NCBI GenBank assembly: GCA_958295955.1
Contig: OY282420.1
Span: 2,556,435-2,620,434, forward strand
Direction: 5' to 3'
DNA from: an uncultured Bryobacterales bacterium
Lineage (GTDB): Bacteria; Acidobacteriota; Terriglobia; Bryobacterales; UBA6623
DNA: 64,000 nt
The notes under the pieces are model-generated. The model was not told the DNA's origin. It made no database searches and saw only the letters and a program-made list of their open reading frames with translations. Positions 1 to 64,000 of this stretch are shown in pieces (position 1 is the stretch's first letter; each line of letters starts with the position of its first letter). A program made the translations under genes and the position numbers.

Positions 1-2715
<2,715 letters not shown>

Positions 2716-2793
2716 CGGCCTTGCCGCAACCTATCTCAAAATTGAAAACAGGATTTCGGAAACACTTTCCCATATCCGCTATCCACTGGAAAT

Positions 2794-5571
2794 CTACTCC
2801 ACCCAGATCGGAGAGCTCCAGGCTACCTGACCGTCGTTCTGCACCACGCGGACGTAGTAGTAGTTCGAGCCCGCCTCGAAATCCTTGTCGGTGAACTGCA
2901 GGCTGTATTCCTCGGCGTTGGGGTGATGCGTGTAAAGAATCCCCTCGTTTTTCACGATCACGAACTGCTTGATCTTATCCGTCCCGATCGCCTTGACCTT
3001 CAATTGCGGCGCCCGCTTCGAGCGCACGACGTCGCCCATGATATAGGTGTTGCCGTTTTCGTCGGACGCCTGGAAGTCGAGCACGATGTTGTCGGTCGCG
3101 CCGTAGGCATGGCGCGCTTTCAGCGCCGCGAACATCGCTTCGCGGGTGAAATCCTCGGCAAGAATCATCGCGTAGGAAATGTGCGTCGACCAATGGTCGG
3201 ATGAAGCCTGCACGCCGATCTTGTAGCCTTTGCGCAGCGCGTCCCACCAGTATCCGATCGGATTGAAGCCCGAACGCTGCTCGCGCAATTTTTGCGGCGA
3301 GGCGGCGAGCGGCGCGCCCATGTATTCGTAGGCGGCGCGGTAGCCCTGGAATATCTCCATTAAAGGTTCGACCTCGGGATCGTTGTTGAACCAGTCAGTG
3401 CCCTGCGCGGTGCCCGAGCTGTGCGGCATCGAGATGCCGTCGTTCTCATGAAGGTAGGCGTAGAGCTTTTCGGCGCGCTCCTCGCCCCGCCGCTCGGCCT
3501 CCGGGATCGGCAGCGGGCGCGTGCCCCGTTTGGCGAAGATCACGTTGCGGTGGCCGTTCGGAAAATTCAAAGACCTCTCGGACCCGAACATCGGCGTGAA
3601 CGTTCCCGGCAGATGAAAGAGGTCCGCCAGCTTTTCGTCCTGCCACCAGGTGAACTCCTGGTCGTAGCCCAACTGATGGTCGGTCGGCACGATGTAGTCG
3701 AACGCCGCTACGTCGAGGGCGTAGCGGTAAACCTCGATCAGCGAGCCGTCGTACTTGAAATCCGCCGAGACATCGGTATGGCGGTGCATGTCGCCGCGGT
3801 AGATCTTGTATTTCTTGGGGCCGGCGGCGATCGTATGGGCGCGAATCGTCTTGACGTTTTCGGCTTCGTAGGGATGGATCGGCACTGCCTCGGCAAACGG
3901 CTCGACATAGGGTTGGAAGTTGCCCGCGGCGTAGTCGGGAGCGCCGCCGGCCTTGCCCAGATCGGCCGCATAGATATCGGCATTGCGCGGGGTCATGTCG
4001 CGGAAGGGGCGGTTATCCGTCATCCAGGCGGCATAAAGATTTCCGCCGCCCGCGCGGACCAGCGCCGGCCGCTTTTCGATGGACCCCTGGCTGTGGTTGA
4101 GCGGCGCCGGCGTTGACCATGCTTTGCCGTCGAAGCGGGTGATGAAGGTTTCCCACATCAGCTTCGAGCCGATGGAGTGGGCTCTTTGCCGCGTCCAGTG
4201 CCGGAACAGCATCGTCAGCGTGCCCGTCGCGTCGAACGCAAGTTGCGGGTTCTCGAAATTCGGATAGAGACGATAGACGTAGAACGGCTCCAGCGCCGCT
4301 TTCGGCTCGACCCACGAGCCGCCCTCGCGCTTGACGACCCGGATCGAGCGTTCCTGGTGCAGCGGCGCGGCGAGCGGCGGCGTAACCAGGTAGCCCTGGT
4401 CTTTGCCCCAGTTCACGCCCGACTCGTCCCAGGCAAGCCACGGATCGCCGGAGTCGTCCACGGCGATATTGGCATGAGCTTGAAAGCGCTCGCTGCGGGT
4501 GACCTGCTCGACGGCGCCCAGCTTGCCGTTGGCGTACGAGCGGTAAAAAACGTCGTAGTTGCCGGCGTCGTAGCTGTCCCAGACGATATGCGCCTCGCCG
4601 CCGGGGCCGCTTGCGATCTGCGGCTCCCAGTCGTTGGCGTCCGACTCGCTGACCCGCAGCGGCTCGCCCCACGCTCCGTTGTCGTAAACCCGCAGGTAAA
4701 TGTCGCTTTGCGTCTTGCCTGCCGCGCCTTGAAAGCTCTGCCAGACGACGAAGACCTTGCCCTCCGCCGAGGCCGCCCGGTGGAACGTGTTGGAGCCTCC
4801 GCTGCTGATTTTTTGCGGGGCGCCCCAGGCGTCGCCGTCCCGCAAGCGCCCCCACAGGTCCCAGCGGGTTCCGTCGCGCAGGCTCCAGAAAACCCATGCC
4901 TTGTCCGCGCCGGGCGAGGCCGACGAGACCCGCCAGATGTCGCCGGGGGCGGTCGTCGCTTCCTCGGCATCGCCCCAAACGCCGTTCTCGCGCACGCGCC
5001 AAAGCACGCGGTCCCCGCGGCCGCGGTAAGCAACCCACGCCGCGGCGACGGCATCGTCCGAGATGCGAACAAGCGCCGCCTCGTCGTCTTCGTACTCCTC
5101 GCTCGAGAGTTTCTCCACGGCGGGAGTCAGCGCCGCGGTCGCCCGCCCGCCGAGAAAGCTCTTCGCCTCGTAAGTAAGCTCGCTCAACCGGAACGAAAAA
5201 TTGCCTTGCCTGGTCTTGACCGCAACCCGGGCCGATCCTCCGCCGCGAATCGTGGCGAACAGTCCGACGGGGGAATACTGCGTCGGCGGCAATTCCGCCG
5301 GACTCATCTCGTTGTAATTGACGCGCGGGAACCCGCGGATCCGCTCTTCGCGAGTGGAGGCGGTCCACTTGTTGGCCCCGGTCAAGCGATCGGCTGCGGA
5401 GAAATGCCGCTCTTCGAGCGCCGTAAGCTCGCCGCCGGAGACCTGGACCGAGCCGCCCCACGCCTCGACCGCCTCGGCTTTCTCGCCCAGGCCGAGATAG
5501 ACCGTGACGGTTCCCGACTGGGCGGCCGCCGCCGCCGGAACGAACGCCAACAGGATGCGAAAGACTTTCAT
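2794..5571 (-). CDS. DUF3604 family exported protein
   Basis: This secreted protein of about 925 residues begins with a signal peptide (MKVFRILLAFVPAAAAAQ). I start it at the ATG at 5571, because the upstream in-frame ATG adds seven residues that would disrupt the signal. Residues about 150-580 contain recurring sheet-like repeats ending in VVW/HIVWDS/WLAWDE, suggesting a beta-propeller or sialidase-like fold. The C-terminal 330 residues are the DUF3604 domain, a PHP-like metal-hydrolase fold: GDMHRHTDVS supplies an HxH pair, and IVPTDHQ and MPHSSG are further candidate ligands. The family's substrate is unknown to me. It converges on the upstream ligase gene and diverges from ilvE, and a TATAAT lies nine bases before the ATG. 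Confidence 0.85.
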   Translation of the reverse strand: MKVFRILLAFVPAAAAAQSGTVTVYLGLGEKAEAVEAWGGSVQVSGGELTALEERHFSAADRLTGANKWTASTREERIRGFPRVNYNEMSPAELPPTQYSPVGLFATIRGGGSARVAVKTRQGNFSFRLSELTYEAKSFLGGRATAALTPAVEKLSSEEYEDDEAALVRISDDAVAAAWVAYRGRGDRVLWRVRENGVWGDAEEATTAPGDIWRVSSASPGADKAWVFWSLRDGTRWDLWGRLRDGDAWGAPQKISSGGSNTFHRAASAEGKVFVVWQSFQGAAGKTQSDIYLRVYDNGAWGEPLRVSESDANDWEPQIASGPGGEAHIVWDSYDAGNYDVFYRSYANGKLGAVEQVTRSERFQAHANIAVDDSGDPWLAWDESGVNWGKDQGYLVTPPLAAPLHQERSIRVVKREGGSWVEPKAALEPFYVYRLYPNFENPQLAFDATGTLTMLFRHWTRQRAHSIGSKLMWETFITRFDGKAWSTPAPLNHSQGSIEKRPALVRAGGGNLYAAWMTDNRPFRDMTPRNADIYAADLGKAGGAPDYAAGNFQPYVEPFAEAVPIHPYEAENVKTIRAHTIAAGPKKYKIYRGDMHRHTDVSADFKYDGSLIEVYRYALDVAAFDYIVPTDHQLGYDQEFTWWQDEKLADLFHLPGTFTPMFGSERSLNFPNGHRNVIFAKRGTRPLPIPEAERRGEERAEKLYAYLHENDGISMPHSSGTAQGTDWFNNDPEVEPLMEIFQGYRAAYEYMGAPLAASPQKLREQRSGFNPIGYWWDALRKGYKIGVQASSDHWSTHISYAMILAEDFTREAMFAALKARHAYGATDNIVLDFQASDENGNTYIMGDVVRSKRAPQLKVKAIGTDKIKQFVIVKNEGILYTHHPNAEEYSLQFTDKDFEAGSNYYYVRVVQNDGQVAWSSPIWVE

Positions 5572-5580
5572 GCTGCGGCG

Positions 5581-5586
5581 ATTATA
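5581..5586 (-). promoter_or_regulatory. -10-like TATAAT, nine bases before the DUF3604 start
   Basis: Reading the minus strand, TATAAT is followed by nine bases and then the ATG at 5571. No convincing -35 is visible. If it is a real -10 element, transcription would begin two or three bases before the start codon. Confidence 0.4.
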
Positions 5587-5606
5587 AGCCACCGGCGCGC
5601 GCCTGA

Positions 5607-5612
5607 TACAGT
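5607..5612 (+). promoter_or_regulatory. -10-like TACAGT, nine bases before the aminotransferase start
   Basis: TACAGT ends nine bases before the ATG at 5622, the same spacing seen for the divergent DUF3604 gene. It matches the -10 consensus at four of six positions and lacks a clear -35, so it is only a candidate. Confidence 0.25.
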
Positions 5613-5621
5613 ATTCCCCTC

Positions 5622-6518
5622 ATGAATTTGCCGGACCCCAGAAACGCCGACATTCTCGTCCATGTCAACGGCGAGCTCAAGCCCCGCGCCGAGGCCAAAA
5701 TTTCAGTCTTCGACAGCTCGGTTCAGGGAGGCGACGCAGTATGGGAGGGACTGCGCGTTTACCAGGGAAAAATCGCGGATTTGGACCGTCACCTGGACCG
5801 CCTTTTCGCATCCGCGCATGCCCTGGCCTTCGCTGGCGCGCCCGGCCGCGGGGAGGTCAAGCGAGCGATCTTCGAAACGCTCAAGGCCAACGGCATGAAC
5901 GACGGCGTACATATCAGGCTGACCCTGACGCGCGGCGAGAAGGTCACCTCCGGAATGAGCCCCCACTGGAACCGGTCCGGCTGCGCATTGATCGTTCTGG
6001 CCGAATGGAAAGCGCCGGTTTACGACCCGCGCGGGATTCGGCTGATTACTTCTTCGATACGCCGCAACACGCCGCAATGCCTCGACTCGAAGATCCATCA
6101 CAACAACCTGCTCAACAACATTCTGGCGAAGATCGAAGCAAACGTCGCCGGCGTGGACGATGCGCTGATGCTCGACATCCGCGGCTTCGTCGCGGAGACG
6201 AACGCCACGAACGCCTTCCTGGTCCGCGGCGGGGTTCTCTGCACTCCTCATGCCGATAGCTGCCTGCCCGGCATCACCCGCGGCGCGGTCATCGCGCTTG
6301 CGCGGGCGAACGGCATCGAAACGGTCGAGAAAAATTTGTCGCTGACGGAAGTCTATACGGCCGACGAAATGTTCGCTACCGGTACCATGGGCGAGCTTTC
6401 CCCGGTCATCGAAGTCGATGGGCGGCGGATCGGCCGCGGCGCCCGAGGCTCGCTGACCGAACGCCTGCAAACGCTGCATGCAAGTTGGGTCCGCGAGCGC
6501 GGCGAGCCCATCCGCTAG
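5622..6518 (+). CDS. ilvE: Branched-chain amino acid aminotransferase (class IV)
   Basis: This is a PLP-dependent fold-type IV aminotransferase of 298 residues, the usual family length. It is expected to interconvert valine, leucine and isoleucine with their 2-oxo acids in the cytoplasm. The Schiff-base lysine is K157 in CLDSKIHHNN. Other family signatures are FDSSVQGGDAVWEGLR near the N-terminus, RGFVAETNATN, and ATGTMGELSPV, which contacts the cofactor phosphate. D-amino-acid aminotransferase or aminodeoxychorismate lyase are alternatives within class IV, but the KIHHNNLLNNILAKIEAN stretch and the TGTMGEL loop favour a branched-chain enzyme. It stands alone, diverging from the DUF3604 gene. 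Confidence 0.85.
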   Translation: MNLPDPRNADILVHVNGELKPRAEAKISVFDSSVQGGDAVWEGLRVYQGKIADLDRHLDRLFASAHALAFAGAPGRGEVKRAIFETLKANGMNDGVHIRLTLTRGEKVTSGMSPHWNRSGCALIVLAEWKAPVYDPRGIRLITSSIRRNTPQCLDSKIHHNNLLNNILAKIEANVAGVDDALMLDIRGFVAETNATNAFLVRGGVLCTPHADSCLPGITRGAVIALARANGIETVEKNLSLTEVYTADEMFATGTMGELSPVIEVDGRRIGRGARGSLTERLQTLHASWVRERGEPIR

Positions 6519-6528
6519 CGGCGCCGAT

Positions 6529-7449
6529 TCACTGAAGCGGGGGCGGCGGAAGCGTCCACGGCCGGCGCGGCGCATCGCCCGTTCCGGCATGCGGGGGAAG
6601 CGGCGGTTCGTCCGCCTCGCCGGTCCGCTCCGCCGACGTCTCCGCGGCGAGAGCGAACGCTTCGGCCGGCAGCGCAGCCGCTTCGAGATCGAGCGTCTCG
6701 GCGGTAAGCCAGGGCTTGCCGGCGGCGTGGTCGTAGGCGCCGAGTATGAGCACCGGCGTTCCGCGCTTGACGATCCGCCGCCCGTGCTCGGCGAGCTTCC
6801 AGGGGGAGCCCCAGTCGTACAGCCACCGCGCGTCCCGGCTCAGCATGCGTACGCATCCGTGGCTGGCGGGCAGGCCCGGCAATTCGTATTCGTGGAAAGA
6901 GTGCCCCCGCTGGTTGCCGAAGTTGAAATACCACTTCAGGAACCAGTTGCGGTTGACCGTGCTGCGACGGCCCGGCGAGCGCCAGTTGAGATGAAACAGC
7001 CCGCCCGGCGTGGGGCTTCCCGCCGCCCCGGTGCTCACCGGCCCCCAGCGCGCCAAGCGCCCGTCTTCATACGCTGCGAACGCTTGCAGCCTTTTGCTGA
7101 CGACGACCGCCTGCGGAAAATACGCCGCCCAGGTGAACCGCCGGGGCAACGGACTGTATGCGCTCTCGGGCAGGTCCCAACGGTCGGGAACCACGATCTT
7201 CCCCAGCGCGGCGAGGCCGCCGCGGTCGATCCGATTCAGCTTTTCGAGCAGCGCCAACTGCGCGGCGCTGAAGCGGCAATCGAGTTGCTCCCGGTCGCCG
7301 GAAACCCATTCCAGGCGAAATTTCGGTGCTGGAAACGGCTCGCCGAAGCTGCCGGATTTCCCAGACAGCGGCGCGCCGAGGACAAGAAGCAGCGCAACCG
7401 CCGCGCCGGCAACCCGTGCGCCGATTCGAACCTGCGAGAACCTCGGCAT
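6529..7449 (-). CDS. L,D-transpeptidase (YkuD family), exported
   Basis: This periplasmic enzyme of 306 residues is expected to form or edit L,D cross-links in peptidoglycan, or to anchor proteins to it. The N-terminus is a signal peptide (RIGARVAGAAVALLLVLGAP). The catalytic motif SHGCVRM is intact, with H197 and nucleophile C199. An upstream PTPGGLFHLN segment and the FGNQRGHSFHEYELPG stretch correspond to the conserved front half of the YkuD fold. A strong GGAAGGAG-like ribosome site sits just before the ATG. Its C-terminus almost touches the end of the converging aminotransferase gene. Confidence 0.88.
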   Translation of the reverse strand: MPRFSQVRIGARVAGAAVALLLVLGAPLSGKSGSFGEPFPAPKFRLEWVSGDREQLDCRFSAAQLALLEKLNRIDRGGLAALGKIVVPDRWDLPESAYSPLPRRFTWAAYFPQAVVVSKRLQAFAAYEDGRLARWGPVSTGAAGSPTPGGLFHLNWRSPGRRSTVNRNWFLKWYFNFGNQRGHSFHEYELPGLPASHGCVRMLSRDARWLYDWGSPWKLAEHGRRIVKRGTPVLILGAYDHAAGKPWLTAETLDLEAAALPAEAFALAAETSAERTGEADEPPLPPHAGTGDAPRRPWTLPPPPLQ

Positions 7450-7570
7450 GGCCGACTCCTTCCGTATTTGTTACGTTTTTCGCCCGGACTGCGTTTCTCC
7501 CCGGAGGCATATGCGCGCCGGGAGTGTAGAATGGTTGCGACGGCCGTCAGGCGCGTCGAGGAGGATTGCA

Positions 7571-8581
7571 ATGTCGTCTCAAAAAGATTCCCGCCGGATC
7601 TTCTTCAAAGGCATGTTCGGCAGCGCCATGGCGGCTGCGCTCGCGCAGCGGGCCGTCGCCCAGCAAAACGAAGGCGGACTGCCCACCCGACGGCTCGGCC
7701 GCACGGACGAGCAGGTTTCGATCCTTTGCCTGGGCGGCTGGCACATCGGCGCCGTCGAAAACAAGGACGAGGCCGTCAGGATCATGCATGCGGCGATCGA
7801 CGCGGGGCTGACTTTCTTTGACAACGCATGGGATTACCACGACGGCGGCTCGGAAGAAATCATGGGCCGCGCCCTGGCCCAAGAGGGAAAGCGCGACAAG
7901 GTTTTCCTGATGACCAAGAACTGCGAGCGCGACTATGAGGGCTCGAAACGCTGTCTCGACGAAAGCTTGAAACGGCTCAAAACCGACCGCATCGATCTGT
8001 GGCAGTTCCACGAGATGGTTTACGACTCCGACCCGGATTGGGTTTTCGAGAAAGGCGGCATGAAAGCGGCGCTGGAGGCGCAGAAAGCCGGGAAGGTGCG
8101 CTACATCGGCTTCACCGGCCACAAGGACCCGCGCATTCATCTGAAAATGCTCAACAAGGGCTATGACTGGGCCGGCGCGCAAATGCCGATCAACGTCATG
8201 GACGCCCACTACCGCAGCTTCCAGAAGGAAGTCGTGCCGGTCTGTTTGGCCAGGGACGTCGGCGTTATCGGCATGAAAAGCCTGGGCGGAGGCTCGCCGC
8301 GGGGCAAGATTCCTACCGAGACCGACATTTCTCACGAGCAGTGCCGCCGGTATGCGCTGAGTCTGCCCGTATCGACATTGGTCGTCGGCATTCTGTCGAT
8401 GGAAGAGTTGCAGGCCGAAATCGAGATCGCGCGCAACTTCAAGCCGATGAGCGACGGGCAAAAGGCGGCAGTCGTGGCGCAGGCCGCCGCCGAGGGCGGC
8501 GACGGGCGTCACGAGTTGTTCAAGTCCACGCAGAGATTCGACGGCCCCCACCACCGCAAGCAGCACGGGTTCGCGGTTTAA
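7571..8581 (+). CDS. Tat-exported aldo/keto reductase
   Basis: This 336-residue NAD(P)H-dependent oxidoreductase belongs to the aldo/keto reductase superfamily. I chose the ATG at 7571 because an AGGAGG site precedes it. The much longer open frame to 7010 is antisense to the L,D-transpeptidase and has no homology. Residues 7-15 (SRRIFFKGM) form a twin-arginine motif followed by a hydrophobic stretch ending in AVAQ, so the folded enzyme is probably exported. The tetrad is recognisable: D and Y in FFDNAWDYHDGG, K in VFLMTKN and H in LWQFHEM. A C-terminal region poor in the usual cofactor-binding signatures and rich in His and Lys is typical of environmental AKRs annotated only to family. The substrate is unknown. 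Confidence 0.85.
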   Translation: MSSQKDSRRIFFKGMFGSAMAAALAQRAVAQQNEGGLPTRRLGRTDEQVSILCLGGWHIGAVENKDEAVRIMHAAIDAGLTFFDNAWDYHDGGSEEIMGRALAQEGKRDKVFLMTKNCERDYEGSKRCLDESLKRLKTDRIDLWQFHEMVYDSDPDWVFEKGGMKAALEAQKAGKVRYIGFTGHKDPRIHLKMLNKGYDWAGAQMPINVMDAHYRSFQKEVVPVCLARDVGVIGMKSLGGGSPRGKIPTETDISHEQCRRYALSLPVSTLVVGILSMEELQAEIEIARNFKPMSDGQKAAVVAQAAAEGGDGRHELFKSTQRFDGPHHRKQHGFAV

Positions 8582-8752
8582 CGCGCTGTAGGCCGGTCCG
8601 TCATGGCCGGCGGCTAGCGAATCGAACCAGCCCGGAGCGCTTGGCTATCGTGGGTTGTTTGGGCGCCCGCCGGCGCTATCGAGATAGCGCTGACACGGCG
8701 TCAAAGAAGAGGCCCCGACCGCGGCGGAGGTGGTCTTGGCGCAGGTTTCCAG

Positions 8753-9667
8753 GTGAATAGCAAGACCACCGGCCCGGAGTGGAAAGTTTCGCTGCACGGC
8801 GGCCACAGCGGCGAGTTTTGCGAGCATGCCCGCGGCTCGTTGCGGGAAACGATCGAGGCCGCCGTTGCGGCCGGCTACCGCACATTCGGCGTAAGCGAGC
8901 ACGCGCCGCGCCGCGAAGAGCGGCTCCTATACGCCTCGGAACGCGAAAAAGGCTACGACGTCGAGCGCCTGAAGCGAGACTTCGATGCCTATGCCGCAGA
9001 GGTTCGCCGCCTCGCCGCCGAATACGCCGGCCGCATTACCGTTCTTTGCGGGTTCGAAGCGGAAGTCGTGCCGGCCGCGGGCTATCGGGACGCGATGCTC
9101 GAACTGCAGCGCCGGCATGCATTCGACTACATGGTCGGTTCGGTTCATCACGTGCATGAAATCCCGATCGACGGGACCAAGCAAGATTTCGACGCCGCCG
9201 TCGAGTCGTGCGGCGGTCTCGAGGCGCTGTGCGCGGCTTATTACGAGCTGGTGGCGGAGATGATCGCGGCCTTGCAGCCGCAAGTTGTAGGCCACCTCGA
9301 TCTACACCGCCGCAATGCTCCCCATACCGCCGATCTGCAAACGCCGGAGATACGCAAGGCCGCCGGCCGCGCTCTCGAAGCGGCCCGCGAATACGGCGCG
9401 ATCCTCGATCTCAACACGGCGGGCCGGCGCAAGCGGCTGGGCGGACCGTATCCCGCGCCGCGGCTGCTCCGGCGGGCCGCCGAGATGGGCATACCCTTCT
9501 GCTTCGGCGACGACAGCCACGGACCGAGCGAAGTCGGCGCCGGAATCGACGAAGCGCGGGCTTACCTGCTCGAGAACGGCGTTACGTCGGTCGATGTTCT
9601 TGTCCGCAGCGGCCCTTCCGGCCCGGGCGGGGACGTTTTCCGCAAAACGGTTTCTCTGCAGGCGTAG
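8753..9667 (+). CDS. PHP-domain phosphatase, histidinol-phosphatase type
   Basis: This 304-residue PHP-fold metal-dependent phosphoesterase resembles HisK-type histidinol-phosphatases, which make the penultimate dephosphorylation in histidine synthesis. Metal ligands are visible in SLHGGHSGEFCEHA (an HGGHS form rather than the common HxH), SEHAPR, the GFEAEV glutamate, GSVHHVH, GHLDLHRRN and GDDSHGPSEVG. No other his genes are nearby, so the pathway role is inferred from similarity alone. The start is a GTG with only a weak ribosome site; no better in-frame start is evident before the first conserved motif. Confidence 0.75.
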   Translation: MNSKTTGPEWKVSLHGGHSGEFCEHARGSLRETIEAAVAAGYRTFGVSEHAPRREERLLYASEREKGYDVERLKRDFDAYAAEVRRLAAEYAGRITVLCGFEAEVVPAAGYRDAMLELQRRHAFDYMVGSVHHVHEIPIDGTKQDFDAAVESCGGLEALCAAYYELVAEMIAALQPQVVGHLDLHRRNAPHTADLQTPEIRKAAGRALEAAREYGAILDLNTAGRRKRLGGPYPAPRLLRRAAEMGIPFCFGDDSHGPSEVGAGIDEARAYLLENGVTSVDVLVRSGPSGPGGDVFRKTVSLQA

Positions 9668-9801
9668 TACAATCGAACAAGTGGATTCTCGGCCGCAGCG
9701 AGCGGGCCGACACAAAAGCCGGCGGCCGGTGAGACGTTCGCGCGTCCGAATTATCCGGTGCCGTTTGCGCCGCCTCGGTTGGCGCCCGGAGGACGATTCC
9801 G

Positions 9802-11751
9802 ATGTTGAAGTTGTTCCAAAATCAGGGCAAAACCTTGCGCTGGATCATGGGCGCGCTCTTGTTCCTGATCGCCGGTTCGATGGTGATCACACTCGTGCCG
9901 AGCGTATTCAGCACCCAGCAGAGCGGCGCGGACGCGCAAGTTCTGGTCGAAGTCGGAGACCGCGCGGTGACGATAGCGGACCTCGACGCGGGGATTCGTC
10001 AATACGTGCGCAGAGGCGATATGCCCCCCGAGTCGCTGGCTTTTTTCGCCAACAATACGGTGGACAACCTGATCGGCAAGCGGGTTCTCATGAACGAGGC
10101 CGACGAGTTGGGACTGATCCCCAGTGAGGAGGAACTCGCGCAATGGATGCGCGATCAACTCCCGGATTTGTTGTTCCCCGACGGTAAATTCGTTGGCGCG
10201 GCGGCGTATCGGGGGTTCGTGCAGCAACAGTTCCAGAAGACGATTCCCGAGTTCGAGGCGGACCTCCTGGAGCAGATCGTCATCGAGACGCGGTTGAAGC
10301 GCATGGTCACCGACAGCGTCGGCGTCAGCGACGAAGAGGTCAAACAGATATTCCATCAGCGCAACGACACGGTGCAGCTCGAGTGGGCCGCGGTGGACCG
10401 CGGCGATCTGCGCTCGGCGGTTTCCGTGACCGACGAAAAGCTGGCCGAATACTTCGAGGCCAACAAGCTGCGCTACCGCAAGCAGGAAGAGCGCGCCTGC
10501 AAGCTGATCGAGATCGGCGCCGATTACGCCACCGACGACATCGACTTGTCGGAAACCGAGATCGAGATCTACTACGCCGAAAATCAATACCGCTTCGAAA
10601 ACCCCGAGCGCTACCAGGCCCGGCACATCCTTTTCTCGACGATGGAGAAGTCCGAAGAGGAAAGCGAAGCGGCGTGGAAGAAAGCGGAAGAAGTGTTGCA
10701 GCAGCTGCGCGACGGCGCGGACTTCGCAGCGCTGGCCGCCGAGCACTCCCAAGACCCCGCCAACGCCGACTCCGGCGGCGATCTCGGCTGGATCACGCAG
10801 GGAATGATGGTTCCCGAGTTCGAGCAGGCGATGTTCGCGCTTGAAGTCGGAGAATTGAGCGCCGAGCCGGTCAAGACCGAATTCGGCTACCACCTGATCC
10901 GCGTCGAGGCGAAGGAGGCCGGCACGGTCAAGCCGCTCGATGAAGTCCGCGGCCGCATCCGCGAAGACTTGATTATCGAGCGTTCGCAAAGCACGCGCCT
11001 CGATCTGATGGACAACGCGCTCGCCGCCGCTCAGGAGCACGGCGTCGAGCTCGAGAAGGCCGCGGCCGCCGTCAATTTGCCGGTGCGGGTATTGGCGCCT
11101 TTCAGCCGGGCGGAGTTGCCTGACGACTTGCCGAAGGCGTCGCTGTTGGTCAGCGCCATATTCGAAGAAACCGCGGAAGAGATATTTACCGTTACTCAGG
11201 ACGGCACGCTGTACATCGGCGTCGTGACCGCCGTCACGCCCGCGCGCGACGGCGCGCTCGAGGAATTCCGCAGCGTGGTCCGCGAGAATTACATCGACGA
11301 TGAAGCCTCGAAGCTGGCGCGGTCGAAAGCCGAAGACTTGGCGAAAAAGGCCCGCGAGAACGGCGGAAATCTCGCGGCAGCCGCGCGCGCGCTGGGCCTC
11401 AAGACCTCGAAATCGGATTTCGTGAAGCGCTCGGACTCGATCGAAGGCGCCGTCCGGGTCGAGACGCTGGGGCCGGAAGCGTTTCAGAAAGTCGATGGAG
11501 CGGTGGTCGGACCCGTCGGCTCGGGCGGCAGTTTCGTCGTTTACCGCCCCCTCGAGCTCAGTCCGGCGGACGAGAGCGCCCTGGAAGACGAAGGCGAGTC
11601 GATCCGCCAGTCGGAACTCGATCTCAAACGCGACCGGATGTTCGCTTACTTCCGCGCGCAGAAATTGAAGGAATACGCCGACAGCGGGCGCATCGTCCGC
11701 TATGAAGCGCGGATTCAAGAGTATCTCCGCTTCCTCCGTTCGCGTGGGTAA
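9802..11751 (+). CDS. Membrane-anchored peptidyl-prolyl isomerase (SurA/PpiD-like)
   Basis: This 649-residue envelope chaperone has one N-terminal membrane anchor (LLFLIAGSMVITLV, residues 15-30). A SurA_N-like chaperone region follows, then a parvulin-type PpiC domain around residues 270-365, seen as RHILFSTMEK, the GGDLGWITQG block and FGYHLIRVE. A further degenerate parvulin-like segment lies toward the C-terminus. The architecture matches PpiD, which helps newly exported outer-membrane and periplasmic proteins fold. A GGAGGA ribosome site precedes the ATG. The protein is strongly acidic and rich in coiled-coil-like Glu/Lys stretches. Confidence 0.85.
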   Translation: MLKLFQNQGKTLRWIMGALLFLIAGSMVITLVPSVFSTQQSGADAQVLVEVGDRAVTIADLDAGIRQYVRRGDMPPESLAFFANNTVDNLIGKRVLMNEADELGLIPSEEELAQWMRDQLPDLLFPDGKFVGAAAYRGFVQQQFQKTIPEFEADLLEQIVIETRLKRMVTDSVGVSDEEVKQIFHQRNDTVQLEWAAVDRGDLRSAVSVTDEKLAEYFEANKLRYRKQEERACKLIEIGADYATDDIDLSETEIEIYYAENQYRFENPERYQARHILFSTMEKSEEESEAAWKKAEEVLQQLRDGADFAALAAEHSQDPANADSGGDLGWITQGMMVPEFEQAMFALEVGELSAEPVKTEFGYHLIRVEAKEAGTVKPLDEVRGRIREDLIIERSQSTRLDLMDNALAAAQEHGVELEKAAAAVNLPVRVLAPFSRAELPDDLPKASLLVSAIFEETAEEIFTVTQDGTLYIGVVTAVTPARDGALEEFRSVVRENYIDDEASKLARSKAEDLAKKARENGGNLAAAARALGLKTSKSDFVKRSDSIEGAVRVETLGPEAFQKVDGAVVGPVGSGGSFVVYRPLELSPADESALEDEGESIRQSELDLKRDRMFAYFRAQKLKEYADSGRIVRYEARIQEYLRFLRSRG

Positions 11752-11806
11752 GGGCCGCCGGCGCGGATCGCTTTTCACTCTCCACTGCCCGCGCAAGCGG
11801 GACTGC

Positions 11807-11812
11807 TAGGAT
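11807..11812 (+). promoter_or_regulatory. -10-like TAGGAT, nine bases before ntrY
   Basis: TAGGAT ends nine bases before the TTG start at 11822. The same bases (AGGA) could instead act as a weak, distant ribosome site. No clear -35 is seen. Confidence 0.25.
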
Positions 11813-11821
11813 AGCCACAGG

Positions 11822-14032
11822 TTGTCGAAACGCGGGCATCTGATCTCGCTGATCGCCTCGGGGCTGGTCCTGCTGGCGTTGATCGGTCTGTCTTTCTGGC
11901 AGACCTCGCTGGATTTCGGCGACTTCCGGCCCGATAACGGCGCCGTTACGTTTGTCCTGTGGGGCGTGTCGACCTTCGTCGTCATCGGCACGATCGCGCT
12001 GGCCTTCGTGGTCGCCCGAAACCTGCTCAAGGTTTACGTCGAGCGCCGCCAGAACAAGCTCGGCTCGCACATCAAGACCAAGCTCGTCGTTGCCGCGCTG
12101 GCGCTTTCGGTGGCGCCTTTGGCCGTACACGTCACGTTTTCCATCAGCCTGCTCAACCGTAACGTGGACAAATGGTTCAGCCGGCCCACGAGCGAGGTTT
12201 TGCGCGCATCCGAGGCAGTGGCGGCTCATGCCAACGACGTGATTCTGCGCAAGACGCAAAACGATGTCGATGCGCTGGCCGCAAATCCGGCGGCCGCCGA
12301 GGCGCTGGCCGCGCGCAAGGCGTCAGCGGAACTGCATCGTCTGGCGCGGCAGGTTAACGCGGAATATCTGGCCTTGCTGCCGCCCGGGTCGCGGCATCCC
12401 GCGGTCGAAATTTTTCAGGGCGGAATCGTGGACGGCCCGGCGCGCCGGCGGATCCCGGAGATCGGCGGCGTCCGGACTTCGGGGATCGACTTCGATATGG
12501 TGTTCGCCGCCGCGCCGGTCTATGCGGAGAATGTCGAGGTCGGCACGGCATTGATCGCCTGGAGCATTCCGGACGAGATCTTGGGCAAGCAAAATCTGAT
12601 ACAAGAGCAATTCGTCAACTGGCAGGAGCTCGAGGGCGGCCGGACGCTGGTATGGCGGTCGTACGCCTGGATACTGGCGTTGATCACGCTGTTCATTGCC
12701 TTTGTCGCGGTCTGGCTGGCGCTGTTCGCGTCGAAGCAGATCAGCCGCCCGATCGAGGCGCTGGTCACGGCGACCGGGGAATTCGCCGGCGGCCATCTCG
12801 ACTACCGCGTGAAGACGCCGGCGATGGACGAATTGGCCGGCTTGGTCGAATCGTTCAACAAAATGGGCCGGGCGCTGGAGACGAAAACCGACGAGCTCAC
12901 GCGGAGCAACCGGGAATTGGAGTTGGTCAACGCGGAGCTCGACGCGCGCCGGCGGTTTATCAACGCCATCCTCGAGAGCATTACGCCCGGGGTGATCTCC
13001 GTATCGGACGACGGCGAAATCCTGAAATTCAACGAATCGGCGGCGCAAATTTTCGCGCCGAAACCGGTCGCGCATGCGGCTGACATCCGCGACTTGTTTT
13101 CAGGAGCGGACCGGCCCGCCTTCGAGCATACGCTCAAGCGCGCGCGGCGCACCGGCATCGCTAACCGCGATTTCGAGATCGAGCGCCAGGGCCGCATCGT
13201 GCATCTCAGCGTGACGGTATCGTCGCTCGAGTCCGAAGTGTCCGCTCACGGCTTTGTCGTGGTGTTCGAGGATACGACCGAAATCGTTCGCGCGCAGCGG
13301 TCGGCGGCTTGGCAGGAAGTTGCGCGGCGGTTGGCGCATGAGATCAAGAACCCGCTCACGCCGATCGCCCTGGCCGCGGAGCGCATCGACCGCCTGCTGG
13401 TGCGCCACAACGAAGCGCTCGATGCGGGCGAGCGGAATGCCGTGCGCAGGCGTCTGGACCAGTCCACAAGCACCATCGCGCGCGAGGCGCAGTCCTTGAA
13501 AACCCTGGTCAACGAATTTTCCGACCTGGCCCGTTTTCCGGCGCTGCGGCCCGCCGGCGCCGACCTTAACGCCGTCGTGCGCGCTGCCGTCGGCGTGTTC
13601 GACGGGCGCCTGCCGGGCGTGAAGCTCCAGGTGAAGACAACGGCGGACCTGCCCGCTGCGCTGATCGACCCCGAGCCGATCAAGCGGGTCATCGTGAATC
13701 TGATCGACAACGCCGCCGAGGCGGTCGAAGGCTGCTGGGTCAAGGAAATCGTGGTTTCGACCGGCGTCGGCCTGGATACGGACGTCGTCGAATTGGTCGT
13801 AGCGGACTCCGGTCCGGGGATTTCCGCCGAAGACAAGCAAAAACTCTTCCTGCCCTATTTCTCGACCAAGGAACGCGGGACGGGGCTCGGCCTGCCGATC
13901 GTGAGGGGGATCGTCACCGACCACCGCGGCTCCATTCGCGTGGAAGACAACCAGCCGACCGGCTCGCGCTTCATCGTCGAGTTGCCGACGGTGGGCAGCG
14001 GGGTTCCCGAGGCCGAAGGAGTCGCCGCTTGA
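11822..14032 (+). CDS. ntrY: NtrY-like sensor histidine kinase
   Basis: This 736-residue membrane sensor kinase is the partner of the response regulator that follows. Two hydrophobic segments near residues 8-26 and 40-66, and a third around 280-305, flank an extracytoplasmic sensing region. After the third come a HAMP linker (SKQISRPIEALVTATGEFAG), a PAS domain (about 375-480) and the catalytic core. The phosphoacceptor is H506 in RRLAHEIKNPLTPI. ATP-binding boxes are NLIDNAAEAVEG, DSGPGI and GTGLGLPIVRG. The TM-HAMP-PAS-HisKA order and the neighbouring NtrX-type regulator identify NtrY. The start is a TTG; no in-frame ATG lies before the first membrane helix. Confidence 0.88.
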   Translation: MSKRGHLISLIASGLVLLALIGLSFWQTSLDFGDFRPDNGAVTFVLWGVSTFVVIGTIALAFVVARNLLKVYVERRQNKLGSHIKTKLVVAALALSVAPLAVHVTFSISLLNRNVDKWFSRPTSEVLRASEAVAAHANDVILRKTQNDVDALAANPAAAEALAARKASAELHRLARQVNAEYLALLPPGSRHPAVEIFQGGIVDGPARRRIPEIGGVRTSGIDFDMVFAAAPVYAENVEVGTALIAWSIPDEILGKQNLIQEQFVNWQELEGGRTLVWRSYAWILALITLFIAFVAVWLALFASKQISRPIEALVTATGEFAGGHLDYRVKTPAMDELAGLVESFNKMGRALETKTDELTRSNRELELVNAELDARRRFINAILESITPGVISVSDDGEILKFNESAAQIFAPKPVAHAADIRDLFSGADRPAFEHTLKRARRTGIANRDFEIERQGRIVHLSVTVSSLESEVSAHGFVVVFEDTTEIVRAQRSAAWQEVARRLAHEIKNPLTPIALAAERIDRLLVRHNEALDAGERNAVRRRLDQSTSTIAREAQSLKTLVNEFSDLARFPALRPAGADLNAVVRAAVGVFDGRLPGVKLQVKTTADLPAALIDPEPIKRVIVNLIDNAAEAVEGCWVKEIVVSTGVGLDTDVVELVVADSGPGISAEDKQKLFLPYFSTKERGTGLGLPIVRGIVTDHRGSIRVEDNQPTGSRFIVELPTVGSGVPEAEGVAA

Positions 14033-15411
14033 GCTCGCGATCGAAGGGCTGCATTCTCGTTGTCGACGACGAGCCCGGCATCCGCGAAACGCTGACCGGC
14101 GTCCTCGAAGACGAGGGTTACGAAGTCGAATCCGTCGCCAGCGGCGAGGCTTGTCTCGAACGCTTGGCGGCGCGCGTGTTCCCGGTTGTCTTGTTGGACA
14201 TCTGGCTGCCCGGCATCGACGGCCTCGAGACGCTCGCGCGCATCACCAACTTGTCCCCGGCGTGTACGGCGGTTGTCATTGTGATTTCCGGGCACGGCAA
14301 TATCGAGACGGCGGTTCGCGCGACAAAGCTCGGCGCCTTCGATTTTCTCGAAAAGCCGCTCTCGATCGCCAAGGTGACGGTCGCCGTGCGCAATGCTCTG
14401 GAGCACCGGCGGTTGTCTATCCGCAACCGGGAGTTCGAAGCCGAGGCGCGCTTGAAGCACCGCATTCTGGGCGACTCGATTCCGATGAAGGCGCTCCGCC
14501 AGCAGATCGACTTGATGGCGCCGACGAACGGCCGCGTGTTGATCTTCGGCGAAAGCGGCAGCGGCAAGGAACTGGTGGCGCGCGCGCTGCATGCCAAGAG
14601 CAATCGGTCGCAAGCAAGCTTCGTCGAGGTGAACTGCGCGGCAATTCCCGAAGAGTTGATTGAAAGCGAATTGTTCGGGCACGTGAAAGGGTCGCTCGCG
14701 GGCGCCGGCGAAGACAAGATCGGCAAGTTCCAGCAGGCCGACGGAGGGTCTCTGTTCCTTGACGAAGTCGGCGACATGAGCCTGAAAACTCAGTCCAAGG
14801 TGCTGCGCGTGCTCGAAGAGCAGCGCTTCGAGCCGGTCGGGTCGGGGCGCGCCGCGCAAGTGGACGTAAGGGTCATCGCGGCCACCAACAAAGATATCGA
14901 GGGCGAGATCGAGCGCGGCAATTTCCGCGAAGACCTTTTCTACCGCCTGAATGTCGTTCCGTTTTACGTGCCGCCGCTGCGGGAGCGCGTCGAGGACATC
15001 CCGGTGCTCGCACAGTATTTTTTCGATGAATTCGCGCGAGCCTACGGGCGCCGGTCGTGCCGCCTGGCGCCGGAGGCCCTCGAACCGCTCCTGGCGCAGC
15101 CTTGGCCGGGGAACGTCCGCGAGTTGCGCAACCTAATGGAGCGCATCGTCATCATGAACCCGCGGGGGCCGATCGGCGCGGCGCAGATTCCGCTACTGGA
15201 TCGCCGCGGGCGCTATCTCCGTCCGGAGTCGTCGGGCTTCACCAGCCTCGAGGAGGCGCGCAAAGCCTACGAGCGCGACTACGTTCTGCGCACGCTCGAA
15301 TCGACGGCATGGAACGTGACCCGCGCCGCGTCCACGCTCGGCCTCGAACGCAGTCATCTGCACCGCAAGATGAAGGCTCTCGGAATCCGCGCCGACAACG
15401 GCAGGGAATAG
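14029..15411 (+). CDS. ntrX: NtrX-like AAA+ response regulator with altered GAFTGA loop
   Basis: This 460-residue response regulator has a receiver domain (phosphoacceptor D57 in VVLLDIWLPG), an AAA+ central domain (Walker A GESGSGKE near residue 175; Walker B LFLDEVGDM) and a Fis-type helix-turn-helix (ASTLGLERSHLHRKM). The sigma-54 contact loop, usually GAFTGA, reads GSLAGA near residue 221, losing the threonine that contacts sigma-54 in activators of this class. NtrX relatives that lack the motif are known, so this regulator may work as a repressor or with sigma-70. It starts at a TTG that overlaps the ntrY stop (TTGA), giving translational coupling. Confidence 0.9.
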   Translation: MSSRSKGCILVVDDEPGIRETLTGVLEDEGYEVESVASGEACLERLAARVFPVVLLDIWLPGIDGLETLARITNLSPACTAVVIVISGHGNIETAVRATKLGAFDFLEKPLSIAKVTVAVRNALEHRRLSIRNREFEAEARLKHRILGDSIPMKALRQQIDLMAPTNGRVLIFGESGSGKELVARALHAKSNRSQASFVEVNCAAIPEELIESELFGHVKGSLAGAGEDKIGKFQQADGGSLFLDEVGDMSLKTQSKVLRVLEEQRFEPVGSGRAAQVDVRVIAATNKDIEGEIERGNFREDLFYRLNVVPFYVPPLRERVEDIPVLAQYFFDEFARAYGRRSCRLAPEALEPLLAQPWPGNVRELRNLMERIVIMNPRGPIGAAQIPLLDRRGRYLRPESSGFTSLEEARKAYERDYVLRTLESTAWNVTRAASTLGLERSHLHRKMKALGIRADNGRE

Positions 15412-15429
15412 CGGGCCGCCGCTCCGGGG

Positions 15430-15435
15430 TATAAT
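15430..15435 (+). promoter_or_regulatory. -10-like TATAAT upstream of the DUF4258 gene
   Basis: A perfect TATAAT lies about 60 bases before the ATG at 15494, just after the ntrX stop. No good -35 is visible at 16-18 bases, so it is a moderate candidate for separate transcription of the small gene. Confidence 0.4.
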
Positions 15436-15493
15436 GCGTTCGGTTCTCGCTTGGCGTACGGAAGGAGGGAAGGGAGAGAGAAAAGGAACGCTC

Positions 15494-15829
15494 ATGAAAA
15501 CTCCGTATGTTTTTTCCGATCATGCCGTGAAACGGCGCCAACAGCGCGGAATTCGCCAGGACGCGGTCAAGGTCCTCCTCGATTACGGATCCATGGTTGA
15601 CCACGGCGGGAACAAGAAGTACCACATGGACAAGGCTGCGCGCCGACGGGCCATGATCGCGATGGGCGCCGACGCATACCGCAGAATCGCCGACAGATTG
15701 AACATCTACGTGGTTGTCGCCTCCGACGGCACGATCGTTACGCAAGCGAATCGCTGGAAGAAGCTGATTGCTTCCAAGCCGCACAAAACCAGGAAGCATC
15801 CCGCAAAGCGCCGCCGGCCGGGATACTGA
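15494..15829 (+). CDS. Small basic DUF4258-like protein
   Basis: This 111-residue protein is very basic, especially in its last 25 residues (KKLIASKPHKTRKHPAKRRR). The opening FSDHAVKRRQQRGI followed by a valine-rich segment and IYVVVASDG resembles the DUF4258 fold, in which an SxHAxxRxxxRGI motif precedes a short beta sheet. Such proteins are often toxin-like, related to RelE-type nucleases in general shape, but no antitoxin gene is visible beside it and I assign no function. The ATG at 15494 is chosen because AAAAGGA precedes it; an upstream in-frame ATG at 15434 overlaps the presumed promoter. Confidence 0.7.
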   Translation: MKTPYVFSDHAVKRRQQRGIRQDAVKVLLDYGSMVDHGGNKKYHMDKAARRRAMIAMGADAYRRIADRLNIYVVVASDGTIVTQANRWKKLIASKPHKTRKHPAKRRRPGY

Positions 15830-15889
15830 GCCGCTGCGCAGACCCCGACCGCGGCCCGCGGACTCTTCGTTTCCGCTACGCTTTATAGG

Positions 15890-16615
15890 ATGTCGAACGT
15901 TGTTCATCCTTCCGGGGCCGGTCGCCGCATGAACCCCGGTTCGGACGTGCGGCTTCCCGTAGGCATGCGCGTCCGCTGGATTCTTTTCTTATGGGCCGGC
16001 TGTCTCGTTTACGCGGTGGTTCGCTACAACGTCTTCAAGGGCGTCGAGTGGATCCATCTGCCGCTTTACGTTGTGAACAAGTCGTTCGCGCTGAGCGGCG
16101 TGACGTTCGTTGCGCTGTCGTATCTGGTCGGCAAGCTGTTCGATCCCTTCCCCGGCGATTCGCGGCGGCGGCGGGCGATGGCCAAGTTTTTCGGGTTGAC
16201 GGGGTTCGCGCTGCTCGCGATGCACATCTTCATGGGCTTTTTGATGCTGTCTCCGGCGTACTACGAGAAATTTTTTCACGAGTCGGGCAAGATGAACCTG
16301 ACCGGGGAGTTGACCTTTCTCTGCGGAGTGCTGGCGATCGGCTGCTTGTTCTTCCCCGCCATTACGACGCTGCCGTACATGTACGAAGCGCTGGGCGGGC
16401 AACGCTGGCTGCGCGCTCAGCGGATGGGTTATTGGGCGCTGGCGCTGGCCTGCGGCCACACGTTCGCGATGGGCTACAAAGGCTGGTTCGATATTGCAAC
16501 TTGGCCGGGACGGCTTCCACCGATTACGCTGCTCGGCTTTCTGGCGGCGCTGTCGGCGGTGGCGGTCAAGCTTTGGCTGCTCGCGCGGGGACGCGGCAAG
16601 GCCGCCGGTGAATAG
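15890..16615 (+). CDS. Multi-pass membrane protein, ferric-reductase-like
   Basis: This 241-residue integral membrane protein has about six hydrophobic segments. Histidines within membrane segments (ALLAMHIFMGF and LACGHTFAMG) resemble the haem-ligating pairs of ferric-reductase-like transmembrane domains such as MsrQ, so a b-type haem electron-transfer role is plausible. No partner such as an MsrP-like molybdoprotein or a flavodoxin-reductase domain is adjacent. The first 20 residues are polar; an in-frame ATG at residue 14 is an alternative start. The family call is by pattern only and is moderate. Confidence 0.55.
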   Translation: MSNVVHPSGAGRRMNPGSDVRLPVGMRVRWILFLWAGCLVYAVVRYNVFKGVEWIHLPLYVVNKSFALSGVTFVALSYLVGKLFDPFPGDSRRRRAMAKFFGLTGFALLAMHIFMGFLMLSPAYYEKFFHESGKMNLTGELTFLCGVLAIGCLFFPAITTLPYMYEALGGQRWLRAQRMGYWALALACGHTFAMGYKGWFDIATWPGRLPPITLLGFLAALSAVAVKLWLLARGRGKAAGE

Positions 16616-16654
16616 TGGAGAGCAAGACGCCGCGGGAGCCCGCCGCGCAGGCGG

Positions 16655-17797
16655 CTAAAGTCGGGCGACCAGCGCAGCGATGAGCGCCGCGCGGTCGGCA
16701 ATGCGCTCGATCAGGATGCTCTCGTGCAGGGCATGCGCGCCTTCGCCGACGGCGCCCAGGCCGTCGAGGGTCGGAATGCCCAGCGCGGCTGTCGTATTGC
16801 CGTCCGACCCGCCGCCGACCGACGCTTCCCCCAGGTCGATGCCCATCTCGCGCGAGATCTCCCCGGCGATTGCGTAAAGGCGGACGACATCCGCGGTGCG
16901 TTCGAGCGGCGGGCGCTTCAGGGCGCCTTCAACGCGCAACTCACAGCGCTCGTCGAAGGGCGCGAGCATGGCGAACCGCCGTTCGAGATCGAGCAGTCGG
17001 TCTTGCCGCGGGGCGCGGACATCCACCTGGACCCACGCTTCTTCGGCAACGACGTTCGACGCCGTTCCCCCCCGGACTACTCCGGGATTCACGGTGACGC
17101 CTTGCGCGAGGTCGGTCCACGACGCCAGGCGCTCGATCTGGCGGGCCAACTCGACCACGGCGCTTGCCCCGGCCGCGAAATCGAGTCCGGCGTGAGCGGC
17201 TCGGCCATGCGCGCGGATGCGGAAGGAGCCCCCTCCTTTTCGGGCGGTTTTCAGCTTGCCGTCGAGTCCGGCACTGGGCTCGGCGACCAGCACGGCAGCG
17301 CTGCGCCGGGCTTCGGCCGCGGTAAAGGGCTGCGATGTCGGACTGCCGATCTCTTCATCCGAGTTGAGTTGGACGACGAACCGCCGCTTGGCCCGGATGC
17401 CGAGATCGCGCAGAGCCTTTGCCGCGAAAACGAAGTACGCCACGCCGGCCTTCATATCGAATACGCCGGGCCCCCACAGACGTCCTTTTTCCTCGCGCCA
17501 GGGCATGCGTTCGAGCGTGCCGATTGCCCAAACCGTATCGAGGTGCCCCAGTCCCAGGATCTGGCCCTCGCCCTTTGCGGGGATGTCAAACGCAATGCGC
17601 AAATGATCCCCGTGCTCCGTTTGCGGGTAACGGGTAACCGCGGCAATGCCGCCGACGGCCTCGGCCACGCAGTCGGCCGCGCGGTCGACGGCGTCCTTGT
17701 CGCCGCTGGGGGATTCGATTTCCACGAGCGCGCGGATGCAGTCCACGATCTCGCGCCTGTGGGAGCGCATGTATTCGAAGATCCGTTGCGTGGACAT
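16655..17797 (-). CDS. M20 family metallopeptidase (glutamate carboxypeptidase-like)
   Basis: This 380-residue di-zinc peptidase is of the ArgE/DapE/CPG2 group. Metal ligands are the histidine and aspartate of GLGHLDTVW and of GPGVFDMKAG, with the catalytic glutamate pair in LNSDEEIGSP, and a dimerisation or lid domain between. Near the C-terminus GGGSDGNTTAALGIPTLDG is the conserved last metal-site region. The spacing fits carboxypeptidase G2-type enzymes that cleave C-terminal glutamate or similar residues; the true substrate is unknown. I take the ATG at 17797 because GGGGAG lies at ribosome-site distance; the open frame extends upstream with no homology. It diverges from the methyltransferase at 17894. 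Confidence 0.85.
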   Translation of the reverse strand: MSTQRIFEYMRSHRREIVDCIRALVEIESPSGDKDAVDRAADCVAEAVGGIAAVTRYPQTEHGDHLRIAFDIPAKGEGQILGLGHLDTVWAIGTLERMPWREEKGRLWGPGVFDMKAGVAYFVFAAKALRDLGIRAKRRFVVQLNSDEEIGSPTSQPFTAAEARRSAAVLVAEPSAGLDGKLKTARKGGGSFRIRAHGRAAHAGLDFAAGASAVVELARQIERLASWTDLAQGVTVNPGVVRGGTASNVVAEEAWVQVDVRAPRQDRLLDLERRFAMLAPFDERCELRVEGALKRPPLERTADVVRLYAIAGEISREMGIDLGEASVGGGSDGNTTAALGIPTLDGLGAVGEGAHALHESILIERIADRAALIAALVARL

Positions 17798-17893
17798 GCC
17801 GTGCGCGCTCCCCATCGTAACCCGCCGCAGCCCTTGTGTTATCATGAATCGGCCCCGGGGACGGCGCAGCGAGCGGCCCTGGCGACCGCCTTC

Positions 17894-18571
17894 ATGAGCC
17901 TTGCTACATTTGCTCGCCAAGCTCTGACGAATTTCCAGTCAACGGCCGCGATCGTTCCCAGTTCCCGCTACCTCGTCCGCGCGATGGTCGAGCCGCTGCG
18001 TTGGAAGAGCGCCGAAGTTGTGCTCGAGCTCGGGCCGGGGACAGGCGCGATGACACGGGAGTTGCTCGGCTTCCTGCCGCAGGACGCCCTTCTGCTGGCC
18101 TTCGAGGTCAACCCCGATTTCGTCCGTTATCTGCGCGGCGCCATCGACGACGAGCGCTTGCAGATCGTGGAAGGGAGCGCCGAAACCGCCGCCGGCGAAT
18201 TGCGCAGACGCGGAATCGAGCGCGTGGACGGCGTGGTGTCGTCATTGGGCACCACGCTGATGGACGAGATGCTGGTCGATTCGGTTTTTCGCGGGATCGC
18301 GCCGTTTCTCGACGAAAACAGCACGATCACGCAGTATCAGTATCTTTCGAGCGTCCGTTGGGAGGGCGTCCGGCCGGTGAACTTCAACGTGCGTTCCGTG
18401 CTTGACCGTTATTTCCAGGCCGTGGGCTCGAACATCGTCTGGCGCAACATCCCGCCCGCCGTCGTCCATGAGTGCCTGGGATCAGGCGCTCCGGCCGCCG
18501 CCGGCGAGTCGCAGCCTCTTGCGCCATACGCGCGGCCGCGGGCAGGTCCCGCCGGCGCGGACTTTCCGTAA
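17894..18571 (+). CDS. SAM-dependent methyltransferase, phospholipid N-methyltransferase / KsgA-like
   Basis: This 225-residue class I methyltransferase has its SAM-binding glycine loop in VLELGPGTGAMTRELL. An acidic end to the second strand (LAFEVNPDFVRYL) and a third motif (IVEGSAE) follow. The preceding TAAIVPSSRYLVRAMV is typical of the group uniting rRNA adenine dimethylases with PmtA-type phosphatidylethanolamine N-methyltransferases. The length and the SSLGTTLMDEMLVDSVFRGIAPFL segment, in place of the NLPY motif of RNA methylases, favour a lipid substrate. The C-terminal 30 residues are Pro/Ala-rich and unlike the family. An open frame reaching back to 16724 is antisense to the peptidase gene and is ignored. 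Confidence 0.72.
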   Translation: MSLATFARQALTNFQSTAAIVPSSRYLVRAMVEPLRWKSAEVVLELGPGTGAMTRELLGFLPQDALLLAFEVNPDFVRYLRGAIDDERLQIVEGSAETAAGELRRRGIERVDGVVSSLGTTLMDEMLVDSVFRGIAPFLDENSTITQYQYLSSVRWEGVRPVNFNVRSVLDRYFQAVGSNIVWRNIPPAVVHECLGSGAPAAAGESQPLAPYARPRAGPAGADFP

Positions 18572-18603
18572 CCCCGCCCAGCGGAGGTCGAGGGCCTTTG
18601 GAC

Positions 18604-19167
18604 ATGGATGTCAATTGGATCGATGCCGCAATCGGCGGGATACTGCTCCTCTCGGCGCTCGGCGCGGTGCGCAACGGCGCTACCCGCGAAGTCCTCAGGA
18701 TCGCTGCGTTGATCATGGGCATCTTTTTGGCGATGTGGTGGTACGACCGCGTTGCCCTGCAGTTGCAGCCCTACATCGACGAACCGCGGTTGGCCGCCTG
18801 CGCGGCGTTTTTATTGATTTTCGCAGGCTGCCTGATTGCCGGTGCCGTCTTTGCCTGGGGCCTCGTCAAGGTTTGGGGCATTGTCGGGCTGCGCTGGTTC
18901 GACAGGCTGCTCGGGGCCGCGTTCGGCTTGGTTCGCGGCCTGCTCATCGCGGCGGGGGTTTTGCTCGCCGTCATCGCCTTCCGTCCGTTCCCCGGCGCCG
19001 CGCAGACGGTTGCGGAGTCGAAGCTGGCGCCCTGGGTGCTCCACGCGGCCCGCGCCGCGGCGGCCGCGGCCCCGCAGGATTTTCAAGAGACGTTTACCGA
19101 CGGGTTCGACCGCGTCCGCGAGGTGTGGACCGGCAGCCGCTCGCAGCCGGACGCCGACCTGCTGTGA
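18604..19167 (+). CDS. CvpA family membrane protein
   Basis: This 187-residue protein has four hydrophobic helices followed by a soluble tail, the CvpA layout. The opening NWIDAAIGGILLLSALGAVRNGATREVLRIAALIMG carries the family's D-x-x-I and RG-like turn. In other bacteria CvpA proteins affect purine-dependent growth, colicin V production and envelope homeostasis, but the molecular role is unclear. A GGAGG lies upstream at long distance, and a TTG six bases before this ATG is an alternative start. It begins a run of genes that overlap or nearly touch, through 20439. Confidence 0.75.
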   Translation: MDVNWIDAAIGGILLLSALGAVRNGATREVLRIAALIMGIFLAMWWYDRVALQLQPYIDEPRLAACAAFLLIFAGCLIAGAVFAWGLVKVWGIVGLRWFDRLLGAAFGLVRGLLIAAGVLLAVIAFRPFPGAAQTVAESKLAPWVLHAARAAAAAAPQDFQETFTDGFDRVREVWTGSRSQPDADLL

Positions 19168-19538
19168 AAAAGCAAAATTCCATGCGTTTTTCAGGAAAAC
19201 TTCCCCGCCGGTCGCTGCTGCTGCTCATCGCGCTGCCGGTCTGCGCCCGGGACAAGAAGAAAGGGCAGCCCGGCGCCGTTATCTTCGGAACGGTGTTCCA
19301 GGAGTCGGGCCTTTCGCTGCCCGGCGCGAGCGTCCTGGTTTACAACGAGGCTTCGCCCAAGAAAAAATACAGGGCGGCGACCAACTACCGCGGCGAATAC
19401 CGCGTTCGCGTCCCTGCCGGCGAGGCGGTCTATGTAGTCCACGCCTCGGCGCGGAAATTCGAGAAAGGACGGCGCACGGTCAAAATCTACGATATGGAGC
19501 AGGCAACCGCCAATCTCATCTTGAAACCCAAAAAATGA
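19164..19538 (+). CDS. Small exported carboxypeptidase-regulatory-like protein
   Basis: This 124-residue exported protein has a basic N-terminus and a hydrophobic stretch (RRSLLLLIALPVCA). The rest is one small Ig-like beta domain of the carboxypeptidase-regulatory type: GTVFQESGLSLPGASVLVYN, then TNYRGEYRVRVPAG, where the repeated 'new value, then gradual change' pattern is typical. In this group of bacteria such domains often sit alone or on TonB-dependent receptors. The GTG at 19164 overlaps the cvpA stop (GTGA); an in-frame ATG at 19182 is equally possible. It resembles the next gene in size and fold, so the two may be ancient duplicates. Confidence 0.65.
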   Translation: MKKQNSMRFSGKLPRRSLLLLIALPVCARDKKKGQPGAVIFGTVFQESGLSLPGASVLVYNEASPKKKYRAATNYRGEYRVRVPAGEAVYVVHASARKFEKGRRTVKIYDMEQATANLILKPKK

Positions 19539-19567
19539 CTCGGGCGTCGCATAAGATAGAAAGAGTC

Positions 19568-19945
19568 ATGTCCTTGTCCCGTCGCCGCCTGTTCGCGCTG
19601 TTGCCGGCTATCGGCCTCACGGCGCCGCGCGCGCGCGCCCAGTTTCCGGGCTTCGGCAAGAAGAAGCCCAAGGAAAAACCCACTCGGTCGGTCAAGGGCC
19701 AAGTGATGGACGAAGCCGAAGACGGTCTGCGCGCGGTCGTCCAACTGAAGAACACGAAAACGCTGGCGGTCAAATCGTTCCATACCAACGATAACGGGGA
19801 TTTCTATTTTCACGGCCTCGATTTGAATGTCGATTACGAGTTGAAAGCGATCGCCGTGGGCAAAGAATCGAAGACACGGACAATTTCGACCTTCGACGAG
19901 CGCACCGAATTGATTTACAACTTCAAACTCAAGTCGGTGAGTTGA
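19568..19945 (+). CDS. Small Tat-like exported carboxypeptidase-regulatory-like protein
   Basis: This 125-residue protein begins MSLSRRRLFALLPAIGL, a twin-arginine-like signal, with a likely cleavage after ARA. The mature part has a Lys-rich linker (GKKKPKEKPTR) and one Ig-like domain: VKGQVMDEAEDGLRAVVQLKN, then FHTNDNGDFYFHGLDLNVDYEL. It is similar in size and fold to its upstream neighbour. No function can be assigned. Its stop codon overlaps the start of the thioredoxin-like gene, which suggests co-translation and perhaps a shared envelope role. Confidence 0.65.
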   Translation: MSLSRRRLFALLPAIGLTAPRARAQFPGFGKKKPKEKPTRSVKGQVMDEAEDGLRAVVQLKNTKTLAVKSFHTNDNGDFYFHGLDLNVDYELKAIAVGKESKTRTISTFDERTELIYNFKLKSVS

Positions 19946-20439
19946 CCTGCCTGCATTCCTTGCCGCGGAAGACTATCTGGATTCCGATTCTGATCGCGCT
20001 CGGATGTTCGTCCGGCCCGCCGCGCTCGGAGTTTGCCGCCGTTCCGGCCGACTGGACGCCCGCTGCGCCGGTGTCAACGGAGCGTCCGACGGCGTTGCTG
20101 TTCTGGGCGCCGTGGTGCGAGGAGTGTTTGCAGCTCATGCCCGCGTTCGACCGCCTCGCAGAGCAGCGCGGCAAGGCCGCGGCAATGGCCGCGGTTTGCA
20201 TCGTGGAAGCCGGGGACGACCTCGCGGCGCTTGACCTGACTGCGGCGGAGCATGTCGCGCATTACGCCTGGAAGCGGCCGCTGAGCGCCGCGCTGGAAGA
20301 ACTCGGCGTCGATGGGTTGCCGGCGCTGCTGGTGTTCGATAACCGGGGCCGGCCGCTCCATCGCATGGCTTCTTCCGATCTCGACGGCGCTCTCGGCGTT
20401 CCCGGCATGACCGACGCGATTGACGCGGCAATGCCGTAG
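19942..20439 (+). CDS. Thioredoxin-like exported protein
   Basis: This 165-residue thioredoxin-fold protein has the redox motif in ALLFWAPWCEECLQLMP, with active-site sequence CEEC. The family's cis-proline region is present as VDGLPALLVFDNRG. The N-terminus (KTIWIPILIALGCSS) is a short signal with a possible but imperfect lipobox cysteine, so it may be a membrane-anchored periplasmic thiol oxidoreductase. CEEC is unusual next to the common CGPC or CxxC variants of cytochrome-c maturation thioredoxins. The TTG start at 19942 overlaps the previous stop. Convincing as a fold; the partner is unknown. Confidence 0.7.
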   Translation: MTCLHSLPRKTIWIPILIALGCSSGPPRSEFAAVPADWTPAAPVSTERPTALLFWAPWCEECLQLMPAFDRLAEQRGKAAAMAAVCIVEAGDDLAALDLTAAEHVAHYAWKRPLSAALEELGVDGLPALLVFDNRGRPLHRMASSDLDGALGVPGMTDAIDAAMP

Positions 20440-20570
20440 GCCGCGCCGCGCAAGTTGGAAAATCCCTTGACCGCGCCGGCGCCGCGCCGGGGTTACCATA
20501 AGGGAAACTTTTGCGGCGGCGGCGGAGTCTATCGCCGTAGGAGTTTATCTTTCTCAGGGAGGCAACGAAA

Positions 20571-21737
20571 ATGCGCGCACGAGGAACGGCCATGCGGCGT
20601 CTTGGAGCGGCGCTTTTGGCGGCAGTCTGTGTCGGGGCCGCCGTTCTCGCCGCGCAGGTTTCCGGACCTGTCGGGTCGCGGCCGCCGCGCCCGCTTCCCG
20701 GCTCGACGCGAAGACCGGGCAACGTTCCCGGTCCCGGAGGCGTGCCGGACTCGCCGACCAACCTGCCTCCCGTGACCACCCGCGCTCCGAATCGGATTCC
20801 CGAAGACCAGCCGATATTTTCGGCCGATACGAATGTCGTTACGGTCGATATTGCGATTGTCGACAGCAAGGGCCAGTTCATTCCGGGCATACCGGCCGGC
20901 AATTTCCAAATCCTCGAAGACGGCGTGCCGCAGAAGATCGTCGGCGTCGGCCAGACCGAGGCGCCGGCGACGGTCGCTCTGCTCGTCGAATTCAGCAATC
21001 GCTGGCAGCAGTACTGGTCGGAGACGTGGTACCAGACGCTGACGGCGACATACGGTTTCGTCGAGACGCTGCGGCCCGAAGACTGGGTTGCCGTGATTGC
21101 CTACGATCTGCGCCCCGAGATTCTGGCCGATTTCACGCAAAACCGGCGTGAAGTCTATGAGGCGCTGCAGCGCATGCGCATCGCCGCTTATCGCGAATCG
21201 AATCTCTTCGATGCGCTCGCCGACACGGTGCAGCGCATGCAGGGAATCGAGGGCCGCAAAGCCGTCGTGCTGCTTTCGAGCGGCGAGGATACCTTCAGCA
21301 AGCTGAATTACGGCCAGGCGCGCAAGATCGTGCAAGAGGCGGGCGTCACCGTTCACTCCATCGGGCTGGGGCAAATGCTCAAGGAGTTGTTGGATGCGTA
21401 CGGCTACGTCGGCGGCGCGACCCGCATCGGCTGGCTGCAGGCCGATAACCAGTTGCGCACATTCTCCAACGAGACCGGAGGATTCGCCTTCTTCCCCCGC
21501 TTCTACGGCCAATTCGGGACGATCTTTCAGAGCCTGAACTACCTCATGCGCAACCAGTACACCGCGACCTATCAGCCGTCGAACACCAAGCGCGACGGCA
21601 CGTTCCGCAAAATCGAAGTCCGGCTCATCGATCCGCAGACGAACAAGGAACTGCGCATCACGGACCAGAAGAACAAGCGGATCAAGTACAAGATCATGGC
21701 GCGCAAAGGCTATACGGCTCCGCGGGAAGTGGAGTAG
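20571..21737 (+). CDS. Exported VWFA-related (acidobacterial-type) protein
   Basis: This 388-residue secreted protein has a signal peptide (AALLAAVCVGAAVLAAQ) and a Pro/Gly/Arg-rich linker. A short beta domain follows (VVTVDIAIVDSKGQFIPGI ... FQILEDGVPQKI), then a von Willebrand A-like domain. This order defines the VWFA-related family that is expanded in Acidobacteriota. The metal-ion adhesion site is degenerate: VALLVEFSNRW replaces DxSxS, though KAVVLLSSGEDTFS keeps the later strand. The function is unknown; protein-protein contacts at the cell surface are likely. The paralogue at 54466 keeps DLSNT. AGGGAGG precedes the ATG closely. Confidence 0.85.
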   Translation: MRARGTAMRRLGAALLAAVCVGAAVLAAQVSGPVGSRPPRPLPGSTRRPGNVPGPGGVPDSPTNLPPVTTRAPNRIPEDQPIFSADTNVVTVDIAIVDSKGQFIPGIPAGNFQILEDGVPQKIVGVGQTEAPATVALLVEFSNRWQQYWSETWYQTLTATYGFVETLRPEDWVAVIAYDLRPEILADFTQNRREVYEALQRMRIAAYRESNLFDALADTVQRMQGIEGRKAVVLLSSGEDTFSKLNYGQARKIVQEAGVTVHSIGLGQMLKELLDAYGYVGGATRIGWLQADNQLRTFSNETGGFAFFPRFYGQFGTIFQSLNYLMRNQYTATYQPSNTKRDGTFRKIEVRLIDPQTNKELRITDQKNKRIKYKIMARKGYTAPREVE

Positions 21738-21873
21738 CGGCCCCGGCGAAAGCGGCGCAGCGCGGCGGACTCCCGCGGCGTCTTTCCGCCCCGCGCCGGC
21801 GGTCTTGCGAGGCACATGCCGGCGGATTTGTCAAGCACTCGATTTTCTTTGTTTCAATACGGTTACAAACTTG

Positions 21874-21900
21874 TTGACACTTTACGGCGCGGCTGATAAC
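21874..21900 (+). promoter_or_regulatory. Candidate promoter of the response-regulator gene
   Basis: A perfect TTGACA at 21874-21879 is followed after 15 bases by GATAAC at 21895-21900, which matches the -10 consensus at four of six positions. The spacing is short, and transcription from it would begin inside or just past the presumed TTG start. Confidence 0.35.
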
Positions 21901-22398
21901 TTGGCGAGTGCTTTGGCCGCCGGGGAAAAACGAAAAATTTGCCGACTTCTGTTGATTGACGACAACCCCCACGGACTGGCGGCGCGCAAAAGCCTTCTTG
22001 CCGACAAGGGGTACGCGGTTACGACCGCGCAGAGCGGCGAGGAGGGTCTGCGCTGCTTCGATTCGACCTTCGCCGACGAACCGTTCGATCTGGTGGTGAC
22101 CGATTACCGCATGCCGGGCGTGTGGGGAGGCGACGTCGCCCGCCGGGTGAAATCGGCGAACCCGAATCTGCCGGTCATCATTCTCTCGGGATATGCGGTT
22201 CTGTTGGCGCTGACTCCCGAATCGACGGGCGCGGACATCGTCCTGGCCAAGGGTCCGCGCGAGCAGCACGAGCTTGTGCAGGCGGTCGAGTCACTGCTGC
22301 CTGCGGGGCTGCTGCCTCGGCCCAAGAAGCCCGCTTCCGAGCAGAAGTCCGCAACCGGCCGTCCGTATTCCGCGCGCCGCCGGCCCCGCTCTGCGTAA
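21901..22398 (+). CDS. Stand-alone response regulator receiver
   Basis: This single receiver domain has a basic Pro/Arg-rich tail (KPASEQKSATGRPYSARRRPR). The acidic pair is in LLLIDDNPHG, the phosphoacceptor aspartate in DLVVTDYRMPGVWGGD, and the switch Ser in VIILSGYA; the conserved lysine appears as VLAKGP. The start is uncertain: I use the TTG at 21901, close after a TTGACA-like -35 and a GATAAC-like -10. The frame continues upstream to 21805 through sequence without homology, and a second TTG lies 12 bases on. No kinase is adjacent. Confidence 0.75.
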   Translation: MASALAAGEKRKICRLLLIDDNPHGLAARKSLLADKGYAVTTAQSGEEGLRCFDSTFADEPFDLVVTDYRMPGVWGGDVARRVKSANPNLPVIILSGYAVLLALTPESTGADIVLAKGPREQHELVQAVESLLPAGLLPRPKKPASEQKSATGRPYSARRRPRSA

Positions 22399-22436
22399 CC
22401 CGCTAAAATCGTTGCCTGGAGAGGTTTCTGAATTCC

Positions 22437-23141
22437 ATGCCGGCAACGAAAATTACCTGGCTCGGCCATTCCAGCTTTCATATCGCAGTTGCGGACGGCC
22501 CGGCGATCTTGATCGACCCCTGGTTCGACGGCAATCCGTCGTATCCCCGGGGTTACGAGCTCGACCGCGTCGATTTGATGCTCATCACCCACGGGCACGC
22601 CGACCACATCGGCAACGCGCAGGCCGTCGCTGAAAAGTTCAAGCCCGAGATCGTGTGCAACTACGAGATTTATCAATGGCTCGAAGCGAAAGGCGCCGCG
22701 AACGTGACGGGCATGAACAAAGGCGGCTGCCACCACACTCTGGGCGTAAGGGTCTCGATGACGCAGGCGCAGCACAGCAGCTCGATCTTCGAAGACGGGC
22801 GCATCGTCTATGCGGGCGAGCCGGCGGGCTTTGTCGTCAAGCAGCCGGACGGACGGGCTTTCTATCACGCCGGCGATACCAACGTATTCAGCGATATGCA
22901 GTTGATCAAGCGGCTGTACGACCCCGAGCTGGCCTTCCTGCCGATCGGCGACCTTTTCACCATGGGGCCGAAGGAAGCCGCCTTGGCCTGCGAGTTTCTG
23001 CAGCCGAAGACGGTGATTCCGATGCACTACGGCACGTTCCCCGTGCTGACCGGAACGCCCGCCAAGCTCCGCGAGGCGCTCGGCGGCGGCTCGGCCGTCG
23101 AAGTCGCGGCGCTCGAGCCCGGCAAAGTTTTCGAGTGGTAA
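22437..23141 (+). CDS. UPF0173 metal-dependent hydrolase (metallo-beta-lactamase fold)
   Basis: This 234-residue cytoplasmic hydrolase belongs to the UPF0173/YtkL group. It opens with ITWLGHSSF and carries the ligand block ITHGHADHIG, then FYHAGDTNVFSDM and IPMHYGTFP, which complete the two-metal site. The length equals the family's. Members are related to UlaG-type lactonases; the natural substrate is unknown. A GGAGAGG ribosome site lies about 15 bases before the ATG. It is followed after 15 bases by the epoxide-hydrolase gene on the same strand. Confidence 0.85.
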   Translation: MPATKITWLGHSSFHIAVADGPAILIDPWFDGNPSYPRGYELDRVDLMLITHGHADHIGNAQAVAEKFKPEIVCNYEIYQWLEAKGAANVTGMNKGGCHHTLGVRVSMTQAQHSSSIFEDGRIVYAGEPAGFVVKQPDGRAFYHAGDTNVFSDMQLIKRLYDPELAFLPIGDLFTMGPKEAALACEFLQPKTVIPMHYGTFPVLTGTPAKLREALGGGSAVEVAALEPGKVFEW

Positions 23142-23156
23142 GTCCCGCATGGTTCA

Positions 23157-24371
23157 ATGGATGCCATGGCGCGGACGCTGTTTGCACACTTGCTGCTGGT
23201 GATGTCTCTGGCCGCTCAAGACACGTCGATTCGCCCGTTCACGATCCGCGTCTCCGATGAAACGCTCGCCGACCTGCAAAGTCGTTTGAGCCGGACGCGC
23301 TTCCCCGATCAGATTCCGAACTCCGCCTGGGACTACGGTGCGGATACGGCCTACATGCGCGAGTTGATCGCGTACTGGCAGACAAGCTACGACTGGCGCC
23401 GGCACGAGGCCGAGCTCAACAAGCTGCCGCATTTCCAAACCGAAATCGACGGCCTTGCCATGCACTTCGTACACGCCAAGTCGAAAGAACCGAACGCGCT
23501 GCCGCTAATCGTCACTCACGGCTGGCCGGGGTCGGTGTACGAGTTCATGCAGGTCGTCGGGCCGTTAACCGATCCCGCCGCGCATGGGGGCGACGCGCAA
23601 GACGCCTTCCACCTGGTGCTGCCGTCGATGCCCGGTTACGGCTTTTCCGGCAAGACCGCGGAGCGCGGTTACAGCGTCGACCGCGTTGCGGACGTCATGG
23701 CGCAATTGATGGCGCGGCTTGGTTACGAGCGCTACGGCGCGCAAGGCGGCGACTGGGGCTCGGGGGTTGCGACCTGGTTGGGCGCCCGCGACAAGGAGCG
23801 CGTTGCCGGAATTCATATCAACATGGTCGGCGGCGGACCGCCGGCCGGCATGGAAGACCCGGAGAAGGGCATTCCGCAATGGGAACTCAAGCGTTGGCGC
23901 GAGCGGGCCGCGTGGTGGGCGGGCGAAAACGCCTACGGCAACATTCAGGGGACCAAGCCGTTGACGCTGGCCTACGGCCTCAACGATTCTCCGGTTGGGC
24001 TGGCGGCATGGATCGTCGAGAAATTTCGAGCCTGGAGCGATTGCGGCGGAGACGTGGAGTCGCGGTTCACCAAAGATCAACTGCTCACCAACGTGATGAT
24101 CTACTGGGTTACCGCAACGATGCCTTCCGCGGTTCGCCTCTATTACGAGTCGCGCCGCAACCAACCCAAGCGCCCCGGAATCGAGACGCCGACCGCGGTC
24201 GCCGTCTTTCCCGGCGAGATCTTCTTTTCGCCGCGCAAGTGGGTCGAGGCGCGCTACAACGTGCGCCAATGGACCGAGATGCCGCGCGGCGGGCATTTCG
24301 CCGCCATGGAAGAGCCGGAGCTTTTCGTCGCGGACGTGCGCAAGTTTTTCAGAACGGTGCGCCGGCCGTGA
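23157..24371 (+). CDS. Epoxide hydrolase, exported
   Basis: This 404-residue alpha/beta-hydrolase has the EHN domain typical of microsomal-type epoxide hydrolases (IRPFTIRVSDETLADLQSRL ... YMRELIAYWQ). The oxyanion motif is HGWPGSVYEF, the nucleophile aspartate is in AQGGDWGSG, and the catalytic histidine is in PRGGHFAAMEEP. It would open epoxides to diols through an alkyl-enzyme ester. A signal-like N-terminus (ARTLFAHLLLVMSLAAQ) suggests export, which is uncommon for the family. The start may also be the ATG at residue 4. It converges on the SRPBCC remnant, with a hairpin between. Confidence 0.85.
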   Translation: MDAMARTLFAHLLLVMSLAAQDTSIRPFTIRVSDETLADLQSRLSRTRFPDQIPNSAWDYGADTAYMRELIAYWQTSYDWRRHEAELNKLPHFQTEIDGLAMHFVHAKSKEPNALPLIVTHGWPGSVYEFMQVVGPLTDPAAHGGDAQDAFHLVLPSMPGYGFSGKTAERGYSVDRVADVMAQLMARLGYERYGAQGGDWGSGVATWLGARDKERVAGIHINMVGGGPPAGMEDPEKGIPQWELKRWRERAAWWAGENAYGNIQGTKPLTLAYGLNDSPVGLAAWIVEKFRAWSDCGGDVESRFTKDQLLTNVMIYWVTATMPSAVRLYYESRRNQPKRPGIETPTAVAVFPGEIFFSPRKWVEARYNVRQWTEMPRGGHFAAMEEPELFVADVRKFFRTVRRP

Positions 24372-24375
24372 ATGG

Positions 24376-24403
24376 GCGCGGCCGGCCGCTTGGGCGGCCG
24401 CGC
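24376..24403. terminator. GC-rich hairpin between convergent genes
   Basis: Perfect nine-base arms GCGCGGCCG and CGGCCGCGC (24376-24384 and 24395-24403) enclose a ten-base loop just after the epoxide hydrolase stop. There is no T-run on either side. It could serve as a bidirectional transcription barrier; whether it terminates is inference. Confidence 0.45.
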
Positions 24404-24741
24404 TACAGACCGGGGTCGGCGGCGGTCGATGCCGGCGCTTCCGCCGCGAAGAACGCTTGCAGCGCCTCGTGGCGCTTGCGGAACGAATAGTCGAGGACGG
24501 GCCTGACGACGCGCCGGTACACGAACGCTCCGCAGCCCAAAGCAAACTCCACCCGATCGGTGACCGGCGTCCCGCCGTCCGACGGCTGAAACAGGCGCCT
24601 GTGACGGAAGCGTTTGAAGAGGCCCCGGGTCATCTCGTCCACGAAGCGGCGGCCCGGCTCGAATGCGACGATTTTCGCCGCGTGGGGAATCCACAAGCCG
24701 GCGGCGCGGTAACGAACGATCTCCTGACGCAGGCGGTCATG
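24403..24741 (-). pseudogene. 5'-truncated SRPBCC family gene
   Basis: The frame encodes the last two thirds of an SRPBCC (START-like ligand-binding) protein: IVAFEPGRRFVDEMTRGLFK, then RLFQPSDGGTPVTDRVEFAL and a basic C-terminal helix. Normal family members have about 50 more residues at the N-terminus, beginning with a strand and a 'P-x-x-V-F' helix. Here that part is missing: upstream the frame runs antiphase inside the rhodanese gene, with no ATG, GTG or TTG in a suitable place. The rhodanese stop abuts the remnant. A deletion that removed the 5' end is the simplest reading. Confidence 0.6.
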
Positions 24742-25189
24742 CGGAGCGCGGCGGCGCGTCCGCTTGCAGCAGACCCTCGTAGGTGTCGTCTTGCGCTGCT
24801 TCCGTTGTGACGGGCAGGCCGCGGGGCTGCCACCCCGGGTAGGCGATGCCGCCCATGGGGTCGGGTTCGCCCATGAAGCCGCCGCGCATATCGACAACGT
24901 TGGAGAATCCGTTCGCCATCAGGATTTGAGCCGCCTTCATCGAGCGGCCGCCTTTGAGGCAGGCGGTAATGATCTTGGCGTCCTTCCCGAGCGCCTTTTC
25001 GCAGACGTTGACAAAGTCTCCGTTGGGCTGCATGCCCACGGGCGTGCGGTGCAGCAAGGGGATGTTCCGGGCGCCCGGAGCGTGGCCGGCCTCGAACTCG
25101 GGAATCGAGCGCACGTCGAGATAAACGTACTCCTCGTCGGAGTCGAGCAATTCCTTGGCTTCTTCGGGCGAGATGCGTTTGAGGTTCAT
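24737..25189 (-). CDS. Rhodanese-like sulfurtransferase domain protein
   Basis: This 150-residue single-domain rhodanese has a family start (RISPEEAKELL ... YVYLDVRSIPEFEAGHAPGARNIPL) and a catalytic-loop cysteine in ITACLKGGRSMKAA. The active loop CLKGGRS fits single-domain sulfurtransferases, which move sulfane sulfur between thiols. The C-terminal 40 residues (GGIAYPGWQPRGLPVT...) are an extension absent from minimal family members. A GAAAGAAAG run precedes the ATG. It overlaps the SRPBCC remnant at its 3' end. Confidence 0.82.
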   Translation of the reverse strand: MNLKRISPEEAKELLDSDEEYVYLDVRSIPEFEAGHAPGARNIPLLHRTPVGMQPNGDFVNVCEKALGKDAKIITACLKGGRSMKAAQILMANGFSNVVDMRGGFMGEPDPMGGIAYPGWQPRGLPVTTEAAQDDTYEGLLQADAPPRSA

Positions 25190-25284
25190 GGCTTTCTTTC
25201 ACCCTGACGCTCCGCCCAGGCTTCTGTCAAGTCCGGCAGTTGCCCGCGAACGGCGGTCTCGCTATCATCGGCGTTTCGCCGCGT

Positions 25285-26199
25285 ATGGCCGCAAAACCTG
25301 AAATCTCGGTCGTTGTGCCCGTCCACAACGAGCAGGACGACGTCGCCGAGCTCGCGCGTCGGCTGCTGGAAGCGCTCGGCCCGGACGACGAGATCGTCTT
25401 CGTCGACGACGGGAGCGCCGATGCGACTTGGGAGGAGCTCGAAAAGCTGCATCGGCCCGGCCGCGTGCGGCTGGTCAAGCTGCGCGCCAACTTCGGCAAG
25501 GCCGCCGCGCTGATGGCCGGCTTTGCGCGGACCCGCGGCGAGACGGTGTTCACGATGGACGGCGACCTGCAAGACGACCCCGGCGAGATTCCGCGGTTCA
25601 TCGCCAAGCTGAACGAGGGCTTCGATCTGGTTTCCGGCTGGAAAAAGAAGCGCCGCGACCCGCTCGGCAAGGTCATCGCCTCGCGCATTTTCAACGTCTG
25701 CGCATGCAGTCTGACGCGGGTGAACCTGCACGACATGAATTGCGGCTTCAAGTGCTACCGCGGGGAGTTGGCGCGCCGCGTGCGCATCTACGGCGAGTTG
25801 CACCGCTTCATACCGGCGCTCGCCGCCTGGCAGGGATACCGCGTCGGCGAGATCGAGGTCCGCCACAGCGCCCGCCGGCACGGGCGGTCGAAATACGGTT
25901 TCAGCCGGCTTTTCAAGGGCTTTTTCGACTTGATTACCGTGTTGCTCGTGACGCGCTTTGCAGACCGGCCGGCGCATGCCTTCGGCTTCGCCGCTCTGGG
26001 CTGCGCACTGGCCGCCCTGGGGCCGGCCGCAGGGTGGATCGCTTTCCCGCGGATGCTTCCTCTCGGCGGATTGGCGCTTTTCTTCGCGCTAAGCGCCGTC
26101 GTGCTCTTCGCCGCAGGCTGGACCGCGGAAATTGCGGTCGCCAATGCGTCCGGAGAGCGCGCCGCGCCGCGGTTCGACATCGAGGAAACCCGTGAATAA
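25285..26199 (+). CDS. GT2 family glycosyltransferase with two C-terminal membrane helices
   Basis: This 304-residue inverting GT-A transferase resembles bacterial polyprenyl-phosphate sugar transferases (GtrB or dolichyl-phosphate mannose synthase type). It begins EISVVVPVHNEQDDV. Nucleotide-binding aspartates are in IVFVDDGSADATW and the metal-binding block is FTMDGDLQDDP. NCGFKCYRGE and the ARRHGRSKYGF acceptor-binding motif are family hallmarks. Two hydrophobic helices (about 232-253 and 258-285) anchor it. It likely charges undecaprenyl phosphate with a sugar for the flippase-like protein encoded next. The ATG at 25285 is preferred because the 15 upstream residues fall outside the fold. 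Confidence 0.85.
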   Translation: MAAKPEISVVVPVHNEQDDVAELARRLLEALGPDDEIVFVDDGSADATWEELEKLHRPGRVRLVKLRANFGKAAALMAGFARTRGETVFTMDGDLQDDPGEIPRFIAKLNEGFDLVSGWKKKRRDPLGKVIASRIFNVCACSLTRVNLHDMNCGFKCYRGELARRVRIYGELHRFIPALAAWQGYRVGEIEVRHSARRHGRSKYGFSRLFKGFFDLITVLLVTRFADRPAHAFGFAALGCALAALGPAAGWIAFPRMLPLGGLALFFALSAVVLFAAGWTAEIAVANASGERAAPRFDIEETRE

Positions 26200-27100
26200 A
26201 CGGTTCGGCGTCGCCGTCAAGCTCGCCGTTCCGCTGATCGTCGCGTTCTTCATCGGCCGCTTGATTTACGAGAACTGGCGGCAAATCCGCGGCGAGCCGT
26301 GGCAGCTCGATGCCGGTGATTTGCTCCTGTCGTTCGTATTGGCCGCGGGGTGGTTTCTGGCGCGCCCGTTGGGCTGGATGGTCGTGATCGACTGCTTCGG
26401 GCATTCCATTCCCTTCGGCGAAATCTACCGTGTTTACCGCAAGTCGGAGCTGAGCCGTTACGTGCCGGGGGGCGTTTGGCAATTTGCCAGCCGCGTCTAT
26501 CTGACCCGGCGGTACGGGGTGCAGCCTGCGGCCTGCCTGGCTGCGACGCTCGTGGATATGACCTTGGCGGCGTTGGCCTCGATGGTTCCGGCGGTCTGGG
26601 CGGCCGCCGCGGCGCTGCCGCAGCTTGGAGAATACCAGCGCGGGCTGTTGCTGATCTTTCCGTTGCTGTCGTTTGCCGTCGTGCATCCGCGCGCGTTGAA
26701 TGCCTGGGCCGGATTCCTGGCGCGGCTGCTGAAGCAGCCCTACACGCCCCTGCGCATCGGCGCTGCAAAGCTGTTCGGCGTATGGGCGCTGTATCTCGCC
26801 GCCTGGGTCGGGCTGACGGCGGCGATGGCCTTTTTCGCCCGTTCCCTGCTACCGTCCGCCGGCGCTTCCTTTACTTTCATCGCCGGCAGCTATGCGCTGG
26901 CTTGGCTGACCGCGCTGTTGACGATGATCGCGCCGGCGGGAGTGGGCATTCGCGAGGGGGTGCTGGGCTTGCTGCTCGGCCGCGTGCTCGCGCCGGGGAC
27001 CGGGCTGACGCTTGCCGTCGCGATGCGCCTGTGGCTGGTCGCGATGGAGCTCGTCTGGTGGGCCGCCGGCCGCTGGTTTCCCCGCGGTCCGCAGGCTTGA
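26192..27100 (+). CDS. Flippase-like multi-pass membrane protein (LPG-synthase transmembrane type)
   Basis: This 302-residue membrane protein has about eight hydrophobic segments. The block YRKSELSRYVPGGVWQFASR, followed by GPxGxG-like AGVGIREGVLGLLLG near the C-terminus, is the signature of the lysylphosphatidylglycerol-synthase transmembrane family, used in several glycan pathways for lipid-linked sugar movement. The GTG at 26192 overlaps the end of the GT2 gene by eight bases and has GAGG at the right distance. The pair probably makes and presents a lipid-linked sugar for glycosylation of envelope polymers or proteins. Confidence 0.75.
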   Translation: MNKRFGVAVKLAVPLIVAFFIGRLIYENWRQIRGEPWQLDAGDLLLSFVLAAGWFLARPLGWMVVIDCFGHSIPFGEIYRVYRKSELSRYVPGGVWQFASRVYLTRRYGVQPAACLAATLVDMTLAALASMVPAVWAAAAALPQLGEYQRGLLLIFPLLSFAVVHPRALNAWAGFLARLLKQPYTPLRIGAAKLFGVWALYLAAWVGLTAAMAFFARSLLPSAGASFTFIAGSYALAWLTALLTMIAPAGVGIREGVLGLLLGRVLAPGTGLTLAVAMRLWLVAMELVWWAAGRWFPRGPQA

Positions 27101-27145
27101 CGGCCCGCGGCAAAAATCACGCGGGCGGCGTTGCGCGCCTCGGTT

Positions 27146-27175
27146 TTGAGCAGGCATCGCGCCGACGGGTAAAAT
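27146..27175 (+). promoter_or_regulatory. Candidate promoter of the DNA methyltransferase gene
   Basis: TTGAGC at 27146-27151 and TAAAAT at 27170-27175 are separated by 18 bases. Transcription would begin near 27182, leaving a leader of about 40 bases before the GTG at 27222. Confidence 0.45.
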
Positions 27176-27221
27176 CGTTCTGTTCCCCGATCGGCGGAAC
27201 TGACCGGGAACCTTCCTCCAC

Positions 27222-28550
27222 GTGGGCGAGAAACATCCGAGACGCCCCGCCGGCGAAAGCATCTTTCGCGACCCGGCCTTCATGTCGAACCGCGGAGCTG
27301 CCGTGCATCGTTGGGTTCCCTGGATCGCCGGGTTTTCAAAGGATTTTGTAGAGGACGCCCTGAACCGCTTTACAAACGGTCCCGGCGTCGTTCTCGATCC
27401 ATTCGCGGGCGTCGGAACCACCTTGATCGAAGCCGACCTCGCCGGGCATGAAGCGGTCGGCTTCGAGATCAATCCCTATGCCGCCTTCGCCTCGCAGACC
27501 AAGCTGCAAGCGCACAGAGCGGATATCGACCGGCTGCGGGCCGCGGCTCGCGAGTTCCAGGAGTTCGGACGCAAGGCGCTTGCCGCGGGAACTCTGCCGC
27601 GCGCGGCTCCTCCGGCCGGCTTCCGCACGCGCTCTCCCTTTTACGGCCCGCACGTGCTGCGCAAAGTCCTGCTGGCTTTGGATTTCATCGAACGGCAAGA
27701 AGATGCGCGGATTGCGGACATGTTCCGCCTTGCTTTCGCGGCAACGATGGTGGACTATTCCAACTACTCTTACGAACCCAGCTTGGGGCGCAAGTCGAGT
27801 GTAGGCCGCCCCGAAGTTCAGGACTATCCGGTGATCGAGACGCTGGCCGCAAAGATCGCCCAAATGGCGGACGATGCCGCCTGGTACCGCCGGGAGCGGA
27901 GAGGAGGCGGGCGCCCTGACGGCCGCGTGCATGCGGAATCTTTTTTCCACGGATACGAGGCAGTGGCGCAGGGCAGCGTGGACCTGCTCGCCACCTCCCC
28001 GCCCTACCTGAACAACTACCACTACAACCGGAATACCCGCCCGCATCTCTATTGGCTGGGATTGTGCAAAGCCCCCGGCGATCTGAAGCGTTTGGAAACG
28101 CTGAACTTCGGAACCTACTGGCAGAACGCCAGAGAACAGGGGCAAGTCGAGATCGACCCGACCATCGAAGACGATGAGATTCGCGAGACCCTTGCCGCGG
28201 TGCGCGGCAGGAATCCCGACAAAGGAATCTACGGCGGGGCGGGATGGGCGAACTATGCGGCGCTGTACTTCAACGACTGCATCAAGTTCGTCCGGGGCGC
28301 CAAGTGGTGCCTGCGACCCGGCGCCGTTGCGTTGATCGTCATCGGCAACAGCATTCTGCAAGGAGTACACGTCCCCACGGACCGCTTTCTGGCGAAGATC
28401 GCCGAATTGCACGGGTTCCAGGTCGCCGGCATCCACGTCCCGCGCGGCGCGCGGGTGGGCAACAGCATCGTCAACTCCAGTGTGCGCGCAGGGCAAGCGG
28501 CGAATGGACACGGTCTCTACGAGTCCGTCGTGGAGCTGCGCCGCCCATGA
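27222..28550 (+). CDS. DNA (cytosine-N4 or adenine-N6) methyltransferase, apparently orphan
   Basis: This 442-residue protein has the SAM-binding motif VLDPFAGVGTTLIEA near residue 57 and the catalytic motif LLATSPPYLNNYHYN near residue 258. SPPY is usual for N4-cytosine methyltransferases. Motif I precedes motif IV with about 200 residues between, leaving room for a target-recognition region in the middle (alpha-like order). A tract of Arg/Gly near 225-232 separates the halves. No restriction endonuclease or specificity gene is adjacent, so it may be regulatory, a remnant of a restriction system, or part of a split defence locus. The start is a GTG without a good ribosome site; ATG at residue 21 is possible. 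Confidence 0.75.
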   Translation: MGEKHPRRPAGESIFRDPAFMSNRGAAVHRWVPWIAGFSKDFVEDALNRFTNGPGVVLDPFAGVGTTLIEADLAGHEAVGFEINPYAAFASQTKLQAHRADIDRLRAAAREFQEFGRKALAAGTLPRAAPPAGFRTRSPFYGPHVLRKVLLALDFIERQEDARIADMFRLAFAATMVDYSNYSYEPSLGRKSSVGRPEVQDYPVIETLAAKIAQMADDAAWYRRERRGGGRPDGRVHAESFFHGYEAVAQGSVDLLATSPPYLNNYHYNRNTRPHLYWLGLCKAPGDLKRLETLNFGTYWQNAREQGQVEIDPTIEDDEIRETLAAVRGRNPDKGIYGGAGWANYAALYFNDCIKFVRGAKWCLRPGAVALIVIGNSILQGVHVPTDRFLAKIAELHGFQVAGIHVPRGARVGNSIVNSSVRAGQAANGHGLYESVVELRRP

Positions 28551-28627
28551 CAACCGAACCCTGCAAATCCGTCCCCATTCAAGTGGCGCGTCGTCGCAAT
28601 TCAAGTGTCCGCGCGCGGCTCGGACGC

Positions 28628-29275
28628 CTATTCGTTCAACTCTTTGACGGCGATGTTGCGGAAGCGGTGCTCGAGTCCGGGCCGGCATCTCTTGCCGCCG
28701 TGGACTTGTAAAGCGATCATCCCCTCGGTCGCGCCGCCCGGAAGATGGTTCGCCGTATCTTGGAAAGCGGTGATCGGAACGCCGTTCAGCCAGACATCGA
28801 TCTTGGGAGCTTCGTTTACGATGCGCGCCCGAAGCGAGTTCCAGTCGTTCTTTTTCCAGACCTTTTCCCATCCTTCCGAGGCTTTGCGTTGGACGCCGGG
28901 GAGCCGCTCGCCGTAGATGCCGCCCATGTTGCCGCCTTCGAGATAGTCCAGCATGACCTGATATGCCTGCCCGTTGTCGTTCGAGCGCAAGAACAGGCCG
29001 CCGTCGCAGCCGAAATCCGGTTTGATCTCCAAATAAATCTCGAAATCTGCGTACTTCTCGTCGCTGAGCAGGATTCCCCCGTTGCCCGCGCGGTCCTGCT
29101 TGCCGATCACCGCGTTCTCGAACACGCGCCATTCTTTCGTGTCGCCGTGGTGGTTGGTCAAGCTGACGCGCCAACCGGCAAGATTGCGCCCGTTGAAGAT
29201 CGCTTGAAAGCCGTCGGGCATTTGCGCTTGCAGGCAGGCCGCCGCGGCAAGGGAGAGAATGAAGAAGCGCCCCAT
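28628..29275 (-). CDS. Exported DUF1080 (3-keto-disaccharide hydrolase-like) protein
   Basis: This 215-residue secreted protein has the concanavalin-like fold of DUF1080. A signal peptide (MGRFFILSLAAAACLQAQ) precedes FQAIFNGRNLAGW, the standard opening. The central ADFEIYLEIKPDFGCDGGLFLRSND and the LEGGNMGGIYGE block are typical. Relatives act on glycans, some as 3-keto-glycoside hydrolases, and others serve as carbohydrate-binding modules. The ATG at 29275 is chosen because it begins the signal; the frame extends 27 codons upstream. It is transcribed away from the arsenosugar pair. Confidence 0.8.
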   Translation of the reverse strand: MGRFFILSLAAAACLQAQMPDGFQAIFNGRNLAGWRVSLTNHHGDTKEWRVFENAVIGKQDRAGNGGILLSDEKYADFEIYLEIKPDFGCDGGLFLRSNDNGQAYQVMLDYLEGGNMGGIYGERLPGVQRKASEGWEKVWKKNDWNSLRARIVNEAPKIDVWLNGVPITAFQDTANHLPGGATEGMIALQVHGGKRCRPGLEHRFRNIAVKELNE

Positions 29276-29366
29276 CGGGGCGTAGCATAACATAGGGTGG
29301 CGGGCGCCGAGACTCTCTGCGCAGCGGGTTTGTCGTCGGCGCCGGCAAAGGAGCATTGCGCGGCGT

Positions 29367-29699
29367 ATGTCGGGATACTACAACGAAGACGATCTGCCTC
29401 GATTCGGCGAGATGGGTAAAAACGCTCCCGAGCTTTGGGAGAAGTTCAACGAGTGGTACGGCGCGGTCTTTCAGGAGGGCGCTCTGAGCCAACGCGAGAA
29501 GTGTCTGATTGCTCTGGCGGTCGCCCATGCGGTGCAATGCCCCTATTGCATCGACGCCTACACGCAAGAGAGCCTGGAGAAAGGCTCGAACCTCGAGCAG
29601 ATGACCGAAGCGGTTCACGTGGCCGCGGCCATCAAGGGCGGCGCGGCGCTCGTCCACGGCTTGCAGATGCGCAATACCGCCGAAGCATTGAGCATGTAG
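29367..29699 (+). CDS. Arsenosugar biosynthesis-associated peroxidase-like protein (CMD family)
   Basis: This 110-residue protein belongs to the AhpD/carboxymuconolactone decarboxylase fold. The redox pair is in AHAVQCPYCIDAYTQ, and the following SLEKGSNLEQMTEAVHVAAAIKGG is characteristic of the small family encoded beside arsS. It probably acts as a thiol peroxidase or redox helper during arsenosugar formation, though that role is unproven as far as I know. The gap to arsS is six bases, so the two are surely co-transcribed. Confidence 0.85.
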   Translation: MSGYYNEDDLPRFGEMGKNAPELWEKFNEWYGAVFQEGALSQREKCLIALAVAHAVQCPYCIDAYTQESLEKGSNLEQMTEAVHVAAAIKGGAALVHGLQMRNTAEALSM

Positions 29700-29705
29700 G
29701 CGATC

Positions 29706-30782
29706 GTGGGTACGAGTCTCGTCAGCGCGCGGCATTCCCCGCCTCCGGCGGAGGAGCGACTGCGCATCTTGAACAACCGCGCCGGCCGCAGCCCGCAGCG
29801 GCCGTTCGACGACGCCCTGGCGGCAAGCGGGCTGCATCCCTTGGCGGCGACCGGCATAGAAATCTTTCAGGTCAACGCCGGCAAGCTCTGCAACCAGACC
29901 TGCAAGCATTGCCACGTCGATGCCGGACCCGACCGCACGGAAGAGAACATGACCCGCGAGACGTTCGAGTTGTGTCTCGACGCGATCCGCAGGCTCGACC
30001 GCCCGAAGGTCGATATCACGGGCGGCGCGCCGGAGCTCAACCCGAACTTTCGCTGGTTCGTCGAGCAGGTCCGGGGCCTCGGCTGCCATGTCATGGACCG
30101 CTGCAATCTCACGGTCCTCACCCTGCGCTCGCAGAGCGGCCTCGCCGAGTTTCTGGCGCGCAATCGGGTCGAGGTGATCGCCAGCCTGCCGTATTTCTCC
30201 GCCGACCGGACGGACGCCCAACGGGGCGGCGGCATTTTCGAAAAATCGATCGAGGCGCTGCAAAAGCTGAACGGCTTGGGCTATGGGCAGCCCGGCTCCG
30301 GCCTGGCGCTCAATCTGGTCTATAACCCCACGGGGGCGTTCCTCCCCCCTCCGCAGCAAGCGATCGAGGCGGACTTCCGGCGCGAGTTGAAAAAACGCCA
30401 CGGCATCGTCTTTCAATCCCTCTACGTCATTACCAACATGCCGATCAGCCGTTTTCTGGATTTTCTGATGCGCAGCGGCAATTACGAACGCTACATGAAC
30501 AAGCTCATTGCCGCTTACAACCCGCCGGCGGCCGCCGGCGTGATGTGCAGGAACACGCTTTCCATCGGCTGGGACGGGGCGCTCTACGATTGCGATTTCA
30601 ATCAGATGCTGGAGTTGGGGACGGGCTTCGGCGCGCCCCGGCATATCCGCGACTTCGATCCCGCCCAGCTTGCCCGCAGGCGCATCGTCACCGGGCAGCA
30701 CTGCTACGGCTGCACGGCCGGCGCGGGGTCGAGTTGCGGCGGGGTCACCGCCGGCAAGGCCGCTGACGCGGGCAGCGGATAG
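29706..30782 (+). CDS. arsS: Arsenosugar biosynthesis radical SAM protein ArsS
   Basis: This 358-residue radical SAM enzyme uses a 4Fe-4S cluster bound by the CxxxCxxC motif CNQTCKHC (C62, C66, C69). It is expected to transfer a deoxyadenosyl group onto methylated arsenicals, making dimethylarsinoyl nucleosides on the way to arsenosugars. Family landmarks are DITGGAPELNPNFRWFV, VMDRCNLTVL, the NPTGAFLPPPQ loop and a Cys-rich tail (HCYGCTAGAGSSCGG) that may bind further clusters. The family includes selenoproteins; here the candidate positions are cysteine and the frame is uninterrupted. The start is a GTG. No arsM methyltransferase or arsR lies in the window. Confidence 0.9.
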   Translation: MGTSLVSARHSPPPAEERLRILNNRAGRSPQRPFDDALAASGLHPLAATGIEIFQVNAGKLCNQTCKHCHVDAGPDRTEENMTRETFELCLDAIRRLDRPKVDITGGAPELNPNFRWFVEQVRGLGCHVMDRCNLTVLTLRSQSGLAEFLARNRVEVIASLPYFSADRTDAQRGGGIFEKSIEALQKLNGLGYGQPGSGLALNLVYNPTGAFLPPPQQAIEADFRRELKKRHGIVFQSLYVITNMPISRFLDFLMRSGNYERYMNKLIAAYNPPAAAGVMCRNTLSIGWDGALYDCDFNQMLELGTGFGAPRHIRDFDPAQLARRRIVTGQHCYGCTAGAGSSCGGVTAGKAADAGSG

Positions 30783-30785
30783 CGG

Positions 30786-33146
30786 CTACGTGCGAACCCG
30801 CAGGAACAGATACGCGCCGCCGAGCGCGAAGATCAGGCAGGGCGCCCAGGCCGCCATCGGCGGCGTAAGCTGCCCGCTGCGGCCCAGTTGCTCGGCCAGC
30901 GCGTTCAGCGCGTAATACCCGATCGTCAAAGCGAAGCTGAAGGCGACGGGCGCCAGGGCGCCCTGCCGGCCGGTCAGCATCGCGAACGGCACCGCCAGCA
31001 GCGCCATGCCGAAAGCGAACAACGGAAAAGCAAGTTTCTTGTGCAGGCGGACTTGCAGCCGGATCGTATCGAAGCCGCTTTGCGTCAGATCGACGATGTA
31101 CGCCTGGAGTTGCCGCCAGTTCATCTGCTGGTCGTGGCGGTCCTCTTTCAGGAAGTAATTGGGCGGTTCCACGATGTCGGGGAATTCCCGGCTGTCGAAC
31201 TGTTCGAAGCGGGTGGGATGAATGCCGTCCAACTCGCGCAGCCAACCCCGCTCGAACACCCAGACGCCTCGAGCGGCGCTCCAGTAAGCGCGTTCGGCGG
31301 CGATGTGCCGCCGCAACTCGAAGGGTTCCTCGCGCAAGTCGTAAACGCTGATGCCGGAGAACGTCATGGCCTTCGAATCGAACGCGCGGTGGTAGAAAAT
31401 GCGGTTGCGCAGGCCGAACGTCCACTGGCGGTCGGGCCGCAAGTACGTGCGCGCCGGGCGGCCCTTGATTTCATCGCGGATGGCGTCCTGGCGGCGGTTC
31501 GTTTGCGGCAGATAGTAGTGGTCGAGCGCGAAAAGGCCGCCGCTCAACAGTGAGGCGAAAACCAGCACCGGCGAAGCCAGCCTGTAGAGACTCACTCCCG
31601 AAGCGCGAAATGCCGTCAACTCATGGCGCTTGGCCAGCAGTCCGAAACAAATCAGCGTCGCCACCATTACCGCCAGCGGCGCCGTGTTGTAGATCAGGAA
31701 CGGCGTCAGGTAATAGATGTAGGGAACGAACCGGCCCAGCTTGTCGCGGGCGAGCATATCCGTCAGCAACTCGAAAAAGCTGAAGACGAACCAGATGGCG
31801 ATGAACGCCGCGGTGAAGACCGCCAGATGGAACAGGAAGCTGCGCAGCACATAGCGGTCGACGATGCGCAGGGCGGGGTCGCTGAACGACCCGGACGCCG
31901 GCGAGCCGTTATTGTTCGCCGCCGCCGCGGCGCCGTTCCGCTCCCGCCTGCGGGCAAGCGTTTTCAGGAACCGGTCGCGTACCGCCGACAACCGGGTCGC
32001 GGCGACTGCGCTCCAGTCCCGGCGGTTCGGCGCATCGAGGCGCGCGAGCAAGACGAGGCCGGCCAGGCCGAACACTGCGTTGGCGGCCCAGGCCGCAAAG
32101 ATCGGGCCGACCGCGCCCTGCTTGGCCAGCGCCGTTCCGGCCAACTGCATCATCCAATAGACGAAAACCAGCGCGAGCGCCGTCAAGACCCCGCTGGAGC
32201 GGCCCGACCGGCGGCTCGAAACGGCCAGCGGTATGCCCGCCAGCGGCAATACCAGACAGGCCAGCGGAAGCGCCAGACGTTGCTGCAATTGAATGCCGGC
32301 CTGCGGATCCGCTTCCGTCCTTGCCGCCTCGGCCAACTCCGGCGTCGCCATTTTGTCGTACCGCTTCGCTCCCGGATCGAAACGGCTCGGGCGCGCTTCC
32401 AGCACCTGATCGGTGCTCTCCGAGCGGAAACCGTGGTACTGCTGCGGGTCGAACGACTGCTCGTAGGTCGTCGTCATCGGGAACCGCACCTGAATGCGGT
32501 TCTGCTCGGGCCGGGGAATGACGAAAGCCTCCGAGGCCAGCGTGATGCGCGGCCCGTCCACCGCTGCGTTGACGCCGGCGAAAGAACCCCGGCGCTCGGG
32601 GGCGCGCATGTCGGCGAGGAAGATGCCTTTCCAGTGAATGCCCTCGCCGGGGAGCACGTCTTGCACGCGAATGACGCGGTCGGGAAAGTCTTCGATGAAA
32701 ACGCGCGGCCTGACTTCAGCGCCCGCCAACGGCACGCGGAAGGATTCGGCGATGCGCGCCTGTTCCCGCAGCGACCACGGCGTGAGCCACAGCGTCGTGG
32801 CCGCGCAGACCGCCGTCGCCAGAACCGCGAAAACTCCGACCGGGCGGACGATGCGCAGTCCGGGAATTCCGGCCGAGCGCATCGCCACGATCTCGTTGTC
32901 GGCCGACAGACGCCCCAGCGCGAGCAGAATCCCCACCAGGACGCCGATCGGAATCGTAAACGGAAACGACTGCGGAATCGTCAAGGCGAACAGGCGCAGG
33001 ACATCCGCAGCGGCGGCGCCCGGGCCGACCAGCAAGGCCATTACAGGGCCGACGCTCTGCAGAAAGAGCGCCAGCGTGAAGAGCAGCGCGCCGATCAGCG
33101 ACGCGGCGACGACTTCACGGAAGACGTATCGGTAGAGAATGCTCAC
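30786..33146 (-). CDS. LptF-LptG fusion permease
   Basis: This membrane protein of about 786 residues joins two YjgP/YjgQ-type permease halves. The first (ILYRYVFREVVAASLIGALL onward) has three N-terminal helices, a periplasmic jellyroll-like region and three more helices ending near 400. After a basic linker (AVRDRFLKTLARRRERNG) the second half starts RIVDRYVLRSFLFHLAVF and repeats the layout. LptF and LptG form the inner-membrane transporter that, with the LptB ATPase, extracts lipopolysaccharide. Here one chain could supply both. I use the GTG at 33146, matching the conserved N-terminus; an ATG 18 codons upstream gives a Cys/Asn-rich extension. The 3' end nearly meets arsS, convergently. 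Confidence 0.85.
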   Translation of the reverse strand: MSILYRYVFREVVAASLIGALLFTLALFLQSVGPVMALLVGPGAAAADVLRLFALTIPQSFPFTIPIGVLVGILLALGRLSADNEIVAMRSAGIPGLRIVRPVGVFAVLATAVCAATTLWLTPWSLREQARIAESFRVPLAGAEVRPRVFIEDFPDRVIRVQDVLPGEGIHWKGIFLADMRAPERRGSFAGVNAAVDGPRITLASEAFVIPRPEQNRIQVRFPMTTTYEQSFDPQQYHGFRSESTDQVLEARPSRFDPGAKRYDKMATPELAEAARTEADPQAGIQLQQRLALPLACLVLPLAGIPLAVSSRRSGRSSGVLTALALVFVYWMMQLAGTALAKQGAVGPIFAAWAANAVFGLAGLVLLARLDAPNRRDWSAVAATRLSAVRDRFLKTLARRRERNGAAAAANNNGSPASGSFSDPALRIVDRYVLRSFLFHLAVFTAAFIAIWFVFSFFELLTDMLARDKLGRFVPYIYYLTPFLIYNTAPLAVMVATLICFGLLAKRHELTAFRASGVSLYRLASPVLVFASLLSGGLFALDHYYLPQTNRRQDAIRDEIKGRPARTYLRPDRQWTFGLRNRIFYHRAFDSKAMTFSGISVYDLREEPFELRRHIAAERAYWSAARGVWVFERGWLRELDGIHPTRFEQFDSREFPDIVEPPNYFLKEDRHDQQMNWRQLQAYIVDLTQSGFDTIRLQVRLHKKLAFPLFAFGMALLAVPFAMLTGRQGALAPVAFSFALTIGYYALNALAEQLGRSGQLTPPMAAWAPCLIFALGGAYLFLRVRT

Positions 33147-33207
33147 GGCGTCGCCGGCGCAGGAATTTTTATTATTGCAATGCGGCCGGCAGGCGTTCAC
33201 GCCGATA

Positions 33208-33236
33208 TTGACCGCGCGCAGCCGCTTGGTTACGAT
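33208..33236 (+). promoter_or_regulatory. Promoter of tRNA-Glu (and of the SLC13 gene)
   Basis: TTGACC at 33208-33213, a 17-base spacer and TACGAT at 33231-33236 form a good housekeeping-type promoter. Transcription would begin near 33243, just before the tRNA at 33250. Confidence 0.65.
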
Positions 33237-33249
33237 AAAGGCTATCCGA

Positions 33250-33324
33250 GGCGCTATCGTCTAAGGGTTAGGACAGGGCCCTCTCAAGGCTCAGATCGGG
33301 GTTCGAATCCCCGTAGCGCTACCA
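33250..33324 (+). tRNA. tRNA-Glu (anticodon CTC)
   Basis: The cloverleaf is complete. The acceptor arms GGCGCTA and TAGCGCT pair with one G-U. The D arm is GTCT/GGAC. The anticodon stem GGGCC/GGCTC encloses the loop CTCTCAA, giving anticodon CTC. The T arm is CGGGG-TTCGAAT-CCCCG, and discriminator A plus CCA are encoded. The final A of CCA is the first base of the ATG of the SLC13 gene. Confidence 0.95.
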
Positions 33325-34868
33325 TGCTTTCGGGCGCATCCAAGCGACGCAACATCGGGCTCGCCGTCGGCCTGATCGGGTTCGCGGCGCTGCTGCTGAT
33401 GCCGCAGCCCGGCGGGATGGAGCCGGTTGCCCAACGAACCGCCGCTGTCGCCTTCCTGATGGCCGCCTGGTGGATCAGCGAAGCCGCCCACATCGCGGTG
33501 ACGGCGCTGCTGCCGCTCGTGCTGTTTCCGGCGCTCGACATCCTGTCCAGCCGCGCCGTGTCGGCGCACTACGCGAATCACATCATTTTCCTGTTCCTCG
33601 GCGGTTTCATCATCGCCATCGCCATGGAAAAGTGGAACCTTCACCGCCGCATCGCCCTGGCCACGATCGCGCGCGTCGGCTCGGAGCCGCATTCTCTGCT
33701 GTTGGGTTTCATGGTTGCCGCGGCGTTCCTTTCGATGTGGATTTCGAACACCGCCACCACGATGATGATGCTGCCGATCGCGATGGCCGTGGTCAATCAG
33801 TTGGCCGGCATGGCGGAAATCGCGGGTGTCGATACGCAGCAGGAAGCAGAGTCGCTGACGCGGGAAAATTTCGGGCTCGTGCTGCTGCTGGGCATCGCCT
33901 ACGCGGCGAGCGTCGGCGGGATCGGAACGATCGTCGGCTCGCCGACGACGGTCGCGTTCCTGGGCTTCGCCTCGGAGCATTTCCCCGATCAGCCCCCCAT
34001 CGGCTTTGTTCCCTGGTCGGTCGTCTGCATCCCGATCGTAGTGGTTTTTCTGCCGCTGACGTGGGTCTATCTGTGCCGCTTCGGCGCCGAACTGCCTCTT
34101 TCCGCGATCAAGTTCCGCGGCAGCCAAAGCGTCATTCGAGACGAGTTGAAGAAGCTCGGCCGCATAACGCCCGCCGAGCGTCTGGTGCTGATGGTTTCGG
34201 CGGCGACGGCGCTGCTGTGGATCACGCGCAGCCCGCTCGATCTCGAGTGGTTCACTGTGCCGGGATGGTCCGGGCTGCTTCTAGATTCCTCTGACGTTCA
34301 TGACTCGACGGTCGCCGTAGGGATGGCCGTGCTGCTCTTTCTGCTGCCCGCAGATCTGCTCGGGCGGGGTTCGGCGGACGGTTTCGCGATGGACTGGAAG
34401 ACGGCGGCGGAGCGCATGCCCTGGGGGATCGTGTTTCTCATCGGCGGCGGGTTTGCGCTCGCCGCGGGCATCTCCGGAAGCGGCTTGGCGGCCTGGATCG
34501 GCTCGCAACTGGGCGCGCTGAAGGGCACGCCCGTATGGCTCTTGGTGCTCGTTACCTGCCTGCTGTCGACGGCGCTCACCGAGGCGACGTCGAATGTGGC
34601 GACCGTCTTGATGTTTTCGCCGATCGTCGCCGCGATGGCCGCAGAGGTCGGCGTTCATCCCTATCTGTTGCTCATACCGGTGGCGGTCATGGCCTCGTTC
34701 GCTTTCACGCTTCCGGTGGCGACGCCGCCGAATGCGATCGTTTTCTCCAGCGGCTGGATCACCATTCCCAAGATGTTCCGCGCCGGAATCGCGCTCGACT
34801 TGCTCGGCTTGGTCGTGGCGCCCGCGATGGTTTATTTGCTCGGCGCAAGGATATTCGGCTTCGGCTGA
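33324..34868 (+). CDS. SLC13/DASS family anion transporter
   Basis: This 514-residue inner-membrane carrier belongs to the divalent anion:sodium symporter family (dicarboxylates, citrate or sulfate). The two sodium and substrate-binding hairpins are recognisable: MWISNTATTMMMLPIAMAVV near residue 145, and LTEATSNVATVLMFSPI near 425, both keeping the SN(T/V) motif. About eleven hydrophobic helices are visible. The start codon overlaps the CCA end of tRNA-Glu, with no separate promoter or ribosome site visible. An ATG at residue 26 falls after the first helix and is less likely. Either tRNA readthrough or processing produces its message. Confidence 0.87.
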   Translation: MLSGASKRRNIGLAVGLIGFAALLLMPQPGGMEPVAQRTAAVAFLMAAWWISEAAHIAVTALLPLVLFPALDILSSRAVSAHYANHIIFLFLGGFIIAIAMEKWNLHRRIALATIARVGSEPHSLLLGFMVAAAFLSMWISNTATTMMMLPIAMAVVNQLAGMAEIAGVDTQQEAESLTRENFGLVLLLGIAYAASVGGIGTIVGSPTTVAFLGFASEHFPDQPPIGFVPWSVVCIPIVVVFLPLTWVYLCRFGAELPLSAIKFRGSQSVIRDELKKLGRITPAERLVLMVSAATALLWITRSPLDLEWFTVPGWSGLLLDSSDVHDSTVAVGMAVLLFLLPADLLGRGSADGFAMDWKTAAERMPWGIVFLIGGGFALAAGISGSGLAAWIGSQLGALKGTPVWLLVLVTCLLSTALTEATSNVATVLMFSPIVAAMAAEVGVHPYLLLIPVAVMASFAFTLPVATPPNAIVFSSGWITIPKMFRAGIALDLLGLVVAPAMVYLLGARIFGFG

Positions 34869-34920
34869 CTACCGCTTGCGCCGTTTCCCGACGGCTCGGG
34901 TTGCTCTTTCCGCTCCCGTT

Positions 34921-34926
34921 TATAAT
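34921..34926 (+). promoter_or_regulatory. -10-like TATAAT upstream of the HAD-UbiA gene
   Basis: A perfect TATAAT lies 46 bases before the ATG at 34973. TTGCTC at 34901 is the nearest -35-like sequence but the spacing (14) is short. A TAAAAT at 34951 is a second possibility. This would be the promoter of the arabinose locus. Confidence 0.4.
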
Positions 34927-34972
34927 CATCGAACATTCTGCCGTCGGGGATAAAATCCGAACGAATCGAGCC

Positions 34973-36424
34973 ATGCCGACTGAGCGAATTGCCGGACAAG
35001 AGACGCCGCCGCGGGCCGCTCCGCCGCTGATTGTCGATGTGGACGGCTCGCTGGTCAGCGGCGATCTGCTGATCGAGGGCGCGGCGCGGCTGCTCGCGGT
35101 CTCGCCGCTCAGCCTGTTCGCCCTGCCTTTCCGCTTGGCGCGCGGCCGCGCCGCGCTGAAGCGCTGGATTGCCGAGGCCGTTCCAATGCCGCCGGAGACG
35201 CTGGCGCTGAACCCGGCCGTGCTGGACGAGATTGCCTCCGCAAAAGCCGCGGGGCGCGCGGTCTGGCTGGCCTCCGCCTCCGACGAGCTCGCCGTCGCTC
35301 CGCTGGCCGCGGCGGTGGGCGCCGCGGGCTGTTTCGCCTCGGACGGGCGCACCAATCTGGCGGGCCGGGCCAAGGCCGCCGCGCTGGTCGAGCGGTTTGG
35401 CGAGGGCGGGTTCGATTACATCGGCAACGAGCGGCGCGATCTGGCCGTCTGGAAACGGGCGCGGCGGGCCGTCGGGGTCAATCTCTCGGCGGGTCTCGCG
35501 CGGGAAGTGCGGGCGCTGGACGGCGAGGCCCGCTTCCTGCCCGGTCTCGGCGGCCGTCCGCTCGACTATCTGCGGGCCTTGCGCCCGCACCAATGGGTCA
35601 AGAACACGCTCGTATTCGCGCCCCTCATCGCCGCGCACGAGACGCGCCCGGAGTCCTATTCGACGGCTGTCGGGGCGTTCGCGGCGCTGACCGCCTGCGC
35701 GTCGGGCGCCTATCTGCTGAACGATTTGCTCGATCTTCCCCACGACCGCCGGCACAAGAGCAAGCGCCGTCGTCCGCCGGCCGCGGGCAAGACGTCCCTG
35801 CTGCCGACGGCCGGCATGGGCGCGGCGCTGGCGGCGGGCGGGCTCGCCCTGGCTTTCGCGCTGCCCGCCGCGGCGGGGCTTTGCGTCTTGCTCTACCTGA
35901 GCGGGACGCTGGCCTATTCGCTGTTGCTGAAACGCAAGACCTTCATCGACGTCATCACGCTTGCCGCGCTCTATGCGGTCCGCATCCTGACCGGCGCGGC
36001 GGCGGCTTCGGTTGCGCTGTCGCCCTGGTTCCTTGCCTTTTCCCTCTTCCTTTTCCTCGCTCTGGCCATCGTCAAGCGCCAAAGCGAATTGTATGCGCTG
36101 CGCGAGTCCGGCCGGTCCGCGTCCGCAGGGCGCGCTTATTTCGCCGAGGATCTCGCCGCGCTGACGGCTCTCGGCGTGGCCGCCGGCATCGCCTCGGTAG
36201 TGATCCTCACTCTCTACATCCAGGATCCGAAAGTGAACGGACTCTATGCCCGACCGGAATTCCTGTGGCTGCTCTGTCCGCTGCTGCTCTACTGGCTGGG
36301 GCGCTTGGCGCTGCTCGCCAATCGCGGGAAGGTCAACGAAGATCCGCTGGTGTTCGCGATGGGCGACAGGACGAGTTGGCTGACCGGCGTCGCGCTCCTG
36401 GCCGTGCTGGCCGCCGCGTTGTGA
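34973..36424 (+). CDS. HAD-UbiA fusion: polyprenyl-phosphate phosphoribosyltransferase, probable phosphatase
   Basis: This 483-residue protein joins an N-terminal HAD domain (LIVDVDGSLVSGDLL, residues 18-190) to a UbiA-type intramembrane prenyltransferase (200-483). The UbiA part has LRPHQWVKNTLVFAPL, the Asp-rich NDLLDLPHDRRHKSKRR and YSLLLKRKTFIDVITLA, matching decaprenyl-phosphate 5-phosphoribosyltransferase. That enzyme joins phosphoribosyl pyrophosphate to polyprenyl phosphate, the first committed step to polyprenyl-phospho-arabinofuranose. A phosphatase must then remove the 5-phosphate, and the fused HAD domain is the obvious candidate (inference). The next gene encodes the DprE1-like oxidase, which acts next in the pathway. 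Confidence 0.85.
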   Translation: MPTERIAGQETPPRAAPPLIVDVDGSLVSGDLLIEGAARLLAVSPLSLFALPFRLARGRAALKRWIAEAVPMPPETLALNPAVLDEIASAKAAGRAVWLASASDELAVAPLAAAVGAAGCFASDGRTNLAGRAKAAALVERFGEGGFDYIGNERRDLAVWKRARRAVGVNLSAGLAREVRALDGEARFLPGLGGRPLDYLRALRPHQWVKNTLVFAPLIAAHETRPESYSTAVGAFAALTACASGAYLLNDLLDLPHDRRHKSKRRRPPAAGKTSLLPTAGMGAALAAGGLALAFALPAAAGLCVLLYLSGTLAYSLLLKRKTFIDVITLAALYAVRILTGAAAASVALSPWFLAFSLFLFLALAIVKRQSELYALRESGRSASAGRAYFAEDLAALTALGVAAGIASVVILTLYIQDPKVNGLYARPEFLWLLCPLLLYWLGRLALLANRGKVNEDPLVFAMGDRTSWLTGVALLAVLAAAL

Positions 36425-36489
36425 CGACCGCATGCCGTCAAAAGGGCGTCCCGAGAAAAAATGGATTATAGGGATGACGCGCGCTGCCG

Positions 36490-36518
36490 GGACGCCTGCA
36501 TCCATGCAGGGCGCGTCC
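36490..36518 (+). other. Hairpin in the leader of the DprE1-like gene
   Basis: GGACGC and CTGCAT pair with ATGCAG and GCGTCC around a two-base loop, forming a stem of about 12 pairs with one small bulge. The stop of the UbiA gene lies 66 bases upstream and the next ATG 35 bases downstream. It has no T-run and could be an attenuator, an RNA-stability element or a weak terminator. Confidence 0.35.
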
Positions 36519-36552
36519 TCGGCCGGCGCCTTGTCTTCCGGAGATACGTGAC

Positions 36553-37884
36553 ATGAGGCTCAGCGGATGGGGCCGGTATCCGATTCTCGATTGCCGGCTG
36601 GAGCGTCTGCGCCGGCGCGAGGACCTGCCCGCTCTGCTGCGCCGCGGCGGTACGCTGATCGCCCGCGGCAACGGGCGCTCCTACGGCGACGCCGCGCTCA
36701 ACCCGGAGTTGACGCTGGCGATGCCGGCGATGGATCGGATGCAGGCGTTCGACGCCGAGACCGGCCTGCTGAGTTGCGAGGCCGGCGTGCTGCTCGCGGA
36801 CATCCTGGAAACGTTCGCGCCGCGGGGCTGGTTCCCGCCCGTGATTCCGGGAACGAAGCTCGTCACCGTCGGGGGCATGATCGCCGCGGACGTACACGGC
36901 AAGAACCATCACCGCGACGGGACCTTCGGCGCGCACGTGGAATCGCTGACGCTGGCGACCGCGGACGGCGAGGTCCGGGAGTGCAGCCGCAGGCAACATG
37001 CCGGTCTCTTTCGCGCCACGCTGGGCGGGATGGGGTTGACCGGCGTCATCCTCTCCGCGCGCTTCCGGCTGCGGCCGATCGAGACCGCCTTCATCCTGCA
37101 GGAGACCCTGGCCGCGCGCAGCCTCGACGAGACCATGGCCCTGTTCGAGGCGTCCCGCGGCCTGCCCTACAGCGTGGCCTGGATCGACTGCCTGGCGCGG
37201 GGCGCGAAACTGGGCCGCGCGGTGCTGATGCGCGGAGCGTTCATGGAGCGCGGCGCGCTGCCGCCGCGGCTCGCGGCCGATCCCTTGCGCCTGCCTCCGG
37301 CGGGCCGACTGCGGGTTCCCGTCGATGCGCCGTCCATGCTGCTCAATCGGGCTTCGATCGGTCTCTTCAACGGGCTGTACTACCGGCTGGCGCGGGCGCG
37401 CGCCGGGACGCGGCCGGTCCATTTCGAGCCGTTCTTCTTTCCCCTCGACCGGATCGAAGCGTGGAACCGCCTCTACGGGCGGCGGGGGTTCGTTCAGTAC
37501 CAGTGCGTGCTGCCCAAGAGCGAGAGCCCGGCCGGCATCGCGGCGCTGCTGGAGCGCGTCGCCGCGGCCGGGCAGGGCTCGTTCCTCGCGGTGCTCAAGC
37601 TGTTCGGCCCCGCCGGAGAGGGGCTGCTGTCGTTCCCCATGGAAGGCTATACGCTGGCTCTCGATTTCCCCGTGCGCAACGCTACGCCGGCGCTGCTCGA
37701 CGCGCTCGACGCGATCACTCACCGGCACGGCGGGCGCGTCTATCTGGCCAAGGACGCCCGCTGCGCGCCGCAACGGGTGCGCGAAGGCTATGCCGGCCTT
37801 GGCGGCTTCGAGGCTGCGCGGGCCGCGGCGGCCGGCGCGCCGCCCAAGTTCGCCTCCGCGCTCTCGCGGCGGCTCGGATTGTGA
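36553..37884 (+). CDS. DprE1-like FAD-dependent polyprenylphosphoryl-ribose oxidase
   Basis: This 443-residue flavoenzyme belongs to the VAO/PCMH family and resembles DprE1, which oxidises the 2'-hydroxyl of polyprenyl-phospho-ribose to a keto intermediate. The FAD-binding loops are [19 protein letters not shown] and [20 protein letters not shown], followed by [13 protein letters not shown]. The substrate half has [16 protein letters not shown] and FVQYQCVLP. The final codons ([12 protein letters not shown]) are recopied at three downstream junctions, so this gene marks the left boundary of the duplicated interval. A DprE2-like reductase to finish the epimerisation is encoded 15 kb away at 52826, after six transferase genes. 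Confidence 0.88.
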
Positions 37885-37929
37885 GATAAAGGGGAATGGT
37901 ATGGCCGTGCCGAACGACGCTGCGCAAAA
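37844..37929 (+). repeat. Parent copy of the oxidase-3'-end / leader repeat
   Basis: The last 40 bases of the oxidase gene, its stop, the GGGG ribosome site and the first codons of the first GT-C gene ([10 protein letters not shown]) form a block that is recopied at 40251, 45127 and 50395. It is the left junction of each duplication unit. Confidence 0.85.
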
Positions 37930-40030
37930 CATGCGGCTGAAGCATGTCCTGCTTTTTCTGCCGTGGTTGGCGCTGTTGGCATGGTTCTCCCGGGTTGCGT
38001 GGTTCCTCTGCGACGACGCCTTCATCAGTTTCCGCTACGTCCGCAACTTGCTCGCAGGCCACGGCTTGGTGTTCAATCCGGGCGAGTATGTCGAGGGCTA
38101 CTCCAATTTTTTGTGGGTGCTGGAATTGGCTGCGGTCTGGGGCGCGCTCGGCGTACCGCCGGAACAAGCGGCGCCGTGGCTGTCAGTCGCTTTTACCGCC
38201 GCAACCATCGCCGCGCTGCTGTGGTGGGTCGCCCGCCTGCCCCATCTGCAGCACCGGGGCATGACCGCCTGGATGGCGCTGGGGCTGCTGTGCTCCAGCG
38301 CCACATTTGCGGTGTGGACCTCGGGCGGCGGGCTGGAAACGCGGCAGTTCACCTTGTTCATCGTCCTGGCCGTAGTCTGCCTGAGTCTGTACCGGGACAG
38401 TCGCCGAGGTCTGCTGGCGGCGTCGTTGAGCTTGGCCGCCGCCGCCTTGACGCGGCCCGAAGGCCCGCTGATCGCCGCCTGCTGCTTCGGCTGGTTCGCC
38501 GTGCAGCGGATGGCGGACACGGGGCGGCTCAATCCGGATTGGCGGCGGTTGCTGTATCTGACTGCGCCCTTTGTCATCCTGGTCGGCGCCCATTTCCTGT
38601 GGCGCTACGCCTATTACGGCGAATGGCTGCCCAACACCTACTACGCCAAGCACGTGCGGCCGTGGTATGAGTCGGGTTTTCGCTACCTGCAGGCGGCGGC
38701 GCTGGAGACGGGGCTGTATCTCTTGATTCCGCTATCATTTGCAGCTTTGCGGGAGCGCCTGCGCGAGTACAGGGACGGGACGTACGCGCTGGCGCTGCTT
38801 CTGGTCGGCGCGCACATGGCCTATGTGCTGCGCATCGGCGGCGACCATTTCGAATACCGTCCGCTCGATTTCTATTGGCCTTTGCTCGCGCTCCCTGCCG
38901 CCGCGGGCATCGTTCATCTCGGCTCGCGAATTGCCTCCCGACTGCGTCCGCTGCGCCGGCTGCCGCGGCTGTCGGCGCCAAGCGCGTGCGCGCTTGTTCT
39001 CTTCCTGCCCGTGTTGTTCTACTGCAACGCGATTCAGGGCGCTCTGCTGTTCGCAGCCGCCAAGATCGACGAACGAATTCTGCGCACTCATGTTGAACTC
39101 GACGATGCGAACGCCGGTTGGCTGATGGCCGCGCCCGGGATGCCGATGCTGACCGCCCGCGCCGGCGACCTGCGCAGAAGTCTCATTCGGCAAGCTGTCG
39201 CTATGCGCTTCGTGGAACATCGCGAGTTCGCCAACCAGCGATTGCGGATGTGGAAACCCTACGAGAACATGGAGAACGGAGTGATTCCCGATGACGCGCT
39301 GATGGTCGGCGGCACACTCGGAATCCGCTTCTATTATCTTCCCGACCTGAAGGTCATCGACCGCTACGGCTTGACCGACGCGACGGTGGCGCGCAACCCG
39401 GTCGAAGCACCCAACCACGAGCGCTGGATGGCTCACGACCGTCAGCCGCCGGTCGGATACCTCGAAGAGCGGGGCGTCAACTTCACCATACACCCGGCGG
39501 CAACCAGCGAATTCCAAGCGCTTGACCGCGCGAAATACGCCGTAAAGGTCGGTCCGGCGCTGTGGATGCCCTTTGACTCTCCCGACCGGCAGTGGGTCTT
39601 CGACCGTTTTGCCGGACGAGACTTGCGGGTGCGCGACCGCGATTACGTGGCAAGACTGACCGGAGACAGCCGGCCGGTCATCCGCTCCGACTGGGATGTG
39701 TATCTCATCGAGAACAGTCTCGTTTACGTCAAGGAGCCGTGCGCCTCGGCCGACGCGGAGGCGATGTTCTTTCTGCACCTGCACCCGGTTGACGCGAACG
39801 ACCTGCCCGACCGGCGCAAGCGGCACGGCTTCGACAACCTGGACTTCGATTTCAGGGATCGCGGCGAGATATTCGACGGGAGATGTACGGCGACGGTGGC
39901 TCTCCCGGAGTATGCTGTTACCCGCATCGACACCGGCCAGTACGTACATGTGGACGGCGGCTACAACAACCTCTGGGAGGCCGGCTTCGATATTGTCGAG
40001 CCGGCGGATGACGGAAAAGCCGCACAGTGA
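37901..40030 (+). CDS. GT-C membrane glycosyltransferase, scaffold A copy 1
   Basis: This 709-residue inner-membrane protein has about ten hydrophobic helices up to residue 400, then a large extracytoplasmic part. The first outer loop carries the GT-C acidic pair D38-D39 in [17 protein letters not shown], followed by [17 protein letters not shown]. This pattern is shared with AftB-type arabinofuranosyltransferases and other lipid-linked-sugar-dependent enzymes. [20 protein letters not shown] is in the soluble part. From 39641 comes the shared C-terminal module ([20 protein letters not shown] to the end). Its neighbours suggest polyprenyl-phospho-arabinofuranose as donor; this is inference. 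AAAGGGG precedes the ATG; its stop overlaps the GTG of a reductase fragment. It is colinear and near-identical over long stretches to copy 3. Confidence 0.8.
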
Positions 40031-40296
40031 ACGGCGGAGTGGAAACGGCGCCGGCGATCGGCCGCGCCGCGAACTACGTTTACGGCGCGGCCAAGGCGGG
40101 GTTTGCCGCATTTCTGTCCGGACTGTGCGGCCGGCTTGTCGCGGCCGGCGTCCGCGTAGTGGCGATCGAGCCGGGCTTCGTGCGCACGCACATGACCGCC
40201 GGGATGGACCTGCCGCCGCTGCCGGCCGCGGAGCCGGATGAGGCGGCCGGCCAAGTTCGCCCCGGCGCTCTCGCGGCGGCTCGGATTGTGCGATAA
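40027..40296 (+). pseudogene. Internally deleted DprE2-like reductase fragment 1
   Basis: The fragment begins GTGA, overlapping the stop of the preceding GT-C gene, and encodes 89 residues. It has the first codons of the SDR at 52826 (NGGVET), then jumps at a GGCCGCGCC shared by two places in the full gene to the active-site region (NYVYGAAKAGFAAFLSG ... VAIEPGFVRT). After AEPDE it changes frame-neutrally into a copy of the oxidase 3' end and stops. The Rossmann glycine loop is lost, so it cannot be an active reductase. It marks a duplication junction. Confidence 0.85.
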
Positions 40297-40335
40297 GGGG
40301 AACAATATGACCGTGCCGAACGACGCTGCGCAAAA
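40251..40335 (+). repeat. Copy of the oxidase-3'-end / leader repeat
   Basis: This block matches 37844-37929, with the oxidase stop changed from TGA to TGC, the next TAA kept, and GGGG before the ATG at 40307. It joins the reductase fragment to the second GT-C gene. Confidence 0.85.
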
Positions 40336-42502
40336 TAACCGTCGGGCCGCCCTTGGCGCCCGTTTTCCGGGTATGACTGTGCGGGGGGGGGGGGCGATTC
40401 ACGGCATGCGGCTGAAGCATGTCTTGCTTTTTCTGCCGTGGTTGGCGCTGCTGGGATGGTTCTCCTGGGTTGCGCGGTTCCTTTGCGACGACGCCTTCAT
40501 CAGCTTTCGCTACGTCCGCAACTTGCTCGCAGGCCACGGCTTGGTGTTCAATCCGGGCGAGTATGTCGAGGGCTACTCCAATTTTTTGTGGGTGCTGGAA
40601 TTGGCCGCGGTCTGGGGCGCGCTCGGCGTACCGCCGGAACAGGCGGCACCGTGGCTGTCGGCGGCCTGCACCGCCGCAACCGTCGGCGCGCTGCTGTGGT
40701 GGGTCGCCCGCCTGCCCCATCTGCAGCACCGGGGCATGACCGCCTGGATGGCGCTGGGGCTGCTGTGCTCCAGCGCCACATTTGCGGTGTGGACCTCGGG
40801 CGGCGGGCTGGAAACGCGGCAGTTCACCTTGTTCATCGTCCTGGCCGTAGTCTGCCTGAGTCTGTACCGGGACAGCCGGCGGGGCCTGCTGGCGGCGTCG
40901 TTGAGCCTGGCTGCGGCCGCCTTGACGCGGCCCGAAGGCCCGCTGATCGCCGCCTGCTGCTTCGGCTGGTTCGCCGTGCAGCGGATGGCGGACACGGGGC
41001 GTCGCAATCCCGACTGGCGGCGGTTGCTGTATCTGACTGCGCCCTTTGTCATCCTGGTCGGCGCCCATTTCCTGTGGCGCTACTCCTATTACGGCGAATG
41101 GCTGCCCAACACCTATTACGCCAAGCACGTGCGGCCGTGGCATGAATCGGGTTTCCGCTACCTGCGGACGGCGGCGCTGGAGACGGGGTTGTATCTGCTG
41201 ATCCCCTTGGCCGCAGTCGCCATGCGCAATCGCCGGCGAGCGGCCCATGACGGCATATGGGCGCTGGCGCTGCTCCTGGTCGGCGTCCACATGGCCTATG
41301 TGCTGCGCATCGGGGGCGACTATTTCGAGTACCGTCCGCTGGACTTCTACCAGCCTTTGCTTGCGCTCCCTGCCGCTGCGGGCATCGTTCACCTCGGCTC
41401 GCGGATTGCCGCCCGCCGGTGGTTGCGACGATTCTCCCCCGGTTCGGCAGTGAGTGTGCGAATGTGCGCAATCGTTCTCTTCGTGCCGGTGTTGTTCTAC
41501 GCCGGCGCGATTCAGGGCGCCCTGTTATTCGAGGGGGCCGCAATACGCGAACACATCGAGGAGCTGCACATAGAACTCGATGACGGCAATGCTGCGTGGT
41601 TGCTCGCCGCGCCCGGGATGCCGATGCTTGTCGCCAGCTCAAACGACCTGCGCAAAGGTCTCATTCGGCAATATGTCGCTATGCGCTTCGTGGCGCATCG
41701 CGAGTTCGCCAACCAGCGATTGCGGAGATGGAAACCCTACGAGAACATGGAGAACGGAGTGATTCCCGATGACGCGCTGATGGTTTCCGGCGCGCTCGGA
41801 ATCAGCTTCTATTATCTTCCCGACTTAAAGGTCATCGACTTCCGCGGCTTGACCGACGCGACGGTGGCGCGCAACCCGGTCGAAAGCCCCAACCACGAAC
41901 GCGTCATGGCTCACGACCGTCAGCCGCCGGTCGGATACCTCGAAGAGCGGGGCGTCAACTTCAAGATACACCTGCCGGCAACCAACGAATTCCAAGCGCT
42001 TGACCGCGCGGAATATGCCGTAAAGGTCGGCCCGGCTCTGTGGATGCCCTTCGACTCTCCATACAGGCGGTGGGTCTTCGACCGTTTTGCCGGACGAGAC
42101 TTGCGGGTGCGCGACCGCGATTACCGGGCAGAACTGGTCGGAGACCGCCGGCCGGTCATCCGCTCCGACTGGGATGTGTATCTCATCGAGAACAGTCTCG
42201 TTTACATCAAGGAGCCGTGCGCCTGGACCGACACGGAGGTGATGTTCTTTCTGCACCTGTACCCGGCTGACGCGAACGACCTTCCCGAGCATCGCCGGCA
42301 GTACGGCTTTGACAACCTGGACTTCAGCGGGTTCGGCATGATATCCGACGGGAAGTGTATGGTGACGGCAGCTCTCCCTGAGTATGCTATTGCCCGCATC
42401 GACACCGGCCAGTACGTACACGTGGACGGCGGCTACCACCGCTTCTGGGAAGGCAACTTCGATGTTGTCGAGCCGGCGGATGACGGGCAAGCCGCGCCGT
42501 GA
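40307..42502 (+). CDS. GT-C membrane glycosyltransferase, scaffold A copy 2 (with G12 tract)
   Basis: This 731-residue protein is a paralogue of the genes at 37901 and 45149. The N-terminus differs: after the shared [10 protein letters not shown] comes a 24-residue insert ([18 protein letters not shown]) that contains a run of 12 G, then [10 protein letters not shown], where copies 1 and 3 join directly. A change of tract length would put the ATG at 40307 out of frame, leaving the internal ATG at 40406 to start a normal-looking scaffold A. The acidic pair is in [12 protein letters not shown]. Its middle ([20 protein letters not shown] and onward) diverges from copies 1 and 3, and its C-terminal module (from 42119) is closest to that of the B gene that follows, so the gene is mosaic. 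Confidence 0.8.
40383..40394 (+). repeat. G12 homopolymer inside a GT-C coding region
   Basis: Twelve consecutive G lie 76 bases after the ATG at 40307, encoding Arg-Gly-Gly-Gly. Tracts of this length slip during replication and are the classic switch of phase-variable genes. The equivalent positions hold G3AG5 (42637), G7 (47427) and G5AG5 (50527) in the B genes. Confidence 0.9.
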
Positions 42503-42552
42503 ACGGCGGGGTCGAAACAGCGCCGGCGATCAGCGCCGCCTCAGGGATATGA
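42499..42552 (+). pseudogene. 17-codon reductase stub linking two GT-C genes
   Basis: GTG at 42499 overlaps the previous stop (GTGA). The stub encodes [16 protein letters not shown], the start of the DprE2-like SDR, and ends in a TGA that overlaps the ATG of the next GT-C gene (ATGA). It is a scar of recombination and probably also couples translation of the two genes. Confidence 0.75.
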
Positions 42553-45020
42553 ACAAAAAGACGATCACGCCCGACATCACCGCGCCGATGGGTCGCTGCC
42601 GCGCCCTGGCCGCCCGTTTTGCGGGCACGATTGTGCGGGAGGGGGTAGTGCTGCCCTCCCGACTGCGCACCGCGTTGTTCGGCCTGTTCCTCGGCGGCAT
42701 CCTGGCCTACGGCGCCGGGTTCGCCTGGTACATGCTCGCCCGCTTCGACCTGCTCAACCTGATCCGCGACGTGAGCCAAGACGACGCCTTCTATTACTTT
42801 CAGATCGCCCGCAATCTGGCCGAGGGCAAGTTCTCGACCTTCGACGGCGGCATCACGCGCACCAACGGCTATCACCCGCTCTGGCTGTTTCTGATCACGC
42901 CGTTCTATTGGCTATTCGACAAGGAAGCCGCGCTGTTCGCCATCAAGGCGTTCGAGATCATGCTCGTCGCCGGCGGCGTGGCCCTCGTCACCGCGGCCGC
43001 CCGGCCGGCGGGCATGCCGTGGTATCTGCTGTTCGCCGCGCTGCCGATGCTCTACCGGCGCCCCTACTTATTTTTCGGCATGGAAGCAGCGGCGGCGCTG
43101 TTCATGCTGGGCCTGTTTTTCTTGGCCGTGATGCTCTACGCGCGAGACTCGCAACGGCGGCAATGGCCGCTCGCCGCCGTCGCCTTCGGGCTACCCTGGG
43201 TGCGCTTGGAGTATGCCGCCATATCCTTGGCGGCAACAGCCGCGCTGGGCCTGATCGAGTGGTCGAGGCGGGAGCGAGCGCCCGGCGCGCTACTCGGAGA
43301 GCGGGCTCGTTCCGCGCTCTCCATCAAGGCGGCCGTCCCGTTTCTCGCCGCCGCCGCCGGCATCCTCGCGTACTTCGCCTATAACGGTATCGTCTTCGGG
43401 GGCGTGACGCCGGTGAGCGGCGCGACCAAGCAGATGTGGTCGCAGCAGTTCTGGGAGCAGGAAGGCGGGTACAGCTTCGTTCAGAACTTCCGGGACGCCT
43501 TGCAGGTTCCCGCCTTCGACTACCCGCTGTCGGTCGCGCTGGAGGTCTGCGCCTACGTCGTTCTGCTCTGGTGGTTCGCCCGCCGTTCCGGAGGGCGGAC
43601 AGACCGGCTGCCGGCGGCCTTCCTGGCGTGCGTGTTCGGCTTGGCGGTCGGCCACCTCGCCAAGTTCGCGCAGACCGTTCTCACCGTGCATCCCTACTGG
43701 GGGAGCGATCCCTGGTACTTCGTCCCGGCATACCTGCTGATGACGCTTATGATTCCCGTAAGGTGCTATGTCGCCGGCTACTTCATCCGCCGTTTCCTCG
43801 ACTCGAGGGCGCCCCGGGCAGCCAACCTCCTGAGCGCGGGCATCGTCGTTGTCGGAGCAGCCTTCCTGTTTACAGGGGCGGACTTCACGGGGCCGTTCCG
43901 GTTTGTTGACCGTCTTGTCGAGTCAACCAGCCACCGCGACATGAACGTTACTTCTTATATGGGCGTGCAGGTTATGGACCGCGTGCTGCCCGAGGACAGC
44001 GTGGTCGGGTCGCGGGACGCCGGCGTCATCGGGTATTTCTCACGCTTTCCGGTGGTGAACCTGGACGGCCTGGTCAACTCCTACGACTACCTGCGCGCCC
44101 AAAAGGAAGGAACCGAGGCCGCGTTCTACCAGCGATACGGGATTACCCGGTTCGCCAACGTCTGGTACCTAAAGGAGGGAACCGAGGCCCACGTTCCGCC
44201 GGCAATACGGGACCTGATTTTCCAACGTCTGGAGCGCTCGAGCGTGGGCGGGATCCTGTTCGCAGGCTCGCCATATCTCCATTCCAACAAGAACGTACCG
44301 CACAAACGTCAATTCAGACTCCTGGCCGCCGAGCCGCCGGAAGATGACAATACCGCCGCTTCGATCCGGCAAAGAATGGAGCCGCATTTCGACTACCAAT
44401 CCGACGGCGTCGGGATTCTTGTGGACGGACGGATGGCGCAGGCGTTCGCCGAAGATTGTGCGCCGGATGAGTTGGTCTTGTGGTCTTGGGTTGGCCAAAG
44501 AGATGAAACAGCCGTCAATCCCTGGACGCAAACGCAAACGGGGTTATGCACGGCCTCCCTCGTGCTGCCCCGCAATGCGCGCCCGCCGGTCAGGGCTGAA
44601 ACCATGCCGATGGGCGATTACCTGGCAAGACTGGTCGGAGGCCGCCGGCCGGTCGTCCGCTCCGACTGGGATGTGTATCTCACCGAGAACAGTCTCGTTT
44701 ACATCAAGGAGCCGTGCGCCTGGGCCGACACGGAGGCGGTGTTCTTTCTGCACCTGTACCCGGCTGACGCGAACGACCTTCCCGAGCATCGCCGGCAGTA
44801 CGGCTTTGACAACCTGGACTTCGACGGGCTCGGCATGATATTCGGCGCGCGCGGCATGATATCCGACGGGAAGTGTATGGTGACGGCAGCTCTCCCTGAG
44901 TATGCTATTGCCCGCATCGACACCGGCCAGTACGTGCCCGTGGACGGCGGCTACCACCGCTTCTGGGAAGGCAACTTCGATGTTGTCGAGCCGGCGTATG
45001 ACGGGCAAGCGGCGCCATGA
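42549..45020 (+). CDS. GT-C membrane glycosyltransferase, scaffold B copy 1
   Basis: This 823-residue membrane protein is of a second GT-C family, not obviously homologous to scaffold A beyond the fold. After a 34-residue leader (MNKKTITPDITAPMGRCRAL...) comes the first helix, then the acidic pair D78-D79 in SQDDAFYYFQIARNLAEG and TRTNGYHPLWLFLITPFYW. About ten helices end near residue 455. The soluble part contains SVVGSRDAGVIGYFSRFPVV and NLDGLVNSYDYLRA, then a middle beta region (VGILVDGRMAQAFAEDCAPDE). The shared C-terminal module starts at 44616, with a small internal duplication (GLGMIFGARGMISDG). CAGGGA precedes the ATG. The donor and acceptor are unknown; arabinofuranose is inferred from the locus. 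Confidence 0.78.
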   Translation: MNKKTITPDITAPMGRCRALAARFAGTIVREGVVLPSRLRTALFGLFLGGILAYGAGFAWYMLARFDLLNLIRDVSQDDAFYYFQIARNLAEGKFSTFDGGITRTNGYHPLWLFLITPFYWLFDKEAALFAIKAFEIMLVAGGVALVTAAARPAGMPWYLLFAALPMLYRRPYLFFGMEAAAALFMLGLFFLAVMLYARDSQRRQWPLAAVAFGLPWVRLEYAAISLAATAALGLIEWSRRERAPGALLGERARSALSIKAAVPFLAAAAGILAYFAYNGIVFGGVTPVSGATKQMWSQQFWEQEGGYSFVQNFRDALQVPAFDYPLSVALEVCAYVVLLWWFARRSGGRTDRLPAAFLACVFGLAVGHLAKFAQTVLTVHPYWGSDPWYFVPAYLLMTLMIPVRCYVAGYFIRRFLDSRAPRAANLLSAGIVVVGAAFLFTGADFTGPFRFVDRLVESTSHRDMNVTSYMGVQVMDRVLPEDSVVGSRDAGVIGYFSRFPVVNLDGLVNSYDYLRAQKEGTEAAFYQRYGITRFANVWYLKEGTEAHVPPAIRDLIFQRLERSSVGGILFAGSPYLHSNKNVPHKRQFRLLAAEPPEDDNTAASIRQRMEPHFDYQSDGVGILVDGRMAQAFAEDCAPDELVLWSWVGQRDETAVNPWTQTQTGLCTASLVLPRNARPPVRAETMPMGDYLARLVGGRRPVVRSDWDVYLTENSLVYIKEPCAWADTEAVFFLHLYPADANDLPEHRRQYGFDNLDFDGLGMIFGARGMISDGKCMVTAALPEYAIARIDTGQYVPVDGGYHRFWEGNFDVVEPAYDGQAAP

Positions 45021-45133
45021 ACGGCGGAGTGGAAACGGCGCCGGCGATCGGCCGCGCCGTTGCGCGCAAGCCGGAGGACGCCGGTTATGCCTTGCAGCTT
45101 GCGGCGCGCGACCCGGCGCGGCTCGAGTTGTGA
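45017..45133 (+). pseudogene. Truncated DprE2-like reductase fragment 2
   Basis: This 38-codon remnant starts at an ATG that overlaps the previous stop (ATGA). It matches the first 45 codons of the SDR at 52826 (EDAGYALQLAARDPARLEL) with an 18-base deletion that removes the nucleotide-binding glycine motif between two ATCGG repeats. It breaks off into GTTGTGAGATAAAGGGG, the end of the oxidase repeat, at a point where both share short homology (CGGCTCG). The break differs from that of fragments 1 and 3, so this junction arose separately. Confidence 0.85.
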
Positions 45134-45180
45134 GATAAAGGGGACGATATGGCCGTGCCGAACGAGGCTGCGCAAAACAT
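45127..45180 (+). repeat. Short copy of the oxidase-3'-end / leader repeat
   Basis: Only the last bases of the oxidase gene, its TGA, the GGGG ribosome site and the [14 protein letters not shown] start are kept. It joins reductase fragment 2 to the third scaffold A gene. Confidence 0.8.
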
Positions 45181-47281
45181 GCGGCTGAAGCATGTCTTGC
45201 TTTTTCTGCCGTGGTTGGCGCTGCTGGGATGGTTCTCCCGGGTTGCGTGGTTCCTCTGCGACGACGCCTTCATCAGTTTCCGCTACGTCCGCAACTTGCT
45301 CGCAGGCCACGGCTTGGTGTTCAATCCGGGCGAGTACGTCGAGGGCTACTCCAATTTTTTGTGGGTGCTGGAATTGGCTGCGGTCTGGAGCGCGCTCGGC
45401 GTACCGCCGGAACAGGCGGCGCCGTGGCTGTCGGCGGCCTGCACCGCCGCAACCGTCGCCGCGCTGCTGTGGTGGGTCGCCCGCCTGCCCCATCTGCAGC
45501 ACCGGGGCATGACCGCCTGGATGGCGCTGGGGCTGCTGTGCTCCAGCGCCACATTTGCGGTGTGGACCTCGGGCGGCGGGCTGGAAACGCGGCAGTTCAC
45601 CTTGTTCATCGTCCTGGCCGTAGTCTGCCTGAGTCTGTACCGGGACAGCCGGCGGGGCCTGCTCACGGCCTCGCTGAGTCTCGCCGCGGCCGCCTTGACG
45701 CGGCCCGAAGGCCCGCTGTTAGCGGCGTTGTGTTTCGGCTGGTTCGCCGTGCAGCGGATGGCGGACACGGGGCGTCGCAATCCCGACTGGCGGCGGTTGC
45801 TGTATCTGGCAGCGCCCTTTGTCGTCCTGGTCGGCGCCCATTTCCTGTGGCGCTACGCCTATTACGGCGAATGGCTGCCCAACACCTACTACGCCAAGCA
45901 CGTGCGGCCGTGGTATGAGTCGGGTTTTCGCTACCTGCAGGCGGCGGCGCTGGAGACGGGGCTGTATCTCTTGATTCCGCTATCATTTGCAGCTTTGCGG
46001 GAGCGCCTGCGCGAGTACAGGGACGGGACGTACGCGCTGGCGCTGCTTCTGGTCGGCGCGCACATGGCCTATGTGCTGCGCATCGGCGGCGACCATTTCG
46101 AATACCGTCCGCTCGATTTCTATTGGCCTTTGCTCGCGCTCCCTGCCGCCGCGGGCATCGTTCATCTCGGCTCGCGGATTGCCTCCCGACTGCGTCCGCT
46201 GCGCCGGCTGCCGCGGCTGTCGGCGCCAAGCGCGTGCGCGCTTGTTCTCTTCCTGCCCGTGTTGTTCTACTGCAACGCGATTCAGGGCGCTCTGCTGTTC
46301 GCAGCCGCCAAGATCGACGAACGAATTCTGCGCACTCATGTTGAACTCGACGATGCGAACGCCGGTTGGCTGATGGCCGCGCCCGGGATGCCGATGCTGA
46401 CCGCCCGCGCCGGCGACCTGCGCAGAAGTCTCATTCGGCAATCTGTCGCTATGCGCTTCGTGGAACATCGCGAGTTCGCCAACCAGCAATTGCGGAGATG
46501 GAAACCCTACGAGAACATGGAGAACGGAGTGATTCCCGATGACGCGCTGACGGTCGGCGGCGCGCTCGGAATCCACTCCTATTATCTTCCCGACCTGAAG
46601 GTCATCGACCGCTACGGCTTGACCGACGCGACGGTGGCGCGCAACCCGGTCGAAGCGCCCAACCACGAGCGCGATATGGCTCACGACCGCCGGCCGCCGG
46701 TCGGATACCTCGAAGAGCGGGGCGTCAACTTCACCATACGCCTGCCGGCAACCAGCGAATTCCAAGCGCTTAGCCGCCGCGCGGAATATGCCGTAAAGGT
46801 CGGTCCGGCTCTGTGGATGCCCTTTGACTCTCCCGACCGGCAGTGGGTCAACGACCGATTTGCCGGACGGGGCTTGCGGACGTTCGACCGCGATTACGTG
46901 GCAAAACTGCTCGGAGACCGCCGGCCGGTCATCCGCTCCGACTGGGATGTGTATCTCATCGAGAACAGTCTTATCTACGTCAAGGAGCCGTGCGCCTCGG
47001 CCGACGCGGAGGCGATGTTCTTTCTGCACCTGCACCCGGCTGACGCGAACGACCTGCCCGACCGGCGCAAGCAGCACGGCTTCGACAACCTGGACTTCGA
47101 TTTCAGGAATCGCCGTCTTATCGGGGGAGAAATCTGCGCAGCGCTACGGGAGCTGCCTGATTACGCCGTCGCCGCGGTCAGCACCGGCCAGTACGTACAC
47201 GTGGAAGGCGGTTACAACCACCTCTGGGAGGCCGGCTTCGATGTTGTCGGGCCGGCGGATGACGGGCAAGCCGCGCCGTGA
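45149..47281 (+). CDS. GT-C membrane glycosyltransferase, scaffold A copy 3
   Basis: This 710-residue protein is colinear with copy 1 at a constant offset of 7,248 bases through most of its length. From about 45886 to 46512 the two are almost identical in DNA, with only single-base differences. The acidic pair D38-D39 is in [12 protein letters not shown]. Differences cluster in a short stretch near 45660-45735 (GLLTASLSL, GPLLAALCFG), in the soluble part (LGIHSYYL, RGLRTFDRDYVAKL), and in the last 60 residues (RNRRLIGGEICAALREL), where the tail departs from all other copies. It probably arose by duplication followed by patchy gene conversion. Its stop overlaps the GTG of another reductase stub. 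Confidence 0.8.
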   Translation: MAVPNEAAQNMRLKHVLLFLPWLALLGWFSRVAWFLCDDAFISFRYVRNLLAGHGLVFNPGEYVEGYSNFLWVLELAAVWSALGVPPEQAAPWLSAACTAATVAALLWWVARLPHLQHRGMTAWMALGLLCSSATFAVWTSGGGLETRQFTLFIVLAVVCLSLYRDSRRGLLTASLSLAAAALTRPEGPLLAALCFGWFAVQRMADTGRRNPDWRRLLYLAAPFVVLVGAHFLWRYAYYGEWLPNTYYAKHVRPWYESGFRYLQAAALETGLYLLIPLSFAALRERLREYRDGTYALALLLVGAHMAYVLRIGGDHFEYRPLDFYWPLLALPAAAGIVHLGSRIASRLRPLRRLPRLSAPSACALVLFLPVLFYCNAIQGALLFAAAKIDERILRTHVELDDANAGWLMAAPGMPMLTARAGDLRRSLIRQSVAMRFVEHREFANQQLRRWKPYENMENGVIPDDALTVGGALGIHSYYLPDLKVIDRYGLTDATVARNPVEAPNHERDMAHDRRPPVGYLEERGVNFTIRLPATSEFQALSRRAEYAVKVGPALWMPFDSPDRQWVNDRFAGRGLRTFDRDYVAKLLGDRRPVIRSDWDVYLIENSLIYVKEPCASADAEAMFFLHLHPADANDLPDRRKQHGFDNLDFDFRNRRLIGGEICAALRELPDYAVAAVSTGQYVHVEGGYNHLWEAGFDVVGPADDGQAAP

Positions 47282-47331
47282 ACGGCGGGGTCGAAACAGC
47301 GCCGGCGATCGGCGCCGCCTCAGGGATATGA
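47278..47331 (+). pseudogene. 17-codon reductase stub linking two GT-C genes
   Basis: This copy of the stub at 42499 encodes [16 protein letters not shown]. It begins in the previous stop (GTGA) and its own TGA overlaps the ATG at 47328. It repeats the same A-to-B junction, so the A-B pair was duplicated as a unit. Confidence 0.75.
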
Positions 47332-50174
47332 ACAATATGAACAAAAAGACGATCACGCCCGACATCACCGCGCCGATGGGTCGCTGCCGCGCCCTGGCCG
47401 CCCGTTTTCCGGGCACGATTGTGCGTGGGGGGGTAATGCTGCCCTCCCGGCTGCGCAACGCGCTGTTCGTCCTGTTCATCGGCGGCATCCTGGCCTACGG
47501 GGCCGGCTTCGCTTGGTATATGCTCGATCGCTTCGATCTCATCAACCTCATCCGCGACGTGAGCGCCGACGATGCCTTCTACTATTACCAGATAGCCTTC
47601 AACCTGGCCGAGGGGAAGTTCTCGACCTTCGACGGCGGCATCACCCAAACCAACGGCTATCATCCCCTCTGGCTGTTTCTGATCACGCCGTTCTACTGGA
47701 TATTCGACAAGGAAGCCGCGCTGTTCGGCATCAAGGCGTTCGAGATCATGCTCGTGGCCGGCGGCGTGGCGCTCGTCACCGCGGCCGCCCGGCTGGCGCG
47801 CCTGCCGTGGGTTCTGCTGTTCGCCGCGTTGCCGATGCTCTACCAGCAGCGCGTACTGTTTCTGGGGCTGGAAGCGGCGGCGGCGCTGTTCATGCTGGGC
47901 CTGTTTTTCCTGGCGGTGATGCTCTACGTGCGAGACTCGCAACGGTGGCGCTGGCCGCTGGCCGCCGTCGCCTTCAGCCTGCCCTGGGTGCGCTTGGAGT
48001 ACATCGCCATATCCCTGGCGGTCACCGCCGTGCTGGGTCTCATCGAATGGTCGCGGCGGGAGCGGCCGCCCGGCGCATCCTTGAGAGCCGCCATAATTTC
48101 TACCCCCCCCCCCCGTACATTTGTTCCAATAATTGGCGCCGTCGCCGGGCTGCTCGTCTACTTCGCCTACAACGGTCTCGTCTTCGGGGGCGTCACGCCA
48201 GTGAGTGGCGCGACCAAGCAGATGTGGTCGCAAGCCCGGTGGGATAACCAAGGCGGGTACAGCTTCGTTCAGAACTTCCGAGACGTCTTGCAGATACACG
48301 TCTTCGACTACGAGCTGCTGGTTGCGCTGGAGGTTTGCGCCTATTTGCTGCTGGTCTGGTGGTTCGCCCGCCGCTCCCGGAGTCGGCAGGACCGGCTGCT
48401 GCTGGCCTTTCTGATTGGCGTGTCCGGATTGGCGGTCGGCCACCTCGCCAAGTTCGCGCAGACTGTTCTCACGATTCACCCTTCCTTTGGGCCTTGGCGT
48501 TGGTATTTTGTCCCGGCGTACCTGCTGATGACGCTGATCGTTCCCGTACGATGTTACGTCGCCATTTACTTCATCCGCCGTTTCATCAGACCGAGGTCGC
48601 CCCGGGCAGCCAACATTGTGAGCGCGGGCATCGTCGTTGTCGGAGCAGCCTTTCTGCTTACAAAGGCAGACTTCACGGAGCGATTCCAGCTTGTTGACCG
48701 TCTTAGCGAGTCAACCGGCCACAACTGGGATGTTGCTTCTTATATGGGCGTTCGGGTTATGGACCGTGTGCTGCCCGGAGACAGCGTGGTCGGGTCGTGG
48801 GACGCCGGCGTCATCGGGTATTTCTCGCGTTTTCCGGTGGTGAACGTGGACGGTCTGGTCAACTCTTACGATTTCTATCGCGCCCGCAATCGCTACCCTT
48901 ACTGGCAGGCCCGCAAGGAAGTAACCGAGGACGCGTTCTATCAGAATTACGGAATTACCCGATTCGCGAACGTTGCTGGAGGCGATTTGAATGTAAAGCG
49001 TGGATTCGCCTTGGACAACGTCATGTTTGAGGGCGCACTATTCCCCGAGCCTAATGCCCGCGGACTACGGTTCAAACTCTGGTCCTACTCCCCAACGAGA
49101 GACGCCGCCGACTGGTTCTGGCAGCGGATGGAGCCGCACTTCGACTATCAATCGGACAATGTCGGAGTGATCGTGGACGGACGGATGGCGCAGGCGTTCG
49201 TCAGAGATTGCGCGCCGGACGAGTTGGCAGTGTGGTCATGGGTTGGCCAAGGAGATGAAACAGCCGTCAGTCCCTGGACGCAAACGCAAACGGGGTTATG
49301 CACGGCCTCCCTCGTGCTGCCCCACAAGGCGCTCCCGCCGGTCAGGGCTGAAACCATGCCGATGGGCGATTACCTGGCAAAACTGGTTGGAGACAGCCGG
49401 CCGGTCATCCGCTCCGCCTGGGATGTGTATCTCGTCGAGAACAGTTTTATCTACGTCAAGGAGCCGTGCGCCTCGGCCGACACGGAGGCGAGGTTCTTTC
49501 TGCACCTGTACCCGGCTGACGTGAACGACCTGCCCGGCCGGCGCCGGCAATACGGCTTTGACAACCTGGACTTCGATTTCGGCCGGCGCGGCATGGTGCT
49601 TGACGGGAGATGTATGGCGAGAATCCCTCTCCCGGAGTATGCTATTGCCGGCATCGACACCGGCCAGTTCGTACACGTGGACGGCGGTTCCCACAACCTC
49701 TGGGAAGTAGAGATGCGCCTTGATGACGGTGTCGCTCTGATTGTGAACGCCAAAGAGTCCAAAAAGTCCCTCGAAGCGGCGCTCCGTTCTGACTACGAGA
49801 CGTTAGTATCCGGCGAACCCGTAATGCGCTCCGACTGGGATGTGTATCTCACCGAGAACAGTCTCGTTTACGTCAAGGAGCCGTGCGTCCGCGCCGACAC
49901 GGAGGCGATGTTCTTTCTGCATCTGCACCCGGTTGACGGGAACGACCTGCCCGACCGGCGCAAGCAGCACGGCTTCGCCAACCTGGACTTCGATTTCGGC
50001 CGGCGCGGCATGGTGCTTGACGGGAGATGTATGGCGAGAATCCCTCTCCCGGAGTATGCTATTGCCCGCATCTCCACCGGCCAGTATGTGCCCGTGGAAG
50101 GCGGCTACCACCACCTCTGGGAAGGCAACTTCGATGTTGTCGAGCCGGCGGATGACGGGCAAGCTGCGCCGTGA
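47328..50174 (+). CDS. GT-C membrane glycosyltransferase, scaffold B copy 2, with doubled tail and C12 tract
   Basis: At 948 residues this is the longest of the array. The acidic pair is in SADDAFYYYQIAFNLAEG, followed by TQTNGYHPLWLFLITP. Around 48080-48140 it carries a block unlike copies 1 and 3, more AT-rich and with twelve C in a row (STPPPRTF), where the paralogues read ARSALSIKAAVPFL. The end holds two shared C-terminal modules in tandem (49368 onward and 49791-50171), joined by EMRLDDGVALIVNAKESKKS, which occurs nowhere else here. An in-frame ATG right after a G7 tract (47436, MLPSRLRNAL) is a possible internal start. It has the same inferred role as its paralogues. Confidence 0.78.
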   Translation: MNNMNKKTITPDITAPMGRCRALAARFPGTIVRGGVMLPSRLRNALFVLFIGGILAYGAGFAWYMLDRFDLINLIRDVSADDAFYYYQIAFNLAEGKFSTFDGGITQTNGYHPLWLFLITPFYWIFDKEAALFGIKAFEIMLVAGGVALVTAAARLARLPWVLLFAALPMLYQQRVLFLGLEAAAALFMLGLFFLAVMLYVRDSQRWRWPLAAVAFSLPWVRLEYIAISLAVTAVLGLIEWSRRERPPGASLRAAIISTPPPRTFVPIIGAVAGLLVYFAYNGLVFGGVTPVSGATKQMWSQARWDNQGGYSFVQNFRDVLQIHVFDYELLVALEVCAYLLLVWWFARRSRSRQDRLLLAFLIGVSGLAVGHLAKFAQTVLTIHPSFGPWRWYFVPAYLLMTLIVPVRCYVAIYFIRRFIRPRSPRAANIVSAGIVVVGAAFLLTKADFTERFQLVDRLSESTGHNWDVASYMGVRVMDRVLPGDSVVGSWDAGVIGYFSRFPVVNVDGLVNSYDFYRARNRYPYWQARKEVTEDAFYQNYGITRFANVAGGDLNVKRGFALDNVMFEGALFPEPNARGLRFKLWSYSPTRDAADWFWQRMEPHFDYQSDNVGVIVDGRMAQAFVRDCAPDELAVWSWVGQGDETAVSPWTQTQTGLCTASLVLPHKALPPVRAETMPMGDYLAKLVGDSRPVIRSAWDVYLVENSFIYVKEPCASADTEARFFLHLYPADVNDLPGRRRQYGFDNLDFDFGRRGMVLDGRCMARIPLPEYAIAGIDTGQFVHVDGGSHNLWEVEMRLDDGVALIVNAKESKKSLEAALRSDYETLVSGEPVMRSDWDVYLTENSLVYVKEPCVRADTEAMFFLHLHPVDGNDLPDRRKQHGFANLDFDFGRRGMVLDGRCMARIPLPEYAIARISTGQYVPVEGGYHHLWEGNFDVVEPADDGQAAP
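48103..48114 (+). repeat. C12 homopolymer inside a GT-C coding region
   Basis: Twelve consecutive C encode Thr-Pro-Pro-Pro. In one shifted frame a TAA occurs at 48130-48132; in the other the frame closes at 48247. Either slip would truncate the protein at about 260-306 residues, removing half the membrane domain and the whole soluble part. Confidence 0.9.
49368..50171 (+). repeat. Tandem duplication of the shared C-terminal module
   Basis: Two copies of the roughly 125-residue module follow each other, at 49368-49700 and 49791-50171. Both have R-S-x-WDVYL, ENS, VKEPC, FFLHL, NDLP, F-NLDFDF and MARIPLPEYAIA. The stretch from CGGCATGGTGCTTGACGGG onward is nearly the same in both, so the duplication looks recent. 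Confidence 0.85.
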
Positions 50175-50440
50175 ACGGCGGAGTGGAAACGGCGCCGGCG
50201 ATCGGCCGCGCCGCGAACTACGTTTACGGCGCGGCCAAGGCGGGGTTTGCCGCATTTCTGTCCGGACTGTGCGGCCGGCTTGTCGCGGCCGGCGTCCGCG
50301 TAGTGACGATCGAGCCGGGCTTCGTGCGCACGCGCATGACCGCCGGGATGGACCTGCCGCCGCTGCCGGCCGCGGAGCCGGATGAGGTGGCCGGCCAAGT
50401 TCGCCTCCGCGCTCTCGCGGCGGCTCGGATTGTGAGATAA
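50171..50440 (+). pseudogene. Internally deleted DprE2-like reductase fragment 3
   Basis: This is an 89-codon copy nearly identical to the one at 40027, with the same GGCCGCGCC junction and the same fusion to the oxidase 3' end. Small differences (VVTIEPGFVRTRM here, VVAIEPGFVRTHM there) show they have drifted slightly. The identical breakpoints mean the two share one origin and were copied as part of a larger unit. Confidence 0.85.
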
Positions 50441-50480
50441 GGGGAGCAGTATGACCGTGCCGAACGACGCTGCGCAAAAT
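50395..50480 (+). repeat. Copy of the oxidase-3'-end / leader repeat
   Basis: This matches 37844-37929 and keeps CCTCCGCG as in the parent, with TGAGATAAGGGG before the ATG at 50451. Here the leader [11 protein letters not shown] is joined to a scaffold B body instead of A. Confidence 0.85.
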
Positions 50481-52829
50481 AACCGTCGGGCCGCCCTTGG
50501 CGCCCGTTTTGCGGGCACGATTGTGCGGGGGAGGGGGATAGTGCTGCCCTCCCGACTGCGCAGCGCGCTGTTCGGCCTGTTCCTCGGCGGCATCCTGGCC
50601 TACGGGGCCGGCTTCGCCTGGTACATGCTCGATCGCTTCGATCTGATCAACCTTATCGCCAACATACACGATGACGCCTTCTACTACTTCCAGATCGCCC
50701 GCAACCTGGTTGAGGGCAAGTTCTCGACCTTCGACGGCGGCATCACGCGCACCAACGGCTATCACCCGCTCTGGCTGCTTCTGATCACGCCGTTCTATTG
50801 GCTATTCGACAAGGAAGCCGCGCTGTTCGCCATCAAGGCCTTCGAGATCATGCTCATCGCCGGCGGCGTAGCCCTCGTCGCCGCGGCCGCCCGGGCGGCG
50901 CGTATGCCCTGGTATCTGCTGTTCGCCGCGCTGCCGATGCTCTACCGGCGCCCCTACTTGATTGAAGGCATGGAAGCGGCGGCGGCGCTGTGCATGCTGG
51001 GTCTGTTTTTCTTGGCCGTGATGCTCTACGCGCGAGACTCGCAACGGTGGCAATGGCCGCTCGCCGCGGTCGCCTTCGCCCTGCCTTGGGTGCGCCTGGA
51101 GTACATCGCCATATCGTTGGCGGCGACTGCCGCGCTGGGCCTGATGGAGTGGTCGCGGCAGGAACGAGCGCCCGGCGCGTCACTCGGAGAGCGGGCTCGT
51201 TCCGCGCTCTCCATCAAGGCGGCCGTCCCGTTTCTCGCCGCCGCCGCCGGCATCCTGGCGTATTTCGCCTACAACCAACTCGTCTTCGGCGGCATCGTGC
51301 CGGTGAGTGGCGCGACCAAGGCGGCTCGGGCGCACTTCAAGTGGGAGCAGGAAGGCGGATACAGCTTGGCGCAGAGCTTTTGGGAGGTATTGCAGATTTC
51401 CGTCTTTGACTATGAACTGCTGGTTGCGTTGGAGGTTTGCGCCTATTTGCTGCTGGTCTGGTGGTTCGCCCGCCGCTCCCGGAGTCGGCAGGACCGGCTG
51501 CCGTTGGCCTTTCTGGCGGGCGTGTTCAGTTTGGCCGCCGGCCATCTGGCCCAATTCGCACAGACTGTTCTCACGATTCACCCTTCCATGGGGCCTTGGC
51601 TTTGGTATTTTGTCCCGGCGTACCTGATGATGGCGCTGATTGTTCCCGTACGATGTTGGGTCGCCATTTACTTCATTCGCCGGTTCATCGGGTCGAAGTC
51701 GCAGCGCGCGACCAACATCCTGAGTTTGGGCATCGTCCTTACGGGCGCGGTCTTTTTGTTTATCAAGGCCGATTTCACCGAGCCGTTTCAGCGTGTTGAA
51801 GCGCTTAGCGTCTTAACCAAAACTGACGACAAGCGGATTAGAGCCGTTGCTTACAAAGAATGGACTGAAGCTGTTTATGGGGGTACGCAGCTTATGAATC
51901 GCGTGCTGCCCGAGGACAGCGTGGTCGGGTCGTGGGACGCCGGCGTCATCGGGTACTTCTCGCGCTTTCCGGTGGTGAACCTGGATGGCCTGGTCAACTC
52001 CTACGACTATTTCCACGCGAGAAACCGGGCTAGAGACGGATTCTATCGAGAATTCGGGATAACTCATTTTGCCGAACCCACGAGCTTTGAAGGTTCACTG
52101 CTAAATATCCTCAATAGATGGGAACTCCAACTATGGCCCAGCGGTCTGCCGGCAGATGAAAATACCGGCGCCGGGACTTGGCAGAGGATTGAACCCCACT
52201 TCGACCATCAGTCGGCCGGCAGCGGGCTGATCGTGGACGGCCGGCTGGCGCTGGCGTTCGTCAGGGATTGTGCGCCGAACGAGTTGACAGTGTTGTCCTG
52301 GGTTGGCTTGGGAAAGGAAACGGTCGCCAACGACTGGACGCAAACCGGACCGTGCGTGGGCGCGTTCGTGCTGCCCCACGATGCGCGCCCGCCGGTCAGG
52401 GTTGAAACCATGTCGATGGGCGATTACATGGCAAGAGGCGATTACCGGGCAAGACTGCTCGGGGACCGCCGGCCGGTCATCCGCTCCGACTGGGATGTGT
52501 ATCTCATCGAGAACAGCCTCGTTTACGTCAAGGAGCCGTGCGCCTCGGCCGACACGGAGGCGATGTTCTTTCTGCACCTGCACCCGGTTGACGGGAACGA
52601 CCTGCCCGGCCGGCGCAAGCAGTACGGCTTCGACAACCTGGACTTCGATTTCGACAAGCGCGGCTTGATATTCGACGGGAAGTGTATGGCGAGAATCCCT
52701 CTCCCTGAGTATGCTATTGCCCGCATCGGCGCCGGCCAGTACGTACACGTGGAAGGCGGTTTCCACAACCTCTGGGAGGCCGGCTTCGATGTTGTCGGGC
52801 CGGCGGATGACTGGCAAGCGGCGCCATGA
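50451..52829 (+). CDS. GT-C membrane glycosyltransferase, scaffold B copy 3 (A-type leader)
   Basis: This 792-residue protein has the [20 protein letters not shown] leader of scaffold A copy 2 joined to a scaffold B body through a G5AG5 stretch, so the N-terminus is a recombinant. The acidic pair is in NIHDDAFYYFQIARNLVEG. The soluble part has SVVGSWDAGVIGYFSRFPVV and NLDGLVNSYDYFHARN. The middle region (51790-52200) diverges most from the other B copies. The shared module begins at 52440, preceded by a short doubled GDYMARGDYRARLL. Its stop overlaps the ATG of the intact reductase (ATGA), so transferase and reductase are translated together. Donor and acceptor remain inferred. Confidence 0.78.
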   Translation: MTVPNDAAQNNRRAALGARFAGTIVRGRGIVLPSRLRSALFGLFLGGILAYGAGFAWYMLDRFDLINLIANIHDDAFYYFQIARNLVEGKFSTFDGGITRTNGYHPLWLLLITPFYWLFDKEAALFAIKAFEIMLIAGGVALVAAAARAARMPWYLLFAALPMLYRRPYLIEGMEAAAALCMLGLFFLAVMLYARDSQRWQWPLAAVAFALPWVRLEYIAISLAATAALGLMEWSRQERAPGASLGERARSALSIKAAVPFLAAAAGILAYFAYNQLVFGGIVPVSGATKAARAHFKWEQEGGYSLAQSFWEVLQISVFDYELLVALEVCAYLLLVWWFARRSRSRQDRLPLAFLAGVFSLAAGHLAQFAQTVLTIHPSMGPWLWYFVPAYLMMALIVPVRCWVAIYFIRRFIGSKSQRATNILSLGIVLTGAVFLFIKADFTEPFQRVEALSVLTKTDDKRIRAVAYKEWTEAVYGGTQLMNRVLPEDSVVGSWDAGVIGYFSRFPVVNLDGLVNSYDYFHARNRARDGFYREFGITHFAEPTSFEGSLLNILNRWELQLWPSGLPADENTGAGTWQRIEPHFDHQSAGSGLIVDGRLALAFVRDCAPNELTVLSWVGLGKETVANDWTQTGPCVGAFVLPHDARPPVRVETMSMGDYMARGDYRARLLGDRRPVIRSDWDVYLIENSLVYVKEPCASADTEAMFFLHLHPVDGNDLPGRRKQYGFDNLDFDFDKRGLIFDGKCMARIPLPEYAIARIGAGQYVHVEGGFHNLWEAGFDVVGPADDWQAAP

Positions 52830-53566
52830 ACGGCGGAGTGGAAACGGCGCTGGTGATCGGCGCCACTTCGGATATCGGCCGCGCCATTGCGCGCAAGCTG
52901 GCGGACGCCGGTTATGCCTTGCAGCTTGCGGCGCGCGACCCGGCGCGGCTCGAGCGAGAGGCGCAGGACCTGCGGGTGCGCGCCGGCGCCGCGGCAACCT
53001 TGCGCCGCTGCGACGTGCTCGAAGACGGCGGCGTCTCGCTGCTCGACGATCTCGACCCCTTGCCCGACATAGCCGTGTGCGTCGTCGGGCTGCTCGGCGA
53101 TCAGGCGGAGAGCCAACGGGACGCCGCGGCCGCCGAGCGGGTGATGCGCGCCAACTACGTAGGCCCGGCGCTGCTGCTGGGAGCGCTTGCCGAGCGGTTC
53201 GAGCGGCGCGGCGGCGGCGTGCTGGTCGGCATCAGCTCCGTGGCGGGCGAGCGGGGCCGCGCCGCGAACTACGTTTACGGCGCGGCCAAGGCGGGGTTTA
53301 CCGCATTCCTGTCCGGACTGCGCGGCCGGCTTGTCGCGTCCGGCGTCCGCGTAGTGACGATCAAGCCGGGCTTCGTGCGCACGCGCATGACCGACGGGAT
53401 GGACCTGCCCGCGCTGCTGACCGCGGAGCCGGATGAGGTGGCCGCCGCGGTCGTCCGCGCGGTCCGCCGCCGCCGCGACGTCGTTTACGTGCGCCGCATC
53501 TGGCGCCCGTTGATGTTCATCGTGCGCGCCGTCCCGGAGCGCGTATTCAAACGGCTGAAACTGTAG
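52826..53566 (+). CDS. DprE2-like short-chain reductase (intact copy)
   Basis: This 246-residue SDR is expected to reduce the keto intermediate made by the DprE1-like oxidase, giving polyprenyl-phospho-arabinofuranose. It has the cofactor loop VIGATSDIGRAIARKLA, the catalytic serine region VGISSVAGERGR and the active-site NYVYGAAKAGFTAFLSGL (Tyr-x-x-x-Lys), with IKPGFVRTRM after it. The C-terminal RIWRPLMFIVRAVPERVFKRL resembles the membrane-associated tail of DprE2. This is the parent of the five fragments or stubs upstream and marks the right end of the array. Only this copy keeps the glycine loop. Confidence 0.87.
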   Translation: MNGGVETALVIGATSDIGRAIARKLADAGYALQLAARDPARLEREAQDLRVRAGAAATLRRCDVLEDGGVSLLDDLDPLPDIAVCVVGLLGDQAESQRDAAAAERVMRANYVGPALLLGALAERFERRGGGVLVGISSVAGERGRAANYVYGAAKAGFTAFLSGLRGRLVASGVRVVTIKPGFVRTRMTDGMDLPALLTAEPDEVAAAVVRAVRRRRDVVYVRRIWRPLMFIVRAVPERVFKRLKL

Positions 53567-53789
53567 CAAGGGCAGGGCGGCGTCAGCGAATCCCGTCTGC
53601 AAGCGCCGCGCAAGCAGCGGCTATCGCAAACCCGGCAAGCCGACTGTCCGCGTACAGCTTCTTTCTCCTTTGCTCAAAGGCGCCTCTCGAAAATGAATCG
53701 GTCTTTGACGGCGGGGCGCAACCGGATTCTTCCTTGTCTGAAGATGCTAACCTGCCGGACGGGACGGTTTCGCCGAGGCGGAGGGCGCG

Positions 53790-54407
53790 ATGGACAAGGT
53801 TTTTATTTACTGGGACAATTCCAACATTTTCATCGGCGCACGGGAAGCCGCGGCGGAGCGTGAAGGCGAAGCGGCGCGTTCGCGCGTTCGCGTTCATTTC
53901 CGCAATCTCCTGGAACTGGCGCGCGGCGGACGGTCGGTCCACCGCGCCGTCGCCGGCGGCGCCGCGCCGCCGGAATTGCGGCATGTCTGGAACCGCCTGG
54001 AAAACGAGGGAGTCGACGTCTGCTTGTTGGAGCGCGGCACGGTACACGGCCGGGAACAAGGGGCGGATCGACTCCTGCAAACCTTCATGCTCCGCGATAC
54101 CGTGGACTATAACGGCGATCCGGGAATCGCGGTCATGCTTACCGGCGACGGCGCCGGTTTTGCCGACGGCGCCGGTTTTCACGCCGACCTGGGGCGCATG
54201 CGCAGCAAGGGTTGGCGCATGGAAGTGCTGTCGTGGAGGCACGGTTGCAACCGCCGGATGCGCGAGTGGGCCGAGCGGCACGGCGTTTTCATCGCCCTGG
54301 ACGATTTTTACGACAGCATCACGTTCCTGGAGGAGCCTGCGCCCGGCCGCCCGATTGCCGACCAGCGGAACGCGGAACCGCCCGACATGGCGAAACGACC
54401 GCACTGA
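53790..54407 (+). CDS. NYN-domain (PIN-like) protein
   Basis: This 205-residue protein opens VFIYWDNSNIFIGA, the first acidic motif of NYN domains, which are PIN-fold RNase-like. Further acidic positions appear in GADRLLQTFMLRD and VMLTGDGAGFADGAGFHADL, where the canonical version reads SGDGDFxPxV. Members of this family are putative metal-dependent RNases. The ATG has GGCGGAGGG upstream. The preceding 220 bases (53567-53789) contain no gene or clear signal. It lies between the reductase and the VWFA gene with no evident link to either. Confidence 0.75.
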   Translation: MDKVFIYWDNSNIFIGAREAAAEREGEAARSRVRVHFRNLLELARGGRSVHRAVAGGAAPPELRHVWNRLENEGVDVCLLERGTVHGREQGADRLLQTFMLRDTVDYNGDPGIAVMLTGDGAGFADGAGFHADLGRMRSKGWRMEVLSWRHGCNRRMREWAERHGVFIALDDFYDSITFLEEPAPGRPIADQRNAEPPDMAKRPH

Positions 54408-54450
54408 ACCCGTTCGCAGCCAATCAAACAAGCGCCGGCGCCGCCTGCGT

Positions 54451-54456
54451 TAGAAT
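54451..54456 (+). promoter_or_regulatory. -10-like TAGAAT, nine bases before the VWFA gene
   Basis: TAGAAT ends nine bases before the ATG at 54466. No ribosome site fits better than GATGG, and no -35 is clear. It would give a leader of only two or three bases. Confidence 0.4.
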
Positions 54457-54465
54457 GATGGCGTC

Positions 54466-55506
54466 ATGCGTCTCGGGGTTCTGTTGCCGGCGGCGGCGCT
54501 TTGCGCCGCGCCTTTACTCGGCCAGGAGGATGCTGGCGCCGGTCCGGACACGATCACGGTCGAGGTCAATGTCGTCAACCTGCCCGTTACCGTCACGGAC
54601 TCCGGCGGCAAATTCGTCATCGACCTCGACAAGAGCGATTTCGACGTCCGCGAGGACGGCGAATCCGTGGAGATTCGCTACTTTACCCGCAGCGTCGAAG
54701 AGGAAAAGAAACCGCCGCTGCACACCGGCTTCATCGTCGATCTCAGCAACACCGCGCGGCTCTACTACAAGACCTACCAGGAATCGATCGGCGACCTGGC
54801 TTGGCTGCTCGTTCCCGAGGGCGGAAAGAACAAGGGCTTTCTGTTCGGATACCACACGGAAGTCGATGAGTTGGTGGATTTCACGAACGATCCCATCACC
54901 CTCACCGAGAGCATGGAAAGCCTCAAGCACGGCGGCGGAAGCTCGATGCTCGACGCGATTTACCGCGCCTGCCGCGACAAGTTGGCCTCGCAACCCTATC
55001 AGGGCGCGAGCGAGCCGCGAAAAGTGATCGTGGTGATCGGCGACGGCCACGACAACGCCAGCAAGCACTCCATCGAAGAAGTCATCTACGAAGCGCAGTT
55101 GCACCAGGTTACGATCTACGCCGTGAGCACCGTCGGCTGGGGTTTCCACGACTCCTCCGAAGAGAACCTCGTGAAGCTGACGCGGGCGACCGGCGGCCGC
55201 GTCGTGCGGCCCCTGCAAAAGGTCCACAAAGATATCGCCGGCTATCTCTCCAAGCCGCAGGATGCCGGGAACTATCAGTACGAGGTCGGCACCGGAGGCT
55301 ATGCGGCGGCGCAGCTCTCGGCTCTGTACCAGGCGATTCTGGCCGTGGCGGGCAACGTGCAGAGCCAGTACATCCTCGGTTACGTTCCGCGCAAGCCGTT
55401 TACCGACCGGACCTTCCGCACGATCAAGGTCAACGTCGATCTGGGCGCGGAGATTCAGCTTTTCCACAGACGCGGCTATTTCCCGCCGTCCGCGGCCGCG
55501 AATTAG
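54466..55506 (+). CDS. Exported VWFA-related (acidobacterial-type) protein
   Basis: This 346-residue secreted protein has a signal peptide (LGVLLPAAALCAAPLLGQ) followed by the family's small beta domain (EVNVVNLPVTVTDSGGKFV, FDVREDGESVEIRYF) and a VWA domain. The metal-ion site is better kept than in the paralogue at 20571: GFIVDLSNTARLYYKT gives DxSxT-like, and VIVVIGDGHDNASKHS the later strand. The final QYILGYVPRKPFTDRTFRTIKVNV is typical. The family is characteristic of Acidobacteriota; the function is unknown. Confidence 0.87.
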   Translation: MRLGVLLPAAALCAAPLLGQEDAGAGPDTITVEVNVVNLPVTVTDSGGKFVIDLDKSDFDVREDGESVEIRYFTRSVEEEKKPPLHTGFIVDLSNTARLYYKTYQESIGDLAWLLVPEGGKNKGFLFGYHTEVDELVDFTNDPITLTESMESLKHGGGSSMLDAIYRACRDKLASQPYQGASEPRKVIVVIGDGHDNASKHSIEEVIYEAQLHQVTIYAVSTVGWGFHDSSEENLVKLTRATGGRVVRPLQKVHKDIAGYLSKPQDAGNYQYEVGTGGYAAAQLSALYQAILAVAGNVQSQYILGYVPRKPFTDRTFRTIKVNVDLGAEIQLFHRRGYFPPSAAAN

Positions 55507-55532
55507 CCGCCGCGCGCGGCGCGCCGCGGCGG
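55507..55532 (+). terminator. GC hairpin after the VWFA gene
   Basis: Eight-base perfect arms CCGCCGCG and CGCGGCGG enclose ten bases, beginning directly after the stop codon. No T-run follows, so termination is likely but unproven. Confidence 0.45.
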
Positions 55533-55548
55533 ACCGCTGCAATCCGGT

Positions 55549-55554
55549 TATAAT
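55549..55554 (+). promoter_or_regulatory. -10-like TATAAT, nine bases before the TrmB-type regulator
   Basis: A perfect TATAAT ends nine bases before the TTG at 55564. AAGGAAG within the gap is too close to the start to be an ordinary ribosome site. Confidence 0.45.
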
Positions 55555-55563
55555 TCAAGGAAG

Positions 55564-56364
55564 TTGGAACTCGAGATCCAAGCGCGCAGGCTTCAGGACG
55601 TAGGCTTGAACGCCTATGAATCCCGCGCCTATCTGGTCTTGATCGGCCACTCGCGCTTCAAGGCTCTCGAAGTCGCGGGGCGGGCCGAAATCCCCCGCCA
55701 GAAGATTTACGAAGTGCTCGACAGCCTGGTCGAGAAGGGATTCGTCCGCGTGGTTCAGGGCAAGGCCAAGCAGTTTTCGGCCGTAGAGCCCAGGCTGGCG
55801 CTCGACGGCTACCTTACCCGCAAGCGCGAATCGTTCCAGCGCGAGTGGAGCGACCGCCAACACTTGGCGAAAACCGTCAGCGACGACCTGGCGGCCGTAT
55901 TCGAATACGGCAATCAGGGACAGGGGCCGCTCGACTATCTGCGCATCGTGGCCGACACGCGGCAAATCGTCGAAGAATATCACCGCATGCTGCGGCAAAC
56001 CAAGACGGAGTATCTGGAATTCGCGCGGCCGCCGTACGGCGTCGACCCCGTCCGCGAGCCGATGGTGCAAAGCCGCGCCGACCAGGGCGCCATCTGCAAG
56101 CTGATGTTCGACTCCGAAGTCGTCAACAGCCGGGATCAATTGCAAAGGTTGGAACTGCTCCAGCAGGCGGGCGCGGACGTGCGTCTGGGCAAGAACGTGC
56201 CGATGAAGCTGGCGCTGTTCGACAGCCGCAGCGGCATGATTTCGTTGGACGATCCGGTCGTGAGCCACCCGCAGATCACCGCGCTGGTGTTCGAGCATAA
56301 AAGTCTGGCTTCGGCCATGCGCAGCTTGTTCGACGATTTCTGGAACCGCAGCGCCCCGCTGTAG
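55564..56364 (+). CDS. TrmB-type transcriptional regulator
   Basis: This 266-residue regulator has an N-terminal winged helix of the TrmB family: LQDVGLNAYESRAYLVLIGH, then EIPRQKIYEVLDSLVEKGFVRVVQGKAKQFSAVEP. A coiled-coil helix follows, then a C-terminal effector-binding region of the phospholipase-D-like type (SRSGMISLDDPVVSHPQITALVFEHKSLASAM). Family members sense sugars and are common in archaea, less so in bacteria. The gene sits just before galU on the same strand, which fits control of sugar metabolism, but no operator is evident. The start is a TTG. Confidence 0.8.
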   Translation: MELEIQARRLQDVGLNAYESRAYLVLIGHSRFKALEVAGRAEIPRQKIYEVLDSLVEKGFVRVVQGKAKQFSAVEPRLALDGYLTRKRESFQREWSDRQHLAKTVSDDLAAVFEYGNQGQGPLDYLRIVADTRQIVEEYHRMLRQTKTEYLEFARPPYGVDPVREPMVQSRADQGAICKLMFDSEVVNSRDQLQRLELLQQAGADVRLGKNVPMKLALFDSRSGMISLDDPVVSHPQITALVFEHKSLASAMRSLFDDFWNRSAPL

Positions 56365-56428
56365 GCTCCCCGACCGCGGATTCCCCGGCCGAGCGGGCCG
56401 GCCGCAAGCCGTCTGATAGATTGGGAGA

Positions 56429-57307
56429 GTGATCCGCAAGGCCGTTGTACCGGTGGCCGGCCTCGGCGCCCGCCTGCTGCCGGCGACCAAATCGCAACCC
56501 AAAGAAATGCTGCCGGTGGCCAAGAAGCCGGTCGTGCAGTACATAGTCGAAGAGCTCGCCCAATCCGGCGTGCGGCAGTTGTTGTTCATCACCGGCCGCG
56601 GCAAGACATCGATCGAAAACCACTTCGACCGCGACCAGGCATTGATGGATCACTTGCGGCAAACCAACAAGGGCGATCTGCTGGCGGAGCTCGATTTCGA
56701 GCAATCGGGGCTGCATTTCTGGTACACGCGCCAGAGCGTGCAGCGCGGCCTCGGAGACGCGGTTCTGCACGGCGAAGCCTTCGCCGGAAATGACCCGTTC
56801 ATCGTCGCGCTCGGCGATTCGATCATCAGGACCCCGGGCGACGCCACGATCTGCGAACGCATGGCGGCGGCTTACGAAGAGCGCGGCGCCGCGGCGGTGA
56901 TCGCCGTCGAGGAGGTTCCCCGCGAGCACGTCTCGCTCTACGGCATCGTCGAGCCCGCAACCGACGGCGGCGTGTTCACGGTCGGCACGCTGGTCGAAAA
57001 GCCCCGGCCCGAGGAAGCCCCCAGCCGCTTGGCGGTCGCCGGACGCTACATTTTCGCTCCCGTTATTTTCGACTTGCTGCGGCGCGTCGCGCCCGATGCG
57101 TGCGGCGAAATTCAGTTGACCGACGCCATTCGCATGGTCTGCGAGAGCGGCCGGCGCGTTGTGGGGGTCAAGCTCGAGCCCGCGGAGAAGCGCTACGACA
57201 TCGGCAGTATTCCGAGTTATTTCGAAACCTTTATCGACTTCGCTCTCGCCGACCCGGACCACGGCGGACGCGTGCGCGATTACCTGACCGCACTGCTGCG
57301 CGCATGA
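56429..57307 (+). CDS. galU: UTP-glucose-1-phosphate uridylyltransferase
   Basis: This 292-residue enzyme makes UDP-glucose from UTP and glucose-1-phosphate for envelope polysaccharides. The nucleotide-binding start is AVVPVAGLGARLLPATKSQPKEMLPV, with VDKP-type KKPVVQYIVEE. GLGDAVLHGEAFAGNDPFIVALGDS contains the metal aspartate, and VEKPRPEEAPSRLAVAGRYIF the sugar-binding block. A GGGAG site precedes the GTG start. The next gene starts inside its stop region. Confidence 0.92.
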   Translation: MIRKAVVPVAGLGARLLPATKSQPKEMLPVAKKPVVQYIVEELAQSGVRQLLFITGRGKTSIENHFDRDQALMDHLRQTNKGDLLAELDFEQSGLHFWYTRQSVQRGLGDAVLHGEAFAGNDPFIVALGDSIIRTPGDATICERMAAAYEERGAAAVIAVEEVPREHVSLYGIVEPATDGGVFTVGTLVEKPRPEEAPSRLAVAGRYIFAPVIFDLLRRVAPDACGEIQLTDAIRMVCESGRRVVGVKLEPAEKRYDIGSIPSYFETFIDFALADPDHGGRVRDYLTALLRA

Positions 57308-57909
57308 AAGCCCTGATCCTGATCGATCTGCAGAACGATTTCATGCCGGGGGGCGCTCTCGCCGTTCCCGGAGGCGACGCAGTCGTCGCTGTGGCCAACC
57401 GCCTGGCGCGGCGCTTCGAGCATGTGATCGCGACGCAGGATTGGCATCCGGCCGATCACCTCAGCTTCGCCTCGCAGCACCCGGGCAAATCGCCCGGCGA
57501 CGTCGTCGATCTCGACGGCCTGCCGCAAACGCTCTGGCCCGACCACTGCGTGCAAGAAACGGCGGGCGCCGAGTTGCGCCGCGGCCTGGACGTCGGCCGC
57601 ATCGACACGGTCATTCGCAAAGGCGGCGACCGCCTGCTCGACAGCTACAGCGCGTTCTTCGACAACGCGCATCGGCGGGCGACCGGACTGCACGAGCATC
57701 TGCGCGGCGCCGCGATCGACGAAGTCTATCTGACGGGGCTCGCCACCGATTATTGCGTCAAGTTCAGCGCGTTGGACGCCGTTGGACTCGGCCTGCGCGT
57801 ACGCGTGATCCGCGAGGGCTGCCGCGGCATCGGCCTGGAATCCGGCGCCCGCGCCTGGGCGGAGATGGCCGCGGCCGGGGTCGACGTCATCTCGCAAGAT
57901 GCGCTATGA
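57304..57909 (+). CDS. pncA: Nicotinamidase (pyrazinamidase)
   Basis: This 201-residue isochorismatase-fold amidase converts nicotinamide to nicotinate in NAD salvage. The catalytic triad is D8 in LILIDLQNDFMPGG, the lysine in TVIRKGGDRL, and the cysteine in GLATDYCVKFSALDA. Metal-binding residues are in TQDWHPADHLSF. The ATG overlaps the end of galU, and its own end overlaps the NUDIX gene, so the three genes are translationally linked. Confidence 0.92.
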   Translation: MKALILIDLQNDFMPGGALAVPGGDAVVAVANRLARRFEHVIATQDWHPADHLSFASQHPGKSPGDVVDLDGLPQTLWPDHCVQETAGAELRRGLDVGRIDTVIRKGGDRLLDSYSAFFDNAHRRATGLHEHLRGAAIDEVYLTGLATDYCVKFSALDAVGLGLRVRVIREGCRGIGLESGARAWAEMAAAGVDVISQDAL

Positions 57910-58439
57910 GCGGCAAGACCGAGACATTGGGCGAGGGCCGGTTTCTACGCCTGCAGAAACGCAACGGATGGGAGTTCGTCGAACGGGTTGCCGTGCGCGG
58001 CGTGGCGGTTCTCATCGCCGTCACCGCAGCCGACGAATTGGTGCTCGTCGAACAGTACCGCGAGCCGGTGCGGGCGAAAATGATCGAGTTGCCGGCCGGA
58101 CTTGTCGGCGACGAGCCGGCATTCAGCGGCGAAAGCCTGTTGGCGGCGGCCAACCGCGAATTGGAGGAAGAGACCGGATATTGCGCGGGGCGGCTTTCGG
58201 TCGTTGCGGAAATGCCCAGCTCGGGGGGAATGACGAGCGAGATCGTCACCTTCGTCCACGCGGCGGAATTGACAAAGGTCGGTCCGGGCGGCGGAGTGGA
58301 GGGCGAAGACATTCGAGTCCGCGTCGTGCCTCTCGCCGTTGTCGATCGCCGGCTCGGCGCGCTCAGCGCCGAGGGCTATCTGATCGACCCGAAGATCTAT
58401 GCCGGTCTGCGGTTGCTGACCCACGCGGTTGGCGGATAG
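57906..58439 (+). CDS. NUDIX hydrolase (ADP-ribose pyrophosphatase-like)
   Basis: This 177-residue hydrolase has the Nudix box around ESLLAAANRELEEETGYCAG (REXXEE core). An upstream LVLVEQYREPVRAKMIELPAGLV is characteristic of ADP-ribose pyrophosphatases. It would split ADP-ribose to AMP and ribose-5-phosphate. Its ATG overlaps the pncA stop, which makes sense as NAD turnover and salvage together. Confidence 0.88.
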   Translation: MSGKTETLGEGRFLRLQKRNGWEFVERVAVRGVAVLIAVTAADELVLVEQYREPVRAKMIELPAGLVGDEPAFSGESLLAAANRELEEETGYCAGRLSVVAEMPSSGGMTSEIVTFVHAAELTKVGPGGGVEGEDIRVRVVPLAVVDRRLGALSAEGYLIDPKIYAGLRLLTHAVGG

Positions 58440-58473
58440 CGGAGAACGGAGCGCGCGCAGAGGGCGGGCTGCT

Positions 58474-58926
58474 TCACGGAGCGGCCACGACCGCGCCGCT
58501 CCCCTGTATCCGGTAAACGATTTGCGGGCTCTTCACGCTCAGGGGATCGAAGCGGCGGCCTTGCTCTTCGGCCTCGTGCTTCGCGGCGGCGGCGGCCTGC
58601 TCCCGCGAGAGCTCGAAGCGCACGAACTTGCCCTCGGCAACCGCCTCGCGTCCCAGCGCCTCCTTGGGAAAGACGATTTCCCCGTCGGCCACCTTGATGC
58701 GCACCATGTCTCCACCGTCGCTGCGAAGCATCATCCAACAGCCCGCCATGAGGCAAACTTCCGTGATTTTCCCTTTGACTTGCACGGTCTTGCCGACATA
58801 ATCGTCCGCAGCCGCGAGCAGCTTGCCGATTTCCAGAGGGCCGTTCAAAGTCAACGGCTCGCCGAGCTTCAGATCGGCGGCGCACAGGCCGGCGGAAACC
58901 AGGAGCGCGAGGGAAAATCGAAGCAT
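58474..58926 (-). CDS. Exported DUF4920 protein
   Basis: This 150-residue protein has a signal peptide (MLRFSLALLVSAGLCAA) and an OB-like DUF4920 domain: YVGKTVQVKGKITEVCLMAGCWMMLRSDGGD, in which the Cys-x-x-x-x-Cys-Trp is a family signature, then IRIKVADGEIVFPKEA. The biochemical role is unknown; a metal or redox role is possible given the cysteines. The ATG at 58926 begins the signal; the longer frame upstream has none. It is followed downstream by the convergent NUDIX gene. Confidence 0.78.
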   Translation of the reverse strand: MLRFSLALLVSAGLCAADLKLGEPLTLNGPLEIGKLLAAADDYVGKTVQVKGKITEVCLMAGCWMMLRSDGGDMVRIKVADGEIVFPKEALGREAVAEGKFVRFELSREQAAAAAKHEAEEQGRRFDPLSVKSPQIVYRIQGSGAVVAAP

Positions 58927-59035
58927 AACGTCAGAATACACGAGGCGGCCTGCCTTGTCCGCGCCGGCCTCGGTCGCCCGGCATCCGCCGAGAAACGCCG
59001 CGAACGGCTTGCAGCGCGGCCGCCGGGTTCGCAAG

Positions 59036-62000
59036 CTACCAGGTATCGACGTTCGGGCGCTTTTTGGTTGCGCGCTTCGCGGGCGGTGGAACCGACTCCA
59101 ACGCGCGGCCGATCCAGACTCGCGAATCCGCCGGGTCGATCACGTCGTCGAACGCAAACGACACGCCGCCGTTTAGCGCGCGGCCCCGTTCGTAAGCGGC
59201 GGCCACAAGCTCGTCGTAGCGCCGGCGGCGCGCGGCGGGGTCGTCGATGGCCGCCAACTCGTTGCGAAAGCCGAGCTTCATCTGGCCTTCGAGGCCCATG
59301 CCTCCGTATTCGCCGGTGGGCCAAGCCACGCTGAACATCGGTTTCTTCATGTCGCCGCCGGCCATCGCCTGCGCGCCCAGGCCGTAGGCCTTGCGCAAAA
59401 CGATCGTCATCAGCGGCGTCGTGATATTCGGGCCGGTCACGAACAACCGGCTGCAGTGGCGCACGAGGCCGGTCCGTTCGATTTCCGGGCCGACCATCAT
59501 GCCCGGTGTATCGCAAAGGACGACGATGGGCAGGTCGAAGGCATCGCAAAGCTGCATGAAGCGCGCCGCCTTATCCGCTCCGTCGCTGTCGATCGCGCCC
59601 GACAGGCGCTTCGGGTTGTTGGCGATGATGCCCAGCGGACGCCCCTCGATCCGCGCCAGCGCGGTAATCATGCCCGGTCCGAATTGCGCGCGCAACTCCA
59701 GGATGCTGCCCGTATCCGCAAGCGTTCGCACCAGGCTGCGAATGTCGTAAACGCGCAGCCGGTTCTCGGGAACGGCGTTGCGCAGCAACCTCTGATCGGC
59801 GCACTCCCAGCCGCCGACCGCGCCTTGAAAATACGACAGGTATTGTTGCGCCGCGGCCACCGCCTCGGCCTCGTCCTTGACCGCGATATCGACTACGCCG
59901 CTCGGAACCTGGACATCCATCGGGCCGACCTCGTCCGGGCGGAAGACGCCGAGTCCGCCGCCTTCGATGAGCGCGGGGCCGCCCATGCCGATGCTCGAAT
60001 TTTCGGTGGCGATGATCGCATCGCAGCAGCCCAGCAGAGAGGCGTTGCCGGCGAAGCAATAGCGAGAGGCGATGCCCACCAGGGGAACCCATCCGCTGAG
60101 CGAGCCCATAGTGGCGAACGTGGAAATGTCGAGTGGGCGGTAAGCGTCGTCGGTGCGGCCCTGTCCTGCCCCGGTGACGCCGGTTCCGCCTTTGCGTTTG
60201 CCGCCCGTGCCCGCGCGGCCGCCGCCGCCTTCGGCGAACAGCACCACGGGGCGCCGCCACTTGCGCGCCAACTCGAGCATGCGGTCCGTCTTGAGGTGGT
60301 TGGTAACTCCCTGAGTTCCGGCCAGCACCGTATAGTCGTAGGCCATCACTACGCAGCGCGACGCTTCGCCGGAAAACTGCCCGCCGTTGATCGAGCCGAT
60401 GCCGGTGACCATGCCGTCGGTCGGGAATTTCTTGACCGCCTCGCCGCGCGGCAACCCCGACCCGGGGGTCAGCGCGAGTTGGCCGTACTCTATGAAACTC
60501 CCCGCGTCGCAAAGATCGTCGATGTTTTCCCGGGCCGTGCGCTGCTGCGTCTTGCGGCGCTTGGCTACCGCGTCCGGCCTGGCTGCGTCGAGCGTGACGC
60601 GCCGGCGCTCGTGAACTTCCGCCAGATCGGGCCGCACGAAATCAAGATCGGGGGCTTCGCCGCCGCCGCCCGCCCGCGCCGCGAGCTCCTTTTCCTCGAT
60701 GAACGCCAACGGGCTTCCTTCGTAAACCGTATCGCCAACCGAAACGGCGAGCTCGCGCACGGCGCCGCTGACCGGGGAACGGATCTCGTGTTCCATCTTC
60801 ATGGCTTCCATCACCAGAATCCGTTCCCGCTCGCCGATCTCGCTGCCGGCGGCAACGTCCAGACTGACAATCGTTCCCTGCATCGGCGCCCGAACGGCGG
60901 CGACGCCCTCGATTGCGGGAGGCTCCGCCGCGCCCGCGGCCCGAGATGCGCCCGCGGTCTTGCCGTGAGCGAGCACGGCAAGCGGGTCGTCGCTGTCGAT
61001 CCTGGCGCCGGCCGCGCGCCGGTTTTCCTCCGCTCCGTCGGCAGTGGAAAGGGCGGCCGGTTGCCAATCCCGCGAAGCCGCCGCCAACTCGTTCGCCCGA
61101 TCGTCGACAAAGCGCGTATGGGCGCGGACTCCGAGCACGTCGGGGTGCGTCAGCAGCGCCCGCAGGAAAGCGATATTCGTCTGCACGCCGGCGATGCGGA
61201 ATTCGCCGAGCGCCCGCGCCGTCCGCGCCGCCGCGGCCGGAAAATCGGCGGCAGGAGAATAGGCGACGACCTTCGCCAACAGCGAATCGAACGCCGGGCT
61301 CGTCCGATAGCCGGCATAGCCGAAAGTATCGGTTCGAATGCGCGGACCGGACGGAACTTCGAACGCCGTCAAAAGGCCGCTCGAAGGACGCGCCTCCCCG
61401 TTCGGCCCCATCGTCTCCATATTCACCCGCGCCTGAACCGCGAAACCGCGCGGGGCCGGGATCATCGGCTGCGCGGCGCCCAGTTCCGGCAACGACTTCC
61501 CCCGCGCGATCTCGAGTTGCAAGCGGACGAGATCGAGGCCGGTGACTTCCTCGGTCACGGTATGCTCGACCTGCAAGCGGGCGTTGGCCTCGATGAAAGC
61601 AAACCCGCCGGGATCGCGGGCATCCTCGACCAGGAATTCGAACGTGCCGAGATTGCGGTAGCGCGCGGCGCTTGCCAGCTTTACCGCCGCCGCGGCCAGG
61701 TTCGCCCGCAGCGCGCCGTCAAGCTCGGGAGCGGGCGCGATCTCGACGATCTTTTGGCGGCGCCGCTGCAGCGTGCAGTCGCGGTCGCCGAGCGCGCTCA
61801 CGGTTCCTGCGCCGTCGGCGGCGATTTGCACTTCGATGTGCCTGACCCGCGGCAGGAAGCGCTCGACGAACACGCCGCCCGCGCCGAAAGCCGATTCCGC
61901 CTCCGAGCACGCGCGGGCATAGGCGTCCTCGACCGCGCCGCGGCTCGTCACGAGGCGCAGGCCCCGCCCGCCGCCGCCGCTGACGGCCTTGATCAACATC

Positions 62001-62455
62001 GCCGAACCCGCCGGCAGGCCTTCGAAAAATTCTTGCGCCTCTGCGAGCGAGACGGCTTGCGAAATGCCCGCCGCGACCGGAACGCCGTGTTCCTCGGCAA
62101 GAGCCCGCGCGCGCGCTTTATTCCCGAACAGCGCCAGAGCTTCCGGCGGCGGACCGACGAACAGAATGTTTTCGTCCACGCACCGCGCGGCGAACGCGGC
62201 GTTCTCGCTCAAAAACCCATATCCGGGGTGAACGGCATCGCAACCGTGCTCCTTCGCTGCCGCAACGATCCGCTCGATATCCAGGTAGGCGCGAGGCCCA
62301 TTGCCGGCAAGCGCGGCGGAGCGGTCCGCTCGAAGAACGTGCAGCGAGCGGGCATCGTCTTCGGAATAGACCGCGACGGCGGGAATATCGAGCTCGGCGG
62401 CGGCCCGCGCGATCCGAATCGCGATTTCGCCGCGGTTGGCGATTAACAACTTCAT
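59036..62455 (-). CDS. Single-chain biotin-dependent acyl-CoA carboxylase
   Basis: This 1139-residue enzyme holds all three activities in one chain. Residues 1-445 are biotin carboxylase (KLLIANRGEIAIRIARAA, HPGYGFLSENAAFA, the GGGGRGLRLV loop, EANARLQVEHTVTEE). Residues about 520-600 are the carrier (VMEAMKMEHEIRSP, with the biotinyl lysine). The remainder is carboxyltransferase (VTGIGSINGGQFSGEASRC, GMGGPALIEGGGLG, NNPKRLSGAIDSDGADKAARF, CDTPGMMVGPE). The layout matches long-chain acyl-CoA carboxylases with broad substrates, not the split ACC of fatty acid synthesis. GAGGAAA precedes the ATG. A decayed CoA-transferase gene ends 12 bases upstream, suggesting an operon for CoA thioesters. Confidence 0.9.
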   Translation of the reverse strand: MKLLIANRGEIAIRIARAAAELDIPAVAVYSEDDARSLHVLRADRSAALAGNGPRAYLDIERIVAAAKEHGCDAVHPGYGFLSENAAFAARCVDENILFVGPPPEALALFGNKARARALAEEHGVPVAAGISQAVSLAEAQEFFEGLPAGSAMLIKAVSGGGGRGLRLVTSRGAVEDAYARACSEAESAFGAGGVFVERFLPRVRHIEVQIAADGAGTVSALGDRDCTLQRRRQKIVEIAPAPELDGALRANLAAAAVKLASAARYRNLGTFEFLVEDARDPGGFAFIEANARLQVEHTVTEEVTGLDLVRLQLEIARGKSLPELGAAQPMIPAPRGFAVQARVNMETMGPNGEARPSSGLLTAFEVPSGPRIRTDTFGYAGYRTSPAFDSLLAKVVAYSPAADFPAAAARTARALGEFRIAGVQTNIAFLRALLTHPDVLGVRAHTRFVDDRANELAAASRDWQPAALSTADGAEENRRAAGARIDSDDPLAVLAHGKTAGASRAAGAAEPPAIEGVAAVRAPMQGTIVSLDVAAGSEIGERERILVMEAMKMEHEIRSPVSGAVRELAVSVGDTVYEGSPLAFIEEKELAARAGGGGEAPDLDFVRPDLAEVHERRRVTLDAARPDAVAKRRKTQQRTARENIDDLCDAGSFIEYGQLALTPGSGLPRGEAVKKFPTDGMVTGIGSINGGQFSGEASRCVVMAYDYTVLAGTQGVTNHLKTDRMLELARKWRRPVVLFAEGGGGRAGTGGKRKGGTGVTGAGQGRTDDAYRPLDISTFATMGSLSGWVPLVGIASRYCFAGNASLLGCCDAIIATENSSIGMGGPALIEGGGLGVFRPDEVGPMDVQVPSGVVDIAVKDEAEAVAAAQQYLSYFQGAVGGWECADQRLLRNAVPENRLRVYDIRSLVRTLADTGSILELRAQFGPGMITALARIEGRPLGIIANNPKRLSGAIDSDGADKAARFMQLCDAFDLPIVVLCDTPGMMVGPEIERTGLVRHCSRLFVTGPNITTPLMTIVLRKAYGLGAQAMAGGDMKKPMFSVAWPTGEYGGMGLEGQMKLGFRNELAAIDDPAARRRRYDELVAAAYERGRALNGGVSFAFDDVIDPADSRVWIGRALESVPPPAKRATKKRPNVDTW

Positions 62456-62467
62456 CGACGATTTCCT

Positions 62468-63346
62468 CTATGTCCGGCGGGCGGGCAGGCGCGGCCGATC
62501 CCCGATGATCCCCGACTTGGCGAGGTCTGCGATCTCCCGGCCGGATAGGCCCAAGATACCGCCGAGTATCTCGCGGTTGTGCCGGCCTAACGTAGGCGCG
62601 GGCCGCTCGATGTCGAACGGCGCTCCGACCAGCCGATACGGCGCCGGCGGGTTCGGTTGGGCGCCGACGAAATCCCGTTCCATGATTCTCCAGTAGCCCC
62701 GCGCTTGAAGATGAGCGTCCCGGGTTAAATCCGAGGCCGGCCGGACAACGCCGGACGGAACCCCGGCTGCCTGCAAGCGGTTCATGGCCGCCCAAGCGTC
62801 ACGACCGCGGGTCCAGCGGGTGACCGCCGCGTCCAGCTCTCCGCGGCGTTGGAGGCGGTCGGCAACCGAGCCGAAACCGGCAACGAGACCGCCTAGCGCC
62901 TCGCGGAAGCCGGCCCACTGCGCCTCGTTCTGCACTTGCACCGCCAACCAGCGGTCGCTGCCGGCGCAACGATAGACCCCGTGCGGGGCCGCCGCGGCGA
63001 GTCGTTCCGGGTTCACGGCCCTGCGGCCTCCGATTCCGCAATCGATTACCAACGCGCTGTCTCGCGCCAACTCGAAAAACTGCGCGGCGTCCTTGGGGCT
63101 GTCCATATCCAACACGATGCTGCGCTTGTTCGTGCTCAAGTAAGAGTGCATCGCGCTCGATTCGGGCGGCGCGGCGCCCGGAACGAAGGGAGCAAGCCCG
63201 CGCGTTGCGAATCCGCTGTCCGGCGGCTCCACCAGAACCACCTCGGCGCCGTGATCCGCGAACAGTTTTCCGCAATAGGCGGCGGCTACGCTGCCGGCAA
63301 CGTCGAAAACGGAGATGCCTGCCAATGCTTGCGTTCCCCGGTTCAT
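62468..63346 (-). CDS. CaiB/BaiF-family CoA-transferase-like protein lacking the catalytic middle
   Basis: This 292-residue protein has the family start (LAGISVFDVAGSVAAAYCGKLFADHGAEVVLVEPP, then YLSTNKRSIVLDM) and the family end (RGYWRIMERDF, APTLGRHNREIL). Full members are about 400 residues. Between NPERLAAAA and PHGVYRCAGSDRWLAVQVQ the block holding the catalytic aspartate and much of the active site is absent, without a frame change. The product therefore lacks the residue that carries the acyl anhydride and probably cannot transfer CoA. It may be a decaying gene or a non-catalytic partner. It is translated just before the acyl-CoA carboxylase. Confidence 0.75.
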   Translation of the reverse strand: MNRGTQALAGISVFDVAGSVAAAYCGKLFADHGAEVVLVEPPDSGFATRGLAPFVPGAAPPESSAMHSYLSTNKRSIVLDMDSPKDAAQFFELARDSALVIDCGIGGRRAVNPERLAAAAPHGVYRCAGSDRWLAVQVQNEAQWAGFREALGGLVAGFGSVADRLQRRGELDAAVTRWTRGRDAWAAMNRLQAAGVPSGVVRPASDLTRDAHLQARGYWRIMERDFVGAQPNPPAPYRLVGAPFDIERPAPTLGRHNREILGGILGLSGREIADLAKSGIIGDRPRLPARRT

Positions 63347-63451
63347 CGCTTGCTCGATGTCATTTCCACGGCCGGCGGCGCGCGGCGGGGATCGCCGAGA
63401 TAGACATCGCCATGCTTGCGTTTCGCTCCGCGCGAATGAACGCCTCCCGGC

Positions 63452-64000
63452 TCAGTCCGCAGGCAGCGGCGTCACGGCTCGGTCGAGGTATTGGCGGACG
63501 GCGTCGACCACCGCCCGGTTCTCCGCCGCCACGTTGTTTTCTTCTCCCGGATCGACGGTCAGATCGAACAACTCGAGCGGTTCTTCCGGGCCTTCGCGAA
63601 CGGCCTTCCAGCGGCCCCAACGGACGGCTTCCGCGTTGCCCGCAGTGCCGCCCCAATAGAGAAAGCGGTCGCCCTGTTCCTGCCGGGCGCCCGTCAGCGC
63701 CGGCAGAACGCTGATGCCGTCGATCGCTTCGGGAATCTCGAAACCCAGCAGATCGGCAACGGTAGGCAAAAAGTCGGCGAAATACCAGACGAAATCGCTG
63801 CTTGCTCCGGCGGGCGCTTTGCCCGGCCAGCGCACGATCATCGGGACGCGGATTCCGCCGTCGTGCAGCGAACGCTTATAGCCTTGCAGCGGGCCGTTCG
63901 AGTCGAAGAAAAACGGGTCGTTGCCGCCTTCTTTGTGGGGGCCGTTGTCGGAGGTGAAAAAGACCAGCGTGTTCTCGTCGATGCCGTGCCGTTTCAGCGC
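63452..64000 (-). CDS. Sulfatase (3' part; 5' end outside window)
   Basis: This is the C-terminal portion of a family S1 arylsulfatase. The visible part has FFTSDNGPHKEGGNDPFF (metal-binding DN), LHDGGIRVPMIVRWPGKAP and the tail SDFVWYFADFLPTVADLLG, with LYDL-like LFDLTVDPGEENNVA. Enzymes of this kind remove sulfate from polysaccharides or glycosaminoglycans. The formylglycine cysteine or serine motif lies beyond the window. The 105 bases between it and the CoA-transferase gene show no gene or clear signal. Confidence 0.88.
   Translation of the reverse strand, partial: ALKRHGIDENTLVFFTSDNGPHKEGGNDPFFFDSNGPLQGYKRSLHDGGIRVPMIVRWPGKAPAGASSDFVWYFADFLPTVADLLGFEIPEAIDGISVLPALTGARQEQGDRFLYWGGTAGNAEAVRWGRWKAVREGPEEPLELFDLTVDPGEENNVAAENRAVVDAVRQYLDRAVTPLPAD

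Follow-up and report, generated by a model that had tools for sequence, protein, structure and literature searches.

The window analysed here, a stretch of 64,000 nucleotides from an uncultured Bryobacterales bacterium, contains a single tRNA gene, which ARAGORN identifies as tRNA-Glu (CTC) at positions 33250–33324 on the plus strand. The Rfam model RF00005 matches at 33250–33321 (60.5 bits, E = 6.6e-12), and the cloverleaf, the anticodon CTC and an encoded CCA are all present. This CCA occupies 33322–33324, and an ATG at 33324–33326 opens a long reading frame on the same strand, the junction reading ...GTAGCGCTA-CC-ATG-CTT... Thus, the tRNA ends and the start codon begins on the same base, A33324, as claimed in a preliminary description of this DNA. 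Its observation that no alternative start precedes the first membrane helix also holds, since the nearest in-frame ATG, GTG or TTG codons besides 33324 are two ATGs, one upstream at 33180 and one downstream at 33399 (residue 26). Likewise, in agreement with the absence of an evident ribosome-binding site noted there, no Shine-Dalgarno (SD) core was found in the 20 nt before ATG 33324. Judged from the sequence, both the tRNA and the ORF look intact, and the overlap looks real.

The ORF at 33324–34868 (plus strand, 514 aa) is predicted to encode a transporter of the SLC13/DASS family. PF00939 covers residues 12–499 (E = 1.1e-66), the NCBIfam model TIGR00785 'dass' scores 219.7 bits against a cut-off of 198.6, and the curated SLC13/DASS family cut-offs are passed along the whole protein. 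The solved relatives by sequence include the Na+/citrate cotransporter NaCT/SLC13A5, which matches best, and VcINDY; the nearest named matches lie on Acidobacteria and Bryobacterales MAG contigs (58–64% identity). On the other side of the tRNA, a divergent gene at 30786–33200 (minus strand) contains two PF03739 (LptF_LptG) stretches in one ORF of 804 aa, apparently an LptF-LptG fusion. Downstream of the transporter, an ORF at 34973–36424 (plus strand) matches UbiA prenyltransferase in its C-terminal part (residues 219–446), and the approximately 200 residues before this part are presumably HAD-like.

Orthologs of the transporter were found in all 17 other family genomes searched, with best matches of 58–68% identity. 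In the sister genus g6, all 11 genomes carry a tRNA-Glu(CTC) upstream of the transporter on the same strand, with 0 or 1 mismatch to the window tRNA over 75 nt. In these 11 relatives, 75–99 nt separate the CCA from the aligned ATG, compared with -1 in the window; locus L040 has three candidate ATGs, at 41, 50 and 77. Five of the other six family relatives have the transporter with no tRNA in the locus, and the sixth (L038) is uninformative on this point with only about 150 nt of upstream sequence. Since the five have enough flank, the pair is, as far as these loci tell, not obligatory. The number of residues before a conserved WW motif is 48 in the window and in L043 and 46–49 across the relatives. 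Because this N-terminal length falls within the range of the relatives, the ancestral start codon has most likely been kept in the window. Of the 11 relatives, 8 also have the LptF/LptG-domain gene upstream of the tRNA, and in the other three no match was found within the available flank. With the pair in 11/11 genomes and this gene in 8/11, the order LptF/LptG-domain gene, tRNA, transporter is old.

Since the relatives have the same tRNA and the same gene at a distance, the comparison identifies the overlap as a lineage-specific loss of the spacer on a conserved tRNA-transporter pair. In the simplest history a deletion would have taken the spacer exactly up to the start codon and no further. 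What can be read directly from these genomes is the overlap, the orthology of the start, the conservation of the pair and the absence of the spacer. Of the comparison of junctions suggested in the preliminary description, the orthology of the start codon stands, whereas the overlap itself is missing in 11/11 relatives. Conservation of the overlap within the family is ruled out by the spacers of these relatives; it occurs with the transporter in one genome only, the sole g1 genome among 18 family genomes.

If translation began downstream, at ATG 33399 (residue 26) or at a near-cognate codon, the overlap would be meaningless. Suitable codons exist, with ATGs at 33399 and 33417 and near-cognate codons at 33354–33396, and the match to the closest solved structure starts only at residue 21. 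However, the 11 relatives keep a homologous N-terminus of the length given above, and the Pfam match starts from residue 12, so that we regard a downstream start as very unlikely. This includes the start at residue 26, which the preliminary description had named as the observation that would contradict it: such a start is unlikely, because most of the first membrane helix, which is kept by the orthologs, would be lost. Translation entering from upstream through the tRNA was also considered, as the frame is open over 31623–34868, and was rejected. The upstream part of this ORF is mostly antisense to the LptF/LptG-domain gene, its GC1/2/3 values of 0.83/0.50/0.65 compare with 0.62/0.48/0.84 in the transporter, and there is no ATG, GTG or TTG from the tRNA promoter to 33324.

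This promoter is sigma-70-like (TTGACC-17-TACGAT, 33208–33236, plus strand), ends 13 nt before the tRNA and is the one site found against a shuffle mean of 0.1; the earlier statement that no promoter is evident has to be dropped accordingly. Further upstream, a hairpin with a T run at 33148–33160 resembles a terminator (plus strand; 1 found, 0.4 expected from shuffles). A TANNNT hexamer ends 12–13 nt before the tRNA in all 12 loci with the pair, which are related and not independent, and TANNNT at such a distance holds for 0.4% of all positions in these loci. The hexamer is preceded by a TGN extension in 11 of the 12; a script scoring whole promoters chose another hexamer in 5 of all 12 loci. 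In the spacers of the 11 relatives, the best promoter-like match reaches only 3–6 of 12, and an SD core before the transporter is absent in 10 and present in 1. Crude scans revealed no terminator-like site after tRNA-Glu. By these consensus scans, the tRNA and the transporter are adjacent genes on the same strand with neither promoter nor terminator between them. Because a -10-like hexamer precedes the tRNA in 12/12 loci and no good promoter was found in the 11 spacers, co-transcription of the tRNA and the transporter is probably ancestral. In the relatives, the transporter is probably transcribed from the tRNA promoter and translated without an SD sequence, and the window would merely have lost the spacer.

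SD-less starts seem to be common here: of 30 genes of the window picked by a script, only 9 carry an SD core in the usual position, and the corresponding count in a background stretch is 2 of 30. As the script takes every frame to begin at its earliest possible start, true SD use may be higher. For Acidobacteriia, the accessible part of one study lists 45 in the SD percentage column of its table (PMC10783764), and the available text of another gives an average of 13.3% predicted leaderless genes in Acidobacteria (3/3 genomes; PMC3160421).

The window resembles leaderless bacterial mRNAs in that the start codon has neither an SD sequence nor a leader of its own, and differs from them in that the tRNA could be the leader. 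A truly leaderless transporter mRNA starting at A33324 would need a promoter inside the tRNA gene. This would resolve the conflict between the two products, since the AUG would stand at or near the 5' end, and leaderless genes are predicted in the phylum by the excerpted study cited above (PMC3160421). The scan did not find a promoter firing at the start codon: the best match inside the tRNA gene reaches 6 of 12 and its -10 element overlaps the ATG. Since the spacers of the relatives also lack a good promoter-like match, we consider a promoter within the tRNA distinctly unlikely.

All 45 tRNA genes of the source genome have an encoded CCA. Precursors of this kind are cut downstream and then trimmed back to the CCA. 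The genome encodes RNase PH (349 bits) as well as RNase E/G, which scores over its cut-off. For RNase Z, no match in the genome exceeded the cut-off, and three remained below it, the best with 25.3 bits versus 292.95. Of the three loci (L257, L258 and L259), the two with listed ORFs, L257 and L259, presumably encode other proteins of the metallo-beta-lactamase fold. All 14 controls match the RNase Z profile but just 9 pass the cut-off, and for this reason the absence of RNase Z is likely, not certain. Given an encoded CCA, RNase PH together with RNase E/G, and no spacer, ordinary 3' trimming would remove the transporter start. Trimming would stop on the A of the AUG, and one molecule could not be both a mature tRNA and a full mRNA. 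The enzymes found thus fit the pathway implied by the earlier claim that 3' processing destroys the start codon.

The reading that we favour, with a probability of about 0.55, is that a single transcription unit, driven by the tRNA promoter, comprises tRNA-Glu(CTC) and the transporter. This unit would have been inherited, and this lineage would have lost the spacer of 75–99 nt, so that the CCA now runs into the ATG. ATG 33324 would be the start codon, used without an SD sequence. Each transcript would either be trimmed to the tRNA, with removal of the AUG, or be translated with the tRNA as mRNA leader, and a minor untrimmed fraction would be enough for a transporter. Co-transcription, the either/or fate and translation of the untrimmed RNA are what we infer in this proposal. 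In the predicted fold of the joint RNA, the cloverleaf forms and the AUG is mostly unpaired (0.95, 0.84, 0.69); after RNase P cleavage at the 5' end, the accessibility of the AUG is predicted to drop to 0.88, 0.64 and 0.41. A ribosome on an AUG located one base past the folded acceptor stem may need this stem to be opened. As the genome has a second tRNA-Glu (TTC), the cell could tolerate losing some tRNA-Glu(CTC).

An endonuclease might instead cut after the discriminator base or between the Cs of the CCA, which would yield an mRNA beginning with 5'-CCAUG or 5'-CAUG and a tRNA repaired by the CCA-adding enzyme. The lack of an RNase Z over cut-off and the presence of a PF01743 nucleotidyltransferase in the genome are consistent with this pathway; however, PF01743 to our understanding spans poly(A) polymerases as well. 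A precedent comes from Propionibacterium acnes, which likewise has no obvious RNase Z and has tRNAs with an encoded CCA (about half of them, compared with 45/45 here), and in which an encoded CCA is cut between its Cs, the repair of such tRNAs being a suggestion of the same paper (PMC3848588, available part). The leaderless genes predicted at an average of 13.3% in the three acidobacterial genomes (PMC3160421, excerpt) would also suit a start so close to the 5' end. Against this, P. acnes belongs to a different phylum, and even there the endonuclease has not been named. An overlap of a tRNA with a start codon is not described for it in the accessible text (PMC3848588). Taken together, a cut at the CCA is possible but rather doubtful.

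The preliminary description went further and proposed a tie-in of tRNA maturation and transporter expression. As an evolved trait, this is not supported, given the gap in 11/11 relatives and a phylum sample that shows no enrichment of such junctions. Among 396 genomes sampled from the phylum, 180 matched a pattern of a T-arm followed by CCATG, and 101 of 396 matched a control pattern with the ATG nine bases after the CCA; more CCATG matches are expected, since this pattern fixes two bases after the CCA and the control fixes three. The CCATG set, which leaves out the window's own junction, consists of 110 loci, 30 by search and 80 hand-picked among the matches listed; two of the latter were chosen for their tRNA-Glu end, one of them (L178) being without a confirmed CCATG junction. 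ARAGORN yielded 101 distinct junctions, or 99 after two short contig-end frames were dropped. The control set of 90 loci (30 by search, 60 hand-picked) gave 81 junctions, of which two were dropped to leave 79. An ORF of at least 100 aa is opened at 18/99 CCATG junctions versus 20/79 at the control spacing (Fisher p = 0.27), although several of the 18 probably start later or are spurious (L223 spans masked bases) and the control has spurious frames, too. With a coding-like GC pattern, the counts are 9/99 and 6/79 (p = 0.79). Enrichment of CCATG starts is thus rejected for this partial sample of the phylum, which contains neither an excess nor a clear avoidance of CCA/ATG overlaps. We consider it unlikely that tRNA maturation acts as a switch for the transporter, whose output would report unprocessed pre-tRNA-Glu, or that one cut at the CCA produces a near-leaderless mRNA together with the tRNA.

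At least one of the 18 frames looks like a true gene start. In L142 (172–1503), the CCA/ATG of a tRNA-Leu(CAG) opens a gene for a radical SAM/B12-binding protein, and the next possible start is residue 72. A close match to this protein (E = 2.4e-127 or better) was found in 14 of 30 genomes searched, the rest giving weak or no matches, and tRNA-Leu(CAG) is present in all 14 loci (L266–L279). The junction is readable in 11 of these, with the overlap in two (G590 and G650) and its absence in nine. G590 and G650 are two species with radical SAM proteins of 86% identity; as both keep the overlap, the arrangement seems able to persist across a species split. The likeness to the window is close, as a single A again serves the CCA and the ATG, in a pair that is old and has a variable gap; the differences are another tRNA, another gene and an overlap in two species versus one genome. 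In a scan of viral contigs with the radical SAM protein, no relative was found.

The tRNA-Leu(CAG) pair also bears on the question of whether the spacer is missing only through an error of assembly or sequencing. The overlap with the transporter is confined to one genome and known from assembled sequence alone, as would be the case for such an artefact. However, the genome of 4.58 Mb is assembled in 3 contigs and 95.5% complete, both genes are intact across the join, and the unrelated pair has the same geometry in two separate genomes. An error is therefore improbable in the extreme.

Bacterial tRNA-mRNA co-transcripts exist, for example E. coli thrU-tyrU-glyT-thrT-tufB. The window resembles this type in that a tRNA is followed by a protein gene on the same strand with no separate promoter or terminator evident. 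Such co-transcripts usually contain a spacer in which cleavage can separate the tRNA from the mRNA, whereas the window has no spacer and one base is shared. Within the part of the literature on tRNA/start-codon overlap and tRNA-mRNA transcripts that was covered, no bacterial CCA/ATG overlap was found; the papers that did turn up included some on plants and many on mitochondria. In a human-gut bacterium, too, an ORF overlaps a tRNA gene, and it has spectral support from metaproteomics; neither the manner of this overlap nor a shared CCA/ATG is described for it in the accessible text (PMC8967034). According to the same text, one gene finder missed this ORF, probably due to the tRNA overlap (PMC8967034), and for this reason overlaps like CCA/ATG may be under-annotated.

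The overlap would make the production of the tRNA and of the protein compete. Such competing fates follow soundly from the anatomy of the locus, whereas the overlap as a regulatory device is unsupported. If there is one shared transcript, the locus would offer a clean natural test of how a cell allots one RNA to the mutually exclusive roles of tRNA and mRNA, and of whether a ribosome can initiate a single base beyond a folded tRNA. The spacer-bearing relatives and the tRNA-Leu/radical-SAM pair would be ready-made comparisons. If there is no shared transcript, the arrangement is simply tight packing.

Some further junctions were observed in the survey. In L177 (G327, another family), a tRNA-Glu(CTC) with the same 3' end has CCATG before a frame of 581 aa, which may start at residue 19 and is not SLC13 by Pfam. 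In the source genome itself (L179, C1:2898878–2901904), a tRNA-Lys and a tRNA-Gly have CCATG, and the frames close after 14 and 8 codons, respectively. Finally, in three genomes (L219, L289 and L290) a tRNA-Gln is closely followed by a gene resembling ribose-phosphate pyrophosphokinase, by Pfam for L219 only and by N-terminal resemblance for L289 and L290. Here the ATG is at -1 in L219, whose gene might start later, or at +9 nt relative to the tRNA, and this arrangement is possibly a further tRNA-mRNA pair.
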